From the NCBI GenBank assembly GCA_029717555.1, contig JAMDHS010000033.1, positions 62,001 through 126,000 of the forward strand: DNA of 64,000 nucleotides, read 5' to 3'. The notes under the pieces are model-generated. The model did not search any database and had not been told where the DNA came from. It saw only the letters and a program-made list of their open reading frames with translations. Positions 1 through 64,000 of the stretch are shown in pieces; the first letter of the stretch is position 1; each line of letters opens with the position of its first letter. This stretch comes from Peribolospora baueri (taxonomy: Eukaryota > Basidiomycota > Peribolosporomycetes > Peribolosporales > Peribolosporaceae). The position numbers and the translations under genes were made by a program.

Positions 1-1061
1 AGAAAGAGAAGAAAGAGGCGTCTCGTCGGAAGCTCGGCCGGAAAACGAGACTGGACCGATCAGATCGGCATCATCGGCCTCGGCATTCATCGGCATTCAT
101 CGGCATTCATCGGTTCGGGACGACACGGGTGGCGACGATGAGTTGATTATTCAATTTAAATATTCCATATGCACAGGCCATTATCGACCTAAAGAAGGGA
201 CTGTACACGTGTTCAATCGCTCCGTCCGTCGACTCGACTTCTTTCCATTCCTTTTCTTTCTTCCTCGTCAACCCCCACCCCCTCCAGCTGGTCTTCCTGC
301 TCCTGGAGAGGAAGGAAAGAAGAGGAGGCGAAAGAAGAGGAGGCCGGAGCATCCCATCCCTGCGCTATCTATCCCCTGCCCGGGGGTGCGCGGTGGCCGC
401 CACACACGCGTACGCGCCCATGCCGTGCAGGGCCGTGCCGTGCCCGTGCATCTCCATAAATCATCCATCCATGAATCCATCATGTCGGCTTCGACGACGT
501 GAACGTGACGTGCCTGCTCTCCCTTCTTCGTCTTTGAGCCCACTTTTCTCGTCCCCGTTCGTTCCTTCGTTCGGTCCGTCGGTCCGTCGGTCGACGTAAA
601 TGGACGATGTGTGCGACACGAAACGACACGCGAAATGCCATTCTATTCGATCCCATCCAATCCAATCCACCAGCCCTCGAACCGACAAGACAAAACAAAA
701 CAAGACAAGACCTACGCCGAACCAACTCGCACTCGGGGTCCGATCCGATCGGATCATGAGAGGAGAAGAGAAGAGAGAGAGGAAGGAAGGAAGGGAGGGA
801 GGGCGAGAGGTGGGAACGAAAGGAAAGAAAAAAATGGGAAACGGAGACGAATGTTCGGGGTAGTAGTACGGGACGGAAGACTAGGTGGGTAGGTCTATAC
901 ATATATATGGTATATATATGGTATATATATATGGGTCGATGGCGTCCGCGGGCGAGCGAGGGCAAGGGATGACTGGGTGGTAGGGCAGGAAGATCCGGCG
1001 GGCGGGCGCGTGATTTTCTGTTCGTCCTCCACCGAGGCGTAGCCTCCTCCCTCGGGCCGGC
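1..1061. other. Non-coding left edge, 3' side of the transporter gene
   Basis: No open frame here has protein-like composition or joins convincingly by splicing. The stretch lies downstream of the minus-strand transporter gene. It holds three copies of a 10-bp unit (CGGCATTCAT, 81-110), pyrimidine- and purine-rich runs, and an alternating TA tract at about 894-933 with near-perfect TATATATGG units. The TA tract may serve as an AT-rich 3'-end signal, but that is inference. Confidence 0.6.
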
Positions 1062-2363
1062 TCACATGGTCTTGAAGATGTACAAGCCGACGAGGGCGAC
1101 GCTGTAGCCAAAGATCTGCAGCGGCGTGATGGTGCTGCCGAGGAGGATGACAGAGGAGACGATGAGCAGAATGTCCTTGAATACGCCTGCCAGGGTGAGC
1201 GTCTAACAAACAAAAAAAAAAAAGGAAAAGTCAGCGATTCATGCGAGCGACCGTAGTCCTTGCGCCCCGACCGCCCGCCCGCTCACCAAACTGCTCGCGG
1301 CACCGATCAAGAAGACGGAAGCGACGTTGAGTCCAAAGGCGACGGAAGCGTTGGAGATGAGGACAAACGGGCCGAGCTTGGAGAGGTCGAGGAACGGCGC
1401 CCATCCTTCGGTGAAGGGGATCAGGAGCGAGTTGATGCCGGCGCAGACCTGTGGGGTCATACAGATGACGATGAGCAGGTGGACACTCGCGGCGCGGCGA
1501 CGAGACGGGAGACTCACCGGAGCGAAGTAGTAGAGGGAGACCTGCGCAGTTGGGTCGGCGGTGAGCGTTGGGACGAACGGCGTGCTGGGACAGACGGCGG
1601 ACGGCGGACGGCGGACTCACCAAAGGGTCCATCTTGAGTCCTTGCAACAAGACCTGAATCATGACGAGCCTACTCGACTCAAAGGCGATCGCGAGGACCT
1701 GGTAGACGAATCCTTCGAGGACAAACTCGAGTTCTCCGTAGGAGGCGATGGAGACGCCGGAGGAGATGAGGATGACGACCCAGAGCAGCTGTGGGTTTGC
1801 GTCCTTGAGCTTGAAGACGAAGGAGATGAGCAGGACGGCGACGGGGGTGAAGGCCTTGAGCATCTGAATAAAGGACACGCTCAAGGTGAGGTAGGCCATG
1901 TTGCTGAAGACGAGGGAGCCGGAGAAGAGGGCGCCGATGGGGAGGATGTTCTTGTACCACCTCTCCCACGTCATCTCCACGTCGTTCAGACCGTCGAGGA
2001 GCGGGGTGAAGCGGTGGAGGACGCGGGTGCCGACGGTGGCGAAGAGGAGGTGGAAGGTGGTGAGGAAGACGGGGTGTTTGAAGTCTAGCGTGGAGAGGAT
2101 GTACCTGGAGGAGGGGCGATGTGAGCGCCGAGTGGACGGCTGGCCGGCTGCGCGCAGACTCACTTGTTATAAACGATGACCGACGAGCTGAGCGCGATCC
2201 AGAGCGCGATGATGACGGCCGGGTGGAGCTTCTTCTTGGCGTCGTCGGCAGCCGAGTCGGAGACGAGAAGGGGTGGAGCGGCGGAGGAGGAGGAGGAAAT
2301 GCCGCCGGGGCCCTTTTCGTCCATCTCCAGGGCGGTGTGGTCGTCTTTGCGGTCGAGGGCCAT
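1062..2363 (-). CDS. Triose-phosphate/nucleotide-sugar transporter family membrane protein (TPT/DUF250)
   Basis: Predicted 336-residue multi-pass transporter of the TPT (EamA-like, SLC35-type) family, which exchanges phosphorylated sugars or nucleotide sugars across Golgi or ER membranes; the substrate is not readable from sequence. Exons in transcript order: 2363-2164, 2104-1621, 1541-1518, 1448-1287, 1202-1062. Every junction is GT-AG and in phase, and one internal exon is only 24 nt (encoding VSLYYFAP). About ten hydrophobic segments run through the protein, with family-typical stretches such as VIVYNKYILS, FKHPVFLTTFHL, VSFIQMLKAFTPV and the closing LAGVFKDILL. The N-terminal ~40 residues are Ser/Ala-rich and cytosolic-looking. 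The start is the first ATG of the open frame and gives the usual family length. Fungal relatives include the DUF250 group near SLY41; I cannot name an orthologue. Confidence 0.88.
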
Positions 2364-2630
2364 GGTGCGGGTGAGGTGGAGCGGAGGGGAAAGAGAGGGA
2401 GACGGATGAAGGGAGTGCGCAGCGGGGTCGCGAGCGGGGTGGGAGGAGATGAGGGCGACGACGGCGGTGGTGGGAGAGAGAGGGTGTGTGATGTGAGTGT
2501 GTGTGTGTCGGTCGACGCCGACGTCGACGGACTCGATATCTGCTGTCTGTCGATTGTTGCTTGATGGTGTCTACTCGACGATTTCACCTCCGCCGATGCG
2601 ACGATAAATGGACGTCACCTCACGTCACGT

Positions 2631-2636
2631 CACGTG
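2631..2636. promoter_or_regulatory. CACGTG E-box after tandem ACGTCAC units
   Basis: The palindrome CACGTG lies about 270 bp upstream of the transporter start codon, directly after overlapping copies of TCACGTCA. CACGTG is bound by bHLH factors of the Cbf1/Pho4/USF class in fungi; use here is inferred from position only. Confidence 0.35.
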
Positions 2637-3132
2637 CCGCTATCACCGTCGATTGACGTCCATCTCAGAGACCGCCATCCGCCCTCGCGACCGACGTAAC
2701 CCTAATCTCCGTCCGACTACGACTACGACTACGACTAGCTCGCACGCCCGCGGGACGACGGCCATCGTTGTCCGTCGGAGGCAATCATCTCTGTCCCGTC
2801 CGCTCTTTTTTCCGTATGTCCGGTTTTCAAAAAAAAAAAAACTCACATTCAGCGGACGACGGCGGCGTCGTATCACCTCCGTCGTCGTCGTCCTTTCTCC
2901 GTTCATCAAATGAAACGATCACCAGAGCCAGAGCGTCGCTCCACCGCCGAACCGGACCAGACGCCCCGGTAGAGCCGTTCGTTCGTTCCTTCGTTCCTTC
3001 GACGGCGCGTAGGGCCTACGGAGATATGCTATGCTTACAGAGACAGGGAGGGAGCACGCCGGACGGACGGACGATGAAAGGCGCTGGAGCGGACTGTCGA
3101 GACTGTCCCTCGAGACCGAGACCGACGCCGAA

Positions 3133-3220
3133 AGAGCAGGAGCAGTAGCAGGAGCAGGAGCAAGAGCAGGAGCAGGAGCAGGAGCAGGAGCAGAGTAGGA
3201 GTAGGAGTAGGAGTAGGAGC
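3133..3220. repeat. AGGAGC / GGAGTA microsatellite
   Basis: About 14 imperfect hexamers, first of the AGGAGC type and then AGTAGG type, lie just past the 3' end of the NMN adenylyltransferase gene. Interruptions (TAGCAG, CAAGAG) show it has accumulated changes. In the minus-strand reading it is a CT-rich tract. Confidence 0.85.
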
Positions 3221-3280
3221 GAAAGCGAGAGAGAAAAAGAGATACAGAGAAGCAGACACACCGCGCCGCGCGAGCGAGCA

Positions 3281-5851
3281 CTACTTGGCCACCTGCCGGT
3301 CCTCGTCCGACTCTTCAGGGAGTTGGTACAGCTTGTTCTCCTCGATGTAGTGGATCACCTGTGCGTGGCACGTACGTAGAGTGGACACTCGGTGGTCAAG
3401 CGAGGCGGCGGGCATCGCGTGTGCCCGACGCACAGGACGAAAAAACTCACGCTGTTGGGCAGGAGGTACTTGATCGACAACCCCCTTCGGACGAACAGTC
3501 TGCGCCATCCCCACCGGCCGCGCACGACGACCGACCGACCGGGCAAGTGAGCGACGCCCTGTGTCCGTGCGTCGAAAAAGAAGAGTCGGCTAGCTAGCCC
3601 GTGGACTCACCGGACTTTGCTCGAGCTGATGTCGTTGTAGATCGTCTGCTTGACGACCTTGAGGTTGTACTGACGCCACCGACGATGCCAATGTCATCAT
3701 CAGCGCCACCGCGGCAGGGAGACAGAAACAGGGGCTCGGGCTCACCCTGTACTTCCACAAGATGTCGTGAGAGAGCAAGAACGACCACACATCTGCACCC
3801 GTCCGTTCGACGATCAGGCAGCCGAAGTGGCCGAGGATGTGATGGAGCTGATCATCGGGCCCACACACGATCAGATCAGTCAAGAGTCTCTTCGCCCGCC
3901 GCGTCCCATCAGCGACTCACGTCGTCCGTCGACCACACGCCCGGCTCGCCCATGCTCTGAATGAGGTCCCCCCCGGCGAGGAGCATGACCTTGATCCTCT
4001 TCCTCTCCCCTTCCTTCGTCAACACGCCCTGGCCGTGCACGTTGAGCTCCTCGTCAAAGTGGTCGAGGACGACGGCGGTGCGCGTGTAGTCGTCCTGCAG
4101 CGACTCCCACGCGTCCACCATCAGCCACGTCGACGTTTTCGCCACTGCCAGCCTGGTGTGCGTACGCGGTGTGACCCATCCGTCGTCAGCAGAGCCGTCC
4201 ACCCGTCCGTCCGTTCGTCCGTTCGTCAGTACCCCGCACTCACTCGCACATCCGAACCCGATGAGTAGCCAGAGCGAGCCCCTCCTTCTTGTAATGGTCG
4301 CTCACCGGCGAGTAGTAGCCGGCCAGCAGTTCGTACTTGTCCGACTCTGTCACCTGATCCTTTGCCATTTCGAAGATGCGCCTGTTCCGTGTGTGTGAAG
4401 AGACGGGCAGCAGAGTCGTGTCAGTCAATTTGGGAGCGGGGAGATGCGACGCAAGCGCAACCGTCCGAGCATGGACTGACAGGTGCAAGTAGGTGGGAGG
4501 CGAGAAAGAGCCGCAGGCGACGATGACCAGCGGGATCTTTGACGAGTCCTTCATCTGCGTCGGCAGTCGGTGTCGAGGGAAGACGTAATCTTCCTGAGAC
4601 CGGACAGCGGGAGTCGAAACGGGGACAAGAACAAAAAAGGATGGAGTGAGCGCATCCTCCACCGAAACAGGATTCACCGTTAAGCGGAAGGAAAACAAAA
4701 CGTCTTTTCGCACTGACCCTTCGTAGCGGCTGCAACGGCATGGGCAACCTCGACGCCGTTCGGTCTGCGCCCGCGTTCGCGCCGCCGTTACCGTTACCGT
4801 CGCCATTACCATTGCCGTTGAGCGACTCGCTCGCCTCGCCCGCATCGTCTACCTCCTCCTCGCCCACGCCGAGACGGGAGGTGAGCCTGCCGTTGTTGTC
4901 GTTCGCAAAGTATTCTTCCGCCCCCGCCGGCCCCGCCGACGACTCCTCTGACGACTCTGGATACAGGGACGCAGAAGAGGAGACGGGCAACGCGGACACG
5001 GGCGTGTCGTCGCTCGCTGACGGCTCTCGAGAATGGGTGTACGGGAGAGGATCGTGCTCGTGCGGAGGCAGAGACCGGAGCGGCTGGGTGGCCGGCGAGC
5101 TCGTCGAGCCTGGGCCTCCGACGGCCGTTGTGGAAGACAATGCTGCTGCTGCTGCTGCTCCTTCTCCTCCTGCTCGCCCCCGTCCTGCCGAGGATACGAG
5201 AGCGGGTCGCGGACCGGCAGGCGAAGCCGTCCGTCCCACACCTCCCACTCCTCGACGAACGCCGCCGCTGCCGCCGCCTATCCGGCCGCCTTCTACCGTC
5301 GTGGGCCCAGCCGTCCGGCTCTGCCCGTCGTCCACCTCCCTGTCAGCGTCGAGCAGATCGGATACGGCGCGTCCTCCGCCGGCGTAGAAGGACGGCGGCG
5401 GCGAGACGTACATCGGCGTCTCTCCGCCTCCATCCGCTGCCGCTACGCCTGCGCCGGCCAACGCACGTTCGTGCTCCTCCACGGCAGCCATGTCGTTCAG
5501 GTCCATCCTCTCCACGTCCGCGTCCAGCGCCGATGCGGCCATCTCACCTCCCCCTCCCCCTCCCCCTCCCCCTCCCTCTCCCTCTCCCTCTCCGCCTGCG
5601 GCCGCGCTGTCGAGGCCGGCATTCTGCGCGCGCGAGCCGGCGTGGGCGACATGACTGCCGGCGGCAGCGGGGTGTGCGTCGTCGGCGAAGGTGCGAGACG
5701 ACGGGGTGCCGGGCAGGCTGGCGGTGCCTCCGCTGGCGGTGCCTCCGACAGCGTTGCCTCCGACGGCGGTGCCTATGAACGGGGGGGAGTCGAGGTGGTA
5801 GGACTGTACGGACAGGGAGGCGTACTTCAACTGCTGCTCTTGGGACGCCAT
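3281..5851 (-). CDS. NMA1: Nicotinamide/nicotinate mononucleotide adenylyltransferase with long disordered N-terminus
   Basis: NMNAT: joins NMN (or NaMN) to ATP to make NAD+ (or deamido-NAD+), the last step of NAD synthesis. Exons: 5851-4718, 4593-4481, 4381-4244, 4152-3921, 3847-3746, 3669-3611, 3499-3451, 3358-3281; all junctions fit in phase, giving 634 residues. The catalytic part begins near residue 379 (YVFPRHRL). It carries the nucleotidyl-transferase motif GSFSPPTYLHL (about 405-415), YSPVSDHYKK, LLAGGDLIQSMGEPGVW, HFGCLIVERTG and the closing ISSSKVR motif, so the active-site signature looks intact. The first ~375 residues form one large exon, rich in Gly, Ser, Ala and Pro with a GEGEGG...G run and no recognisable domain; yeast Nma1/Nma2 have a much shorter N-terminal tail. 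The ATG at 5851 is the first of an uninterrupted frame; a later start cannot be excluded. Confidence 0.9.
5546..5593. repeat. CCCCCT tandem repeat (G-rich on the coding strand)
   Basis: Several units of CCCCCT, then CCCTCT, lie inside exon 1 of the NMN adenylyltransferase. On the coding strand they read as G-runs of four to five separated by single A bases and encode the po(ly)-Gly/Glu-Gly tract. The run meets the usual pattern for a G-quadruplex-forming sequence. Confidence 0.8.
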
Positions 5852-6684
5852 GGCGAGGTGGGTGCGTGGGTGTCGGAGGGCGAGAGGCGAGAGTGAGGGC
5901 GCAGGCCAAGGTGAGATAGATATAGATGGGCGGTCGCGTGAGACGAGACGATGATGCGATGATGCTTGCTGGCTTGCTTGCTCGACGTCGGGCTCGCTCC
6001 GGGATTCTCCACCTGGCTCTCTTTGCTCACGTCGCCGGGTCGCACGACGGTTGGATCCGGGCGGGCAACTCGTAGGAGGGGCGCGGGTGAAGGTGGCTGG
6101 CTGCTCGGTTTGGCGGTGTGGGTGGTCAGGGCGAGCGAGGAGGGCGATGTATTGGGCAGAGACAAGAATGCTTTCTCTTATCTTCCTTCTCCTTCTCCTT
6201 GTCCGACGCTGACCTCATCGACCGACCGACGTCTTTCTTTCTTTCGCCCATCCCCGCCGGCGTCCAAAACGACATCCCACCTCGGCTACCTGCGCATGCC
6301 GCAGCCGACTTGACGCACGTGACGCAAGCACGGATGTAGGGTTACGACGTCGCTCGCGCCGTCGCCGTCGTCACCGCCCCATTGCCGCAGCCACAGCCGT
6401 TGTCGGGGTGAGCGCGGTGAGAGTGACCGACAACGGACAACGACGTCTCACAACAAACATCCTTTCTCCAGATCCCATTCCCGGCCATCGTCCGCTGTGT
6501 ATTTATCTGCGCTGCCCTTCTCTTTCTCTCCCGTACACTTCGCCCTTTGCCCTCGCCTCTCCCTCTGACTGACTGGTTCAGCTCAGCCCCCCTTCAACTT
6601 GCATCGCCCGCATAAGGAAGGGCAGGGCGCACGAACGCCGAACGACCGAACGACCGACCGACCCGCTGACCAAACAGACTCCCA
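5852..6684. promoter_or_regulatory. Divergent intergenic region between the NMN adenylyltransferase and LEA2-protein genes
   Basis: The 833 bp between two head-to-head starts hold no convincing coding segment. A CACGTG palindrome sits at 6316-6321, and a pyrimidine-rich leader (about 6505-6560) precedes the plus-strand start. Probably a shared or paired promoter; no further site can be assigned. Confidence 0.5.
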
Positions 6685-8080
6685 ATGGCCGATCCGTCTC
6701 GCTACCGCGACGCTGATCCCTACAACTCGGCCGCCGCGTACCATGACCCGTACACTGGCGGCGCCGGCGCAGGCAGCCACGCCGACTTTGGAGCAGGACA
6801 AGGCTATGGCTACGGCACCGGCGACCGGGACTACTATAACCACGGCTCCGCGTTCGAGGACGAGGACGGTCCGGCGCCGACGCCTCCCGAGAAGGGCAGG
6901 GGGACGATGATGGCAGACGAGTACGCAGCGGCGGGAGAGAAGGGCCTCGCGCCGTCCAACACCGTCCGCGGGCAGTACGCGGATAACGGCATGGGCGGCG
7001 GCAAGGGAAACAGTATCTGGACGCCCCAGGACCGGTCGAGCTTCAGGCAGGGCGGGCCGGCAGCTAGGCTCTTGCGGTGAGTGATCAATGACGTCGACGC
7101 CGTCCTACTGGGAGAGAGATCGCTGACCGGTTGAGTTCCCGTGTCGGCGTCGGATGTGCGATCGATGCGCAGGGTGACGTGCTGCTGTCTCGCCTGCACC
7201 ATCGTCCTCATTATCGGCATCGTATGCTCCGTCATCCTCGTGAGTCCCTCGTCCGTGCAGTCGAACCATGGACAAGGAGCTCTTCATTCATTCGTCCCTC
7301 CTCTTGTCCTTTACTCCGCTTGCAGTTCCTTCGCCCCCCGAACGTCGCCTTCAACGGCCTAACCCTTCCCGCCAACCCCGTCTCGACCACCGCGGATGGC
7401 TTCTCCCTCAACGTCACTCTCAACATCGGCATCTCTAACCCGAATTCCATCGGCGCCGATATCAAGGAGCTCCAGGCTGATGTAAGTGTGAACGCCTGGC
7501 TCGTCGTTCGCCCTCGTCCGACGCTGACGCAACGCGGCCTCCTGGTAGATCTTTTACCCTCTCAATGGCAACAAGACCCAGTTCGGAAACGGCGATCTGA
7601 GTAACATCAACATTAAGCCCAACTCGAACACCACCATCAATTTCCCTTTCCAGGTCCAATGTGCGTCTTCTCCCTTGTCTCCGCTGGAGCGCGCTCTTTC
7701 TTTTCGGCGGTCACGCCGCGCTCACCGGTTGGCCCACCTCCACAGACTCCACCGCCATCGACCCGAGCAGAACGCTGATCACCGACATCGGCACGAAATG
7801 CATCGCCAAGCAAGACCTTACCGTCGACTACACCATCACGCCCAAGCTGCACATCATCGCCGTCGACCTCGCTCCCTCCGTCTCCGGCTCCGCCTCCTTC
7901 AAGTGCCCGCTCACAAGCGATATTATTGACAAGTTCCTCGGTGGCGCCGCTGGCGGCGGTCTCGCCGGCCTCGCCGGGGCCGCTGCCGGGGCCGCTGGCA
8001 GTCTTTCTGGCCGGTCGGGGAGGAGCGACGGTCCCCAAGATGGGGCAGGGTCGTGGAGGGAAAGGGAGCTGGGAGAGTGA
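6685..8080 (+). CDS. Membrane-anchored LEA2-domain protein
   Basis: Predicted 353-residue single-pass membrane protein. Exons: 6685-7076, 7173-7239, 7326-7481, 7549-7660, 7746-8080, all in phase. Residues 1-130 are hydrophilic, rich in Tyr, Gly and Asp. A basic-Cys segment (RVTCCCLAC) leads into one transmembrane helix (about 137-155). Residues ~165-320 resemble the LEA_2 beta-sandwich fold: FNGLTL, SLNVTLNIGISNPNSI, NTTINFPFQVQ and the second-strand pattern NVTLN...NPN are typical of plant NDR1/HIN1-like and fungal LEA2 proteins. The tail is a Gly/Ala helix-like stretch followed by a charged end. LEA2 domains are thought to bind lipids or membranes; the role in fungi is mostly unknown and I assign none. 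The start is the first ATG of the frame. Confidence 0.78.
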
Positions 8081-8265
8081 CCGGGGCTCCCGACCGTCAT
8101 CTCCTCTCTCCTTTTCTTTTGGATTTTCCCGTATAGACTCTCCGCGTGCCTCTGCTCCATGTAGCTACTCCCTGCTCTCCCGGTCGCGTCGATTTTTCCT
8201 GTTCTCCCTACGGACGCCTCTCCCCCTCGGTGCTTTTTTCCCGTTCTCTCTCTTTCGCCTGACAT

Positions 8266-8293
8266 TGTCATGTCATGTCATGTCCTGTCATGT
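8266..8293. repeat. TGTCA pentamer repeat
   Basis: Five tandem units of TGTCA/TGTCC in the 3' flank of the LEA2 gene. It is short and may be a simple-sequence remnant. Confidence 0.75.
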
Positions 8294-8929
8294 ACCATTG
8301 GATTTAATCGGACCTTCGACTCGACTCCCGAGACGAGCGACGTGGACCGATTGAGACGGAGACGGGGACGGAAAACCGACACCGACACCGACGCGTCCGC
8401 GCCCGGATTGGGATGACGTTGGGATACCGGTACGACCGGTAAAACGAGTGGGGCTGGCCAAATCGGCCGTCGGACGGAGGGGAGGGATGCTCGCTGTACC
8501 TTCATTCCACTACCCGGCTCACCGACCGACTGACTGACTGACGCCTTCGGATAGCTGGAAGGGGCGAGGGACGTGCACGCACGCGAGCCGGACGGATGGA
8601 TGATCCGCGATCACAAGTCACAAGCAGGGAGGGTCCGGTCTGGTCTGGTACGGTAGCGGGTGTTCGAAGAGATGGAGTCTAGCTTGCTGCGAGGAATGGG
8701 GGAGAAGGGGGAAGGGAGTGTGCAGGTGCGATGGTCGCCGGGGACTTTGGCGATGCGATGGATGGTGAGCGGGTGCGGGGCGGGGCGACTGGTCTGCAAG
8801 CACGGACAGCGGTTGGCTGGCGCACTTGGATGATCACCCTCCACGCCTCCTATCCGCCTGGACACTGTCTGCTGTCTGCTGTCTGTCATTCGGTCAAGAA
8901 ACATCTCTCTCGGTTCCCCTGTATCTCTT

Positions 8930-9002
8930 TTCCATTTTGACGCGTGTCGCGACGTTGTTGAAAAGCGTTTCTTCTTGCCGTTTTATCCTCCCACCCAGTT
9001 CA
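8930..9002 (+). repeat. Dispersed repeat, copy A
   Basis: Seventy-three bases here match the reverse complement of 51270-51340 almost exactly. I find one substitution (GTCGCGACG against GTCACGACG) and a two-base length difference in a T-run. Similarity stops abruptly on the right side, after CCCAGTTCA. The segment has no coding content. It looks like a fragment of a mobile or recently duplicated element. Confidence 0.85.
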
Positions 9003-9097
9003 CAGAAGGAATCGAGCATCTTTCCTTTGCTAGAACCGCCGGAACGAAAGGAAGACGAAAGAGAGAGGAACTGTGATTCCTATGGCAATATGGACTA

Positions 9098-10997
9098 CTA
9101 TGTGAGGAAGGGGGAAAGATATATGGAGAGGTGTTGCTCTATAACGGAAGACAGATATGCCTTGTCCAGGAGAGCGCCTGAAATGAGATGTCTCTGCAAG
9201 TATTGCGTGGTTGCATTGAGGAAAGGAAGGGACCAAGGAAGAAGCGACCGAAGGATGGGCAGAGTCGTGCCAGACGCTGGTCAGTCGCTTCGACAGAGCG
9301 AAAACAGCCAAATGAGAGGGTGCGGAACGACGAACCGACGAATCGTTCGCTCACAAATGCAAAGTAAGTCCCGGCGCACGTATGCTTCCACAAGCCCTCG
9401 AACTCGGGTCGGGAACGGTCGATACCTCTCGACGCGAGGATGGCCACAGCGAGTTTCTTGATCGTCTGTGCGGCGTCATACGGCCGGAGGGGAAGAAGGG
9501 GGGGGGAAGGGTCGAAGAAAGGAACAGTTGCCGGACAACAAAAGGCGGTTCTAAACGTGAGCGGAGGAGTACTTTGGCCAGCATTTGCCCGGATCCCGAA
9601 TCGACAAGGGCGACGAAAGAAGAAGCGGGGACTCACGTCCCTGTTCCTCTTTTCCACGCTCGACTCGGTCCCACCGGCCGTCGTCGCCGTCGCACTCTCC
9701 TCCGAATGACTCGTCCTCCTCTTCGCCAAGGGATTGTTCGTCTCACCGGCCGATGTACTCCGCAAAGGCCCCGTCCCCAAACCATCCTCGCCCCTCTGCA
9801 GACGGAGCAGGGAGCCCGACATCGTCCTCCTCCATCCTTGCTTAGACACACGACGGGCGGCTAACAGCCCTAGCTGGTCCGATGAGAGGTCTGCTGCCAG
9901 CCCCATTCGCATTGCAGGGCTGGGTGAATGTGTTCGCCCAGGGGCTCCTCGAGGGAGGGGGTCATCCGGCCTCGCCGGTCGCTTCTTCACCTCTTTTCTT
10001 CTTCCGACCACCATCCGCAGTCTCGGCGGGGAGGGAGATGGCTTTGACGTAATCTCTGCCGCCGCGACAGCTGCATCAACGAGCGGGGGGCGGCCTTCAT
10101 CAGGATGTAGCTCCGCCCAGATGGCAATGTCATTTCCTGCGTGGTGTGATGAGTTGGAGGCAAAAAAAGAGATGGAGGCGGGAAGGAGAGAAGGGGCGGT
10201 GGAGGAGGAAGCGCTTTCGGAAAGGGAGACAATGAGCACGGCAGGCGCGCGAGGACAAGGTGGGCCGGGGTCGTGGCGCTGGGGAGCAGCGGACGAGGTT
10301 GGGCTGGGGGGGGAGAGGAGGTCCGGGGACGAGCAGAAGTGGCGCTCAAAGTAGTCGATCGTGCTTCTTTCGTGCGGATCAATGTGCCTATCGGAGAAGT
10401 CGGTGAGCTTTGCTCGAAGTGGAAAGACGAAACGATGACGAACGAGGGCTCACATTCGGATGAGCCCGGTGGCTTCCCACAGCACCTCTTTTCCCGAAAC
10501 CGCACTGGCCCTGCCTTTGCCCTTGTCATCGGCCACTCCTTCACCCGTCATATTCTCCCAGCGCTTGATGCAAAGGTGACGATGTCTCATCATTTCCAGC
10601 GTTAGACAGAGATCCGCATCGTCTGCACTTGGAGACGCCGGCGGATGCGACGAGTCTGAGCCGTTGGAAGTGTCGATGACGATAGGTGATGGCGCACTAG
10701 CTTCGGTGGATCCGTTAGCATTCTTGGCTGGAGTGGAGGTGTGCAAATCAACGCTAAAGTAGTGGGCCACAAATGCGACGCCTGCGAGATGTAGAATAGG
10801 AAAGCAAGATCCAGCGGTGCGACCAGTGAGTGTCCGGCCACAAGACGTCTGCGCGCGCCTGCCGCATGTCCCGAGCGATGCTCACCTGGCAAGAGGATGC
10901 CGTCAGGCAGTTCGAACGCGCCTCTCCAAAGCAGTCTCGCTTTGGCCTGCCTAGGCGCAGGCGTCGAGTACAGCGCAGAGGCCACAGGGCTCGCCAT
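9098..10997 (-). CDS. SLD7: Sld7-like DNA replication initiation protein
   Basis: Predicted 465-residue protein. Exons: 10997-10886, 10781-10454, 10387-9637, 9465-9355, 9193-9098, all in phase. The N-terminal part (ARLLWRGAFELPDG, then VAFVAHYFSVDL) and the C-terminal ~75 residues (RNRDTIKKLAVAIL, RGIDRSRPEFEGLW, CAGTYFAF, then an exon reading RHLISGALLDKAYL) recall the two end domains of fungal Sld7, with a long Ser/Pro-rich linker between them. In yeast Sld7 binds Sld3 and helps load Cdc45 at origins. Recognition rests on remembered pattern, not a search, so the name is tentative. The ATG at 10997 is the only in-frame ATG near the conserved start. Intron 3 (9466-9636) is 171 nt, a multiple of three, with no stop in frame. 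Confidence 0.5.
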
Positions 10998-11370
10998 TCG
11001 AGTGGTGACGACGACGGCAAGGCGCGTCAGAGCCCGCACCGTGCGCCTGTGTCGGCGCGCCGACCGCAGAGCTGATCCTTCCTCGCCTCCTTCCGGCCTG
11101 CCCGGCGGCGGCGCGTTGGCAGCGCAGCGTGCTTAGACGGCTCGAGCAGGGAGTTTTCAAGAAGAGGTCTTGATCGACGTCGGTCCTTGGCAGCTATTCA
11201 AGAGCGGCTCGGCTGGGAAGCGGAGGCCGGCATTGAACGCAACTCGAGCGCTGACTAAGCAGCGAGGATCGTACGAGCGGCACGTGACCTTGAGAACGGG
11301 TTGAAGGCCGTCTCGACGATCGTCTAGCTCTCCTCTTCCTGTCCTCCATCCAGGGACAGACACGATAGCC
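10998..11370. promoter_or_regulatory. Divergent promoter of the Sld7-like gene and YSH1
   Basis: The 373 bp between two head-to-head start codons have no coding content. A CACGTG palindrome (11281-11286) lies 85 bp upstream of the YSH1 start and is the only motif I can single out. Confidence 0.5.
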
Positions 11371-14300
11371 ATGTCGAAGCGCAAGCTAGCCGGGATGTCC
11401 TTTGCCCCGGCGCCTGCGGTGCATTCCAGCGACGCGCCCGGGCCAGCACCGGAGGATGACTTGCGGATCACCATGCTCGGCGCCGGGCAGGAGGTAGGCA
11501 GGTCGTGCTGCGTGATCCAGTACCGGGGCCTCACCGTCGTATGCGATTCTGGCGTCCATCCTGCCTTCACCGGCATGGCCGCTTTGCCCTTTATCGACGA
11601 GCTGGATTGGAGCACAGTGGACTGTCTGTTGATTACGCAGTAAGTGCGGACGCACGCACGAGAGGAGCGACATGAATGAAGTAAGGCGATGAGAAGCCGT
11701 TTTGTGACCGCCTGGATTGTTCACCACCAGTACAGTTTCCACCTCGACCACGCCGCTGCACTCACATACATCATGGAAAAGGTGGGCCTTTTTGTGCCTT
11801 TATCGCCATCAGAGCTTCTTTGCCCACATGGCGCCGGACCGTGCAAAGAATGGGCGCGTGTTCATTTCTGTCTCGCCCCCTCGCAGACCAACTTTAAGGA
11901 TGGGAAGGGAAAGGTGTACATGACCCATCCTACCAAGGCCGTGTATCGCTTTCTCATGCAGGACTATGTGCGACTGAGGCGAGTGAAACACCGCCGCTGT
12001 GTTGCGTTACCTGTGTTCATTCCTTTCTAATTTTGCTTCGCCCCCGATGTATACTTCTTTCACCCAATCAGTAATGCCGGCGCAGACGACCAGCTGTTCG
12101 ACGAGTCCCAGATGCTCGTCTCCTGGCGGCAGATCGAAGCGGTGGACTACCACCAAGACATCTCCGTCCGAGGCGGCTTGCGCTTCACGCCTTACCACGC
12201 AGGCCACGTTCTCGGCGCGTGCATGTTCCTTATCGAGATCGCCGGTCTGCGCGTGCTGTACACTGGCGACTACTCAAGAGAGGAGGACAGGCATCTCGTT
12301 CAGGCCGAAGTTCCGCCTGTGAGGCCTGACGTGCTTATTTGCGAGAGCACGTACGGAACCCAGAATTTGGTGCCGAGGTTGGATAAGGAGGCTAGGTTCA
12401 CCGGTGGGCGTTTAATCTTCTGGCCTCACTTTCGACCATCCTCTCGCTGCATACGTATCTGGCGGCTAATTTGCCTGCTTTATTGCACCGTGTTTCATTC
12501 CTCAGCCCTTGTCCACAGCATCATCCGCCGCGGTGGTCGCGTCCTCTTGCCCGTATTCGTGCTCGGCCGAGCGCAAGAGCTTCTCCTCCTCCTGGACGAA
12601 TACTGGTCTGCGCACCCGGAGCTGCACTCCGTTCCCGTCTATTACGTGTCCTCCCTCGCAAAACGATGCATCCAGGTGTACCAGACTTACATCCACACCA
12701 TGAACGACAACATCCGGTCGAGATTTGCGAGAAGGGACAATCCTTTCCAGTTCAAGCACGTAAGCAACCTCAAGGGTTTGGACAAGTTTGAGGACAGGGG
12801 GCCGTGCGTCTTGATGTGCAGCCCAGGACTGATGCAGAGCGGCGTTAGCAGGGAGGTGCTGGAGAGATGGGCGCCCGATAAGAGGAACGGCTTGATCGTA
12901 AGCGGCTACTCAGTGGAAGGGACGATGGCAAGAGTGAGCAAATGCCGATCTTTTGCATCCTCATAAGCCAGCTTTCCTTCCCACACCGACTGATTGACTA
13001 TGTGGACGCCCCTAATACAGACCATCCTCACCGAGCCCGAAGAGATCATCAGCATGTCCGGCCAACGCATTCCTCGACGCATGTCGGTGGATTACATCTC
13101 CTTTTCCGCCCACGTCGACTTTGCCCAAAACGCCGGGTTCATAGATGAGGTCAAGGCGCAACACATCGTTCTTGTGCATGGGGAGCAGAATGCTATGAGC
13201 AGACTAAGGGCGGCGTTACAAAGCAAGTACTCGGAAAGGGCTGAAGACGTCAAGATTCATACGCCGAGGAACTGCGACGTGCTCAAGCTCAAGTTTAGAG
13301 GGGAGAGGATGGCAAAGGTGCGAGCTCCTCTTTCCTTTCATCGCTCTCTTTTCCCCGTGTACACGCGACGATGGCATTTGTGCCTTTCTCTTTCCGGGGT
13401 GACCATCGTATGCGTATGTCTGGCTTGCTAAACACGCCCGTTTTTTTTTGCAGGCCATCGGCTCCATTGCCGCCAAGCCTCCGCCGCCAGACACGCTCCT
13501 TTCAGGCCTGATCGTCTCCAAAGACTTTGTGTACACGATTCTTGACCCTTCAGACCTCTCCGAGTTCACGGGATTGTCGACGAGCGTCATCGTTCAGAGA
13601 CAGCGTATCGCACTCGGCGTCAGTTGGGAGCTCGTTAAGTGGCACTTGGAGGGGATGTACGGGGGTTTGAAGGAAGGCGTGGACCCGGACAGGGTTCCGA
13701 CCGTGCGGGTACGTTTCCGACTTGGTCCTGGCGTTCCTCTTGGCGAGAGCTCACTAGAACCCTCCATTTTTTCATATTCCTTTGGCGGGCGCTAACGGAC
13801 GGAACAGGTGATGGACGTGATCGACATCAAGCATACTTCCGAGCACCAGCTCACGCTTGAATGGGTGTCAAGCGTTGCCAACGATATGATTGCCGACTCT
13901 GTCCTCGCACTGCTCCTTGGCATTGATCGGACACCGGCTTCAGTCAAGAGTGAGTTCGGCGACGCAACAAGGCCAGATGGAACGTTTGTGTCGTCATCTG
14001 TCCATACAGGATGAGGTCACATTTCCGGTTCTATTCGTTGATCGCTCGTTCCGCTGACGCTGGTCATTCGTTCTTTTCCGCTGCCAGTGACGACCCAACC
14101 ACACACTCATCTCCACTCGCACCCTCACGCCACCGCCGCCACCACGACGTGTGCGGATGCGCACTCGACCAAGTCTTCCTCCTCCCCTCCGGCGCCTGCG
14201 AACGTGCGAGCAGAGCGGATGCTGGCCTTTCTGGAGGCTCACTTCGGACCTGCAGAGGAATGCGTGCTCAAAGTCACACCCGAAGGTAGGATTGTGGAGG

Positions 14301-15040
14301 AGCAGGTAGGCGAGGAGGAGACGGCCGAGGGCGAAGGAGGTGTGAAGATGGAGGACGCCGATGAGAAGACGCCCGAAGCCGCACAAGCACCAGCTTTGGA
14401 CGACGAGAAAGGGCCAACGGACGCAACGGAGACGGTGAAGACGAACAAGAACTCTGATCTGGTAGACCACCCGGGTGTGCGGGTGCGCTTGGACGAGCAA
14501 TTCGCGCTGGTGGATCTAGTGACCTTTGTGAGTCGAACCGAACCCACAGACTTTTTTTCTTTTTCTTCTTCCTTGCGCGTGCTTTTTTTCCGGCTTCAAA
14601 ATGCACGGGCTGCACAAATCTCCTTCCCGGCGCGCCCTTCCTATCTCCCCGTCTCCCGTTTCTGACATAATCCCCGCTTCCACGCTCTCGCGAACGAACG
14701 AACGCACGAAAATGTACATCCAAATCCGAACCAGGACGTCGCCTCGACCACGTCGCCCGCCTTCGCTTCGCGGGTACGCAAGGTCGTGTCTCTTTCTTTG
14801 CGGACGATCCGGCCTCTTTCGGAAGGGTGGACGGTGGCGTCGTCGCCGGACATGGACGTGCTCGGGCTCGGAGACGGAGACGGCGACGGCGAGGTCAGCG
14901 CCAAGGGAGAAGAGGGAGAGGGAGCGGATAGGTTCGTGGAGCTTCCGGAGGCGAAGAGGACGAAGACAGTCGAGGGCAACGAGGACGGCGAAGGAAAGAG
15001 CAAGGCGGACGAGGGAGGGAAAGTGGTGGAGGATCTCTGA
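11371..15040 (+). CDS. YSH1: Cleavage and polyadenylation endonuclease YSH1 (CPSF73)
   Basis: Metallo-beta-lactamase/beta-CASP nuclease that cuts pre-mRNA ahead of poly(A) addition, a subunit of the nuclear cleavage and polyadenylation factor. Ten exons: 11371-11639, 11736-11781, 11887-11978, 12072-12403, 12506-12933, 13021-13317, 13454-13708, 13808-13949, 14088-14527, 14735-15040; 868 residues. The zinc motif HFHLDH (about 90-95) is assembled across intron 1. [61 protein letters not shown] and [13 protein letters not shown] are all present, so the enzyme looks intact. The C-terminal half contains a His/Pro/Ser-rich insert (near exon 9 start) and an acidic tail. Intron 3 uses a GC donor (AG|GCGAGT), because no GT site keeps the frame into SNAGADD. 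Confidence 0.96.
11979..12071 (+). other. GC-AG intron in YSH1
   Basis: The exon must end in CTGAG and resume at TAATGCC to give the family sequence RLSNAGADD. The bases after CTGAG are GCGAGT, a GC donor in otherwise consensus context. The nearby GTGAAA would bring in a TAA stop in phase. Confidence 0.8.
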
Positions 15041-15445
15041 GAGACGCCAGTTGTTCCTTTGATCGGGAGGGTCGCCCATCTGTTATCTTAACGTCGTTTG
15101 AGATTGTAGATCCATGTACCCTTTTCAAACCCGCTGCGAGCAGACTGGGAGCGAACGACGGTTTTGCCAAGGAGCATGTCGCAGTTGGGTTTGCACGTGG
15201 AGGACGACGAAGTGAACGAAAGAAACGCATATTGTATTACAACTGCGCGTCCGGGTAGAAGGGTAGCGAAGTGAGGGACGTCTGGTTGTAAGACCTAGCT
15301 CGTGATACTTCCCCAATTGTCGACAAGACGGAACAGACAAGGGTGGTAGAAGGAAGCAAAGAGGTGGCAAAAGACCGGAGACAGAAAGCAGGGGGAGCCG
15401 AACTGACGCGAGGATGGAACAATGCCCAGCTAAGGACCGAACCGC
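15041..15445. other. Convergent 3' region between YSH1 and YRA1
   Basis: The 405 bp between two 3' ends hold no supported gene; presumably both terminators and 3' UTRs. Confidence 0.6.
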
Positions 15446-16537
15446 TTAAGCGGCAGGAGCGGGAGCGGCAGCACCGTTGGCATGGGCGGTGTAGTCATCC
15501 ATCTCCGCGTCCAGGTCCTCCACCGTCTTTTTGGGTCGAGGCGGGGCGCGAGAACCTCCACGCCTGCCGCGACCACGGCCCCTACCGGCGGCGCCACCGC
15601 GAGCGGCAGGCTTCTGCTGGACGACGAGGGCCGGCTGAGTGGCGGCCGCCGTAGCCGGGTTGACGACGATCTCGACCTTGATGGGCCGCTCTTCACGAAA
15701 CAAGTTGGTGGGGACGGATGGGAGCAGCGGTGGCGTGAGAAAATGCTTCAAAAGCAGCAGTGGTCGAAAAAGGTCGGCGATCTACTCACTCTGGTCGATG
15801 AGCCTGTTGTTGTACTGCTGATAAGCCCTGGCGCCATCGGCGGCGCGCTGGAAGATGACGTGGCAAACGCCGGTGGAGCGACCGTTGGCAAGGTAGCTGA
15901 GCTGCACCTTCTTGAGTGGGCCGATTGTCGAGCTGAAGAGCTCCTACAGACGCGAACGACGACGGCGTGGTGGAAGACACGGCGCGAACGAACGAACGGC
16001 CGGATGCGGGTGCAGCGAGCGAAGGGCGGAGAAGCGGTGAATCGTCAGAATGCTGTCAGAATGCAGCCGAAATGACGGCAGGCAGGCACGACCGGCAGGC
16101 AGGCAGTCGTTCGTTCGGACGATGGGGGAGCCGAAGGAATTGACCACGCGACTGACTGCCGGTGCAACCGAATGCAACTGGAAAATCGAGCCGACGAAGG
16201 AGGTTTAAAGGGCAGGGGGGAAGGGGGAGGGCATCTAGCTGACCTTGATCTGGGCCTCGGTCACGTCGCCAGGCAGGTTGCTGACGATGATCTTCGAGCC
16301 TTCGTTGGCGCCACCGGGGGCGCGTCCCGGGATGACGATGGGCTGCTGCTGCTGCTGAGCCTGCTGAGCCCGGTTGCCACGAGCGGAGGCCTTCACGGCA
16401 GACGCCCGAGCGCCCGAGCCGACGGCGGCGGCCTTGGCAGAGCCACGACGACGCGGGCCGCCACGACCGCCTCGGCGGGAGGCGCGTGGCTCCTCGGCGA
16501 TGATCTCGTCAAGAGAGCGGTCGATGTTGATGGACAT
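15446..16537 (-). CDS. YRA1: mRNA export adaptor YRA1/ALYREF (REF family)
   Basis: REF-family RNA-binding adaptor that couples the TREX helicase (Sub2/UAP56) and the exporter Mex67 to mRNA in the nucleus. Exons: 16537-16244, 15943-15790, 15690-15446; 230 residues. The protein starts with a UAP56-binding motif (RSLDEIIAE, residues ~7-15) and ends with the second family motif, DLDAEMDDYTAHA. Between them lie an Arg/Gly-rich segment, one RRM (from KIIVSNLPGDVTEAQIK through the RNP1-like STGVCHVIF, about 82-160) and another RGRGRGRRGG stretch. This is the full REF layout at its normal size. The ATG at 16537 begins the conserved N-terminal motif. Confidence 0.93.
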
Positions 16538-17014
16538 GGCAACAGAAAAACGCCGTCAAACAGAAATAAGCCGAGAAGAAAGGCGCTTGGTGGCGTTGAG
16601 AGGAGGAACGGCGACGGTGGATGGTTGTGGCGTTGGTGGATGGTGGACGAGGATGGATGAGATATAGATGGAGGACGACGAAGGGGCGAGATGGTGTGAC
16701 GCAGGGGTGCCGCAGCAGCGCGGCTCGCACGTGCCGTAGCAACCGGAGCGGAAGTCCGATCTGAGGAAGAGGACAACGGATGGAGGGAGAGAGCGATGGG
16801 TGATGGGTGGGTTATGGGATGGAGTGAGATAAGATTCTGACCAAGAGCAAAAAGATACAAATACACATGAATGATAACCGACATGGAGAGCAAAGAGGAA
16901 ACGACCAAACACTGCGGCCCAAGACGAACGAGCGAGAGTGCGAGCGATGCGAGCATGGAAGAAAAAGAGAAAAGTAAAAAAAAAAAAAAGGAAGAAAACA
17001 TCGCAAGCGCCCAT
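16538..17014. promoter_or_regulatory. Upstream region of YRA1, 3' flank of MRD1
   Basis: No coding potential supported in 477 bp. A CACGTG site lies at 16728-16733, about 190 bp upstream of the YRA1 start. An A-run (about 16978-16990) lies next to the 3' end of MRD1. Confidence 0.5.
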
Positions 17015-20000
17015 TCAACTTGTCTCCAACTCCTCTTCGTCCAACACCAACTTGGTCCTCTTCCCCATCCTCGCACCTCCACCGCCTTCCCTCAAGAATC
17101 CCTTTCGAACCTTCTCCCTCGCCGCCTCAACGCCCATCTCATCCGTTCCGTCCGCGCCTTCCGAAGCCCACTCGAGCACGAGATGCCTCCCGAGCAGGTG
17201 CGTGTGCTTCAGCGCAAGCATCGCATTCTCGGCCTCGCGACGGGAGACGAATTCGACGAAGGCGAAGCCGCGCGTCTTGGAAGAGAAGGATTTCGGGAGC
17301 CGGACAGACTTGACGTTGCCGTGGGCGCTGTTCATCACGAGAAAATACGCGAGCGAGGTCAGACGCTATTTGTCGACTGAACCGGAAGGACATATGAAGA
17401 CTCCGACGAACCTGAACAACTCTCTGATATCCTTCTTTGTCACCTCGAACGGCACGTTCTTAATGATCATCTTGGTACTCGGCTTGCCCTTGCCAGCCTT
17501 GCCCTCCCCTTTAGCGCTAGCGCCCTCGCCTTCATCCTCAGCTCCCCTCTTGGCGAACTTTGCCATTAGCGTATGCCCGTCCAGCACGTACCCATCCAAC
17601 GCCCTCCGCGCCTTTTTCGCCTCCTCGGCAGTCTTGAAACCCACAAAGCCGTAACCCATGCTCAATCTGTCCGGTGCATCGGCAGAAGATGCGTTGGACT
17701 TGGACTTTGCAGGATTGGGCTTGGTCTGGATTCGCGCGAAAATGAAGCCGCTGAAGGCTGCGCATACGGAGCGGAAGCGGGCCTCGACGGTGGCAAAGGA
17801 GAGGTTCTTGACGAACAATGTCGAGCCCGGTTCGCCCTCTTCTTCCTCTACCGCCCTCCCATCGGAAGGCTTTAGAGCTTCTTCGACAGGGTTCACAGGT
17901 GCGCTCTTGCCCACAGACGTGTGCTGCGTAGCCGCGGCGCCCTTCTTCGCAGCAGCAGCAGCCGCGGCTTCGGGTAGAAAAACGCCCTCAGGTGCCTTTT
18001 CGAGGTAGAGCACCGAGTTACCCAAACGCTTGTACGCCAATGCCCGAAACGCGGTTTGAGCCTCTTGAGGTACGACCATCTCCACGACAGCCATCGTCCC
18101 TGCCGGAGGTACGAGCACCCTGGCGACGTCTCCGTGCGCGGCAAACATGCGCCGAATCTCGTCCTCGCCCGTGCCAAAGGGAATGTTCTTCACGAGGATG
18201 CAGGTCTGAGAGCGTGCCTTTTTATCGGATTCAAAGGCCGAGAGGTTGATCCCTTGTGATTCTAGATAGTCCTTCGTTTCTTGGATGATGTGCGTCTCGG
18301 CAAGTGCTAGTCGGACCGCCGCGTTCGGAGCCTCCGGGTTAAGGATGTCTGCTTTAGCGACGTTGAAGCGAGAGGCAATGGAGGACACGACGGCATCGGA
18401 CTGTCATAGGACAACCAGACGGGTATTAGCAAGTCGAAAAACAAAAAAGAGGCGTACGCGAGAGGTTCCATCGCACTCACATTCATGTAAAGCATGCCCC
18501 AATTAAACTCCTTCCCAGCGTCCTTCTTCCTCGCCTCCCTCTTCGCATCAGCGACCGTTTTGTTTTTCCCACTCCCCTCCGGCTTGGAGACCTTGTCGAT
18601 GGCAGGAATCACGTGCAGGATGCGACCCTGGAAGCCGGTCTTGTCTGTGGCCTTGAGAGCCGATAATGCGGAGGAAGGGCTGGCATAGTGAACGTAAGCG
18701 AGACCTTTGGAAGATTTTGTGTTCGGATCCAAAGGCATGTGCACCTTGGATGAGAGAAACAAGAATGCGAGTTAATCCACGTTCTTCGGTTAAATGCGAG
18801 CAGCGGCCTTGCGGAGCAGTGCAGCAATGGCAATGCGGTCAGAACAAGAAATTTCTACTATCGATTCCACATGGTATCAGCATTGCCAAAGCTCTGCTGT
18901 CCCTATGTTAGTTGTCATCGCCCCGCCACTCCGAAGCGCGCTGCACTGCTCCGATGCCATCTAGAACCATTATGAGAGCACCGGACAAGAAGCTCACCTG
19001 TTCGATTGGGCCGAACTCGCCGAAGCGCTTCTCCAGATCCTCGGCCGAAGTGGTAAAGGGCAGGTTTCGAAGGAAGAGCCTACCGGTTGCCATGACTGCG
19101 TCAACAATCTCTTGTTCTTGTCTTTGCCGCTCTTCTTCATCCAGCCGGGCTTTTCGTTCCTCAGGTGTCTCCTGTAAACGACAAAGGAAAGAAGTGTGAA
19201 AGGCTGCCACCTGCTGAACGAGGGGGGTCAACGTGATAGCAAAGATCCTCACCTCTTCTTCGTCCTCGCTCTCTCCTTGCTCATCCTCACTCTGTACCCA
19301 TTGCGGGCTCTCTTCGGTTCCCTCAGGCTGCTCCTCACCGCCCACCTTTCGCCTCATTCTCCTTCGCATATACTCCAGGTCCGTAAGCCCTTGGTCATCC
19401 AGATCGGCCCTCTTCTCCTCGTCCAGCTCCTTCTCCCTCTCTTCCCTCTCTCTCGCTAAGCGGTCCCCCTCTTCTCGGGCAGCTTTCTCCGCCTTATCTG
19501 TTTTTCTACGCTTGCGCGCCTCCTTATCCTCCCTCGCCTTCTCCAGAGCGAGCGGGTCCGAGGACGAGGCGGCGTCGAGAGACGCTAGGTCCTCGTTCAT
19601 CCACGTCTTCCGCTTCGACCTAGGTGCCATTACTTGCATGAACTCTTCAAAAGTGACCGTCGAGCCTTTGTTGGCTACCTTGGTCGGCTTTGCCTGAGCC
19701 GTCGGCTTGGCCGCTCTGCCATGGTCGGAATTGGCTGGCGTCACTGCATTTTCCTTGGCCTGCGTGGACGAAACGGCAGATCAGCGAGAGTCCATCGGCG
19801 ATAGCAGGTCGAATTTGGGTCTAGAAGCGAGTGCAACACTGACCGCCTTGGCGAATTCGACGCTTATCCGACTTGTGTCAAGAAACGTCCTGTCGAAGTA
19901 CTCCTTGGCGGCCCTGGCTTCCGTCTCGTCCTTGAAGCCCACGAAGCCGAACCTCCTGCTCGTCCCATCTGACTTGCGCATGAGACGTACGTCAGTGACG

Positions 20001-20188
20001 ACGCCGCCTTGGGCGGCGAAGTGCTCGCGGAGGCGCGCATCAGAGAGGTAGGAGGGCAAGTTCTTGACGATGAGGCGGGACCTGTGTGATGGACGTCAGT
20101 GAGACGAGGACGAAAGGGGAATGGATGAGCGAGCTGAACGCGCCGGCAGATAAAACCTTCGTGTTCCTGTCCTCCCTCGTACTCACAT
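17015..20188 (-). CDS. MRD1: Multiple RRM protein MRD1, 40S ribosome biogenesis
   Basis: Nucleolar protein with five RNA-recognition motifs, needed in the small-subunit processome for early pre-rRNA cleavages. Exons: 20188-20187, 20081-19844, 19759-19253, 19171-18998, 18744-18481, 18400-17412, 17327-17015; 828 residues. RRM1 begins at the N-terminus (SRLIVKNLPSYLSD). RRM2 (GRLFLRNLPF) spans exons 4-5, RRM3 carries TCILVKNIPF, RRM4 STLFVKNLSF and RRM5 MIIKNVPFEV with the RNP1 RGFAFVEF. Between RRM1 and RRM2 is a charged helical region, as in yeast Mrd1. The first coding exon is only the bases AT: the initiator ATG is completed by the G at the start of exon 2. That gives MSRLIVKNLP, the family N-terminus. 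Confidence 0.95.
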
Positions 20189-20381
20189 CGTGGAGCGAGC
20201 TCAAGAGAGAGCGGTGAGGGAGAAGAAAGAAAAAGAGGAAGGAAGAAGGGCGAGGGTTAATGCCGAAACTCCCACGGCCAAAAACTGCGGCGAGCCGAGC
20301 AGCCGAGACCCACGTCCACTTTCTTCTCGTGGGGACGAGGGCGAGACACAAACAACGAAAACCATCGATCCCAGGGCAAGG
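20189..20381. promoter_or_regulatory. Bidirectional promoter shared by MRD1 and SSF1
   Basis: Only 193 bp separate the two divergent start codons. Both neighbours act in ribosome biogenesis, so joint regulation is plausible. Both genes also have an intron almost directly after the start (after 2 and 12 coding bases). I cannot name a specific activator site. Confidence 0.6.
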
Positions 20382-22353
20382 ATGGCAAAGCGAGTGAGTA
20401 AAGTCGGCGTGAGAGACAACGGCGATGTATGCGCTGACGAGCGAGGACCGGCACGGCCTTCGTCGTTTGCGCCCGTCCACAGAAAAAGACGCGCACTCAC
20501 GTCAAGACGGACGACAAGAGCAACGACGCGCCCAAGTCGTTCGTCATCAAGTCCGGCACCGTCGGTCGGTCAGCCGCGGCGCTGGTGCGGGATGTGAGGA
20601 AGGTGATGGAACCCAATACGGCCAGTCGGCTCAAGGTGCGTAGGCCGGCGGCCATGTATATGGGCCCGTGGAAGAATTGAGCACCGTTTGCACTGCCTCT
20701 GACACGGGATAGATATGTACACCTTTGCATTCAGGAGCGCAAATCGAACAAGCTCCGAGACTTCCTGACCATGGCAGGCCCCCTAGGCGTCTCACATATG
20801 CTTGTCTTTAACCGGACCGAAGTGGGCATCAACATGCGCATTGCCAGGGCCCCGCGCGGGCCCACACTCACCTTCCGAGTAGTCAAGTACGCTCTCGTGA
20901 GGGACATCATAGCAAGCATGAGGAGACCTAGGAGCCCCGGGCAGGAGTTTGTCACGCCGCCTCTTGTGAGTGGAGCGCGGTGCGGTGCGGTGCGGTGCCA
21001 TGTGTGCTCCGCGTCCGTCGTGCTGACAGACACTTGTCGAAACATATTGACCCCGGACGTTTGTCGTTCACCACCTCCCACACAGCTCGTCCTGAACAAC
21101 TTCGCCTCCCCTGAGAAGCACTTGCAACTGCTGGCGACGACGATGCAGAATCTCTTCCCCCCTATTCACGTGCAGACCATGCATCTCACCCAGGCCCGTA
21201 GGGTGGTGCTTCTGAACTACAACTCGTCAACGCGCACCATCGACTTCCGGCACTACCTCATCTCGGTGCGCCCTGTCGGGGTGAGCAGGAACATCCGCCG
21301 CGTCGTCGAAGGTACCAGCTCGCGCTCTGCGAGCGTGAACCGGGACCAGCGACGAAGTGGATCAAAGAACTTGGTGAACCTGGGAAGCGCTGCGGACATT
21401 GCTGAATACGTGCTTGGAAGGGGAGGGACGGGTGTGGCGAGGGGAGGGCCGGAGAGCGGGATGGACACGGACATGTCGGAGGCCGAGTCGGAGGCGGAGG
21501 ACGCCAACGATCCAAAGATGGCCGTCGAGCTCGCACAAGACTACGTGGGCAGGGGAAATGCGAGGGACGAGAAGAGGGCGGTGCGGTTGCAGGAGATCGG
21601 CCCGAGGATGGAGTTGAGGTTGGTCAAGATCGAGGAGGGCTTGGGAGGCGGCGAGGTGCTCTATCACGATATCGGTGAGTTTTCATTTTCGGCGACCCAC
21701 TGCGGACGTCTTCCGCCTCGTGCGCGTGCGTCTGCACCCTCGGACCCTTCCTCACTCCACCCTCTCCTCGTTCCCCCGCCACGATTCAACCTGCAGTCAA
21801 GAAGACGCCGGCAGAAGCACTGGCCCTTTCACGCTCAGCGGCAGCCAAGAAGCGCCTCAAAGCGGAACGCAAGGCGGAGCAAGCGGCCAACGTGGCGCGC
21901 AAGAAGGCGGAGAAGGAGGCCCTGAAGACCTCGAAGCGCGGCAAGCGCGCAGAGGGAGAGGATCGGACGTCGGACGCCGTGGCGAGAGAAGAAGAGGAGA
22001 GCGATGCAGGCGAAGACGAGGGAGAAGACGAGTTCGAGTACGAAGACCAGTTCGGTCGTCCCGAGGAGGAGGAGGAGGAAGAGGACGGAGACGAGACGGG
22101 CGCCTTTGGGCTGGACGAAGAGCTCCTTTCGGACGGCGAAGAGGAGGAACAAGAGTCCGAGGAGGAGGACGAGAAGGCCGACGAAGAGGGTAGTGACAGC
22201 GACAGCGACTTGAGCCCCGTCGAGGTCGGCAAGGCATTCAAGCGTCCCAAGCAAGCTTCCGTTCCCTCTTCTCGTCCGTCCACGCGAGGCAAGCTTCCGG
22301 TGAAGCGAGGTAGAGGTGGCAAGGGCGCGGTGCGGGGGAGGTCCCGAAGATGA
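20382..22353 (+). CDS. SSF1: Brix-domain ribosome biogenesis protein SSF1 (Peter Pan family)
   Basis: Brix-family factor required for 27S pre-rRNA processing and 60S assembly in the nucleolus. Exons: 20382-20393, 20483-20635, 20735-20965, 21086-21674, 21797-22353; 513 residues. The protein opens MAKRKKTRTHVK. The Brix domain runs from SFVIKSGTVGRS through MAGPLGVSHMLVFNRTE, MRIARAPRGPTLTFRV, EFVTPPLLVLNNF and DFRHYLISVRPVGVS (about 20-270), then GPRMELRLVKIEEG. The C-terminal 190 residues are charged: a Lys/Arg helix, an acidic run rich in Glu and Asp, and an RGRGGKG tail. The tiny first exon (four codons) is required for the conserved N-terminus. Confidence 0.95.
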
Positions 22354-22690
22354 ATGAGGCTCGAGGTGTGCCTGCCATTGCCTCTTTCCTTGTATATTAG
22401 GTGTCGGCCTTTGCGCCTTTTGCCGAACAAGGGCCGCCAGGAAAGCTTCTCCAATGACTCTCTCATTTCAACCCGCCGCTCGAGAGGGCGGACGACAACA
22501 CATGATGGAAAGAACGAGTGGCATGAACGGGCACTTCAAGATCCTGCGAGGAGATGTTGGCCGTGCATGCCTCGTCCTCTGTCCACCTCTCAATCCTGTT
22601 CCGAGAGACCGACGCGAGTAAAATACATTATCAGGGTAAACTGAGGTCGGTATGTAGTAAGATGGATGGGTAGTGTCCCGACGGACAGAT
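22354..22690. other. Convergent 3' region between SSF1 and an unknown gene
   Basis: 337 bp without a supported gene; presumably 3' UTRs and polyadenylation signals. Confidence 0.6.
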
Positions 22691-24059
22691 CTACATTGGT
22701 TTGGCGGTCTTGAGATCTGTGGAGACGGAACAAGACGAGCGATAGAGAGAGCTCGGATGAGTCCTTGGACGAGACGGCTCTTGAAGAGATGTATCGCTCA
22801 CCTTGAGCCACCTTCTTGTCCTCCCCCTCCAGCCCGGCCTCATCGCCGCCATGCGCCTGCAAGAACCTCTCCACCTCGTCCATCACCTCCTCATCCCCTC
22901 TCTCCTCCACGCCCGCTTCGATCCCTTCCTCGTCGCCGTCCTCATCCTCCTCGCCGGGACCCGTGGGCTCGTCGATGACAAACTTGCTCCTCTCGTTGAT
23001 TGCCTCCGTCGCAGCGCGCAAGGTTTCGGCGGCGGCGCCGGGTATGGAGAGGTTGAGAGAGGCACGCTTGGCGTGACGCGGCCGAAAAGAGGAGGTCGAG
23101 TCGAGCTCCTTGGCGTCTTCTTCACCCTCTTCTCCCTTTTCCGGCACGGAGGGAGCGACGGAGGACGAGGGGGAAGAGGCGCGTAGCAGGCCAATGGGCG
23201 TGCGCATCGCCGCCGCACTGAGCGGGCTGGGCTCCACTTCCTCCTCCCCCTTCGAACCCTCGTCTTTTCCTCCTCGGCCGAACAGCGAGTTGGCGATGCG
23301 GGCTTGGAAGCTGGGCTTCCTCGGAAGTGTCTCCTTTCCGGCGTTCGACGGGGGCGAGGATGGAGACTCTCTACCGGGCTGCTCGTGGGGAGGAGGGCTG
23401 CCCGGCACCGCGGCGCCGAGCCTGCTTCCCTCCAGCGTGGCCACCCTGCCGAAACTCGGTCGGGGCGGGCTGACGGTGTGCACCTCGAGCCTCTTGCCCA
23501 TCTCGTCCGCGAACCTGTTCAAACGGCCCTTGTTCTCATCATCGAGGAAACGGTTGATGAAGCTGCCGATCGCGCCGCGAGCGCCGGTGGTGATGTCGCG
23601 CGAGTACCCGGAACCCGATGCGCCCGTCGCGGCGCCCGGGTACGCCGGGGTTGGATGGGAGTTGAAGTTGGGGTCGGAGGGGGAAGGCGGGGTGATGAAG
23701 GAGGACGGCTGGACAGGCTCGAGACAGAAAGATCGAGAGAGGTCCTGGTCGAAGAAGGACTCGAGGATGGGGTCGGCGAGGACGAGCATACGAAAGGTGG
23801 GCAGATCTAGGAAGTTGGCGTTGAACGGGATGCCGTCGTCGGTCGCCGACGGCGGAGGCTGGGGTGCGACGGGCGACTCGACGGTGTCGGGGCCCGCCAT
23901 GGCTGGTTCCTTGCTTTCTTCCCTCCTTCTTTGATGCGACGAGGATGACAGTTGCTGGTTCGAAGAGGCGTTGGTCGTCGTCGTCGTGCGAGCAAAGGAA
24001 CGTCGCGCACCCATCGGCGATCGACGCCGTCGTGCTAGGTCACCGACTGCGGCGATCAT
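22691..24059 (-). CDS. Conserved-looking hypothetical protein, Ser/Pro-rich
   Basis: I do not recognise this protein. Exons: 24059-22802 and 22716-22691; 427 residues from the first ATG. The first ~55 residues are basic and rich in Arg, Ser and Thr with few acids, which could be a mitochondrial presequence or simply translated leader. After an internal ATG (at 23900) come NANFLDLPTFRMLVLADPI and LESFFDQDLSRSF, the most ordered-looking part, then a region with a possible amphipathic segment (GSFINRFLDDENKGRLNRF). The rest is low-complexity, with an acidic stretch near the end and a closing DLKTAKPM from the short second exon. The first ATG leaves only 121 bp to the upstream gene; the ATG at 23900 would leave 280 bp and is equally plausible. 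Confidence 0.65.
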
Positions 24060-24180
24060 CTCGGAAGACGCCCAAGAGGGGGTTACGGTTCTATCAGGAC
24101 GGAAGTGTCATATCGTAGCGTACAGGGAGTAGGAAAGCTCGCAAAGTCGCATAAACAAGGCAGAGAGAGGAGACAAGGGA

Positions 24181-26824
24181 TCATGAGGACGACTTGCGTT
24201 TGTTCGAGAGGGAGGGCAACGGAGAAAGATAACACAACACCGAGATGATCGTGTCAGCCGAGGGAATATCACTGAGCGCAGACGTGAGGTGAAGGAAGAA
24301 GACCTCCAAGCTGGAGCACGTCCCCGCGCTCACCTTCTTGAACGAAAACTTTCTCAGCGGATCGCCCTTCTTCCCTCCCCTGCCGCCTCTGCCGCCCCGT
24401 CCGCCCCGTCCGCCGCGCCCGCCTCTCCCGCCCCTCCCGCCGTCCCTCGTCGACCGATACCCAACGTACCCCAGTCCCCTCTCGTTTCCCTTCTCAGCAG
24501 CCGCCGCCGCGCTGGCATTCGCATTCACAGGGGCGATGCGCGGGGCGAGATAGGAAGGGACGTGTTTCATGTGCGGCTGGACGCGCGTCGGGTGCAGTGC
24601 CTTGTCATGGCGGAGGTAGGCGATATCGTGAGGGTTGTCTTCGAAGTGGGCCTGTCGGGCGCCAGGGGAGAGACACGAGGGACGGGCGAGTGAACAAGGC
24701 CGGTCGACGCTAAGCGAGTGAGCGAACGTCACCGTGACGCACCTTAAGCTTCTCCGAATTCAAAATCTCCTGCTTGATCTCCTTGATCCTCGCCTCCTTG
24801 ATGCCCGCCTTCGTGACGCTTCGCAGAGCGTCCTCCATCCGATACCGGAACCCCTCCACCTGAGCTTTCTCAAACTTCCACTCCTTCACGTTCCCCACCG
24901 ATCGCTGACTCCGGAGAATGCGTGCCCACACCTCTTCGTCCCATTCCGCCGTCTCGCAGCTCACCGTCCGGCTCTTTCCGAACTGATCGCTCGGTACGAC
25001 GAACGAGAGGGAGATGCCCGTTCGACCCGCTCGAGCTGTCCGTCCGATGCGGTGCGCATAGGACTTGACGGTCATAGGCAGGTCGAAGTTGACCACGCAT
25101 GCGACGTTGACAAAGTCGATGCCCCGCGATACGCCGTACTCCCCGTCCTGCTTCTTCCCCTTGCCCTTGTTCCTCTTCCTCGGCGCACCTCCATCCACCT
25201 CCTCCTCGTCCACGTTCTCCCCCCGTTTTCGCTTCCGATCTTTCGTCGCCTCCGCGCTCGCCTCGCGCTCGTCCTCCTCCTTCTCCTCCTCTACATCGGA
25301 CCCGTCCTCTTCAACAGCCTCCGCGTCGTCGACTTCTCCCTGCCTCTGCTCTTCCTCATCGTCCGTGTCTACCTGCCCTCCCGAACTCTCGTCCGTCGCG
25401 ATGATGTAGTCGTACACTCCCTTGTTGAACTCTTGTACGATGTGGAACCTGTATCGAAAGCCGGACCACGTGGAACGCGTTATACGGTAAATTCTAAACG
25501 GCCCCGCGTCGCACGCCGTCCACGGTCCGGAATCGGTCGAACGCACTCACCTCGAATTGAGAGGAAGCTCAGAGTTCAGCACGCAACAGCGTAAGCTAAA
25601 CTGTTCCAAAAACAACTTGAGACGGTAACCCCGATCGATGGTGTTGACGAACAGAATGCATTTGCCCTTGACGAGCTTGAGCTTGAGGACGACGTAGGTG
25701 AGTAGGAACTTGTCCTCCTCCGAGCAATGGACGTAGTACTGAGTCAGGCTCGACGACGTCGTCTCGTCCTCTTCGAGGCGAAGGATGGCCTTTGTGGGAC
25801 ACAGGACGTAGCCGTCACGGTCGATGAGCATGCGTCCTGAAGCACGACTTGACGATGCCTTGGACTCACCGGCGATCGCAAGACGAGCCCTTTCAACGTC
25901 TCCACATCCTTGGTCATGGTCGCACTCATGAGAAAGCTCTGAAACACCCTCGGCAAAAAGCCGCCCGAGAGGATTTGTCGAACGTCCGAATCGTGACCGT
26001 AAGAGAGGATGAGGTCCGCTTCGTCGATCACGAGGGTTTCGAGGGAGGATAGGGAAAGGGCCTAGGAGAGGAAGACGGACGAGTCCGGCGTGTTAGTCTC
26101 TCTGAGCAGAGCTGCCCCACTTGGGGTGGAAGGGCGCTGGTAAGCGAGACACACCTTGGCCTGCAAAAACCCTAGCAATCGAGAGGGCGTGGATACCACG
26201 ATATCCGGCCGTTCTGCCAACAACAGTCTGTAGCGAGACGAGATTTACTGAGCTTCCCGCGGCAACATAGCCACCTCCGTTACCTGGCTATCCCTTCTGC
26301 GACGATCCCGCAATCCCAAGCTCACCGCTGCACCTGCGTAGAGGCATCCTTGGCGACGTTAGCGGCGGAAACATCCTTGTCGCAGAACCGAAGCAGCTTT
26401 GCCAGTGCGGCTGTGACCTGCTCTGAGAGCTCGCGAGTGGGGACGAGGATGAGCGCACGAGTGGATTGGTAAGACGGATCTGTCGGCGGAGTGGACTGCA
26501 GATGACGGAGACAGGACGAGGAAGACGAGGAAGTGATGAGCGACGAGCTATGAAGATCAAAGTGAAGACCTAGTCACTCACAGCCTTGGCCGCCAACGCC
26601 TTCTGCACGGCCGGCAAGCAGTACGCGAGCGTCTTGCCGCTGCCCGTCCTGGCCCGAGCCAGAATATCCTTGCCCGAGAGGGCGAGGGGGATGGCCTTCT
26701 CCTGCACGAGGGTCGGGTGCGCGAAGCCTTGGGCGGCGAGGGCGCGGAGGAGGCGCGCGTCGAGGAGATGAGCAAAGGCGGCAAACCCTGCCTCGGCCTT
26801 TGTCACCAGCGAGGGATCCGCCAT
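24181..26824 (-). CDS. DBP9: DEAD-box RNA helicase DBP9, 60S ribosome biogenesis
   Basis: ATP-dependent RNA helicase of the Dbp9/DDX56 group, acting on 27S pre-rRNA. Exons: 26824-26582, 26495-26326, 26227-26155, 26061-25870, 25789-25551, 25448-24743, 24651-24334, 24192-24181; 650 residues. Motif I ARTGSGKT (about 58-65), [16 protein letters not shown], motif II DEAD (about 175-178), motif [27 protein letters not shown], the Dbp9-typical [18 protein letters not shown] and motif [15 protein letters not shown] are all intact. An acidic insert precedes GVSRGIDF, as in yeast Dbp9. The C-terminal tail carries seven or more GGR repeats, an RGG box. The last exon is 12 nt (SSS-stop): reading through the donor at 24333 instead keeps the same stop codon, so the end is uncertain only in the ~45 intervening residues. 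Confidence 0.94.
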
Positions 26825-27354
26825 CGTTGCTGAGGGGGAGGGGGAGGTGAAGACGAGCGACAAGTCTTGCCAACGTCCACGTCCGCTGCCCAGCGACGCC
26901 GTTCTCCAAGGCTTGCCAGTCGCCAGGCCAAGTCGGACAAAACCTGCGGGCCGTGAGAAACGCATGACTGCGGTAACTGATCTTTGGCTCGTTCGGCTGG
27001 GACGAGTGGATTGGTTCGTATTCATGCCTCTCGTTCGTCGCCCATCGAGCTCTGTTACATCTGACGATATGTAAGACCCAAGAAGATCGGTGCCAATCAG
27101 AGACGAGCCGTCTGGGCCGCGTCCGCTCTTGTGAGGTGTATTAAGTCGTACGACAATCCGTCCGTTCCCCGTCGTTTCTCTCAACGACGCGCTCTCCTCT
27201 CCTTTAAACTAAAAGAGTCGCCATGGCACGACACAATGAATCAGGCAAGTAGGGCCAGGTCTGAGGTAGCTTCCAACTCATGATGAGCGACAGGCGAGGA
27301 CCGACGCCCCTCTATGCTCCAAGTCCTCTCACCGACCCTCGCCTCGCACGTCAT
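26825..27354. other. Upstream region of DBP9, 3' flank of the WBP11-like gene
   Basis: 530 bp with no supported coding segment. Expected to hold the DBP9 promoter and the WBP11-like terminator; no distinctive motif recognised. Confidence 0.5.
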
Positions 27355-29530
27355 CTACCGCCCGCCCGCTCCACCGCCCATGTGCTCTCTCAAAGCGCTC
27401 AACAAATCCGGCTTCTGCAGCTGCTCCTTAGGTATCGCCTTCAGCCCGTCTCCACCCACCGCTCCCCCCCCTCCTCCTCCGCCCTCCCCCTCTCCGCCCT
27501 CGCTCTCGCCTTCACCGCCCGTCAAGTGCCTAGGCGCGGCATCAATCCTGGAAAGGCCGCTAGCCTTCTGCCGGGCAGCTTCGGCGGCCCGCTTCTTCCG
27601 GATCGACGAGGGCACAAACGCCGTGGCTTCCTTTTTGAGGTCCCGCAGCTGAGGAGCCGCTGAGATGGTTGCCGAGGGGGCTGGACCGGTTGAGGCCGTC
27701 GGTGAGGGTGCAACTGGACGGCCAGGCGGGGATGGACCAGGGCCGGACGTGGCGACTTCGACGGCGGAGACGGAGTGCATCGTCTGCCCGGGCGGTAAAT
27801 CGGCCGGACCTGGGCCTCCGCCGTGCCCGTGCAGCGGTATCGGTCGCGGTCGGGCGCGATAAGACTGGTACGTGTGGTGCGCCTCACCCGAGAGCGGATC
27901 GTGCTGCATCTGAGCTGGCCCGCGCGGTGACAGCGCCCCTCCACGCCCGTAGCCTGGTCCGCCGCTTCTTCCTCGGCCGGGGAAGAAGCCTGGCGGAGGC
28001 CTGCCTTGGAAAGCGAAGGGAGGAGGACCCGGAGGAGGGCCCGGAAGATATGGGTGAAGTGGGAAGCCAGGAGGGGGAAAACCGGGTGGGGGTCTTGAGA
28101 ATCCAAAGGGCGGCGGCGGCGGCGGTCGTGGTGGAGGGCCTGACGGGAAGTGAGGAGGATGGTCGCCTGTGAGCATCGCTCGCGGAGCTGTGGGAGGTTT
28201 CGGCGGTGGTGGGCCCTCCGGCAGTTTAATCCCATCCTCCTCGTCGCTCGACTCGTCACTTTCCTCCTCCTCCTCATCTTCCGGCCCTGGAGGTGGTGGC
28301 GGGCCCTCTGGCATCGGAATGTCCTCGTCCTCGCCCTCGTCTTCGTCCTCATCTGAAACCGAGACATAAGTGGGGCATGGTAGCGAACACGATGACTGGC
28401 CGTCCGTAAGCGCGCGTCCGAAAGTCGGTCACGCTCTTCTCGAAACGCACCTTCATCCTCGTCCTCGTCTTCGTCTTCGTCTTCCTCATCTTCGGCCTCC
28501 ATCGACGGCCCTGGCTCCGCCTGCCATTCTTCTGGCGCTGATGGAGGAAAAGACGCACATTGCAATAGCAATAGCCTTGATGAGCACACCACCTCCCATA
28601 CACCTTATCCAGACAAGAACACGCACGCTTCTCCATGTACGGCATCCCTGGCGGCGGCGCTCCAAACGGGTTCCAAACAGGATGGTAATAGACGCTCCTC
28701 GTCGGGTCCCTCGGCACTCCATCTTTGGTGAACGGCCCCGCGCCGCCCTGATTCCCGCCCTGTTCCTGCTGCTCCTTCTTCGAAAACTCCTCCGGGAAGA
28801 CGTACTTGCGGTGCTCCGGATGCGCCGCGACGTAGTCCTCCTTCGCCTTCCTGATCCGTACCACCTCCGCGCGCAGCTCGTTGAGGTGCGTGCGCAAATC
28901 TTTCGTCAGCTCGCCGCGGCGTTCTGTGGGACGCGACAAAAGAAGCGGGGAGGTTTGAGCACGTCATCCGGGAACGGGATCAAGAGTCGCGACGGCGCGT
29001 TCCGCCCACCTTGTTCGACCAACTTCTTGATGTCATTCTCGAGACCTACGAAAAAATGACAGGGGAAATACGGAAACGACGGTCGTCAGGCGTAATGAAA
29101 AAGCATGAGCACAGGAACAAGCGCTCTCCTTCCCGCAGGTCCGCCAGCGTCTATACAGGTCGCCAGCCTCACCTCGCGTGTCCTTCTTGACGGTTACAAA
29201 CTCGCGCACTTTCTGTCGCTCTGCCTTGTTCTGTCGGAGGAGATAAAAACGACGGGAGCGGCAGAGAAACGCAAGCGTGAGAAGCCAAACGGATACGGAT
29301 ACATGGCGGAGAGTGCAGGGTACTCCTGAGAGTGCTGCCTGATTCGAAGCCAGAGATGAGCACCTTCTTCAGCTCGCGCTGCCTCGCCGCCTTGCCTGTG
29401 GGATAGGAAGAGGAGACGAGGAGGGCTTAGCCGCGTGAGCAAATGCATAACACCACCCGCCGCCCTACATTCGCACGCTTGACTCACGGTGGGCGTCCGC
29501 GGGGTTGAGGTTCTTCTTTTTGGACACCAT
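27355..29530 (-). CDS. WBP11: WBP11-like splicing factor (WW-binding, proline-rich)
   Basis: Homologue of WW-domain-binding protein 11 (SNP70/NpwBP), a nuclear proline-rich factor associated with spliceosomes. Exons: 29530-29488, 29395-29364, 29230-29173, 29045-29010, 28923-28627, 28537-28451, 28352-27355; 516 residues. The N-terminus shows the Wbp11 domain: MVSKKKNLNPADAHRKAARQ, RELKKNKAERQ, then helical ENDIKKLVEQ and a Glu/Lys coiled coil. This is followed by RSVYYHPVWNPFGAPPPG, which recalls the segment after the Wbp11 domain. The middle has acidic runs separated by EGPPPP motifs, and the long last exon is Pro/Gly-rich with PPPGFPPPG-type repeats suited to WW or SH3 binding. The C-terminus is ordered again (RKKRAAEAARQK, then LLSALREHMGG). 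The start is the ATG giving the family N-terminus. Confidence 0.85.
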
Positions 29531-29880
29531 CGCTGGTGGCGGACGGATGGAAGCGCTTCGAGTATCAATCAGATGTACACTCTCATGTTGGTGAGCCGCA
29601 GTCGCGCGCCACGTGAGTCCGATCATCTATCTGCTCAGCGAGGCCGTCACTTCGTATTCCATCGCTCGAGCGCGCACGGCGGGCTTCGGGCACTCGAAAT
29701 AATTTACACGTCCACACCCTGGGCGGGAGATCATGAGGGACTGTTGGCAGCTTACTAAGAATAGGCGGCCTGTGCGAACGACGCGAGGGACGATCAGCAA
29801 CAGCGCGTCCAGACATTGCTTGCACGGCTTCTCGAGCGACACAAGACCAAGCGGTCGTCGCCTTCAACCCTTGCGGCCGA
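29531..29880. promoter_or_regulatory. Upstream region of the WBP11-like gene, 3' flank of OPI10/Hikeshi
   Basis: 350 bp. A CACGTG site lies at 29610-29615, 80 bp upstream of the WBP11-like start. A short spliceable minus-strand frame here is discussed under findings; I do not annotate it. Confidence 0.45.
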
Positions 29881-30965
29881 CTAATCTTCTCTCTCCAAAA
29901 AGCCCGTTCCCGTATTTCGCAGCTTGGCCATGAAACTGCGCGTGATGGAGCCGAGGGCGACGACACGCGGAAGACGCGGTGCCGGGAGAGGACGGAAGAA
30001 AGAAACAAGGTGCGGCTGGTCAGAGTGCAAAGAGAAAGATCCCCTGATCGCCCCCTTCTTGGTTCCGGACCAACAGCGCACGTACCTGTCGAACCACTTC
30101 TGCAGCGCCGAGACAGGCACAACGGTTTCCCCATTTCTCTGACCCACCGCGCCACCGCTGTCGGCAAAGCTGCTCAGGTACGAGAAGAGATGCTTCGCTA
30201 TCCGCGGAGCCAGCACGAGCGGGTCTGAAAGCGCAGGGTGGGCGTGCGTGCTCTGCGGGGGACCGGCCGGTGCGCCGCCTGCGGACTGGGAGGCGGAGGC
30301 GGAGGAGGCGGCAGGAAGGGTAGCCATCTGTGCTGCGACTTGGTGCTCAGGCTCGACGGAGATGCCCACCACCGCTTGGACGGGTGGAGCGCCACCTGCA
30401 GACTGGTTGTTGCCGACCATGCCGTTCGAGGAAGGCACGCCAGAGGAGGGGATGGCCGCGCCACGCAACCGGAAGATGGCGGACGGCTTCGCGTTTGAGA
30501 GCCTTGGGTACAAGCCAGGAGACGACCGAGTAGAAGGGTGGGCGACGGCGAAGAAAACACAGGAATGTAAGCGACGTGAGGTACCGAGTCAGTCGTCGCT
30601 GTACGAGGCGCAGGGAACGAACGAGTGAAGGGAGGATGGACGACACTCACATGCCCAACAGTTGCCAATCCTTGCCCGGCCATAGAAAGTGCACTGTCGC
30701 ACTGTATCCTGGAGGGAAGGGGGCTGAGGCGAGAACAGACGGATTGAGCATCTTGAACTGAACGGCCCTTCGAGGCGAAGACGAGGACCCGACCGCCCGA
30801 CGACTCACCAGCGCCGGTCAAGAAGACGACGACGTGATTGACGCTGGCGACGTCGTCAATGTTAAACACAAACCGGTGCTCATCCACCTGCTGGACGTTT
30901 GTCTGCACCAGCCGTCCGGCGCAGACGGCGCCGAACATGGGCGGTGCTGTAACTGTGGTTGCCAT
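29881..30965 (-). CDS. OPI10: Hikeshi/OPI10 family nuclear import carrier of Hsp70
   Basis: Hikeshi-family protein. In animals it carries ATP-bound Hsp70 into the nucleus during heat stress; the yeast member is Opi10. Exons: 30965-30809, 30723-30651, 30502-30086, 29935-29881; 233 residues, close to the family size. Hallmarks: [40 protein letters not shown], then [37 protein letters not shown]. The C-terminal region contains a Pro/Ala/Ser-rich linker and [13 protein letters not shown]. The linker between the two halves is longer and more low-complexity than in human Hikeshi. The gene is divergent from the thioredoxin-like gene. The start is the first ATG ahead of the conserved domain. Confidence 0.93.
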
Positions 30966-31173
30966 TGCAGGGAGGAGACCGATGGAGGTGCGTTGAGAAC
31001 GACCCATCGTCCTTGGAACGTCCGAGCGCACAAAGCACGTGACTCTGCCGATCAGGAACGATCGAGAATTGTCACGTGAGCATCCGTGCGCAGCGTTTCA
31101 TCGTTCCGCCTTGCAGGTCACTCCGTCACCTGGCCCGCTTGGCTTCCCACCCCAGTGCATCTCGAATCCAAGC
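30966..31173. promoter_or_regulatory. Short bidirectional promoter with two CACGTG sites
   Basis: 208 bp between OPI10 (-) and the TXNDC17-like gene (+). Two CACGTG palindromes (31036-31041 and 31073-31078), 37 bp apart and both in the context CACGTGA, sit in the middle. Paired E-boxes in a short divergent promoter are a plausible joint control element; binding is inferred. Confidence 0.55.
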
Positions 31174-31768
31174 ATGCCACTTCACGACGACGACGACAAG
31201 CTGGCCCTTCGCCCGCAATCGTTTGCTACCATTGCCAACCGCTCCGCCGGTAAGCCTTATTTTCTCATCTTCTATGCCTCCGGCTCCCCGCCGTGGTGCC
31301 CCGACGTCCGGGCGGCCCAGCTCGCGATCGAGAAGGTGTTCGGACAGAGCGAGAGGGACGGCTACGTCGTCCGCGTCGGCGATCGAGAGACGTGAGCCGT
31401 TGCCCCTCGGTGTCGTTTATATGAAGGGAAGAGAAGGAATGGACAATCCTGACACCCCGCCGCCGACGCCCGTCACTGCATTTTTTATGCACGCACGCCT
31501 CGCGCCTCCAGGTGGAAAGACCAGAACAACAAATGGAGGATCAACTTCAAGCTCACTTCCATTCCCAGCATCCTCAAGTTTGAAAACGTGAGCCGCCGAT
31601 CATCTCGTCCTCGCCTTCACCCTGCCTTTGACTTCATTTTAGTGCTGACGGAAAGACTGGCCTTCTCGCCCCGCCGTCGCCTGCTTGTGCACACAGGGCG
31701 ACGAGGCCGGTCGGCTCGTCCTCGAAGAGTGCGGCGACGAGGACACGCTGAAAAAGTTCCTCTCCTAG
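31174..31768 (+). CDS. TXNDC17/TRP14-like thioredoxin-fold protein with WCPDV site
   Basis: Small cytosolic thioredoxin-like protein of the DUF953 family (TXNDC17, TRP14). Exons: 31174-31391, 31512-31587, 31697-31768; 121 residues, the normal family size. Recognisable parts: KPYFLIFYASGSPPWCPDV (about 27-45), YVVRVGDRETWKD, FKLTSIPSILKFE with the cis-Pro loop, and a C-terminal helix. Animal TRP14 has a WCPDC redox pair; here the second cysteine position is Val45, leaving a single active-site Cys42. I recall this variant in other fungal members, so it may be a clade feature. If redox-active it would need a monothiol mechanism. The start was chosen at the ATG that gives family length. Confidence 0.85.
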
Positions 31769-31975
31769 CGCTGTGTGCGCATCCCATAGGAATGGCGAAC
31801 GGTTCTCGCGGCGACGGACTTGAGCGCCTTGCAAGCGCTAGAAGAATGACAGACTTCATCGCGGCTGACGTCCCGCAACTCCGTGACTACAAGAGAGCGC
31901 TCCACGAACGGGTATCCAGCCATCTACTCCTCTCCAGCTGCCGACGAAACCATTTACGCCCATCCCCTGGCTGGC

Positions 31976-34900
31976 CTAGCCCAACTCCCTCATCATCAGC
32001 CTGTCATATGTCTTCCCGCTCCACAAGTCGTTCTGCGCCTCGAGCGTCCTAAACAGCACATCTTCGGTGATGCCGTACTGGTTGTAGATCTCATCTTCAG
32101 GCGCGACGATACCTCCCAACATCACCGACGGATTTTGCTCCTCCTCTTGTCTCCTCTGGCCCGCGTTGACGTCTTCGAGGGACCTCGAGAACCGCGTCGA
32201 CGATCTCTTTGACGTTAGCGACACCGACGTGCGTCGTGCGGCGTCTGACGGCACCTCTAGACCGAGGCGGCGGTAGTACGTCGCGAGAGAGGCCGCGTTG
32301 GTGCCTTCGATGATCGACTGCAGTTCGGCGCCGTCTGGCACATAAAGGCGGCCTTTGGGATGATGGCAGAGATCGGAATCAGCGAACCGTCGCTTTCCTT
32401 TCGCGCATGTACCCTCCTCACCTTCTAAAATCTGTAGCAGAGCGAGAGCGGCACGGAAAACGAGGGCGTCTCCCTACGAGCGTCGAGCATGGAGGCGAAA
32501 CCGAGATCAACCACAGGCCCCCCGGAACATGTTTGCAGCCGGCAGAGCTCACCTCGAGGAGGATGACGTCCCACAATCTGCAAAGACAATCGAACGACAG
32601 AAGTGGCACGAAAAGGGAGGTCACCCAGTTCGGGAAGAAAGATGACGTTCGTATGCCATGACGTTGGAGGTTGGCGTAGACCTGCGGACACGTGGGATGC
32701 GCGAAAACGGACATGAGGTCGAAGGGAAGCGTCGGTAGAGAACGGGCGTTCGCACGTACCTTGGGCATCCAGTCCGCCAGCAAGGTATCAAAGACGCGAA
32801 TGTACCCTTCTCTCTGCAATCCGGGTGCGTAAAAAAAAGATTCAGAGACGCCAGTCTGTCGAACACAGGGAGCGGAAGAACATCTTCTTAGTTCGGCGAC
32901 CCACATCAGCTCTCGACTCGCACATGGCCTTGAGGATCGGACGGTCGAGCAAGTTCCTCATCGCCAGCAGAGCGTCGTTGGGGGCCAAGTTCAGGAGCAG
33001 AGTGGCCGCGATCGACGCCGTGCCGGGAAGCTACTCGAGGCGATGGACGAAATGGAAGCGATCAGGGCCGCTCTATTCGACTGGAGCGATGATTCACGCA
33101 AATGGGCAACACTCACAAAAGGCTTCTGAACCGCGTAGGCCCCGCACAAGTTTCGTAAGTCCTCGTACAGCGGGCCCGTATCGCGCTGAAACATCTTCAA
33201 GCTCGGTAGGGTGCGGAAGATGTCGTCCTCTATCAGTTCCAGGGTATCTTGTGGGAACGGGCTCATCGCTGAAGGGGCTGTTCGGGCTTCGAAGAGGGAG
33301 AGAGCCGATCGATAGCTGTCTTGTAGAGTCAAGTGGACGAAAAGTTCAACCGTCAGCACAAGCCCGTACTAAGCGCATTGACCCCTGAAACAGGGTTCGC
33401 TCCACACACCTCGTGGCAACAAGAGACCGTTTCCAATTGCGAGCATCCACACTCGGCCTCTCATCTTAGTTGGCACTCCTTGCCACCATACCGCCCTAAG
33501 TTTATCGTCTCGCTACGGTGGGATGCGATCCCGTCAACACTGTCAATCAAACGCCTTACAACGCGCGCGCCGTCACGTATGAAGCCCTTGTGCGAACTAG
33601 ACGCGAACTTACCTGTGCCACCTTCCAGTTGGGCAAGATGGTTTTCTCCCAGATCGCGCTCACGCTCTCGATGTGCATGTCCCGCGAGAGACTTTTAGCC
33701 GCTTGGGCCGCTCGTTGCCGTTGTTCTAAGGGGGAAGAGGAAGACGACAGGATCCCTGCTCAGAACGTCTGCCAACGCAAACGTTGGACAAGGCAGCTCA
33801 CCCGCTTCTCGTGTCGCTCGGATCATAAGTTCGTACTCGGACAAATGTTTGAGCTAGAGTGTATGGAAGGGGTGCGCGCGTTTGGACACGACATGGATGA
33901 GCGGTCCGCCCCGACTTGATCACCAAAACCGCCTCGTGCCGAGCACAACCGAGATCAACAAAACCGTCTCGTGCCTCGGTCGTGCTCGGCACGAGGCAGA
34001 GTGAGGACTCACCTCCTCCTCCCGGCTCTTAGGCGGCAAATAGTTAGGCCTCGTCCGACTGAAGACCTGCTCGATTTTGCTCGGGTGCGCCATCTGTGCG
34101 CTCATCCTTTTCGCCGCACCTTGGGGCATCTCTCCTCCCTCCAGACCTGTTGCCATCACTCCCTTAGGTAGATTTTCGACCTCCTCGCCTAGCGCAGACG
34201 CCACTACGATGCCAGAGCTGGATGACGCAGGTGCGGCAGAGTCCAGAGAGACTCGCTTCGTGGAGACGACGTGCACGGGCGGTAAAGGCGTCTCGTCCAT
34301 GTGCTGCACTGATTTCCGGGGACTGCTATGAGCAGCCTGATGGATGGACTCCGAGGTAGGACGCGCGGACGTCGACGTTGAAGTATCGCTCTCTCGCCTA
34401 TCGTACGCTTGGCTTCCTTCGTTTCCTTGATCAAGCCGGATCGGCTCGGACTTGGACTTGGGCAGAAGCTTCGGAGTGTCGGGACTGGAAGAGTCGCTCC
34501 TTATGCGAGTGCCATCGACTCCTAGGGGATGTGGGTCTTGAAGAGAAACGTCTTGGAAGCTTTCTTCGAGCCCGAGGCCTGACCGCCGGTCGCCTGATGG
34601 CCGATGGTTGGAAGAGGGCTCGTCGTCGTCCTCTTCCTCGCCGTCAGCCTCTCTCGAGTTGCGCTCCGGCGAGAGCGGGCGACTGATAGCAGGCGGGGTG
34701 TAAAGTGCGTGCGATGGCGCCGAAGGAGACACAGGCATGGGGATGGCATCGGACGCCGGGGAAACAGCGATCCGCTCCCCCTCGGCCGCTTCGCCGGGCA
34801 CATAAGTCCTGATTCGCTCGTGTTCTGGTGGAGGAGCGTCGTTCTCGTATCGAAGAGTAGCGCCGGTGACTATGGACCGAGAGAGCTCGCCAGCCTGAGC

Positions 34901-35272
34901 TGTCCATGCACCGTCGTGAGCGCCTGGCGACAGCGTCAGCGCTTTGCCGTCCTCCACCACCTCGCCCTCCCAACGTCCGATATCCCCTTCTTCGTCGTCA
35001 GTCGCAGGGCTGCCGATCTGCGCGACGGAGTGACTGGAGCGACGAGGACCTGTCTCGCCGACTCGCTTCTCGTCGTGACCCAACTCTGCAAGGTCTGCCA
35101 CGTCTGCCACGTCTTCCACCACATCTGCGACGTCCGCAACATCTGCTACGTCCGCAACATCTGAGTCCTCGCCCGAGTCGATGCTGTGTCGTTCACCACT
35201 CGTGCGACCGCCGCCCGACTCGGAGACGGCGACCTGCTCGACGGCCGCCCTCGTGTCCCCTTCGTCCTCCAT
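31976..35272 (-). CDS. TBC-domain Rab GTPase-activating protein (TBC1D12/14-like)
   Basis: Rab GAP that would switch off a Rab GTPase in membrane traffic. Ten exons: 35272-34013, 33853-33802, 33725-33613, 33512-33410, 33319-33117, 33030-32905, 32813-32760, 32681-32553, 32473-32422, 32352-31976; 822 residues. Exon 1 (420 residues) is acidic, Ser/Pro-rich and disordered, with a tandem VAD repeat. The TBC domain (about 455-720) shows AVWWQGVPTKMRGRVW, LAIGNGLLL, the arginine-finger motif IEDDIFRTLP (Arg ~546), NLCGAYAVQ, IAATLLLNLAPNDALLAM, GYIRVFDTLLADWMPKVY, RLWDVILLEGDALVFRAAL. Where the second catalytic motif YVQG is expected I read FLPG across a splice junction, so the glutamine finger appears to be proline. 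WWQGVP and LAIGN resemble the TBC1D12/14 group. The C-terminal ~90 residues contain LATYYRRLGLEVP and a Ser/Arg-rich part. Confidence 0.88.
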
Positions 35273-35513
35273 AGCCGTAATCGGGCGAGCGGGCGAGAGT
35301 GGATTTGGCAGAGGATGGGGTAACTGGGAAGGAAGGACGCTGGAGTCGGCGCTCGCCGTCTGTTTCTTTCTAACGCCCTCGTCGCCGTCGCCATTTAGTA
35401 TCGCCCCAGCGACGGTTGCCGCAGCAAGAAGGATTCATTGTACGTTCGAGGACTCCCCTTTTGGCCTTGCTCGCCATCACGACGACTAGGACAGGACAGG
35501 ATCGCCTTTGGAT
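35273..35513. promoter_or_regulatory. Divergent promoter of the TBC-protein and DHX57-like genes
   Basis: 241 bp between two head-to-head start codons, with no coding content and no motif I can name. Confidence 0.5.
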
Positions 35514-38500
35514 ATGGCCCCCCGGCGCAAGAACCCGCAGATCGTGAGGTCGGGAAACGCTGGAAACTCGTCCAAGTCGTCCCCCTTGCCCTCGCGTTCC
35601 AGCACCCCCGCCGCCGCCAAGCCCGCCGACGCCGCCGCCCAGCCAGAACGAGTCCACCTCTTCCCGCCGGGCAGCAAGACGCCGCTGAACCTGCTCTACG
35701 AGCGATGTCAGAAGAACGGATGGGAGAAGCCGGAAGTGGAACCTGTAAGCTAGTGGATATCTATCTATCTGTCTGCGCCGTGCGGAAGGGCGGCTCTGTT
35801 CATCCTTTGCATGCGATCTGATCGCCTGGACAGCGTCGACGTTCGAAAGGCTTCACGGCAGTGGTCACGCTTCGCAAGGCGAATAAGAAAGACGCCTTCA
35901 AGGTGCAGTCCGTAAGGATGGAGCCTCACCCTGCACTCGAGAAGTGAGTGGAAGGTACATTCGCTCGTCGACGCTCGTCCCGCGGCAGAAGGACCCAACG
36001 CATGGCTGTTGAGCGATTTCACAGGGATACCGCGCTTGAAGCCAAGCATTGGGCGGCCACCTATGCGCTTCATCGAGTGAGTGCACTGAGAATCCTCCAC
36101 TGGCGCACGGGCTTCCCTGACGAACATTCTCGTTCTTCTGCTCTAGTTCTGCAACAATCTCTCTCTCAACAGGGTCCTGCCCCCGGGCCCAAAGGAATAC
36201 TGGAGCGAGCTGGAAATCGCGCAGAAGAGTGCGCCAGCGCATCAGGCTTGGCAGTACGATCCAGACCCCTTCGCAGCTGCTCTTCAAGTGGAGGTCAGGC
36301 AGAGAGAGAAAGAGAAGGCGAGATCGGCGCTGAACGGTACTGGAGAGGCTGGGTCCGCATATCCTTCCGACGCCACATCTGCTCAACGGCCGAAGCTGAG
36401 CAAGGCGTGGACAGCAGCTCCGGAGGTCCGCATGGCCCCTGCTTTGCGCGAGCTCACAGAGCAGACGGTGCGGCAGATGATGGCCGTGTTTTCAGATGTC
36501 GACGGCAAAGGTGACGCAGAGAGCGATTCTGGAGTGGAGCAAGTGCCTGTCAATGTCGACCTGAAAACCCTTGCGAAAGAATTGCGACGGTTGGGCTTCC
36601 GACAAGGTCACGTAGACAGCGCCCTCAACTACCTGGTCCAGGCTCGCTCTGCCCTCGCGAACCCGACCTCGAGCGAGTCTAAGCCCTTGCTCGGTGACGC
36701 CCTGCTTCAGACTATGGCGAACGTGGACGACCGCGAGGCCGCGTTGCAGTACCTCACCGTCGTCGTCCCGGAGGACGACCAGCCAGTACAGTTCCGCCCT
36801 TCTTCGGCTTCCGCGCCTCTCATCACGTCTGCCACCTCGGCCTCCGCGGGCGAGGAGGGATTGCGACTGAATTGGACGGCAGATATGCTCGTCCGACGCT
36901 GCGGGTTTCCCAGACCAGCCGTCCTCGACACGCTTAAGGGCCAAGCACGAGGCCATGCTGGCGTGGCCATCGAGCTGATGTGCAGAACGCTGGCAGGGTG
37001 GGCCGAGGACGAAGAGTGGGGCACAAGGGCCGCCGTCCAACATATCTTTGCTTCGGTGGATGGAAAAGGGGAAGACGAAAGTCAAGAAACGATCGACATG
37101 CGGACGGAGCGAAGGATGGAAGAGCGTTCGGCTCTTGAGGCCATCTTTGGCCCTGATCGCGTGCATCCCTTTCCAGGCTCGGATACCGACTTTGAAATCA
37201 GTATGCCCTCATCATCCAATGTTCAAGACTCCATCGCACTCTATATCAGCTTCCACCCACTTTCCAAGTACCCCTCCGTCGCATCTCCCTTGCTTGCTCC
37301 GCCAATGCCAACCTTCTTCGTCACTTCGGAGACCCTGCCGGCTTATCTGCGACTTGCACTCACCGCTAGCCTCCTCAAGCAGCTAAGATCGCCGGACAGC
37401 GGCTGGTTGGGGATGCTGGAGGCGGGCGAGGGCGGCGTCATTTTCGAGATGGTCAATCACCTTGAAGAAACGTGGGAGGATGTCGTCCAGCACCCTCCGG
37501 ACGTACGCGAGGTCACTATGCCGTTCCTTCCGAAAGCGCCACCGACGTCGTCGCGGACTGTGGCGCCGCCTGACGAGGCGAAGAAGGGCAAGCGTCCGTT
37601 ATCACGCGAGCCGAGAGCCGAACGGCGGGCACCGCGCAAGGCTTTGGAGAAGAACGCCAGCCTGGACGAGCAGCTTGTCGATGCGCAAAAAGCGATGCAG
37701 GCAAGCCACGCCTTCCAGCCCATCCTCAAGGGCCGCAAATCGCTACCAGCCTGGGACGCACAAGAAACGTTCCTCGCATCTGTCGCTTCCAACCGCGTGG
37801 TCGTCGTATCGGGCGAGACGGGAAGCGGAAAGACGACGCAGCTGCCTCAATTCCTGCTCGACCATGAAATTGCCTCCGGACGGGGTAGTACAGTATCCAT
37901 CGTCTGCACTCAGCCTCGCAGGGTCGCTGCCCTGGGAGTCGCGAGTCGAGTGGCCTCGGAGCGCTTGGAGGACATCGATAAGGCCGACGGCTTGGTTGGC
38001 TATGCTATTCGTGGCGAGCGACGGGCGACTGCGAAGACGAGGCTGCTATTCGCTACGACGGGTGTACTCCTCCGACGGCTCGCCACCGGCGATCGGGAGC
38101 TAAGCGGGATCAGCCACATCTTCATTGATGAGGTTCGTACGATCGGGGTCGTAGGCTCGACGTTTGAAACCTCAGTCCTGACGTGGTTCTTGGTTCGCTA
38201 TTCCAGGTTCACGAACGTAGTGTCGATGGCGATCTACTCATGCTCGAGCTCCGCGAGCTCTTAAACAGGCGGCACGACTTGACTGTCATCTTGATGTCCG
38301 CGACTGTGAGCAGACTCGGTTGACCTAGTGGAGAGGGGGCGTTGTCGTCCTCACTCTCGCTCAACTCTTACGATGCATCCATTAACACTCTCATCTCTCA
38401 GGCAAATCAAGAGCAATTCGCGGCCTACTTTGGAGAAGCACCCAGCGTGATCATCCCCGGCATCACGTATCCCGTCGAGGACCTCTACCTCGAAGACGTC

Positions 38501-40999
38501 ATCAAAATGGTCACCTATCAGCCTCCCGTCCCGCCCCGCACATCGGGCAAAGATGCGGAGGACGAGCGCCAGTCCCGGAGGCGGAAGTTCGAAGCCATGG
38601 GCTTACCACCGGAGAAGGTCCGAGCGCTGGAAAGCCTCTCTCAGGCGACTCGCGTGGACGAAGGACTCGTAGCTGCTTGTGTCGAACACATCTTGCAGTC
38701 GCCCAAGAAGGGCGCCGTGCTCATCTTCATGCCAGGCGTGGCGGAGATTATGGGTGCGATCAGAGAGATCAAGCGCGCGTGCGGCGAGCGAGTCGTTGCG
38801 CTCCCTCTGCACTCTCAGCTCTCTAACGTAGAGCAGCGGAGCGTGTTCGCGCCTGTGCCCAACGGCGCGGTCAAAGTGATCGTTGCAACCAACGTGGCAG
38901 AGGCGTCCATAACTATTCCGGACGTTTGCTGGGTCCTCGACTCGGGCAGAGCCAAGGAGACCGTACTCGATCCCGCCATGGGCATGGTCCGTCTCGTCGA
39001 GACGTGGTGCTCGCGCGCTTCTTCGAGGCAGCGACGCGGACGTGCCGGTCGCACAAAGTCAGCACATTTTTTTTCTCACTGCGAGAACGTCCAGTTTCTC
39101 CTTAGAGTGCTGAGACATGTCTTTGCGTTTTTCCATGATCCAGGCCGGGGATCGCCTTCAAGCTGTTCACCAGGGAGCAAGAGCGAAAGCAGCCGGCCGA
39201 AACGCGTCCGGAAATGCTTAGGACCTCTTTGGAGTCTGTGGTTCTACAGATCAAGGTTTGTTTTCTCTCGTTGTTATTTCGACACTGGACAGATCTGACC
39301 GCCTCTTTGGTCCGTATGTAGGCCACCAGAGACGACGAGGACATTCGCGTGAGTACCATAGTCACACACCAGCCTCGTTTATGGAGCTGAAGGGTTCGTC
39401 TGTACCTCGATCCACACAGTCCTACCTCGCAAAGGCTATCTCTCCACCGAGCCAGGCCGCGCTCGACACAGCGATCACTACGCTGAAGAATGTCGGCGCT
39501 CTCAACGACAACCACAGGCTGACGTCGCTGGGCAAACAAGTGGCACAGCTCCCGTTGGACGTCCGCTTGGGGAAGTTACTCATCTTGGGCGCCATCTTCC
39601 ATTGTCTCGACCCCGTATTGACACTGGCGTGAGCTCACGTTCTCAGGCTCGATTCTTCGAGCTCCAACGGATACTGACACTTCCTTGTGCCCCCCTCTCT
39701 TTCCCTTCCACTATACCCTAGAGCCATCCTTTCCGCCGGAAAACCACTCTTCAATGCACCCTTCGACAAGCGTGAAGATGCCAACGCCGCTCGAGCGAGG
39801 TTCCAGAACGGTCAGAGCGACTTCTTGACCGACGTGAGGGTTTTCCAAGAGTATAGCAAGTTGCAGGGTGGCTTCAAGATTGCGAGGCAGTTTTGCGAGG
39901 TGAACGAACGTCCATCGGCTTCTTGGAGTCTCTTCCCTACCTGCTTCGGGTCTATTACTGACGTTTCCGCTTCCCCTCTGTCAGGACAACTTCATGTCTC
40001 CGTCGACATTACGAGACGTATCGTCGCTCCGGATAGAATTACTCGGTCACCTCAAGGAGCAGGGTTACGTGGACAGGACCGCAAGGACGGACAGGCTGGA
40101 CGATGTGAACCAAAACGGGGACAACACGAACCTCGTCTCGTCGCTCGTCGCGGCAGCGTTCTACAATGTTGCACGCATCGGTGAGCGAATAGGCCGAGCT
40201 TGGCCTGGTGGACGCCGGACTGATCCATGTCGTGCCGCATCTCCGGATCCGATCGGGACGCCCTGTAGCTCTACCCGCTCAAAAGTATGAGAAGACAGCC
40301 GAAGGCACTCTGGCAAAGGACGCAGAAGCAAGAAGCTTCAAGTTCTTCGACGAGCATATAGGTGAGAGCTTTGATTTTGTCAAGTGACTGATCTTACGAC
40401 ACCAGTGTGGCCGAATCCAATATTGACTGTTCGTTGCACTCGGCTCACGCAATGGCGGGCGATGCATCCTCCCATAAGGTCGCGTCTTCCTTCATCCTTC
40501 TTCCATCCTGTTCTCTGCCTCGAGCTTCTCGTCCACCTTCCTGACGTACTTCTCGAAGAGCGCCTCTGGACAAGGAGCGGCTAGCAAGGTGTACTTGCGC
40601 GGCGCCAGCGTGGTGAGCGAGCTGGTCGACCCATTGTGTCCTCGTTCAAGATTCGGCAGACACTAAACTCACTTGCGTCGGATTGCCGGCCTATCATCCC
40701 AGGTCCCGCTGTTCGGCCTCCTCCTTCTTTACGGCGGCGCAGGCCAGGTCAAATTGCATTCCTCCAAAGGCGGCATCTCCATCGGAAGCGGTGACGACGG
40801 CAAGGAAGATGAAGGCTGGCTGAAGATGCGCGCATCGGTGCGCATCGGCGTGTTGGTCAACCACCTGCGCGTGCTCCTCGACCGCCTGCTAGGTTCGTGC
40901 GTGGACAATCCGCACAGGCTGGTCGAGCTCGAGGAAGGCGAGGGGGGCGCGGTGGTGCAGACCATGTTGCAGTTGATTGCCAAGGACGGCTTGGCGTAG
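35514..40999 (+). CDS. DEAH/RHA-type RNA helicase with UBA and RWD domains (DHX57/YLR419W-like)
   Basis: Large ATP-dependent RNA helicase, 1459 residues. Fourteen exons: 35514-35744, 35834-35943, 36025-36076, 36147-38132, 38207-38305, 38402-39057, 39144-39255, 39322-39348, 39420-39628, 39722-39899, 39985-40180, 40269-40361, 40479-40612, 40703-40999. Order of parts: N-terminal segment with ALEAKHWAATYALHRFCN and VLPPGPKEYW; UBA-like helices (VNVDLKTLAKELRRLGF, about 265-300); RWD domain (ERSALEAIFGPD, about 456-555); helicase motifs GETGSGKTTQLP (about 687), TQPRRVAA, DEVH (about 792-795), SAT, ATNVAEASITIPDV, QRRGRAGRT; then HA2 and OB-fold regions (PLDVRLGKLLILGAIF, GRVFLHPSS, GWLKMRASVRIGVLV). 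This is the DHX57 layout, also of yeast YLR419W, whose role is poorly known. Motif II crosses an intron. The catalytic motifs look intact. Confidence 0.93.
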
Positions 41000-41434
41000 A
41001 TCCCGTCCTCTCATACCATTCCCTACCTTTCCTCCGTCATCGGTCACTTGGCATGAACACATAGAACCATAACAGGCACGGCCTTTCCCACTTCCTCCCT
41101 GTGCTATGTGGATAGACGCACATCAGAAATGGAATGGACGGTCAGTCCATCCCTAACGACTCTTCATGATGCCACCTTGGACTCTATTGTTTCGCCTTCC
41201 TTTTGACCCTTTCACCGCCGGCCGGGTCGTCTGTTCTCGCGCCCGGGCACCGTATGTGTGCATGATGTATGAACGTCGGTAACAAGCCAACTCTCTATCG
41301 TACAAACACCATCGGAAAAACTAACTCCACGCAGGGATGACTTCATCCGCGCTCATGCCAGTCCCCATCGTCGCATTATCCGACGGCTCTCGCACGAAAA
41401 ACCCCATTCTCAAACCCAATTCGGCTCCCGACAG
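41000..41434. other. Convergent 3' region between the DHX57-like gene and TOF1
   Basis: 435 bp with no supported gene; presumably two 3' UTRs. Confidence 0.6.
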
Positions 41435-44400
41435 CTAATCCTCGTCATCTGAGAACACGATTCCTCTTTGCTTCCTCGGCCTAGGCCCGCCGGTAGCCGT
41501 CACATTGCCGCCGGCGAGACCAGCCGAAACGACCGACCGGCGATCGTTATCCCCTTCTTCATCAGAGTCGTCCAGGAAAAGCGGTCGCTTCTGGCCCGGC
41601 CCCGTCGTTGCCGCCTCCGCCGTCGTAGCCGTCGTCCTGGCTCTCGCAGGGGCTTTTGGTCGAGGACGTGGTCGCGGACGGTCAGGGGAGGAGTCCGCAG
41701 GGGTGATCGGCTCGTCATCTTCGTCTTCCTCCCCGTCGGCGTCCTCGGCGTAGTTGCCATCCAAAGGGTAACCAAAGTCTGCTCCCCCCTTTGCCACAGT
41801 GATCGCCTTGGCAGCAGTGGGAAGAGCCGCTGAAGCCTGCGGAGGCTTCCCTTGTGGCAAACCAGCCTTTGAGGCCCTCGCCTTCTCCCTCTCCCAAAAG
41901 TCGCCCAAGTTGGCCAGTTCCTCGTCCGAGTCCTCGATGAACTGCGCAGTGACGTAGCTGTGCACATCGACCCGTTTGTGCCTGCGCGTCTTCGAGCCCG
42001 CTTCCCGGTCTCCCTTGCTCTTGTCGCGCTTCCTCTTCTTCCTTTTCTCCTTCTTTTCCTTCTCTCCCACAGACTTGAGCTTCTTTTTCTTCTTGGACGG
42101 ACGCACGCGCAGGCGAGGATCGCCTTGGCTGTCCACCGAACCGGTCTCGGAGAGTGAAAGTTCGACGTCGTCCATCGCATCCGTATCGACGTCACCATGA
42201 CTGATGCTGCTGCCGCTGCTGCCGCTACTGCTGTCGCCGTCGCTGCTGTAGCCATCGCTGCTACCGCTACTACTAGCGGCCTGCTTCCGTCTTCGAATCT
42301 TGCGCATAACCAGGTCGCGTAGCGGCTTCCCGTCCGAGTCGAGAGGCGAACGAATAAAGTGGTCGATAATCTTGATGTCCGCGTCCAGCGCCGCCGGCAT
42401 AACGCTCGCAGGGACGGTCCATCGGTAGCCGACGCCGTGAGGATCGGACTCGTCCACCTCTAGGTTCATAGTCCGTAGAAGGAGCTTGAACTCGGAGTTA
42501 CGCGTACACGCTTCCTTCTGCTCTTCGCTCTCATACGACAGGTCTGTGTATTTAGAGCAAGGCACAGATATGGCGGGAACGTATCAGACCCACTTGTCCT
42601 CCCCTCTCTGGACGCACAAGCCAGAGCCGTTTTGCTCGACCAAGTGGAACACTCACCATGAGAGACAAACTTGGATACGGCCTCCTCGGAAGGGTTCTCA
42701 CCCAACCTGCGCTGTCGAACCGCCTCTTCGTCGTCCAGATCCTCCAGCCCGCCGTCGCCGGTGGGCGACCCGTCGGTCCGAAGAACGATGGCGTGTCGCT
42801 CCGCCGCGACAAGAGCAAGCGCGCTCTTGATCCAAGTGAGTAGTGACATCTTGCCCATCTCCAGCAGCAATCCGACAGCCACGCCCATCTGCTGAGTGAT
42901 GGATAGGCCGCGCCTCACTTGGATTTCTGCCTTGATGCGAGGTGGCTGGAGGAAGAAGCAGACACGGGAAGGGAAGAAGCGCGAGAGGCGTTTAGAGAAA
43001 GAAAGGAAAAAAAAGAATAGCAGTCAAGCTTAGGTGAGACCGACGTGCTCACCTTCTTCTCTCCTCGTTTCCTCCCACCGCGTTCGTCCTCGCCTGGCGG
43101 GCCTCTGAACCGCCTGACGTCTCCTTTATGCTTGGGGAAGAATGCTTCGACGAACACGAGCGGGTCGGAGCGCACTTGTTTAAAGAACTTGCGCAGGATA
43201 AAGGTGATGAAGTTCTCCAAGTCTTTGTACGAACCGTCGCGGGGTAGGCTCTGCACGTCGTCGAGGATACGACGGAAGAGTTCGAGGGTGGAGACCTATG
43301 AAATGAATTGTTCGCGCGGTCATGGTCAGCTCTGAACGACGATCATGGATATGAAAGGCGGTGTTGTGGGTGCAGTTGCGGGCCCACCTTGAAGAAGAGC
43401 GCGTCCGCCTTGGCTCTAACGGCCATCCTATGGAGCAGGCTGACGACACGCTTCATCTGCTCAGCATCCAAGCGCTTGTACCCGTCGAGGTAGGTGATGC
43501 AAGTGGTTGCCACGCTCTCAACCGCAAAGGCCTGTGAAAGAGACAGGGCAAACGTCAGCGTTCAAGTCGCCACGACAGCGGAAAAGGAGGCTCGCACAGA
43601 TCCTACCTGTTCAAACTTCTCGAAGGTGAACGTATGCTCGGCGAAGGAGATTGCGTCTGTGCCATCCTCCTCATCCTCCTTGTCCTCTCCTTCCATATCC
43701 AGACCTGCACCTTTATCGCCTTGGTCTTCGCCCTCGCCATTGTTCTCCTCTCCATCGCCTTTCTTCTTCCTGTCCTTCCTCTTCGCCCTCTTCTTCCTCA
43801 CATACATGTACTCCCTCGTTTTTGAATACCTCTCGAGCATGCGTAAGAGCACGAAGGCCAGGTGAAGAATCGAGTCGAGGTATGCCAAGCTTTGGTCCTT
43901 GTAGCTCGAGAGCATGGAAACGACCGTGTCGAGAATGTCGCCTTCGTAGTAGAGTTGGTTCTGGAGCACGGTCGCCACATCTTCGTATTGCTCTTCCCCG
44001 CTCATCGAGAGCGCTTCGATGGTCAGGAGCTACGACGTTTCGTCGCATCGGACATGCGAATGATACGAGTGAGGTCAGGTCAACTCAGCCGTCGCCCGCG
44101 ACACTATGCAAAATCGACACGATGACAGCGGCGGCGGCGGCTCACCAGCTCTGTGAAACAATCGACAGCGGCATGCATCTCCATCCAAAGCGGTGGCTGG
44201 CAGTGGTGTAACGGAAGCGATCAAGCGAGCAAGAGGTTGAGCGCAGCCTACGAAGACTCTAAAGACCGAAGACGGTCGTTCGCTCACCTTCTCGTCCATC
44301 GCAATTCTCATCCTGCCGCTAACGAAGCGAATACACCAGCCCTCGATGACCTCTGCAACGAGATCAAAATCATGTCCCTCCTCGCTCTTTCGATCAATGC

Positions 44401-46317
44401 CTTTGGCTTTCTCGTAAGACTGGAGAAGGAGGAAGTATTCGAGGAAAAACCGCGTCATGAAGAGGAGACGGGCGTAGTCGGTCTGGGTAACTTTGGGACG
44501 CTCGGCGCGCATGTCTTTGATGATGGAAGCAATGAAGGCTAACGAAGGGGCGAGGGATGTTGAGACCAGTTTGAGGCCACGGAATCAGTGGCGGCCAATG
44601 GAAGGAATTGGAGCAGCAAAAAAAGGGCGAAGCAAGCCAACCCACTGTTGAAACACTTTTCAATAAAGGTCTTGGCAGCACCTTGTAGACACCCAACGGC
44701 GGGGGCGGTGAGCGTACACTGAGGACGCAGCTCGTCTTCTTTGCGCGTGCGCCTCCATCGCGCCTTCTTGCCCTGGTCCATTACCTTGTCCGGGGCGGTC
44801 GAGATGGCGTTCGGCTTGTGCAAGTTGTACTTTTGATCGCCCTGGGCGGCAGTGTAGGAAGACAAAACCGTAGTCAGTCGAGCAGAGCGGGAAGGGAAAA
44901 AGCCGGAGGGACAAGAACGACGGCTCACAGCGAAGACGGCGACGGTGGTTCCGAAGCGACTGTGTCTGCCGAAACTGTTCCTGCTCTGAATCTTACGCGC
45001 CCTCTCCTCCCTCTTGAGAACATCCGACAACCTGGACGCGGGAATGTCCTTGGTCTCCCTGACGAGCTCTTTGGGAGGCACGGTGCGAAACAGGAGGTGT
45101 AGAAGGTCAAGAGCGAGCATGTTCCAAGGGTTGAAGTCGGGCGTGTCGGAGAGGGAGGCGATAGTGAGGATCACATCAAGGATGGATTCGTGGTGATATT
45201 GGACGATCAGATCGCTCTGTGGCAACATTGTAAAGAAACGGGGAGGCGTAGAATGAGTTGTAGGTCAAACATCTGAGATGGGATAAGGACGTACCTGCAG
45301 AGTGGAGTGAGTGATCGTCTCCGAAGAGGATAGGGACGTGGCTACCGGATCGCGGATGGCGGCCAAGTTGCGGAAGACGTGAAGGACGAGGTTGACAGTT
45401 CGTTCGTCTCGCTCTGTTCTTTCTCTAATTGAAGGATCAGACGAGCAAGCAAGTTGATCAGTCGGTTTCCTCCGACGCAATCGCCGGTGGTGGGGGAACA
45501 AGCGAGGGGTTGTGCGCTTACCGCCTGTTCTTCGAAATCGCTGGCCCCAGGATGCTTCTCGTGATGGCTTGAAGCACACGAGGCTCGCGGAGTATAGCCG
45601 CCTTGTAAGCGACTTGAGCAGTGTCCAGTTCCGTTAGGTCGCCAACGGCGCCCACGTCGTCGAGCTCGCGAAGCTCGTCCACCGCACTGAACGGCCAAGT
45701 AAGAACGTTGATGAGGTCGACTGTGACCAGGAAGGCGTTCAAAGGAAGAACGCAGGGCAATTCCATGTTCCCATCAGCTAAATGAGGTCCCGGAGACTGC
45801 TCGAACGCCGACACGTGCAGGTGGGGGACTCACGACACGCCAGTGCTATTCGGTCCTCGCTCTGCCCCTTGCCTGCGGTCTGAACGAGGATGGGGATCAG
45901 CTCCTTGGGCAGGAGACCAAGTCTGTAAAATATGCGAGCCACCGTCCTGTCGTCGTCGGTGTCGTAGCGACTCCACACCCTTTTGAGGTCTCGCAAGCAG
46001 CCTGAGCGAGTCGGTGGGGCCGGCGGAAGAGGCAAGAATGAGGATGAGCTGCCAGAAGAAGTGAGCATCCAAGGAAACACGGCAACGACTGCCTCACCCA
46101 AGCACTCGTCTCCCAGCTCGTACTCTTTCACCAGCGACCCGTCCGGGCGTAGCGTGTCTTGCCATCCACCGAGCGCGCTGATGGTGGCAGAGATGGCGGA
46201 GTAGAGGACGTCGTAGAGCGACGGCTCCCCGGGGTCGAGCTCGCTCTCGGGCTCGCTGGAGCCATCAGAGACGACGGCCGCGGAGATCGGCATCTCCTTC
46301 GAGCTTCTTCCGAGCAT
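41435..46317 (-). CDS. TOF1: Replication fork protection protein TOF1 (Timeless/Swi1)
   Basis: Subunit of the fork protection complex (Tof1-Csm3, Timeless-Tipin) that travels with the replisome, steadies stalled forks and helps checkpoint signalling. Thirteen exons: 46317-46098, 46001-45834, 45777-45522, 45424-45295, 45216-44929, 44841-44646, 44538-44288, 44196-44146, 44029-43607, 43531-43388, 43295-43053, 42945-42657, 42543-41435; 1255 residues, as in yeast Tof1. Family stretches: YELGDECLGCLRDLKRVW, DTDDDRTVARIFYRLGLLP, LVLHVFRNLAAIRDP, then NSFGRHSRFGTT, RLLFMTRFFLEYFL, WMEMHAAVDCFTELLLTIE and KRVVSLLHRMAVRAKADALFF. Exon 8 encodes only 17 residues but is needed for WMEMHAAVDCF. The C-terminal ~250 residues are Ser-, Lys- and Asp/Glu-rich. 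The start is the first ATG in frame. Divergent from UAP1. Confidence 0.93.
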
Positions 46318-46684
46318 CCTTGGGTTTGGCCGCTTGAGGTGAATGGACGGACGAGGCCAATCTGATGGGTTGGGGTCCGTGTCACCGCCCCATCGCCGTC
46401 GCCGTTGCCGTCGCGTCGCGTCGAGCGTCCGATTAACTCCATTTACGCGGTTCGCGTCAAGCCGGATGGCGTGGCCACGCTTATGCCCGCGTATCTCCAC
46501 CGCATTCCACACCGCCTCGCGTCTTCTCCCGCGCCTTCACAGCCTGGCTAATTAGGGTTTATTAGCCTCAGCCTCGCCCAGCCGGCGACCTTGTCCTTCT
46601 TCCCATTCTTCCTTCCCGTCCCCCAACATCAACTTCTCCGTTAGCGCTGCTCTCCTTTCGTCAGCTTCGCTCTCGCTTGCTGCT
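46318..46684. promoter_or_regulatory. Divergent promoter of TOF1 and UAP1
   Basis: 367 bp between the two starts. A long C/T-rich stretch (about 46585-46670) directly precedes the UAP1 start, as often in highly expressed fungal genes. No coding content. Confidence 0.5.
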
Positions 46685-48232
46685 ATGCCCTCCGTCGACG
46701 TCGCTGCCCTCCGCAAGCGCTACCAGGCCGCCGGCCAGGAGCACCTGTTCTCCTTCTGGGACGAGCTGACGCCCGACCAGCAAACGTCCTTCGCCCAGCA
46801 GCTCTCCGAGCTCGACGTCGAGCGCGTCAACAGAGTCTACGAACAGGCCATTCAGGCTGCTACTGCCAAGTCGTCCAGCGGTGCGAAGATCGAACCCCCG
46901 CCGCCGTCGAGCACCCAGTCCATCGTGGGCCAACCGAAGAAGGAGGCCGACCTGCGCAAGGTCGGCCTCGAGGCCATCGCGAACGGACAGGTGGGCGTCA
47001 TCCTTATGGCTGGCGGTCAGGGCACTCGACTGGGCAGCAGCGCACCCAAGGGGTGCTACGACATTGGCCTGCCCAGCCACAAGACTCTCTTCCAGCTCCA
47101 GGCCGAGCGCATCGCTCGCTTGCAGACAGTCGCCGCTCAAGCGGCCGGGAAGAAGGAAGGAGAGGTTGTAATTCCCTGGTACATCATGACCAGCGGCCCG
47201 ACGAGAAAGGCTACAGAGACCTTCTTCCGGGAGAAGAAGTTTTTTGGCTTGAAGGAGGAGAACGTGATCTTCTTCGAGCAGGGTGAGCTAGCCACCACGT
47301 CGTCCGATCGAGTTGGGCCCGAGCTCACAACGTCTCTCGTTCTTTTAGGCACCCTCCCCTGCTTGTCCAACGAAGGCAAGATCCTCCTCGAGACCAAATC
47401 CAGCATCGCCGTCGCGCCAGACGGCAACGGGGGCGTATACTCGGCGTTGCGTGGGCCCACGTCGGCGCCAGGCGGCTTGTCGGTCATCTCGTCGCTCTCT
47501 CAGCGCAACATCCTCTACCTGCATGCGTACTGCGTCGACAACTGCCTCGTCAAGGTCGCCGACCCGGTATTCCTCGGCGACTGCATCTCCACGCAGGCCG
47601 ACTGCGGCGTTAAGGTGGTGCGCAAGACGCGGCCGTCGGAATCCGTGGGCGTGGTGGCCTTGCGAGATGGGAAGTTCGGCGTGGTGGAGTACTCCGAGCT
47701 CCCATCTGAGCTGGCGGAGAAGAGAGACGAGACGAGCGGCGAGCTGGCGTTCCGAGCGGCGAACATCGCGAACCACTTTTACACCACCGACTTCCTCTCC
47801 ACCCGCGTGCCCGCCTTCGAGAAGGAGATGGCGTTCCACATCGCGCGCAAGAAGATTCCCACCGTCTCACTGGACGCCTCTAACAGGGGCGAGTCGATCA
47901 AGCCGAGCAAACCGAACGGGATGAAGCTCGAACTGTTCGTCTTCGACGTCTTCCCTTACACCGAGCACCTCGCCGTGCTTGAAGTGGCGAGGGAAGAGGA
48001 GTTCAGCCCGCTCAAGAACGCGCCGGGGACGGGAAGCGACGACCCGGAGACGAGCAGGAGGGACCTGCTGGCGCAGCAGAAGAGGTGGCTCGAGGCTACC
48101 GGCGCCGAGGTCGCCGCCGAGGTCGAGCTCAGCCCGCTCGTCACCTACGCGGGAGAGGGACTCGAAGGCGCCAAGGGCAAGCGCTTCGACGCCCCCAAGG
48201 TCGTTGAGAGCGCCGCTCACCTCGCCGCGTGA
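46685..48232 (+). CDS. UAP1: UDP-N-acetylglucosamine pyrophosphorylase
   Basis: Makes UDP-GlcNAc from UTP and GlcNAc-1-phosphate, the donor for chitin, N-glycans and GPI anchors; cytosolic. Two exons, 46685-47282 and 47349-48232; 493 residues, the family size. The nucleotide-binding signature LMAGGQGTRLGSSAPKG (about 105-121) is followed by YDIGLPSHKTLFQLQAER, WYIMTSGPTR, FFEQGTLPCL, then APDGNGGVY, LHAYCVDNCLVKVADP, GVVEYSEL and LELFVFDVFPYTEHL, all as expected for an active enzyme. The 66-nt intron is a multiple of three without a stop, so a stop-free frame runs through the whole gene. Removing it gives the conserved FFEQGTLPCL, which supports splicing. The C/T-rich leader and long A/T-rich 3' flank suggest good expression, which is inference. 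Confidence 0.97.
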   Translation: MPSVDVAALRKRYQAAGQEHLFSFWDELTPDQQTSFAQQLSELDVERVNRVYEQAIQAATAKSSSGAKIEPPPPSSTQSIVGQPKKEADLRKVGLEAIANGQVGVILMAGGQGTRLGSSAPKGCYDIGLPSHKTLFQLQAERIARLQTVAAQAAGKKEGEVVIPWYIMTSGPTRKATETFFREKKFFGLKEENVIFFEQGELATTSSDRVGPELTTSLVLLGTLPCLSNEGKILLETKSSIAVAPDGNGGVYSALRGPTSAPGGLSVISSLSQRNILYLHAYCVDNCLVKVADPVFLGDCISTQADCGVKVVRKTRPSESVGVVALRDGKFGVVEYSELPSELAEKRDETSGELAFRAANIANHFYTTDFLSTRVPAFEKEMAFHIARKKIPTVSLDASNRGESIKPSKPNGMKLELFVFDVFPYTEHLAVLEVAREEEFSPLKNAPGTGSDDPETSRRDLLAQQKRWLEATGAEVAAEVELSPLVTYAGEGLEGAKGKRFDAPKVVESAAHLAA

Positions 48233-48490
48233 CCGAACGAACGAGATAGGGCACGCGCAGCGTCCTATCCGGCCCGCATCGCGGCGTCTGCTTTTTTTTT
48301 TTTCTTATTATTTTTTCCGCTCTTTGTCACGGACAATCGAGGTCTCATGGGTCTCGGCGATGACTTGTATACCTTCTACCGGTCTGACCATTCATAACGT
48401 ATGCACATTAGGTAGTAATACAGTATACGTTATCCTCTTGCTCTGCGCTAGGCTCGTCGCAAGCTCGTATTCATTAACGCGTCGACGCGA
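48233..48490. other. UAP1 3' flank and AP endonuclease upstream region
   Basis: 258 bp. A T-rich run (about 48292-48316) follows the UAP1 stop and is a likely 3' UTR element. No coding content seen before the next gene's first ATG. Confidence 0.5.
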
Positions 48491-51048
48491 ATGCCGAGTC
48501 GAGACGCGTCCGACGATCGTCCGCCGCCATCCTCAATCCGATCTTCCATGCCTCGACCTCTCACCGTCATTCCGCCCTTTCGTCTTGCGGCCTTTCACTC
48601 GCCTCGACGAGCAGTCCCTGCCTACGCTCCTCATCCCAACGCACGCCCCATCGTGTTTTCCGCGCTCCTCCGTGCAAACCGCCCGCCTTTCTCGCGAGAA
48701 ACCCCGCCGCTGCCTCATCGCTCGCTCTCGCGCCTTCTCGTCGTCCGTCACCCCTATCGCTCCTTCATCGCCACCCCCTTCGCCCACATGCCCCCCACAC
48801 GATCCAGCTCGAAACGCAAGTCCGAGGCAGTGAAAGCGCCGGAAGTTGCTCCTCCCGCCGACGGCTCGCCGTCCACCGTCGCCGCACCCCCTGCAGGGGC
48901 CGGCCAAGACAAGAAGCGCACCAAGACGTCCAACGGCAACTCCTCCAAGGATGCCAGCTCCGCTAGCTCCCCAGCCGCACCTTCCGGCATAGAAACGTTA
49001 GCAGACCCGAGTCTCCCCACGAACAAGGACTTTCCCAAGTCGTTCGACTTCGATCCCAAGACGGTCGCGGAGGACGTGAGGGTGACGATTTGGAACGTCT
49101 GCTCGTTGAAGAGCTGCTCGAGCAAGGTCGGTGTCTCTTCAGAGAGGATGGGAGATGAGATTGCGTTGCGTTTGCTTGTTTGCTGAGTTCAATGCCTTTT
49201 CTTTTCTTCTGCGATGTCTTATGAACTCTTGCGTCACGCTCCCGACAGGGCCTTTTTACCTACCTAGAAGCAGAACAGCCAGACATCGCCATCTTGAGCG
49301 AGACGAAATGCAACGAGGTTCCCGACGTTCCTAGGCTGAATGACATGTTCGAGCATCAGTATTGGGGGATCGGGTCGCGGAAGGGGTATGGTGAGCTGGT
49401 TCGGTCTTTTCTCATGATTCGTCGTCGCTAGGGACATAATTATTGCGGAACGGGGGGCGGGGGCAGCATTCCGTGGTCGGACTAAATATTGCCTCTTTCT
49501 ACTCGTTGGCGCAGCCGGGCTCGCGGTGTTGTCCAAGCTGAAGCCAGACGGGGTGGTGTACGGGCTGCCGACGTTGCCTGAGGTGGACATGCGACATCGC
49601 TGCGTGAGCTTGCCCTTCCCCCCTTGTCACCCTGGTAACCCGCCGTGCGTCTTTCTCATCTTCATAAAAAACGACGTCCCACAGATCACGCTAGAGTTCC
49701 CGAACACTTACGTTCTCGCGGTGTACGCCGTCAACGCCGGCGAGGGACTGAAGGTGAGCTGTTCTTCTTCCTACTCCTTGTCCATTCCGCTCGTAATGAC
49801 ATCTTTCGACCCGATGTTCTCTCCGTGCTATCTCAGACTCTGGAAGAAAAGAAGCAGTGGAACACGGGACTAGAGACGCACGTCAGAGCGCTGGATAAGA
49901 AGAAGCCTGTCATATGGTGTGGCGATCACAACGTCGTCTTCGACGAGCGAGGTGAGATTTATTTCCGGCAGCTCCGTCGCCTGCCGGCGACGAGGCGAGT
50001 GCCAACTCTGCTTGACGGCGATGCTTACGATGACCATCCTCGATCTGCTCTCGGTTCGCAGACGTGGCGCTGGCTAAAAAGAAGTGGAATAAGGCAAGCT
50101 ATTTTCCTTTGCTTTCGTCTCCTCTGCCCGTATTTCTTGATTTTTGCGCTCGGCCGAGCCATCATCACTGATTCCCCTTGCTCTTCCTCCCCACCTTCGC
50201 TTTCGTCCACAGTCCGCCGGTTACACCCAGGTAGAATGCGACGCCTATCGCCAGCAGCTTGACCCTGGCCCAGACTCGGACGACAAGAGGTTCGTGGACG
50301 CATGGAGGAACGCGCACCCTGATGCTGCAGGGCATTATGTGAGTGTTGGGTGACGAGGTCGCGCCGCGAAGAGCGCATCGCACTGACTCTTCTTGGCTAC
50401 GTTGAATTTGCCTCGTCTCGATCGCGCTTCTCGTTCTTCTTCCGGTAGACGTGAGTCCTCGCCGTCCTCGACTAACGTCTTTGACGCACCTAACGCTGTG
50501 AGCGGCTGACCGCGCCGTGTCCCCTGCGCTACCCCATCGCATCTTCTCCAAACCCATGTCCAGATTCCACTCTTACCGCGGCTTCACACGAGGCAAAGGC
50601 ATCGGATGGAGACTCGACACGTTCAACGTGGGTTCGATTCGCCGCGTCCAGTTGAGCTCTCAAACCAGGCTCACATCGATTGTCATCCTTACTGCGCAGG
50701 TCTCGGAACGCATCCTCTCCCGAGTCAAAGCCTGCGAGATCCGGTGAGTCTCGAGTCGAGCGGAGCGCGGAGACGGCACCGTCTGCTAAAAAATAAAAAA
50801 TAAAAATGGGCGGTCGACCGCCGAGACGGGTTGAATTCGGTGCAGCGTGGTCGGGATTCATCTGCATGCCTTCCCCTCCCGTCCCATCCCATGCTTTCTT
50901 GTTTTACCGACTGTTCACAAACGTTCGCCTCTGCGACCCTTCCACCATCCCCTCCGAAACGTATTTGCTACCGGCTCCAAACAGATACACGGCGTACGGC
51001 GCAAGCGACCACATCCCCGTGATGGCCGACTTTGAGGGCCCGTTGTGA
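48491..51048 (+). CDS. Exonuclease III-type AP endonuclease
   Basis: Class II AP endonuclease of the ExoIII/APEX1 family, which cuts DNA at abasic sites in base-excision repair. Exons: 48491-49126, 49249-49390, 49515-49603, 49685-49753, 49837-49951, 50062-50093, 50213-50338, 50449-50450, 50564-50627, 50700-50743, 50985-51048; 460 residues from the first ATG. Catalytic features: IWNVCSLKS (Asn), ILSETKCNE (metal-binding Glu), YAVNAGEG, WCGDHNVVF (Asp, Asn), WNKSAGYTQVE, GKGIGWRLD and GASDHIPV (Asp-His pair). All appear intact. Three in-frame ATGs (48491, 48548, 48788) exist. The stretch before 48788 is Arg-, Pro- and Ser-rich with almost no acids, like a mitochondrial presequence. The form from 48788 (361 residues) starts with a basic SSSKRK motif suited to the nucleus. 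Exon 8 is only two bases and intron 6 has a GC donor. Confidence 0.9.
50094..50212 (+). other. GC-AG intron in the AP endonuclease gene
   Basis: The exon ending WNK is followed by GCAAGC and the next exon starts SAGYTQVE, the family sequence KWNKSAGYT. No GT donor nearby restores that join. AAG|GCAAGC is a good GC-donor context. Confidence 0.8.
50449..50450 (+). other. Two-nucleotide microexon (AC)
   Basis: Exon 7 ends in phase 0 after GHY and the next clear exon starts with one extra base before TTC CAC TCT TAC. A pyrimidine-rich CCGGTAG acceptor, the bases AC, and a consensus GTGAGT donor lie between. Including AC gives GHYTFHSYRGFTRGKG, matching the family pattern GHYTYFSYR. A longer exon is excluded because the codon just before AC in this phase is TAG. 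Confidence 0.75.
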
Positions 51049-51150
51049 ATGGAGGAGATGGCGTGTGGAAGAAGGGGTGGTAGGCATGTGCAGCAGGAGT
51101 GGTTGTAAAATGAATATGAAAGGTTGAATAGACACGTCGTGACTAGTCGC

Positions 51151-51410
51151 GACGGAGAATAAGTAGGGGATGTTAGCGAGATGAAAAACAAGGAGAAAAA
51201 AGTCTGCAACGGGGAGGGAAGATAAAGCAGAGAGAAAGAACGGGTTCTCAGCAAGAAAGAAACAAGTTTTGAACTGGGTGGGAGGATAACGGCAAGAAGA
51301 AACGCTTTTCAACAACGTCGTGACACGCGTCAAAATGGAAGGACGTGGACGGAGAATAAGTTGGGGAAGATTAGCGAGATGAAAAAAACAAGGAGAAAAG
51401 TGTCTTCAAC
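51151..51410 (+). repeat. Direct repeat pair, period about 197 bp
   Basis: The block GACGGAGAATAAGT-GGGGA, then TTAGCGAGATGAAAAA and ACAAGGAGAAAA, occurs at 51151-51210 and again at 51348-51410 with a few substitutions and indels. The copies flank the segment shared with the distant repeat at 8.9 kb, indicating a tandem duplication inside the element. Confidence 0.8.
51270..51340 (-). repeat. Dispersed repeat, copy B
   Basis: Reverse-complement partner of the copy at 8930-9002, about 42 kb away. The near identity implies recent spread or gene conversion. It lies between the two direct repeats of this block. Confidence 0.85.
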
Positions 51411-51713
51411 AAGAAAGAAACGCGTAGGACCCCGGACCAAGGATGGTCGCCGTGGGCGGGTGCGGCCCGAAGAGTGGCAGCCGTGAGCACTCAGTGCGGG
51501 GAACGCAGCCGTGCCCCGCATCGGAGTGGGGACATTGTGTATATAAAGGACTAATCTCCGCCAGGGGCGTGTTATTCCCCTGGTGAGACTCATACGTGCA
51601 GCGGGACAGGACTGCTTCCTGTGCACTTAGGACCGTCAGACGCCAACCGACGCTTCCCCGATCGTCGCACGCCGCACCGACTCGTCAGCATAGTCGAGGG
51701 ACGGTCCCCGACG

Positions 51714-51795
51714 GGAGGGAAGTGGAATATTGCACTGGCGGGAGGGGCGGGAAGTGGAATATTGCATGGCGGGAGAGGCGGGAAGTGGAATGTCA
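51714..51795 (+). repeat. Triple GGGAAGTGGAATATTGC repeat
   Basis: Three consecutive units of roughly 28 bp, each ending GGAAGTGGAAT, with the third diverging after that point (GTCAT in place of ATTGC). Non-coding. Confidence 0.8.
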
Positions 51796-52444
51796 TATCT
51801 ACAATACGTACCGTGGAACATCGCGACGACCTGTTTCTTTCTTGTTTTTCTTGCTGCTCTATCTTCCCTCCCCGTTGAAGACCCTTTTTTTCTTGTTGAA
51901 GGTTCCTTTTGTTTCCTTTAGACATTGGCTTGGGTCGAAGGGGGATCCGAGAGGCCGAGTGCCTGCCTGGCTGAACCCTCGAGCCGGCCGTATCTGCGGC
52001 TGCACGACTAGGTCTTGGGCATGGCGTTCGAGCAAGACAAGACCGTAGGGGGGCTGATCGACCTCGGGAACCAACGGCCCAGCTTCCAAGCCCTGAGGTG
52101 ATCGTCGTTTGACGAGTATCCCTCCTCGTCGGAAGCTTTTTACTGTCTTGGCCGGTCAAGCCGGTTATGCTCATGGTCATGCAAAAGGGTCACCAGATAT
52201 CGGAGTAGAGGTAAGGTCGGGTTTCATGGAGGACGCACGGTAATCGCCTTCGTGGAGTTGGAGACGGAACTCTGCGTTCTCGAACGTCTCGAAGGGCGTG
52301 TCTGACAGGGAGCTCGCCCCGTCGAGCTCGAGGAAAAGCGACTGTGAACGGCAGAGAAGAATGGCATATGTGGTGATGAAAACGGTATATACTTTGAATG
52401 TGGCGCCTGGCAGCAAGAAGAAAGAAAGCAGACGGACAGGACCA

Positions 52445-55400
52445 TCATCGCATCTCCGGGTATAAAGATACAAAGATCTGCCCATGGAACGCGTAAAGAA
52501 GGAAACACAAGGGGATGAGTCCAGTGCAACTTAGAGAAGGACAGAGCAACACGCCGCCACAGAGAGGCGCACGTACCTCGTCCATGATGGTGAAAATGAG
52601 ATGCCTGTTCAGCCGACGGTTCTGCAACACAGAGAACATGCGCCGAGCGCCTTTCCGCGCGTTGCTCCGCCCGATCACGTTCTCGGCGAGAGCTGGGTGG
52701 AAGTGCGATGCGATACAAGGGTGTCTGTCGGCTCACCAGCTCCCAACTATCCTGAGCTTCGCTCGCGCACTGGTCATAGGGGCAAAAACGTTAACGTACC
52801 AGGCATGAGCGCAGCCAGCTTCCGATTTGCGCTCTCTCTGACTTGAGCCTTCTCCTGCGGCGTTCGGGGCGGAGAGGGCGGCTTCAGCTGACCACCTGGC
52901 CACATGTTGTCCCGGAAAACTTGGATGTATTTGACGAGGGGATTGGCTGCAAGCATGTTCTTCACTGCATCGCGGACTCTCCTGCGACGCGGAATCGTCA
53001 TTCCATATGGCATACCAGAAACAATTAGTGAATCAGTGAGGGTTGAGGGGGAGGGGTGGATATGCTGTATCCAAACATACCTTTCGATCGTACCTCCAAG
53101 GACCTGCTGCAAAATGATAACAATTGCCTGTCTGCGGAGCCAGTTGTTCTTCTCCTTGAGTTCAAAAATCTCAAGGAAGAGGTCGCAGATGGGCTCCGTG
53201 AAGTACGTGACGCCCTCCGTGCCTCCGCCTGTACCACCGGAACCGGAGGTGAGGTCACCCGTCGACCTCGACAACCCTCCAACTGATGAAGACGATGTAC
53301 GAGCAACAAGATCCTCGTGGATGTTTGAAGCACCAATGCCAGCCAGCTCCGCCGCCTGCGTGCTCAATCTCTGCAGAATGACGTCGAGCATCGAAGGCGC
53401 AAAAATGATGTCGTCCATGCTCGACGCGACGTGGTGGAAGAGAGTGCTGACCATCTTCTGTCCCGGAAACGGGAACGACTGCTGCTTCGTCTTGGCGCCG
53501 GTACCGCCGCCGGGACTCGCTGGTTGAGTATCCTCAAGACGCAGAAGGGAGATGTTCTGTTGGGACAGGAACGAGCGGAGTTCGGAGCTTTCGCAGACAA
53601 GGGGCACGTTGATGAGAGACTGAGGGAAAAGTCACGCCGTGCGTACGTTAGATTAAACTCGAAGCCATCAATATCTTCGAATCACCAAATACACAAACAC
53701 AGTCAACTCACCTGAAGATATTTCTCCAGGGCCACCCTCCTCGCCTCGACAAACCCACTATGCATCATAGTGACAAGCCGCTTGCCAGGCAGGTCCAGCA
53801 TCCTCACTGCCACGAACCTCTCCTTGAGAGCAGAGTGCAGAGCGAAGAACTCAGAATATCGTCTTGCGACGATCCAGCCTGACGCAAACGAGCCGTCCGG
53901 AGCGAGCTGATGCACCTCGATCAGGTAGACGACGTGCTCCTTCCCATCTTCCTTGCCCACGGTGCTGTTCGGTATCGAAACCTTCGTCCGACCAGGCACA
54001 ATACTGTTCTCCGAATCCTGAAGCTCAAACTGACCCTTCTGGAATCGCAGCTCTCCCAGTTCGCGCTTGAGAGCATGGCGAGATTGCGTGAGCAGACGGA
54101 GCTCGCTCTGCGTTCCCGTCAGTTCGGCCTTCCGGATCAACGCCTCTACGATCGCTTCTTGGTTCTCCAGCTTGGCGATCTTTTCTCTCAATCGCTGGAT
54201 CTCTACCGAGAGCTGCAAGTCGCCCGGAGCGGCCATCCTGAACGCTGCAGATCCTCCTCCGCCCTCTTCGTCAGAAAATCCGCCGCCTCCGCCTCCACTG
54301 CCTTCTCCAACTTCCGCTTCTCCGTCGTCCATAGGCGTGAAGCTAAGTGGTGACATGGTCGGGGATTTGAGGAGAGTGTTCGTCCTGCTCAGTACCGGCG
54401 ACCTGGACGAGGCTCGAGCAGCACGGACACCTTGAGCCTCCGAGTCAGATGTGGCACTCGTCGCCCGGTGACGAAGACGCGGCAGACGCTCCTTCGATTC
54501 CCAACTCGAGACGCTTCCAGTCTGACTCCGCTGGTCACTGTCAATGATCTTCGTGAGCGCCGCCTGCACCGCATCAATCGCTTCCACCTGCACGAAATCG
54601 TCGGTTCCTCCGCTCACATCTGTCCGAGGCGAAGCGGGCGATCGAGCCGGCCTACTGCTAGGGCGAGCGTCTTCTTCCTCATCCTCACCGAACAGAGGAG
54701 GTCGCTCCTCGTCGTCGAACAAGGGCGCCCGCTCCTCGTCCTCGCCAAAGAGCGGCATTCGGACGTTAGAGTCATCTGTCGAGCCACCGCCACCCATGAG
54801 GATGTGGAGATGGTCGTTGTCCTTGCCGCTTCCCCGTCTACCAGACGATGAAGGGTCGCTCGGAACTCGAGGCGGCAGAGCTGGTCGCTCTTTCCTATAG
54901 TCATCTCCCAGCAAGTCGCGAAGCTGATGAGGCGTACGCCGACCACTGCCGCTGCCGCCGGGAAACAACTCGTTCTGTTCCTTGAACCTTGCCGCGGGGT
55001 TCTTTGGAGCAGCAACAAGGGAGGGCAAGGAGAGCAGCTCCTGAGACGAGATTTGAAGGGGAGCCACCGGGCTCTTGTAAGGCTTATTTGCTAATGACAA
55101 AGAAAAGTCCAGGTGATGTTGGTCGGACAGGAGATCCAGAGGCTGCTGAGAAGACGGTGCTGATCGAGATGGGTCGCTGACCGTCGACGTCAAGTGGTGA
55201 ACGGGCATATCGGCTGTCGCCTTGAGGAAGAGATCGCTGGCGCGGAAGGCTGCAAAGTCGTCATCATTCATTTCGTCGTAAACTTGTTTCTGCGCCATGA
55301 AGACGCTCCGTCGGACTCTTCGAAGCTGTTTCGCCTCAATAGGCGCATCAGGACCCCTCTCAAGGAACCATCGAACGGCTTCGATATATTGAGGTTTGAA

Positions 55401-57401
55401 GTGAATCGCACCGGTGGAGAAATAAGTCGAGTAGATCATTTGCATGTCATCCCGCGCTGTCTGCACGGCAGCGGGCGACGGCGCGGGCATGGTGGGGCCC
55501 TTCAAAGAGTCGTCATCCTCGCTATCCGAGGTCATGTCCTCGAGCGGATCTTTGAAGCTCTCTGCGATAAGCCAGAACTGAACAGGCAACGAGCGCTTGC
55601 GACGGTCCATGAACTCCATGAAATACGAGAGTGACGTTGGTTCCAAGAGGATATCGCGCAAGGAGATGTTTGCGGCCGTCGGATGGGATCTCGAGTCCTG
55701 ATCTTGGTCGGGTGCGGACTGCAGAGACAGAGCAGACAACAACCTTCAGCACAGGCGTTTAGACAGCTGTAAGGCAAAGACGCCAATAGAAAACCCACTG
55801 TGGCTTGCTCCTGCCCGCTAAGCTCAGCAATCCGTCGCTCCGCTCGCTGCCGAGCATCCTGTAATCGTCGGAGGTGTGCTTGTAGCCGCGCAGGTTTCTC
55901 ATCGACCGCCTCCGCCTTAGCCGGATCATCTGCAATGCCATAGGGGTATACTGTAAGTGGCCGAATGAGACTCGCTTCATCAGGGCATTTTCCTCACCGA
56001 TCAGCGCGTTCGTCCTCCGAATCTGCATGACAATGTCGTTTTTCAACCTCCTAGCGTCCAATAGAGACGAGCACTTGCTAATCGAGCGCAAAAATACCTC
56101 CCACGACTTTTGGTCTGTGCGCGCGGACAGCTCCTCCCCCTTGAGCGGCGACTTGGCGCGTGCCTGCGGCTTCTCATCCATGTCGTCCTTGAGGACATTC
56201 ACAGCTGCCACTGCGGTAGCAGCGACCGCCGAGTCCTTGCTGCCTTGCTTGTCGAGGGCGTCGCGGAATTGACTGACTAGGTGTCTATCGTCGGGAGGTG
56301 TGCCGCTCTGTATCAGCTTCGGCGCTCGCGTGGATCGTAAGCCAGTGCAACTCACTGCTCATGAATTACAGCTCCAGCCTGACGAACACATGAGACAAGC
56401 ATAATTTGCATGAGCCGCGTGACAACCCAGACGAACCCGTGGTCCAAATTCTCCGCCCGCTCTTCTCTGCACTAACATACCTTCTGATCGATCATGCGAT
56501 TCCAGAAGTCGGGATCACTGAGCATATCAACGATGGGTAGGAGGATAGCGCAAGCGACAATCTCCCTGACAATGGTGACCACGGCGTCGCTGCTGCTTTC
56601 CCTGTGCGGCAAGGTGAGCGGCAAGGCCTTTGCAACGAGCGACCGGAGATGCGCCTCTTCCGACGGCTTGGAGTTGGGAGACGAGACGTTGACAGCAGGA
56701 TGCAGTTGTCCGTCGGCGTACTTTGCGGCCAGGAAGAGGTCAGCCTCTTCGCTCTCCGTCAGATGTCTTTCCAATCTCTGACCCCTGAGCGAAGTCTCCG
56801 CCTTGCGGAAAGCTTCGAGGTGGGCGGTCACCTTGGGAAGGATATTATTGACGGCCATAGTGGTCAAGTCAATCCTTTTAAACCTCTGAAGAACGTTGGC
56901 CAGAGCCTCGCGGATGGTTCGCTCCACAGCGTGTGGGAAGGCCGGGTCGGAGGAGATGCTGTCAAACCACTTGTGTACGAAGTCCCGCATGATCATATAA
57001 ATGACTTCGTCCGCCGAACGAGAGACCTCATCTGATGACGGGTGAACAGGCTCTCGGAACGACGTGTTGCTCGCCTCCCAGGCATTTCTCGTCTGAATAA
57101 CTGACCATGCTGCCGGAGTCGCAAAGGTGAGCGGCCGCCAGGCGCCGAAGCCGCCTCGCTCGTCTTGCCGGAGGTTTTGGGCGTGCTCGGAAAGCCGACC
57201 CCTCCAGCGGGCAGTCCGCTTGTCTAAGAGATACGCAATGCCGACGCTGGCGGCGATCCAGGAGAGTGCCCACGCAACTGCGAGGACGGGGACGAGAAGG
57301 ATGAGCGTCGTCGGCGAGATGGACAACCGGTTGGAGATGATCGGCAGCAGACCGGCGGCGGCAACTATCGCGACCGCCCTTCCGACGGGGATGGTGGCCA
57401 T
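52445..57401 (-). CDS. MDM1: MDM1-type sorting nexin (PXA-RGS-PX-nexin C)
   Basis: Membrane-anchored tether of the Mdm1/SNX13/SNX14/SNX25 group, linking ER to vacuole or lipid droplets. Exons: 57401-56481, 56378-56356, 56284-55998, 55929-55799, 55718-53712, 53619-53081, 52981-52800, 52692-52577, 52477-52445; 1412 residues. Two N-terminal hydrophobic segments (within ~10-65, including ILLVPVLAVAWALSWIAA) form the ER anchor. Then come a PXA domain (about 125-320), a coiled stretch (RLQAHLRRLQDARQRAERR), an RGS domain (SLRDILLEPTSLSYFMEF, from ~470), a Ser/Asp-rich linker, a PX domain (about 1030-1150, with RRYSEFFALHSALKERF and LPGKRL) and the nexin C domain (QQVLGGTIER to RLNRHLIFTIMDEIFVSLYPEM). 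The complete layout is present. Divergent from the YML020W-like gene. Confidence 0.94.
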
Positions 57402-57584
57402 GATAGGCACATCTGTCGCAGCTGGCCGGCGCAGATTGTCGGTGGTGAGGGGCGCTGGAGGGAACGAAAGCGGGGAAAAAGGTGAACGTGGGATTGAAGC
57501 GGGCAAGACGACGCCGAGGCTGACGGAGGTTCGTGCGAGGGCGACTGCGGCAGGGGTGTAACCAACGCCGGGACCAAGTGGCCG
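57402..57584. promoter_or_regulatory. Divergent promoter of MDM1 and the YML020W-like gene
   Basis: 183 bp if the plus-strand gene starts at 57585, or 318 bp if it starts at the next ATG (57720). No motif identified. Confidence 0.4.
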
Positions 57585-60500
57585 ATGACATCGACGGTTG
57601 TCTCGCACTCACCACCACCACATCGCCGTGTCCCCATCACACTCTCCTTCTCAGCTTCTCCTCCCTGTACGCCATACGCCCCTGCGCTCGTCTGCGGTGT
57701 TAGAGCAGGCCTGTCGCCCATGCCGGCGTGGATACCGAGCCCCAAGCCATCCACCCATGTCGACGGGCGGAACGTGTCCACCGATCGACGATCACAAGCC
57801 ATTCGCGCGTCGTCGCCGACAAGGAGCATTCGCAGTCTCAACTCCAACATCGCCTCTTCTCACGAGCAACGCACCGATTCGTCCTTGTCCGCCAGCTCTG
57901 GAGCGTCGACTATCAAAGCCGGCCCGACTTCTCGGTCGTCCTCGGCCTCCATGGCCTCAGTGGCCGAGCCGGAGGGAATGAAGCGACCGAGGAGCGCCCT
58001 GGCAACAACGGAGATCGAAGACGTTCAGAGGAGGGGGGCCAGCTGGGTCCATCGGAAAAGCCAAGAGGCGTCGCTCTCCGGGGAAAATCCGCGATTTATG
58101 AGCGAGAGCCAGGCTTCCTCTACTCCGGCGCACTTTCAGGATGGCCAAGGGGCGACCCCAACTTCCGAGGGAGATCAGAACGTTCCGATGTCAAACTCTG
58201 AGCACGTCCCCGCCATGCCGACAGAATCCGCACCCGTCACCTTGTCGACCTCTCAGCAGTCATCATCTAAGCACTCCGTGTCAAACGCAACTCCCAGCAA
58301 GCGAGCAGCCTGGTTTGGCTGGTCTTCCAGCCAAAATGGTGATGCGAAGGGGTCACCAAAACCATCGGAGACGGAGCAATGCCAAACGACTAGTGACTCT
58401 AGTGGAGGAGAGGCAGCCGGTGTCCCTTCCAAGGATGAAGCATTACCTTCACAATCATCCGCCGCTGGAGTAGCGTTGCTCCAAGACCCATCCACTGCAA
58501 GCAAGGCTGAAGGCAGCGCACCTGCCTTATCCAAGGAATCGTCGAATGGCGAAGTCGTCAGCCATGTCTCGTCCTCTCCTCGGCGGACTTGGCTAGGTTT
58601 CCATGTAGGGGCCTCTAGCGCTGTCCCTCCCCCTTCTTCCACTCCGATACCAGATCTCCCAGCGTCCGGGAGCAACCACATAAGCGAACCGACCCCGGCG
58701 GGTCCCATCCCCGGCTCTCCTGCCGCTCCACAAGGAGAAGCAGCGACGAAGCCATCGGAAAGCGAACGGCTGTCGCATTCCTCAGTATCCGCTGAAAACT
58801 CCCTCCTAACTTCGTCCTTGCGCCGCATTTGGTCTCGACCGGAGCTCACATCGCCTGGCAAAAAGCAGCAACCAGCTGAACCTCCGGCTGTTTCTACCCC
58901 GGCTGAACCCCCGGCTGCTTCTACCGATGTGTCCTCAGACATCGACGCCGCTCAGCCTACAACCAGTCTTTCCGGGTCGGCCATGGTTTCCTCCACGGCC
59001 GAGTCGCGACCTGCGAGTACCAGGTCTCTACCCACTGTCTCCTCCCCCACAGTTTCTCAATCGCCTGACACGGCGAAGGAGACACAAGTAACTCAGCGCC
59101 GTAGGAGTTGGCTCCCGTGGGGATCCTCGGGTACGTCAGCGCCTGTCCACCCCTCGCCACTGGCATCAGGCGTCACCTACGCTGGCTCAAACGACGGTGC
59201 AGCTGGTAGTGACGCTGGAAATGAAGTGCACGAGGAGAACCACCCGGAGTCGATGGAGGTCGAAGTACCGCACACCAAAGACCCGCCGCTTCCTTCCTCC
59301 AAGAGCCTTATCAGCGGGTATCACTACCTACCTTCACCTGCTTGGCTCAATCCATGGAGTTCATGGACGGCAACACCCCAGTCTCCCGCTCGCAAAGATG
59401 GCAAAACCGAAAGCGAAGCGATCAGAGATGAGGCACGCGCTCGTGACTTTGAGAAAGAGGCTGCGGACGGCACGCAGACCGCTGATGCGCCTTCGAGCCC
59501 GCCCGCCGCGCAATCGATGATGCGCAAAGTCACGTCTGGGAGCGAGTACAACCCGATTCTTGCTAGCAAGAGCAGTTGGTCATCGCTATTCGCCTTGCGG
59601 AAGTGAGTAGTTTATTTTAGGATATCAAGGTCTTGGAAGAACTAGTCTTATGTGGTTTTGCCCTGGCTGCTTTTTTTATCAGTGCATTTCCCTCGAAGGC
59701 CGTCTCTGATAAGCCCTCGGGCGAGATGGAAGTGATGGATTTGGACTTGGACGAGGCGCAGAACGCCACTCAAGCTACACAAGAGGATGCCTCCAAGGCC
59801 TTGACGAAGATTCCGTCCGGGCAGAAGTCTTCGATCACGAATTCGACCCCGACAGGTGCGAGAACACCCACCAAAGGCTCATCTATCCATCCAGGTGGGA
59901 ACGGCACAAAGTTTCCCCCCGGTGTCAGTTCGGGCGGGCAAGGGATTGAGCCTCCTTCAAAGAATCCAGCCCAACCTCTCACAAGTTCGGACAAGAAGAA
60001 GAAGCACTGGGAGCCGGGAAAGCCCCCTCCGAATTTAATTCTCCCTAGTGAGTTGCAGCTTTGTCAAATGTCTTTGTCCTGTATGCAATCAGAGTGTTCT
60101 GATGTATGTTGACCCATCTCTCTAGGCTTTCATGACATTTTCTGCGAGCTTCCCCGCTCCGTCCCTCCGCCTCCGTCGATGCTTCAACGTACTCTTACCG
60201 CCTTCTCTTCTTACATCCTCTCACAACCGCCTAGCGCCACCTTCATTGCGGCGGATGAGGCTGCCGTGGCAAGAGCCAAGCTTCGCGCTGCGAGATCGAG
60301 CAAGGGCAAGGGGAAAGAAGAGAATAGGGATATTGACGAGGGAATGGATAAGCTGCCTAGGACTCTAGAGGTGATGGGGGAGAAGAAGGAGAAGTCGATC
60401 ATGAACGTTGGCAGGGTAGTCGTCATCGGTATCCATGGATGGTTTGCGAAGTCGATGGTCGCGAAGCTACTTGGCGAGCCCACGTGAGTCAGCCGCTGTC

Positions 60501-62442
60501 GACTCCTTATTGACTGCTGGTCGTTCGTTGCTTATTTCGAGGGGTCGCCGTTTGGTATCTCCTTATTCTACCAGGGGAACCTCCGTCAAGTTTGCCCATG
60601 AAATGAAGCGAGCCGTGCACCGCTACTTTGCTGACTCCTCCCTGGAGCTCAATCCAGAGGCAATAACGGCGATCCCTTTAGAGGGCGAAGGCAAGATTGA
60701 GGAGCGTGTCGATAGGCTTTACGCCGAGCTCCTCAGCCGCAAGGAGTGGGTCGATGCGATCGGCCAGGCCGATGCATTGTTCATTGCCACGCACAGTCAG
60801 GGTGCCATCGTCTCGACGCATTTGCTCGCTAGACTGTGAGTGTGATGCTCTGTTTCAAAAAGCACTTGTTCGTACTTATTAATTGTTGCTCATCTTTTCA
60901 TTCTTCTTTATCGCCCGTTGTGCATCTCTAGTCTGGAGCAGAACCACATCCCATCCTCGACGCGCATCTGCCTTCTTGCGATGGCGGGCATCCACCACGG
61001 CCCCTTCGCCTCCCTGACCACCAACCTTCTTCCAAGCACCTACCTGCAATACTTTGAGAACTCAGCCGCACAGCAATTGTTCGATTTCCAGACGTCCGCG
61101 AGCAAGGAGTCAAAGAGGTACGAGGCTAGCATGCGCATCGTGCTCGATAGAGGAGTTAAAGTGGCGCTGGTGGCGAGCTTGGACGATCAGGTGGTGCCGG
61201 TGAGTAGTCTGTTGTTCTGCATTCAACTAGAAGATGATGCGGGGTGTCGGTTGCACGCGTCAGCCTTGTCTGAGCAAAACGTCCTATCCATCTCGTTCAT
61301 TTATCCGTTCCGTCAGGTGTATTCTGGAACGTTTACCGGGGCCAACCATCCTTCCATCCTTCGCGCGCTTTACATTGACGGCGAAGCGTTCGCTTCGACC
61401 GATTTCTTGACCAATCGTGAGCCCTCCCCTATTGCATGGCAAATGCTCTCAGTATCAGCAACCTGACCAAACTGCTCTTTATTCGCCACGGTTTATAGTC
61501 ATGGTCTTCTGTCTGCGCTTGCGCAAGTGAGTCCACGCCGCAGATGCTGTCGTTCGCTACGAGTGACTGACCATTTGTGTGTCTCCCATGAATGTTCTCC
61601 AGTGCTTCTCTGGACGACCACAACCTCCTCATGCTCCTCTCCGAAAGCGTAGCTGGTTCGCTCACCGGCATGGGGCACTCGAAAATTTACGATGAACAGG
61701 AGACGTACATGCTCGCTGTGCGCTATCTTTTCGAGACCACGCATCCGCTCTCGGCCCCCACGACACCGAACGGAGACGAAAGCAAGAAGCCTGTTTTTTG
61801 GTGCGAGCCATTTGAGGTACAGCCTTGGAATCCGTACAACCTGTGAGTGGTCCTACCTTTGGTCGATATCACTTCATATACGTTGTGGAGTGTCGCAAAT
61901 ATGGGATTTGTTCCCCGTCTTCTGTCTTAACATATCCTGTCTTAACATACCCGACATGACAATTGCTTGCTAACCCGCTTTGCTCTATTTTTCTCGCTTC
62001 CTAGGCCATGGGCCTTGCGAGGTGTGTTCGAACTCGACGACGCCGTGCAGGAGCTCTTTGCCAACGAGATAGAGAAGCTCAGGTTGGATTACGAACGGTG
62101 GGATCCCAAGACCAAGGCGGTGAGTTTAACCGTGAGCGGGAGGCGAGAGCAAACGCATCAGGTTGTCCTCTTATAGATTTCCTCCTGCTTCCTTTTCTTC
62201 GTCGTCGACTCGTCTTCTTCTTTGGTCGGACGGATCTCTTTTGAAACTGATGTCTCCCCACGTCTGTTGGCTCGTTGATGTACTCGATTTCGACCTCATA
62301 GCTCAAAGACGTCAAGTACCGCCTCGAACCGCTCCGCGGCGTTCATGGTCGATGGAAGAAGGCGCGGCGTTTCCCTGGCGCCGAAGACGACGCTGACGCT
62401 GAGGGAGGCGGACCTGGGTCTCCAGGACATGCGAAACTTTGA
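57585..62442 (+). CDS. YML020W-like alpha/beta-hydrolase-fold protein with long disordered N-terminus
   Basis: Predicted 1297-residue protein of the fungal family that includes yeast YML020W, function unknown. Exons: 57585-59602, 59683-60047, 60126-60483, 60575-60835, 60932-61199, 61317-61416, 61499-61526, 61603-61842, 62005-62119, 62302-62442. The first ~790 residues are Ser/Pro/Thr-rich and disordered, with short recurring aromatic modules such as RRTWLGFHV, RRSWLPWGS and AAWFGWSS. The folded part has VVIGIHGWFAKSMV (about 893-906), GEPTGTSVKFAHEM, the serine-hydrolase elbow ATHSQGAIVSTHLL (Ser ~987), GIHHGPF, LVASLDDQVVP (candidate acid) and FTGANHPSILRALY (candidate His). A Ser-Asp-His triad is therefore plausible and a lipase or esterase role is inference. 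The start codon context is poor; an ATG at 57720 is an alternative. Confidence 0.82.
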
Positions 62443-63853
62443 GATAGTAATTCTCTCCTCTTTTCATGCCTCTGATTGGTAGAGCTCCGGCTGGTCAGTT
62501 CCAATCGCACAACCCGCCACGCTCAGGGGAAGCCATTCCTTCGCTTCCTTCCGGGCTTTTCTTTTCTTTTCATTATTTCTGCCATACACGGTCATCAGAT
62601 TGCCTAGGGACTTGCCTTTGTTCCCTGCGACATTTACCTGCTTCATTTGCCACCTCTAGTGTTTCAATAGTCCGACAGTCATGACCTATACCTTTCTCGT
62701 AGCATGCCTTACCACGTCCCTTCTTGACCCAGTACTGTTGTTCTGTTTCCATCCCTTGTAGTCGAATTGGACAATGTTTAACAAATAACCCGAGCGACGC
62801 CTTTATTCCTGGTAGAGTCGAGTCAGGGACCTTGCTCGCGAAGGATACCGAAGACGAGTGTCCCATTTGTCTTCTCGTCGCCATGAAGGGCAGCCCTGGT
62901 ATGTGGGACGAGGAAATGGATATGAGGAAAGAAAGCGCAGAAGCGCGAGAAAGCAGAATTGTGTGAGGTCAAACGAAATAGAACTTGGAGGCATACCGAT
63001 ATGTGCCCACCAACATACCATCCTCACCTCCACTTGCTCTTTCGGGATCGCACAGACCGTGGTCGCCATCCTTTTCGCTACCTGGAATGATAGTTCAAAC
63101 CCTAGCCCCTTTTGGTTTGCGGCAAGCCCAGCTCGGGTTTACCCTTGTTCTTATCTGCGGACGCTTCGTTCGGCCCAGCCATAACGAACCTGTGCAAATG
63201 CCTGTTGCATTCTGCCGCACCAAGGAAAAACACGAGAGCACACCTCCAACTTGACCTTGCCTGCGCGGTCGACTGGCACTGGGTATAATTTTCTAGATTC
63301 TCCTCCATCCGAAGCAAGGAACAAACTCTTCCGTCCCTTTGCTCTGCCGTGTCGCATCTCCCCTTTCCGGTCTATCGTAGGCAAGGCTTCATGAGCAGTA
63401 CGGGATGGTTGACCTTTCCTGAGCCTAAATCTCCTCGAGGCAAAACTGTACGCCATTGCATTCTATCGGCACTCTCGCCTCCAACCCTTGTCTTCGCAGC
63501 CTGCCCTGGCCTCCTGATCCAGCGTCGTGTCCGTTCCAGCCTTGACGACGCCACGACATTGTCCAGTCACGTTTCCGTCCGGCCTCGCCGACGTCTCGAC
63601 TCGTTTGAGCCAGTCCCACGCCTGTTCCTTCCACTTCAACTTTTCACCATCTACGGACCTCCTCCGCTTTCCCAGCTCCTACCGTGGCCTTGCCTTCAAG
63701 CATTGAAAACTTTGCGTGGCACTTGGTATGGGTCGGCAAAGGTGTCGTTCCGCCGTCCTAGCAAAGGCCGACTGAAAATAGGCCTGACCCAATTAGGGAG
63801 CACAAGTGTTACATCGCTGCCGTACCCCGAGGCTGAGCCAGAGAACGATGAGG
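62443..63853. other. Gene-poor convergent region
   Basis: 1.4 kb between two 3' ends with noticeably more A/T than its surroundings. Short open frames occur, including one with DECPICLL near 62840-62870, but none joins into a recognisable protein. A 180-residue plus-strand frame (63391-63933) overlaps the translational GTPase on the other strand and has shadow-like composition. Confidence 0.5.
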
Positions 63854-64000
63854 CTAAGCCCTTCCCAACTCTTGTAGAATCTCCACCTGCCTCTCTCCGC
63901 TCGCCTCACCAAAGCCGTGCAAGCTCATGGTGAACGTTCCCGCGCCGCCTGTGAGGGCACGGAGTCGGGAGGAGTAGTTCTGGAGGGACGAAAGCGGAAC
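63854..64000 (-). CDS. EF-G-family translational GTPase, C-terminal fragment (partial)
   Basis: Forty-eight codons before a stop, running off the right edge of the window. VPLSSLQNYSSRLRALTGGAGTF (in part) and TMSLHGFGEAS match the end of EF-G domain V, whose usual form is VPL...YSxxLRSLTxGRGxFTM. In fungi such proteins are mitochondrial EF-G1/EF-G2 (Mef1, Mef2) or related GTPases; too little is present to choose. A GTGAGG after HGF could be a donor, in which case the true C-terminus differs; reading through gives QVEILQELGRA-stop, a reasonable end. The GTPase domain and most of the protein lie outside. Confidence 0.6.
   Translation of the reverse strand, partial: VPLSSLQNYSSRLRALTGGAGTFTMSLHGFGEASGERQVEILQELGRA

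Follow-up and report, generated by a model that had tools for sequence, protein, structure and literature searches.

Exons shorter than one codon have been described in both fungi and plants. The CYP621A genes of Fusarium need a 1-nt exon, which is reported for 20 orthologues in the abstract and for 24 genes in the discussion of the source; SRA reads are given for two species, and the authors claim it as the first such exon in a fungal gene (PMC12940212). In plants, APC11 and VPS55 have 1-nt exons described as validated and as conserved among land plants (PMC4674806, PMC8831610), and intron definition plus recursive splicing has been proposed for the Arabidopsis APC11 exon (PMC4674806). Exons of 2–5 bp in Arabidopsis, Drosophila and human are cited in the Fusarium report (PMC12940212). 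In fungi, exons from 6 bp up are said to be frequent in the P450 genes of Phanerochaete (PMC1184071), and two 3-nt exons are found in lipS of Dactylellina, an ascomycete (PMC5639578). Stwintrons have also been described in fungi (PMC5639578, PMC9024468).

The window analysed here, a stretch of 64,000 nucleotides, contains a gene that very probably carries an exon of two nucleotides, AC. This exon and that of CYP621A are alike in several respects: both are fungal exons of less than 3 nt located between two short introns, in an interval about twice as long as a normal intron, and both came to light because the phases of the flanking exons do not match where a conserved protein motif is encoded. 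In contrast, the CYP621A exon consists of 1 nt (the G in AGGGT), occurs in Ascomycota and is backed by orthologues and SRA reads. The plant exons are likewise smaller than one codon, and VPS55 features GTRAGT donors, but they are 1 nt long and experimentally confirmed. Phanerochaete P450 genes and lipS resemble the present gene as fungal genes with tiny exons amid many short introns, although those exons comprise at least one full codon. The 2–5 bp size class covers the length found here, but its cited members are non-fungal. In stwintrons and in zero-nucleotide recursive splicing, adjacent introns are removed successively, as is likely in the present gene, but no exonic base is left, whereas two would be kept here. 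Searches of open-licence papers, mostly at the level of listings, showed no 2-nt exon in a fungus. The earlier note on this DNA had called exons this short extremely rare, which is fair; unprecedented would be unfair, because 1-nt exons have been reported in Arabidopsis, other plants and Fusarium. If real, the exon would rank with the shortest on record; going by these searches, it would also be both the first fungal 2-nt exon and the first sub-codon exon in a basidiomycete.

The gene was modelled with a self-written spliced aligner, the splice weights of which were set by hand beforehand and which imposes no minimum exon length. When run over the whole gene with two full-length orthologue templates (P0001 and P0002), the aligner returned the same ten introns and no frameshift. 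The features of the model are as follows.

48788-51048, + strand: APE1/ExoIII-type AP endonuclease gene (predicted), ATG to stop, 11 coding exons, 361 aa
48788-49126, + strand: exon 1
49127-49248, + strand: intron 1
49249-49390, + strand: exon 2
49391-49514, + strand: intron 2
49515-49603, + strand: exon 3
49604-49684, + strand: intron 3
49685-49753, + strand: exon 4
49754-49836, + strand: intron 4
49837-49951, + strand: exon 5
49952-50061, + strand: intron 5
50062-50093, + strand: exon 6, 32 nt
50094-50212, + strand: intron 6, GC-AG type (AAG/GCAAGC)
50213-50338, + strand: exon 7, ending ...AAGHY in phase 0
50339-50448, + strand: intron 7, 110 nt, GTGAGT...TTCTTCTTCCGGTAG, with 73 AG-free nt ahead of the acceptor
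50449-50450, + strand: exon 8 (very probable), AC, the first two bases of a Thr codon ACA
50451-50563, + strand: intron 8, 113 nt, GTGAGT...CCATGTCCAG
50564-50627, + strand: exon 9, whose first base completes the Thr codon
50628-50699, + strand: intron 9
50700-50743, + strand: exon 10
50744-50984, + strand: intron 10
50985-51048, + strand: exon 11, including the stop codon

Judged by its sequence, the gene is, as the earlier note had proposed, an AP endonuclease gene; it belongs to the APE1/ExoIII type, with a predicted AP-site cleavage activity. The joined exons encode 361 residues without an inner stop. The PF03372 profile matches residues 102–350 at 62.7 bits and passes the curated threshold (cut-off 24.5). 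The best solved relative is 5cfe (3.1e-46), followed by 2o3c (APEX nuclease 1) and other chains of APEX1. In alignments to 5cfe and 2o3c, the motifs WN, ETK, VYxxN, GDxN, GWRLD and SDH, which we take to be the active-site motifs of APE1/ExoIII AP endonucleases, are all present. A protein search found 372 homologues, the best 120 of which were used for comparisons; those that carry a species name are, as far as we recognise them, basidiomycetes. In a tree of AP endonucleases, the gene falls into no supported clade. A DNA search for a second copy in the genome (22.1 Mb, 178 contigs) returned this gene alone, and a DNA search for orthologous genes in a collection of viral contigs gave no match. 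When the whole genome was searched with the PF03372 profile, seven other places were found, of which five exceed the cut-off, and other family members thus exist. The profile search was silent at the AP endonuclease gene itself, whose coding sequence is divided among short exons.

Two GC-AG introns occur among the 18 introns modelled in two genes of the window, one at 50094 in the AP endonuclease gene (AAG/GCAAGC) and one at 11979 in a YSH1 homologue (GAG/GCGAGT).

The need for exon 8 follows from the reading frame. The junctions read TAT/GTGAGT (50336-50344), CGGTAG/AC/GTGA (50443-50454) and TCCAG/ATTCCACTC (50559-50572), slashes marking splice sites. Exon 7 ends with GHY in phase 0 at 50338, and exon 9 starts one base ahead of TTC CAC TCT TAC; consequently, two bases (modulo 3) are needed between them. 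The bases AC lie between a TAG acceptor and a GTGAGT donor, and a CAG acceptor follows at 50563. Splicing in 50449-50450 joins AC to A, yielding a Thr codon and the sequence GHYTFHSYRG. On all of these points, the sequence agrees with what the earlier note had read from it, and the note is also right that lengthening the exon in this phase would bring in a TAG, which occupies 50446-50448. On the 3' side, the same frame reads ACG TGA. Since AC is boxed by stops (TAG/ACG TGA), no longer exon in the same frame can contain it.

The restored residue is conserved. Among the best 120 of the 372 orthologues, 106 have Thr and 14 have Ser at the position encoded by AC/A, its column has no gaps, and the surrounding 35 columns have no insertions; the solved relatives have S (5cfe) and T (2o3c). 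This Thr precedes the Phe of a YTF motif which, in human APE1, presumably borders the abasic-site pocket. Skipping of exon 8 would shift the frame, retention of intron 8 would give T-stop, and retention of intron 7 would give VSVG-stop. Inclusion of exon 8 is therefore needed for a full-length enzyme; loss of frame at this point deletes the motifs GWRLD and SDH from the active site.

Spliced alignments covering exon 7 and everything downstream of it in the gene, carried out with the best 120 of the 372 homologues as templates, led to the same result. The 2-nt exon, flanked by introns 50339-50448 and 50451-50563, was picked with 120/120 templates, although these are related to each other and amount to fewer than 120 independent tests. 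Forbidding donor 50451 cost 16.2–22.2 half-bits (median 22.2). Both introns are canonical (GTGAGT...YAG), and their lengths are usual for this gene. The sequence itself, the reading frame, the conservation of the residue and the choice made by an aligner free to use any exon length are direct observations. Given these, exon 8 is in all likelihood the dinucleotide AC, flanked by GT-AG introns that would be spliced one at a time, and completes a Thr codon. We infer that it is included in the mRNA, and the product would be functional.

Other ways of splicing the interval were enumerated. Combining donors at 50230-50444 with acceptors at 50440-50624 (GT-AG, GC-AG and AT-AC) gave 42 single-intron in-frame solutions; seven of these have a GT donor, and none has a GTRAG donor or restores Y-T/S-F. 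If a GT donor, an AG acceptor and introns no shorter than about 45 nt are required, the interval from donor 50339 to acceptor 50563 has room for three small in-frame exons (30 nt or less), and AC alone keeps the motif.

As a control, the same aligner was applied to the YSH1 homologue with 12 of the 120 templates listed. Seven introns were found with 12/12 templates and an eighth with 10/12, and no internal exon shorter than 46 nt was introduced with these 12 templates. Beyond 14.1 kb, where YSH1 is poorly conserved, the templates disagree, and frameshifts occur in 8/12 alignments.

How often chance would produce such a solution was assessed with 600 dinucleotide shuffles of 50345-50549, in which the outer donor and the acceptor end were fixed and frameshifts were barred. 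None of the 600 attained the 144.5 of the real sequence; the best shuffle scored 136.3, and the median was 114.2. The best model contained two or more introns in 451/600 shuffles; a two-intron model as such is thus uninformative, and only the score tells. The pattern YAG-(AC or TC)-GTRAG appeared in 0/600 shuffles, and bare AG-(AC or TC)-GT in 72/600.

Genome-wide, YAG-AC-GTRAGT is found at 27 sites (12 + 15) on both strands of the 22.1 Mb, versus 28 (13 + 15) for the reversed control. Since the motif occurs at background level, the case for exon 8 depends on its position, and nothing indicates that AC exons are frequent. Over the 133 admissible positions of the interval, the genome-wide density amounts to 8e-5 expected occurrences, a figure that we estimate would about double if TC (Ser) were also permitted. 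In the 64-kb window, YAGNNGTRAGT was observed twice, with 1.01 expected. The acceptor at 50448 is preceded by 73 AG-free bases, within the 29–137 spanned by the ten acceptors of the gene; 3.0% (+ strand) and 2.7% (- strand) of the YAGs in the window have at least 73 AG-free bases upstream.

The 26 other YAG-AC-GTRAGT sites were surveyed with a codon-bias heuristic, which yielded a microexon model at 16 sites but not at the remaining 10. This model beat three rival models at 11 of the 26 sites, and five of the 11 exceed the 23.6 of the AP endonuclease gene on this heuristic, which favours microexon models because four splice-site scores are added up. Seven of the 16 models were inspected, and the survey neither reveals nor excludes more 2-nt exons. 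The most similar case, L016, was rejected as a 2-nt exon: the site is the end of an ordinary 33-nt exon (LGRAGYGATTD), and this reading matches SKN1/KRE6 (PF03935, 151 bits). A two-intron model at L016 drops residues of what we take to be a family motif of SKN1/KRE6. In contrast to L016, the two-intron model of the AP endonuclease gene loses no residue. A further site, L020, appears by eye to be an ordinary exon end in what is presumably a Sac1-like gene.

Three other explanations of the interval were weighed. The first is a single intron, 50339-50563, combined with a frame error near 50564, due to assembly or mutation, in which case AG-AC-GTGAGT would be a chance look-alike. Exactly this model was taken by 115/120 templates once donor 50451 was forbidden (two more chose a single intron with other frameshifts). 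The explanation nonetheless requires an error at the junction and, in addition, a motif that happens to bring back the conserved Thr, which the background density and the shuffles make rare (8e-5 expected; 0/600). Moreover, the intron would be 225 nt long, exceeding 7/8 of the other introns of the gene, yet it divides into two pieces of typical length, and the remainder of the gene is open. We regard a frame error as very unlikely.

The second explanation, which we find hardly tenable, is a single intron from a weak donor (GTGACG) at 50350, 11 nt downstream of the regular one, to 50563. The product, GHYVSVGFHSYRG, is open and in frame, and 3/120 templates took this route with donor 50451 forbidden; when the 2-nt exon was allowed, none of the 120 did. 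The donor is weak and lies close to a GTGAGT, Gly replaces the Thr/Ser found in 120/120 listed orthologues, and three residues are added where 0/120 listed orthologues have an insertion. The product could be a minor isoform. The third takes the 225-nt interval, with no internal exon, for a recursive-splicing site of zero length or for a stwintron, a nested twin intron whose inner intron disrupts a splicing element of the outer one. It has next to no probability: two adjacent introns with an AG near a GT are present, and stwintrons are known in fungi, but both arrangements leave no base between the introns where the reading frame requires two, and AC separates AG from GT (TAG/AC/GTGAGT), so that an AG/GT ratchet point is absent.

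Under the preferred reading, with AC as a true exon, introns 7 and 8 would each be recognised singly, by intron definition. If intron 7 were removed first, TATAC/GTGAGT would be formed; if intron 8 were removed first, CGGTAG/ACATTCC would be formed. In either case a normal single intron would remain, and the second splice would finish the Thr codon ACA of the YTF motif. Factors bound at 3' and 5' splice sites two bases apart should overlap, and sequential removal is therefore likely. The earlier note had deduced recursive or strictly ordered splicing, but nothing in the sequence fixes the order, and either would leave an ordinary intron. Conceivably, exon 8 enforces recursive splicing in two steps of fixed order and serves as a quality gate tuning the level of a DNA-repair enzyme in this fungus, because each failed splicing step yields an early stop or a frameshift; we consider this very unlikely. 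If exon 8 is real, intron definition would tolerate an exon too small for any exon-bound factor, and the gene would provide a compact natural test of splicing order. It would also be a warning that gene finders may break genes with sub-codon exons.

Additional sequence features were examined around exon 8. The CTAAC sites that the earlier note had seen in intron 8 exist, two in number, but their distances to the acceptor are 70 nt for the nearer and more than 75 nt for the second; a CTGAC is found 54 nt from the acceptor. YTRAY motifs are located 62 nt from the acceptor in intron 7 and 54–70 nt in intron 8, compared with 12–46 nt for the nearest motif in the other motif-bearing introns. Since half of the introns (9/18) have no YTRAY within 8–75 nt, branch sites are weak evidence here. 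The exon-side bases at the donors of introns 7 and 8 (TAT/ and GAC/) are poor. No special RNA fold was detected around exon 8 (z 0.34). The idea that introns 7 and 8 arose through tandem duplication was rejected, as the two show no similarity and 349/500 shuffles score as well. A search for U5 snRNA gave no match in the genome, nor in the control genomes, and an Rfam search of the window gave none either.

Directly upstream of the AP endonuclease gene, a single open frame of 558 aa (46556-48232, + strand) features a UDPGP domain (PF01704), and its product presumably resembles UDP-N-acetylglucosamine pyrophosphorylase. Downstream, the stretch 51151-51897 is non-coding and contains direct repeats and inverted arms (51187-51237 and 51847-51897, 84% complementary). 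A search with 51100-51960 gave 115 genome matches, its own place and own arms included, and the stretch resembles a dispersed non-autonomous repeat. The YSH1/CPSF73 homologue used as a control maps to 11.3–15 kb of the window (+ strand); its conserved part contains seven short introns on which the templates agree, and its C-terminal model is uncertain. The best matches to a rough YSH1 query from this window are from Violaceomyces, Pseudozyma flocculosa and Tilletia (73–79% identity), which makes Ustilaginomycotina the most likely placement of this basidiomycete. A YSH1 protein whose record names the fern Adiantum nelumboides (P0153) groups with fungal proteins (70% identity), a placement that suggests contamination of the Adiantum nelumboides assembly by a fungus.
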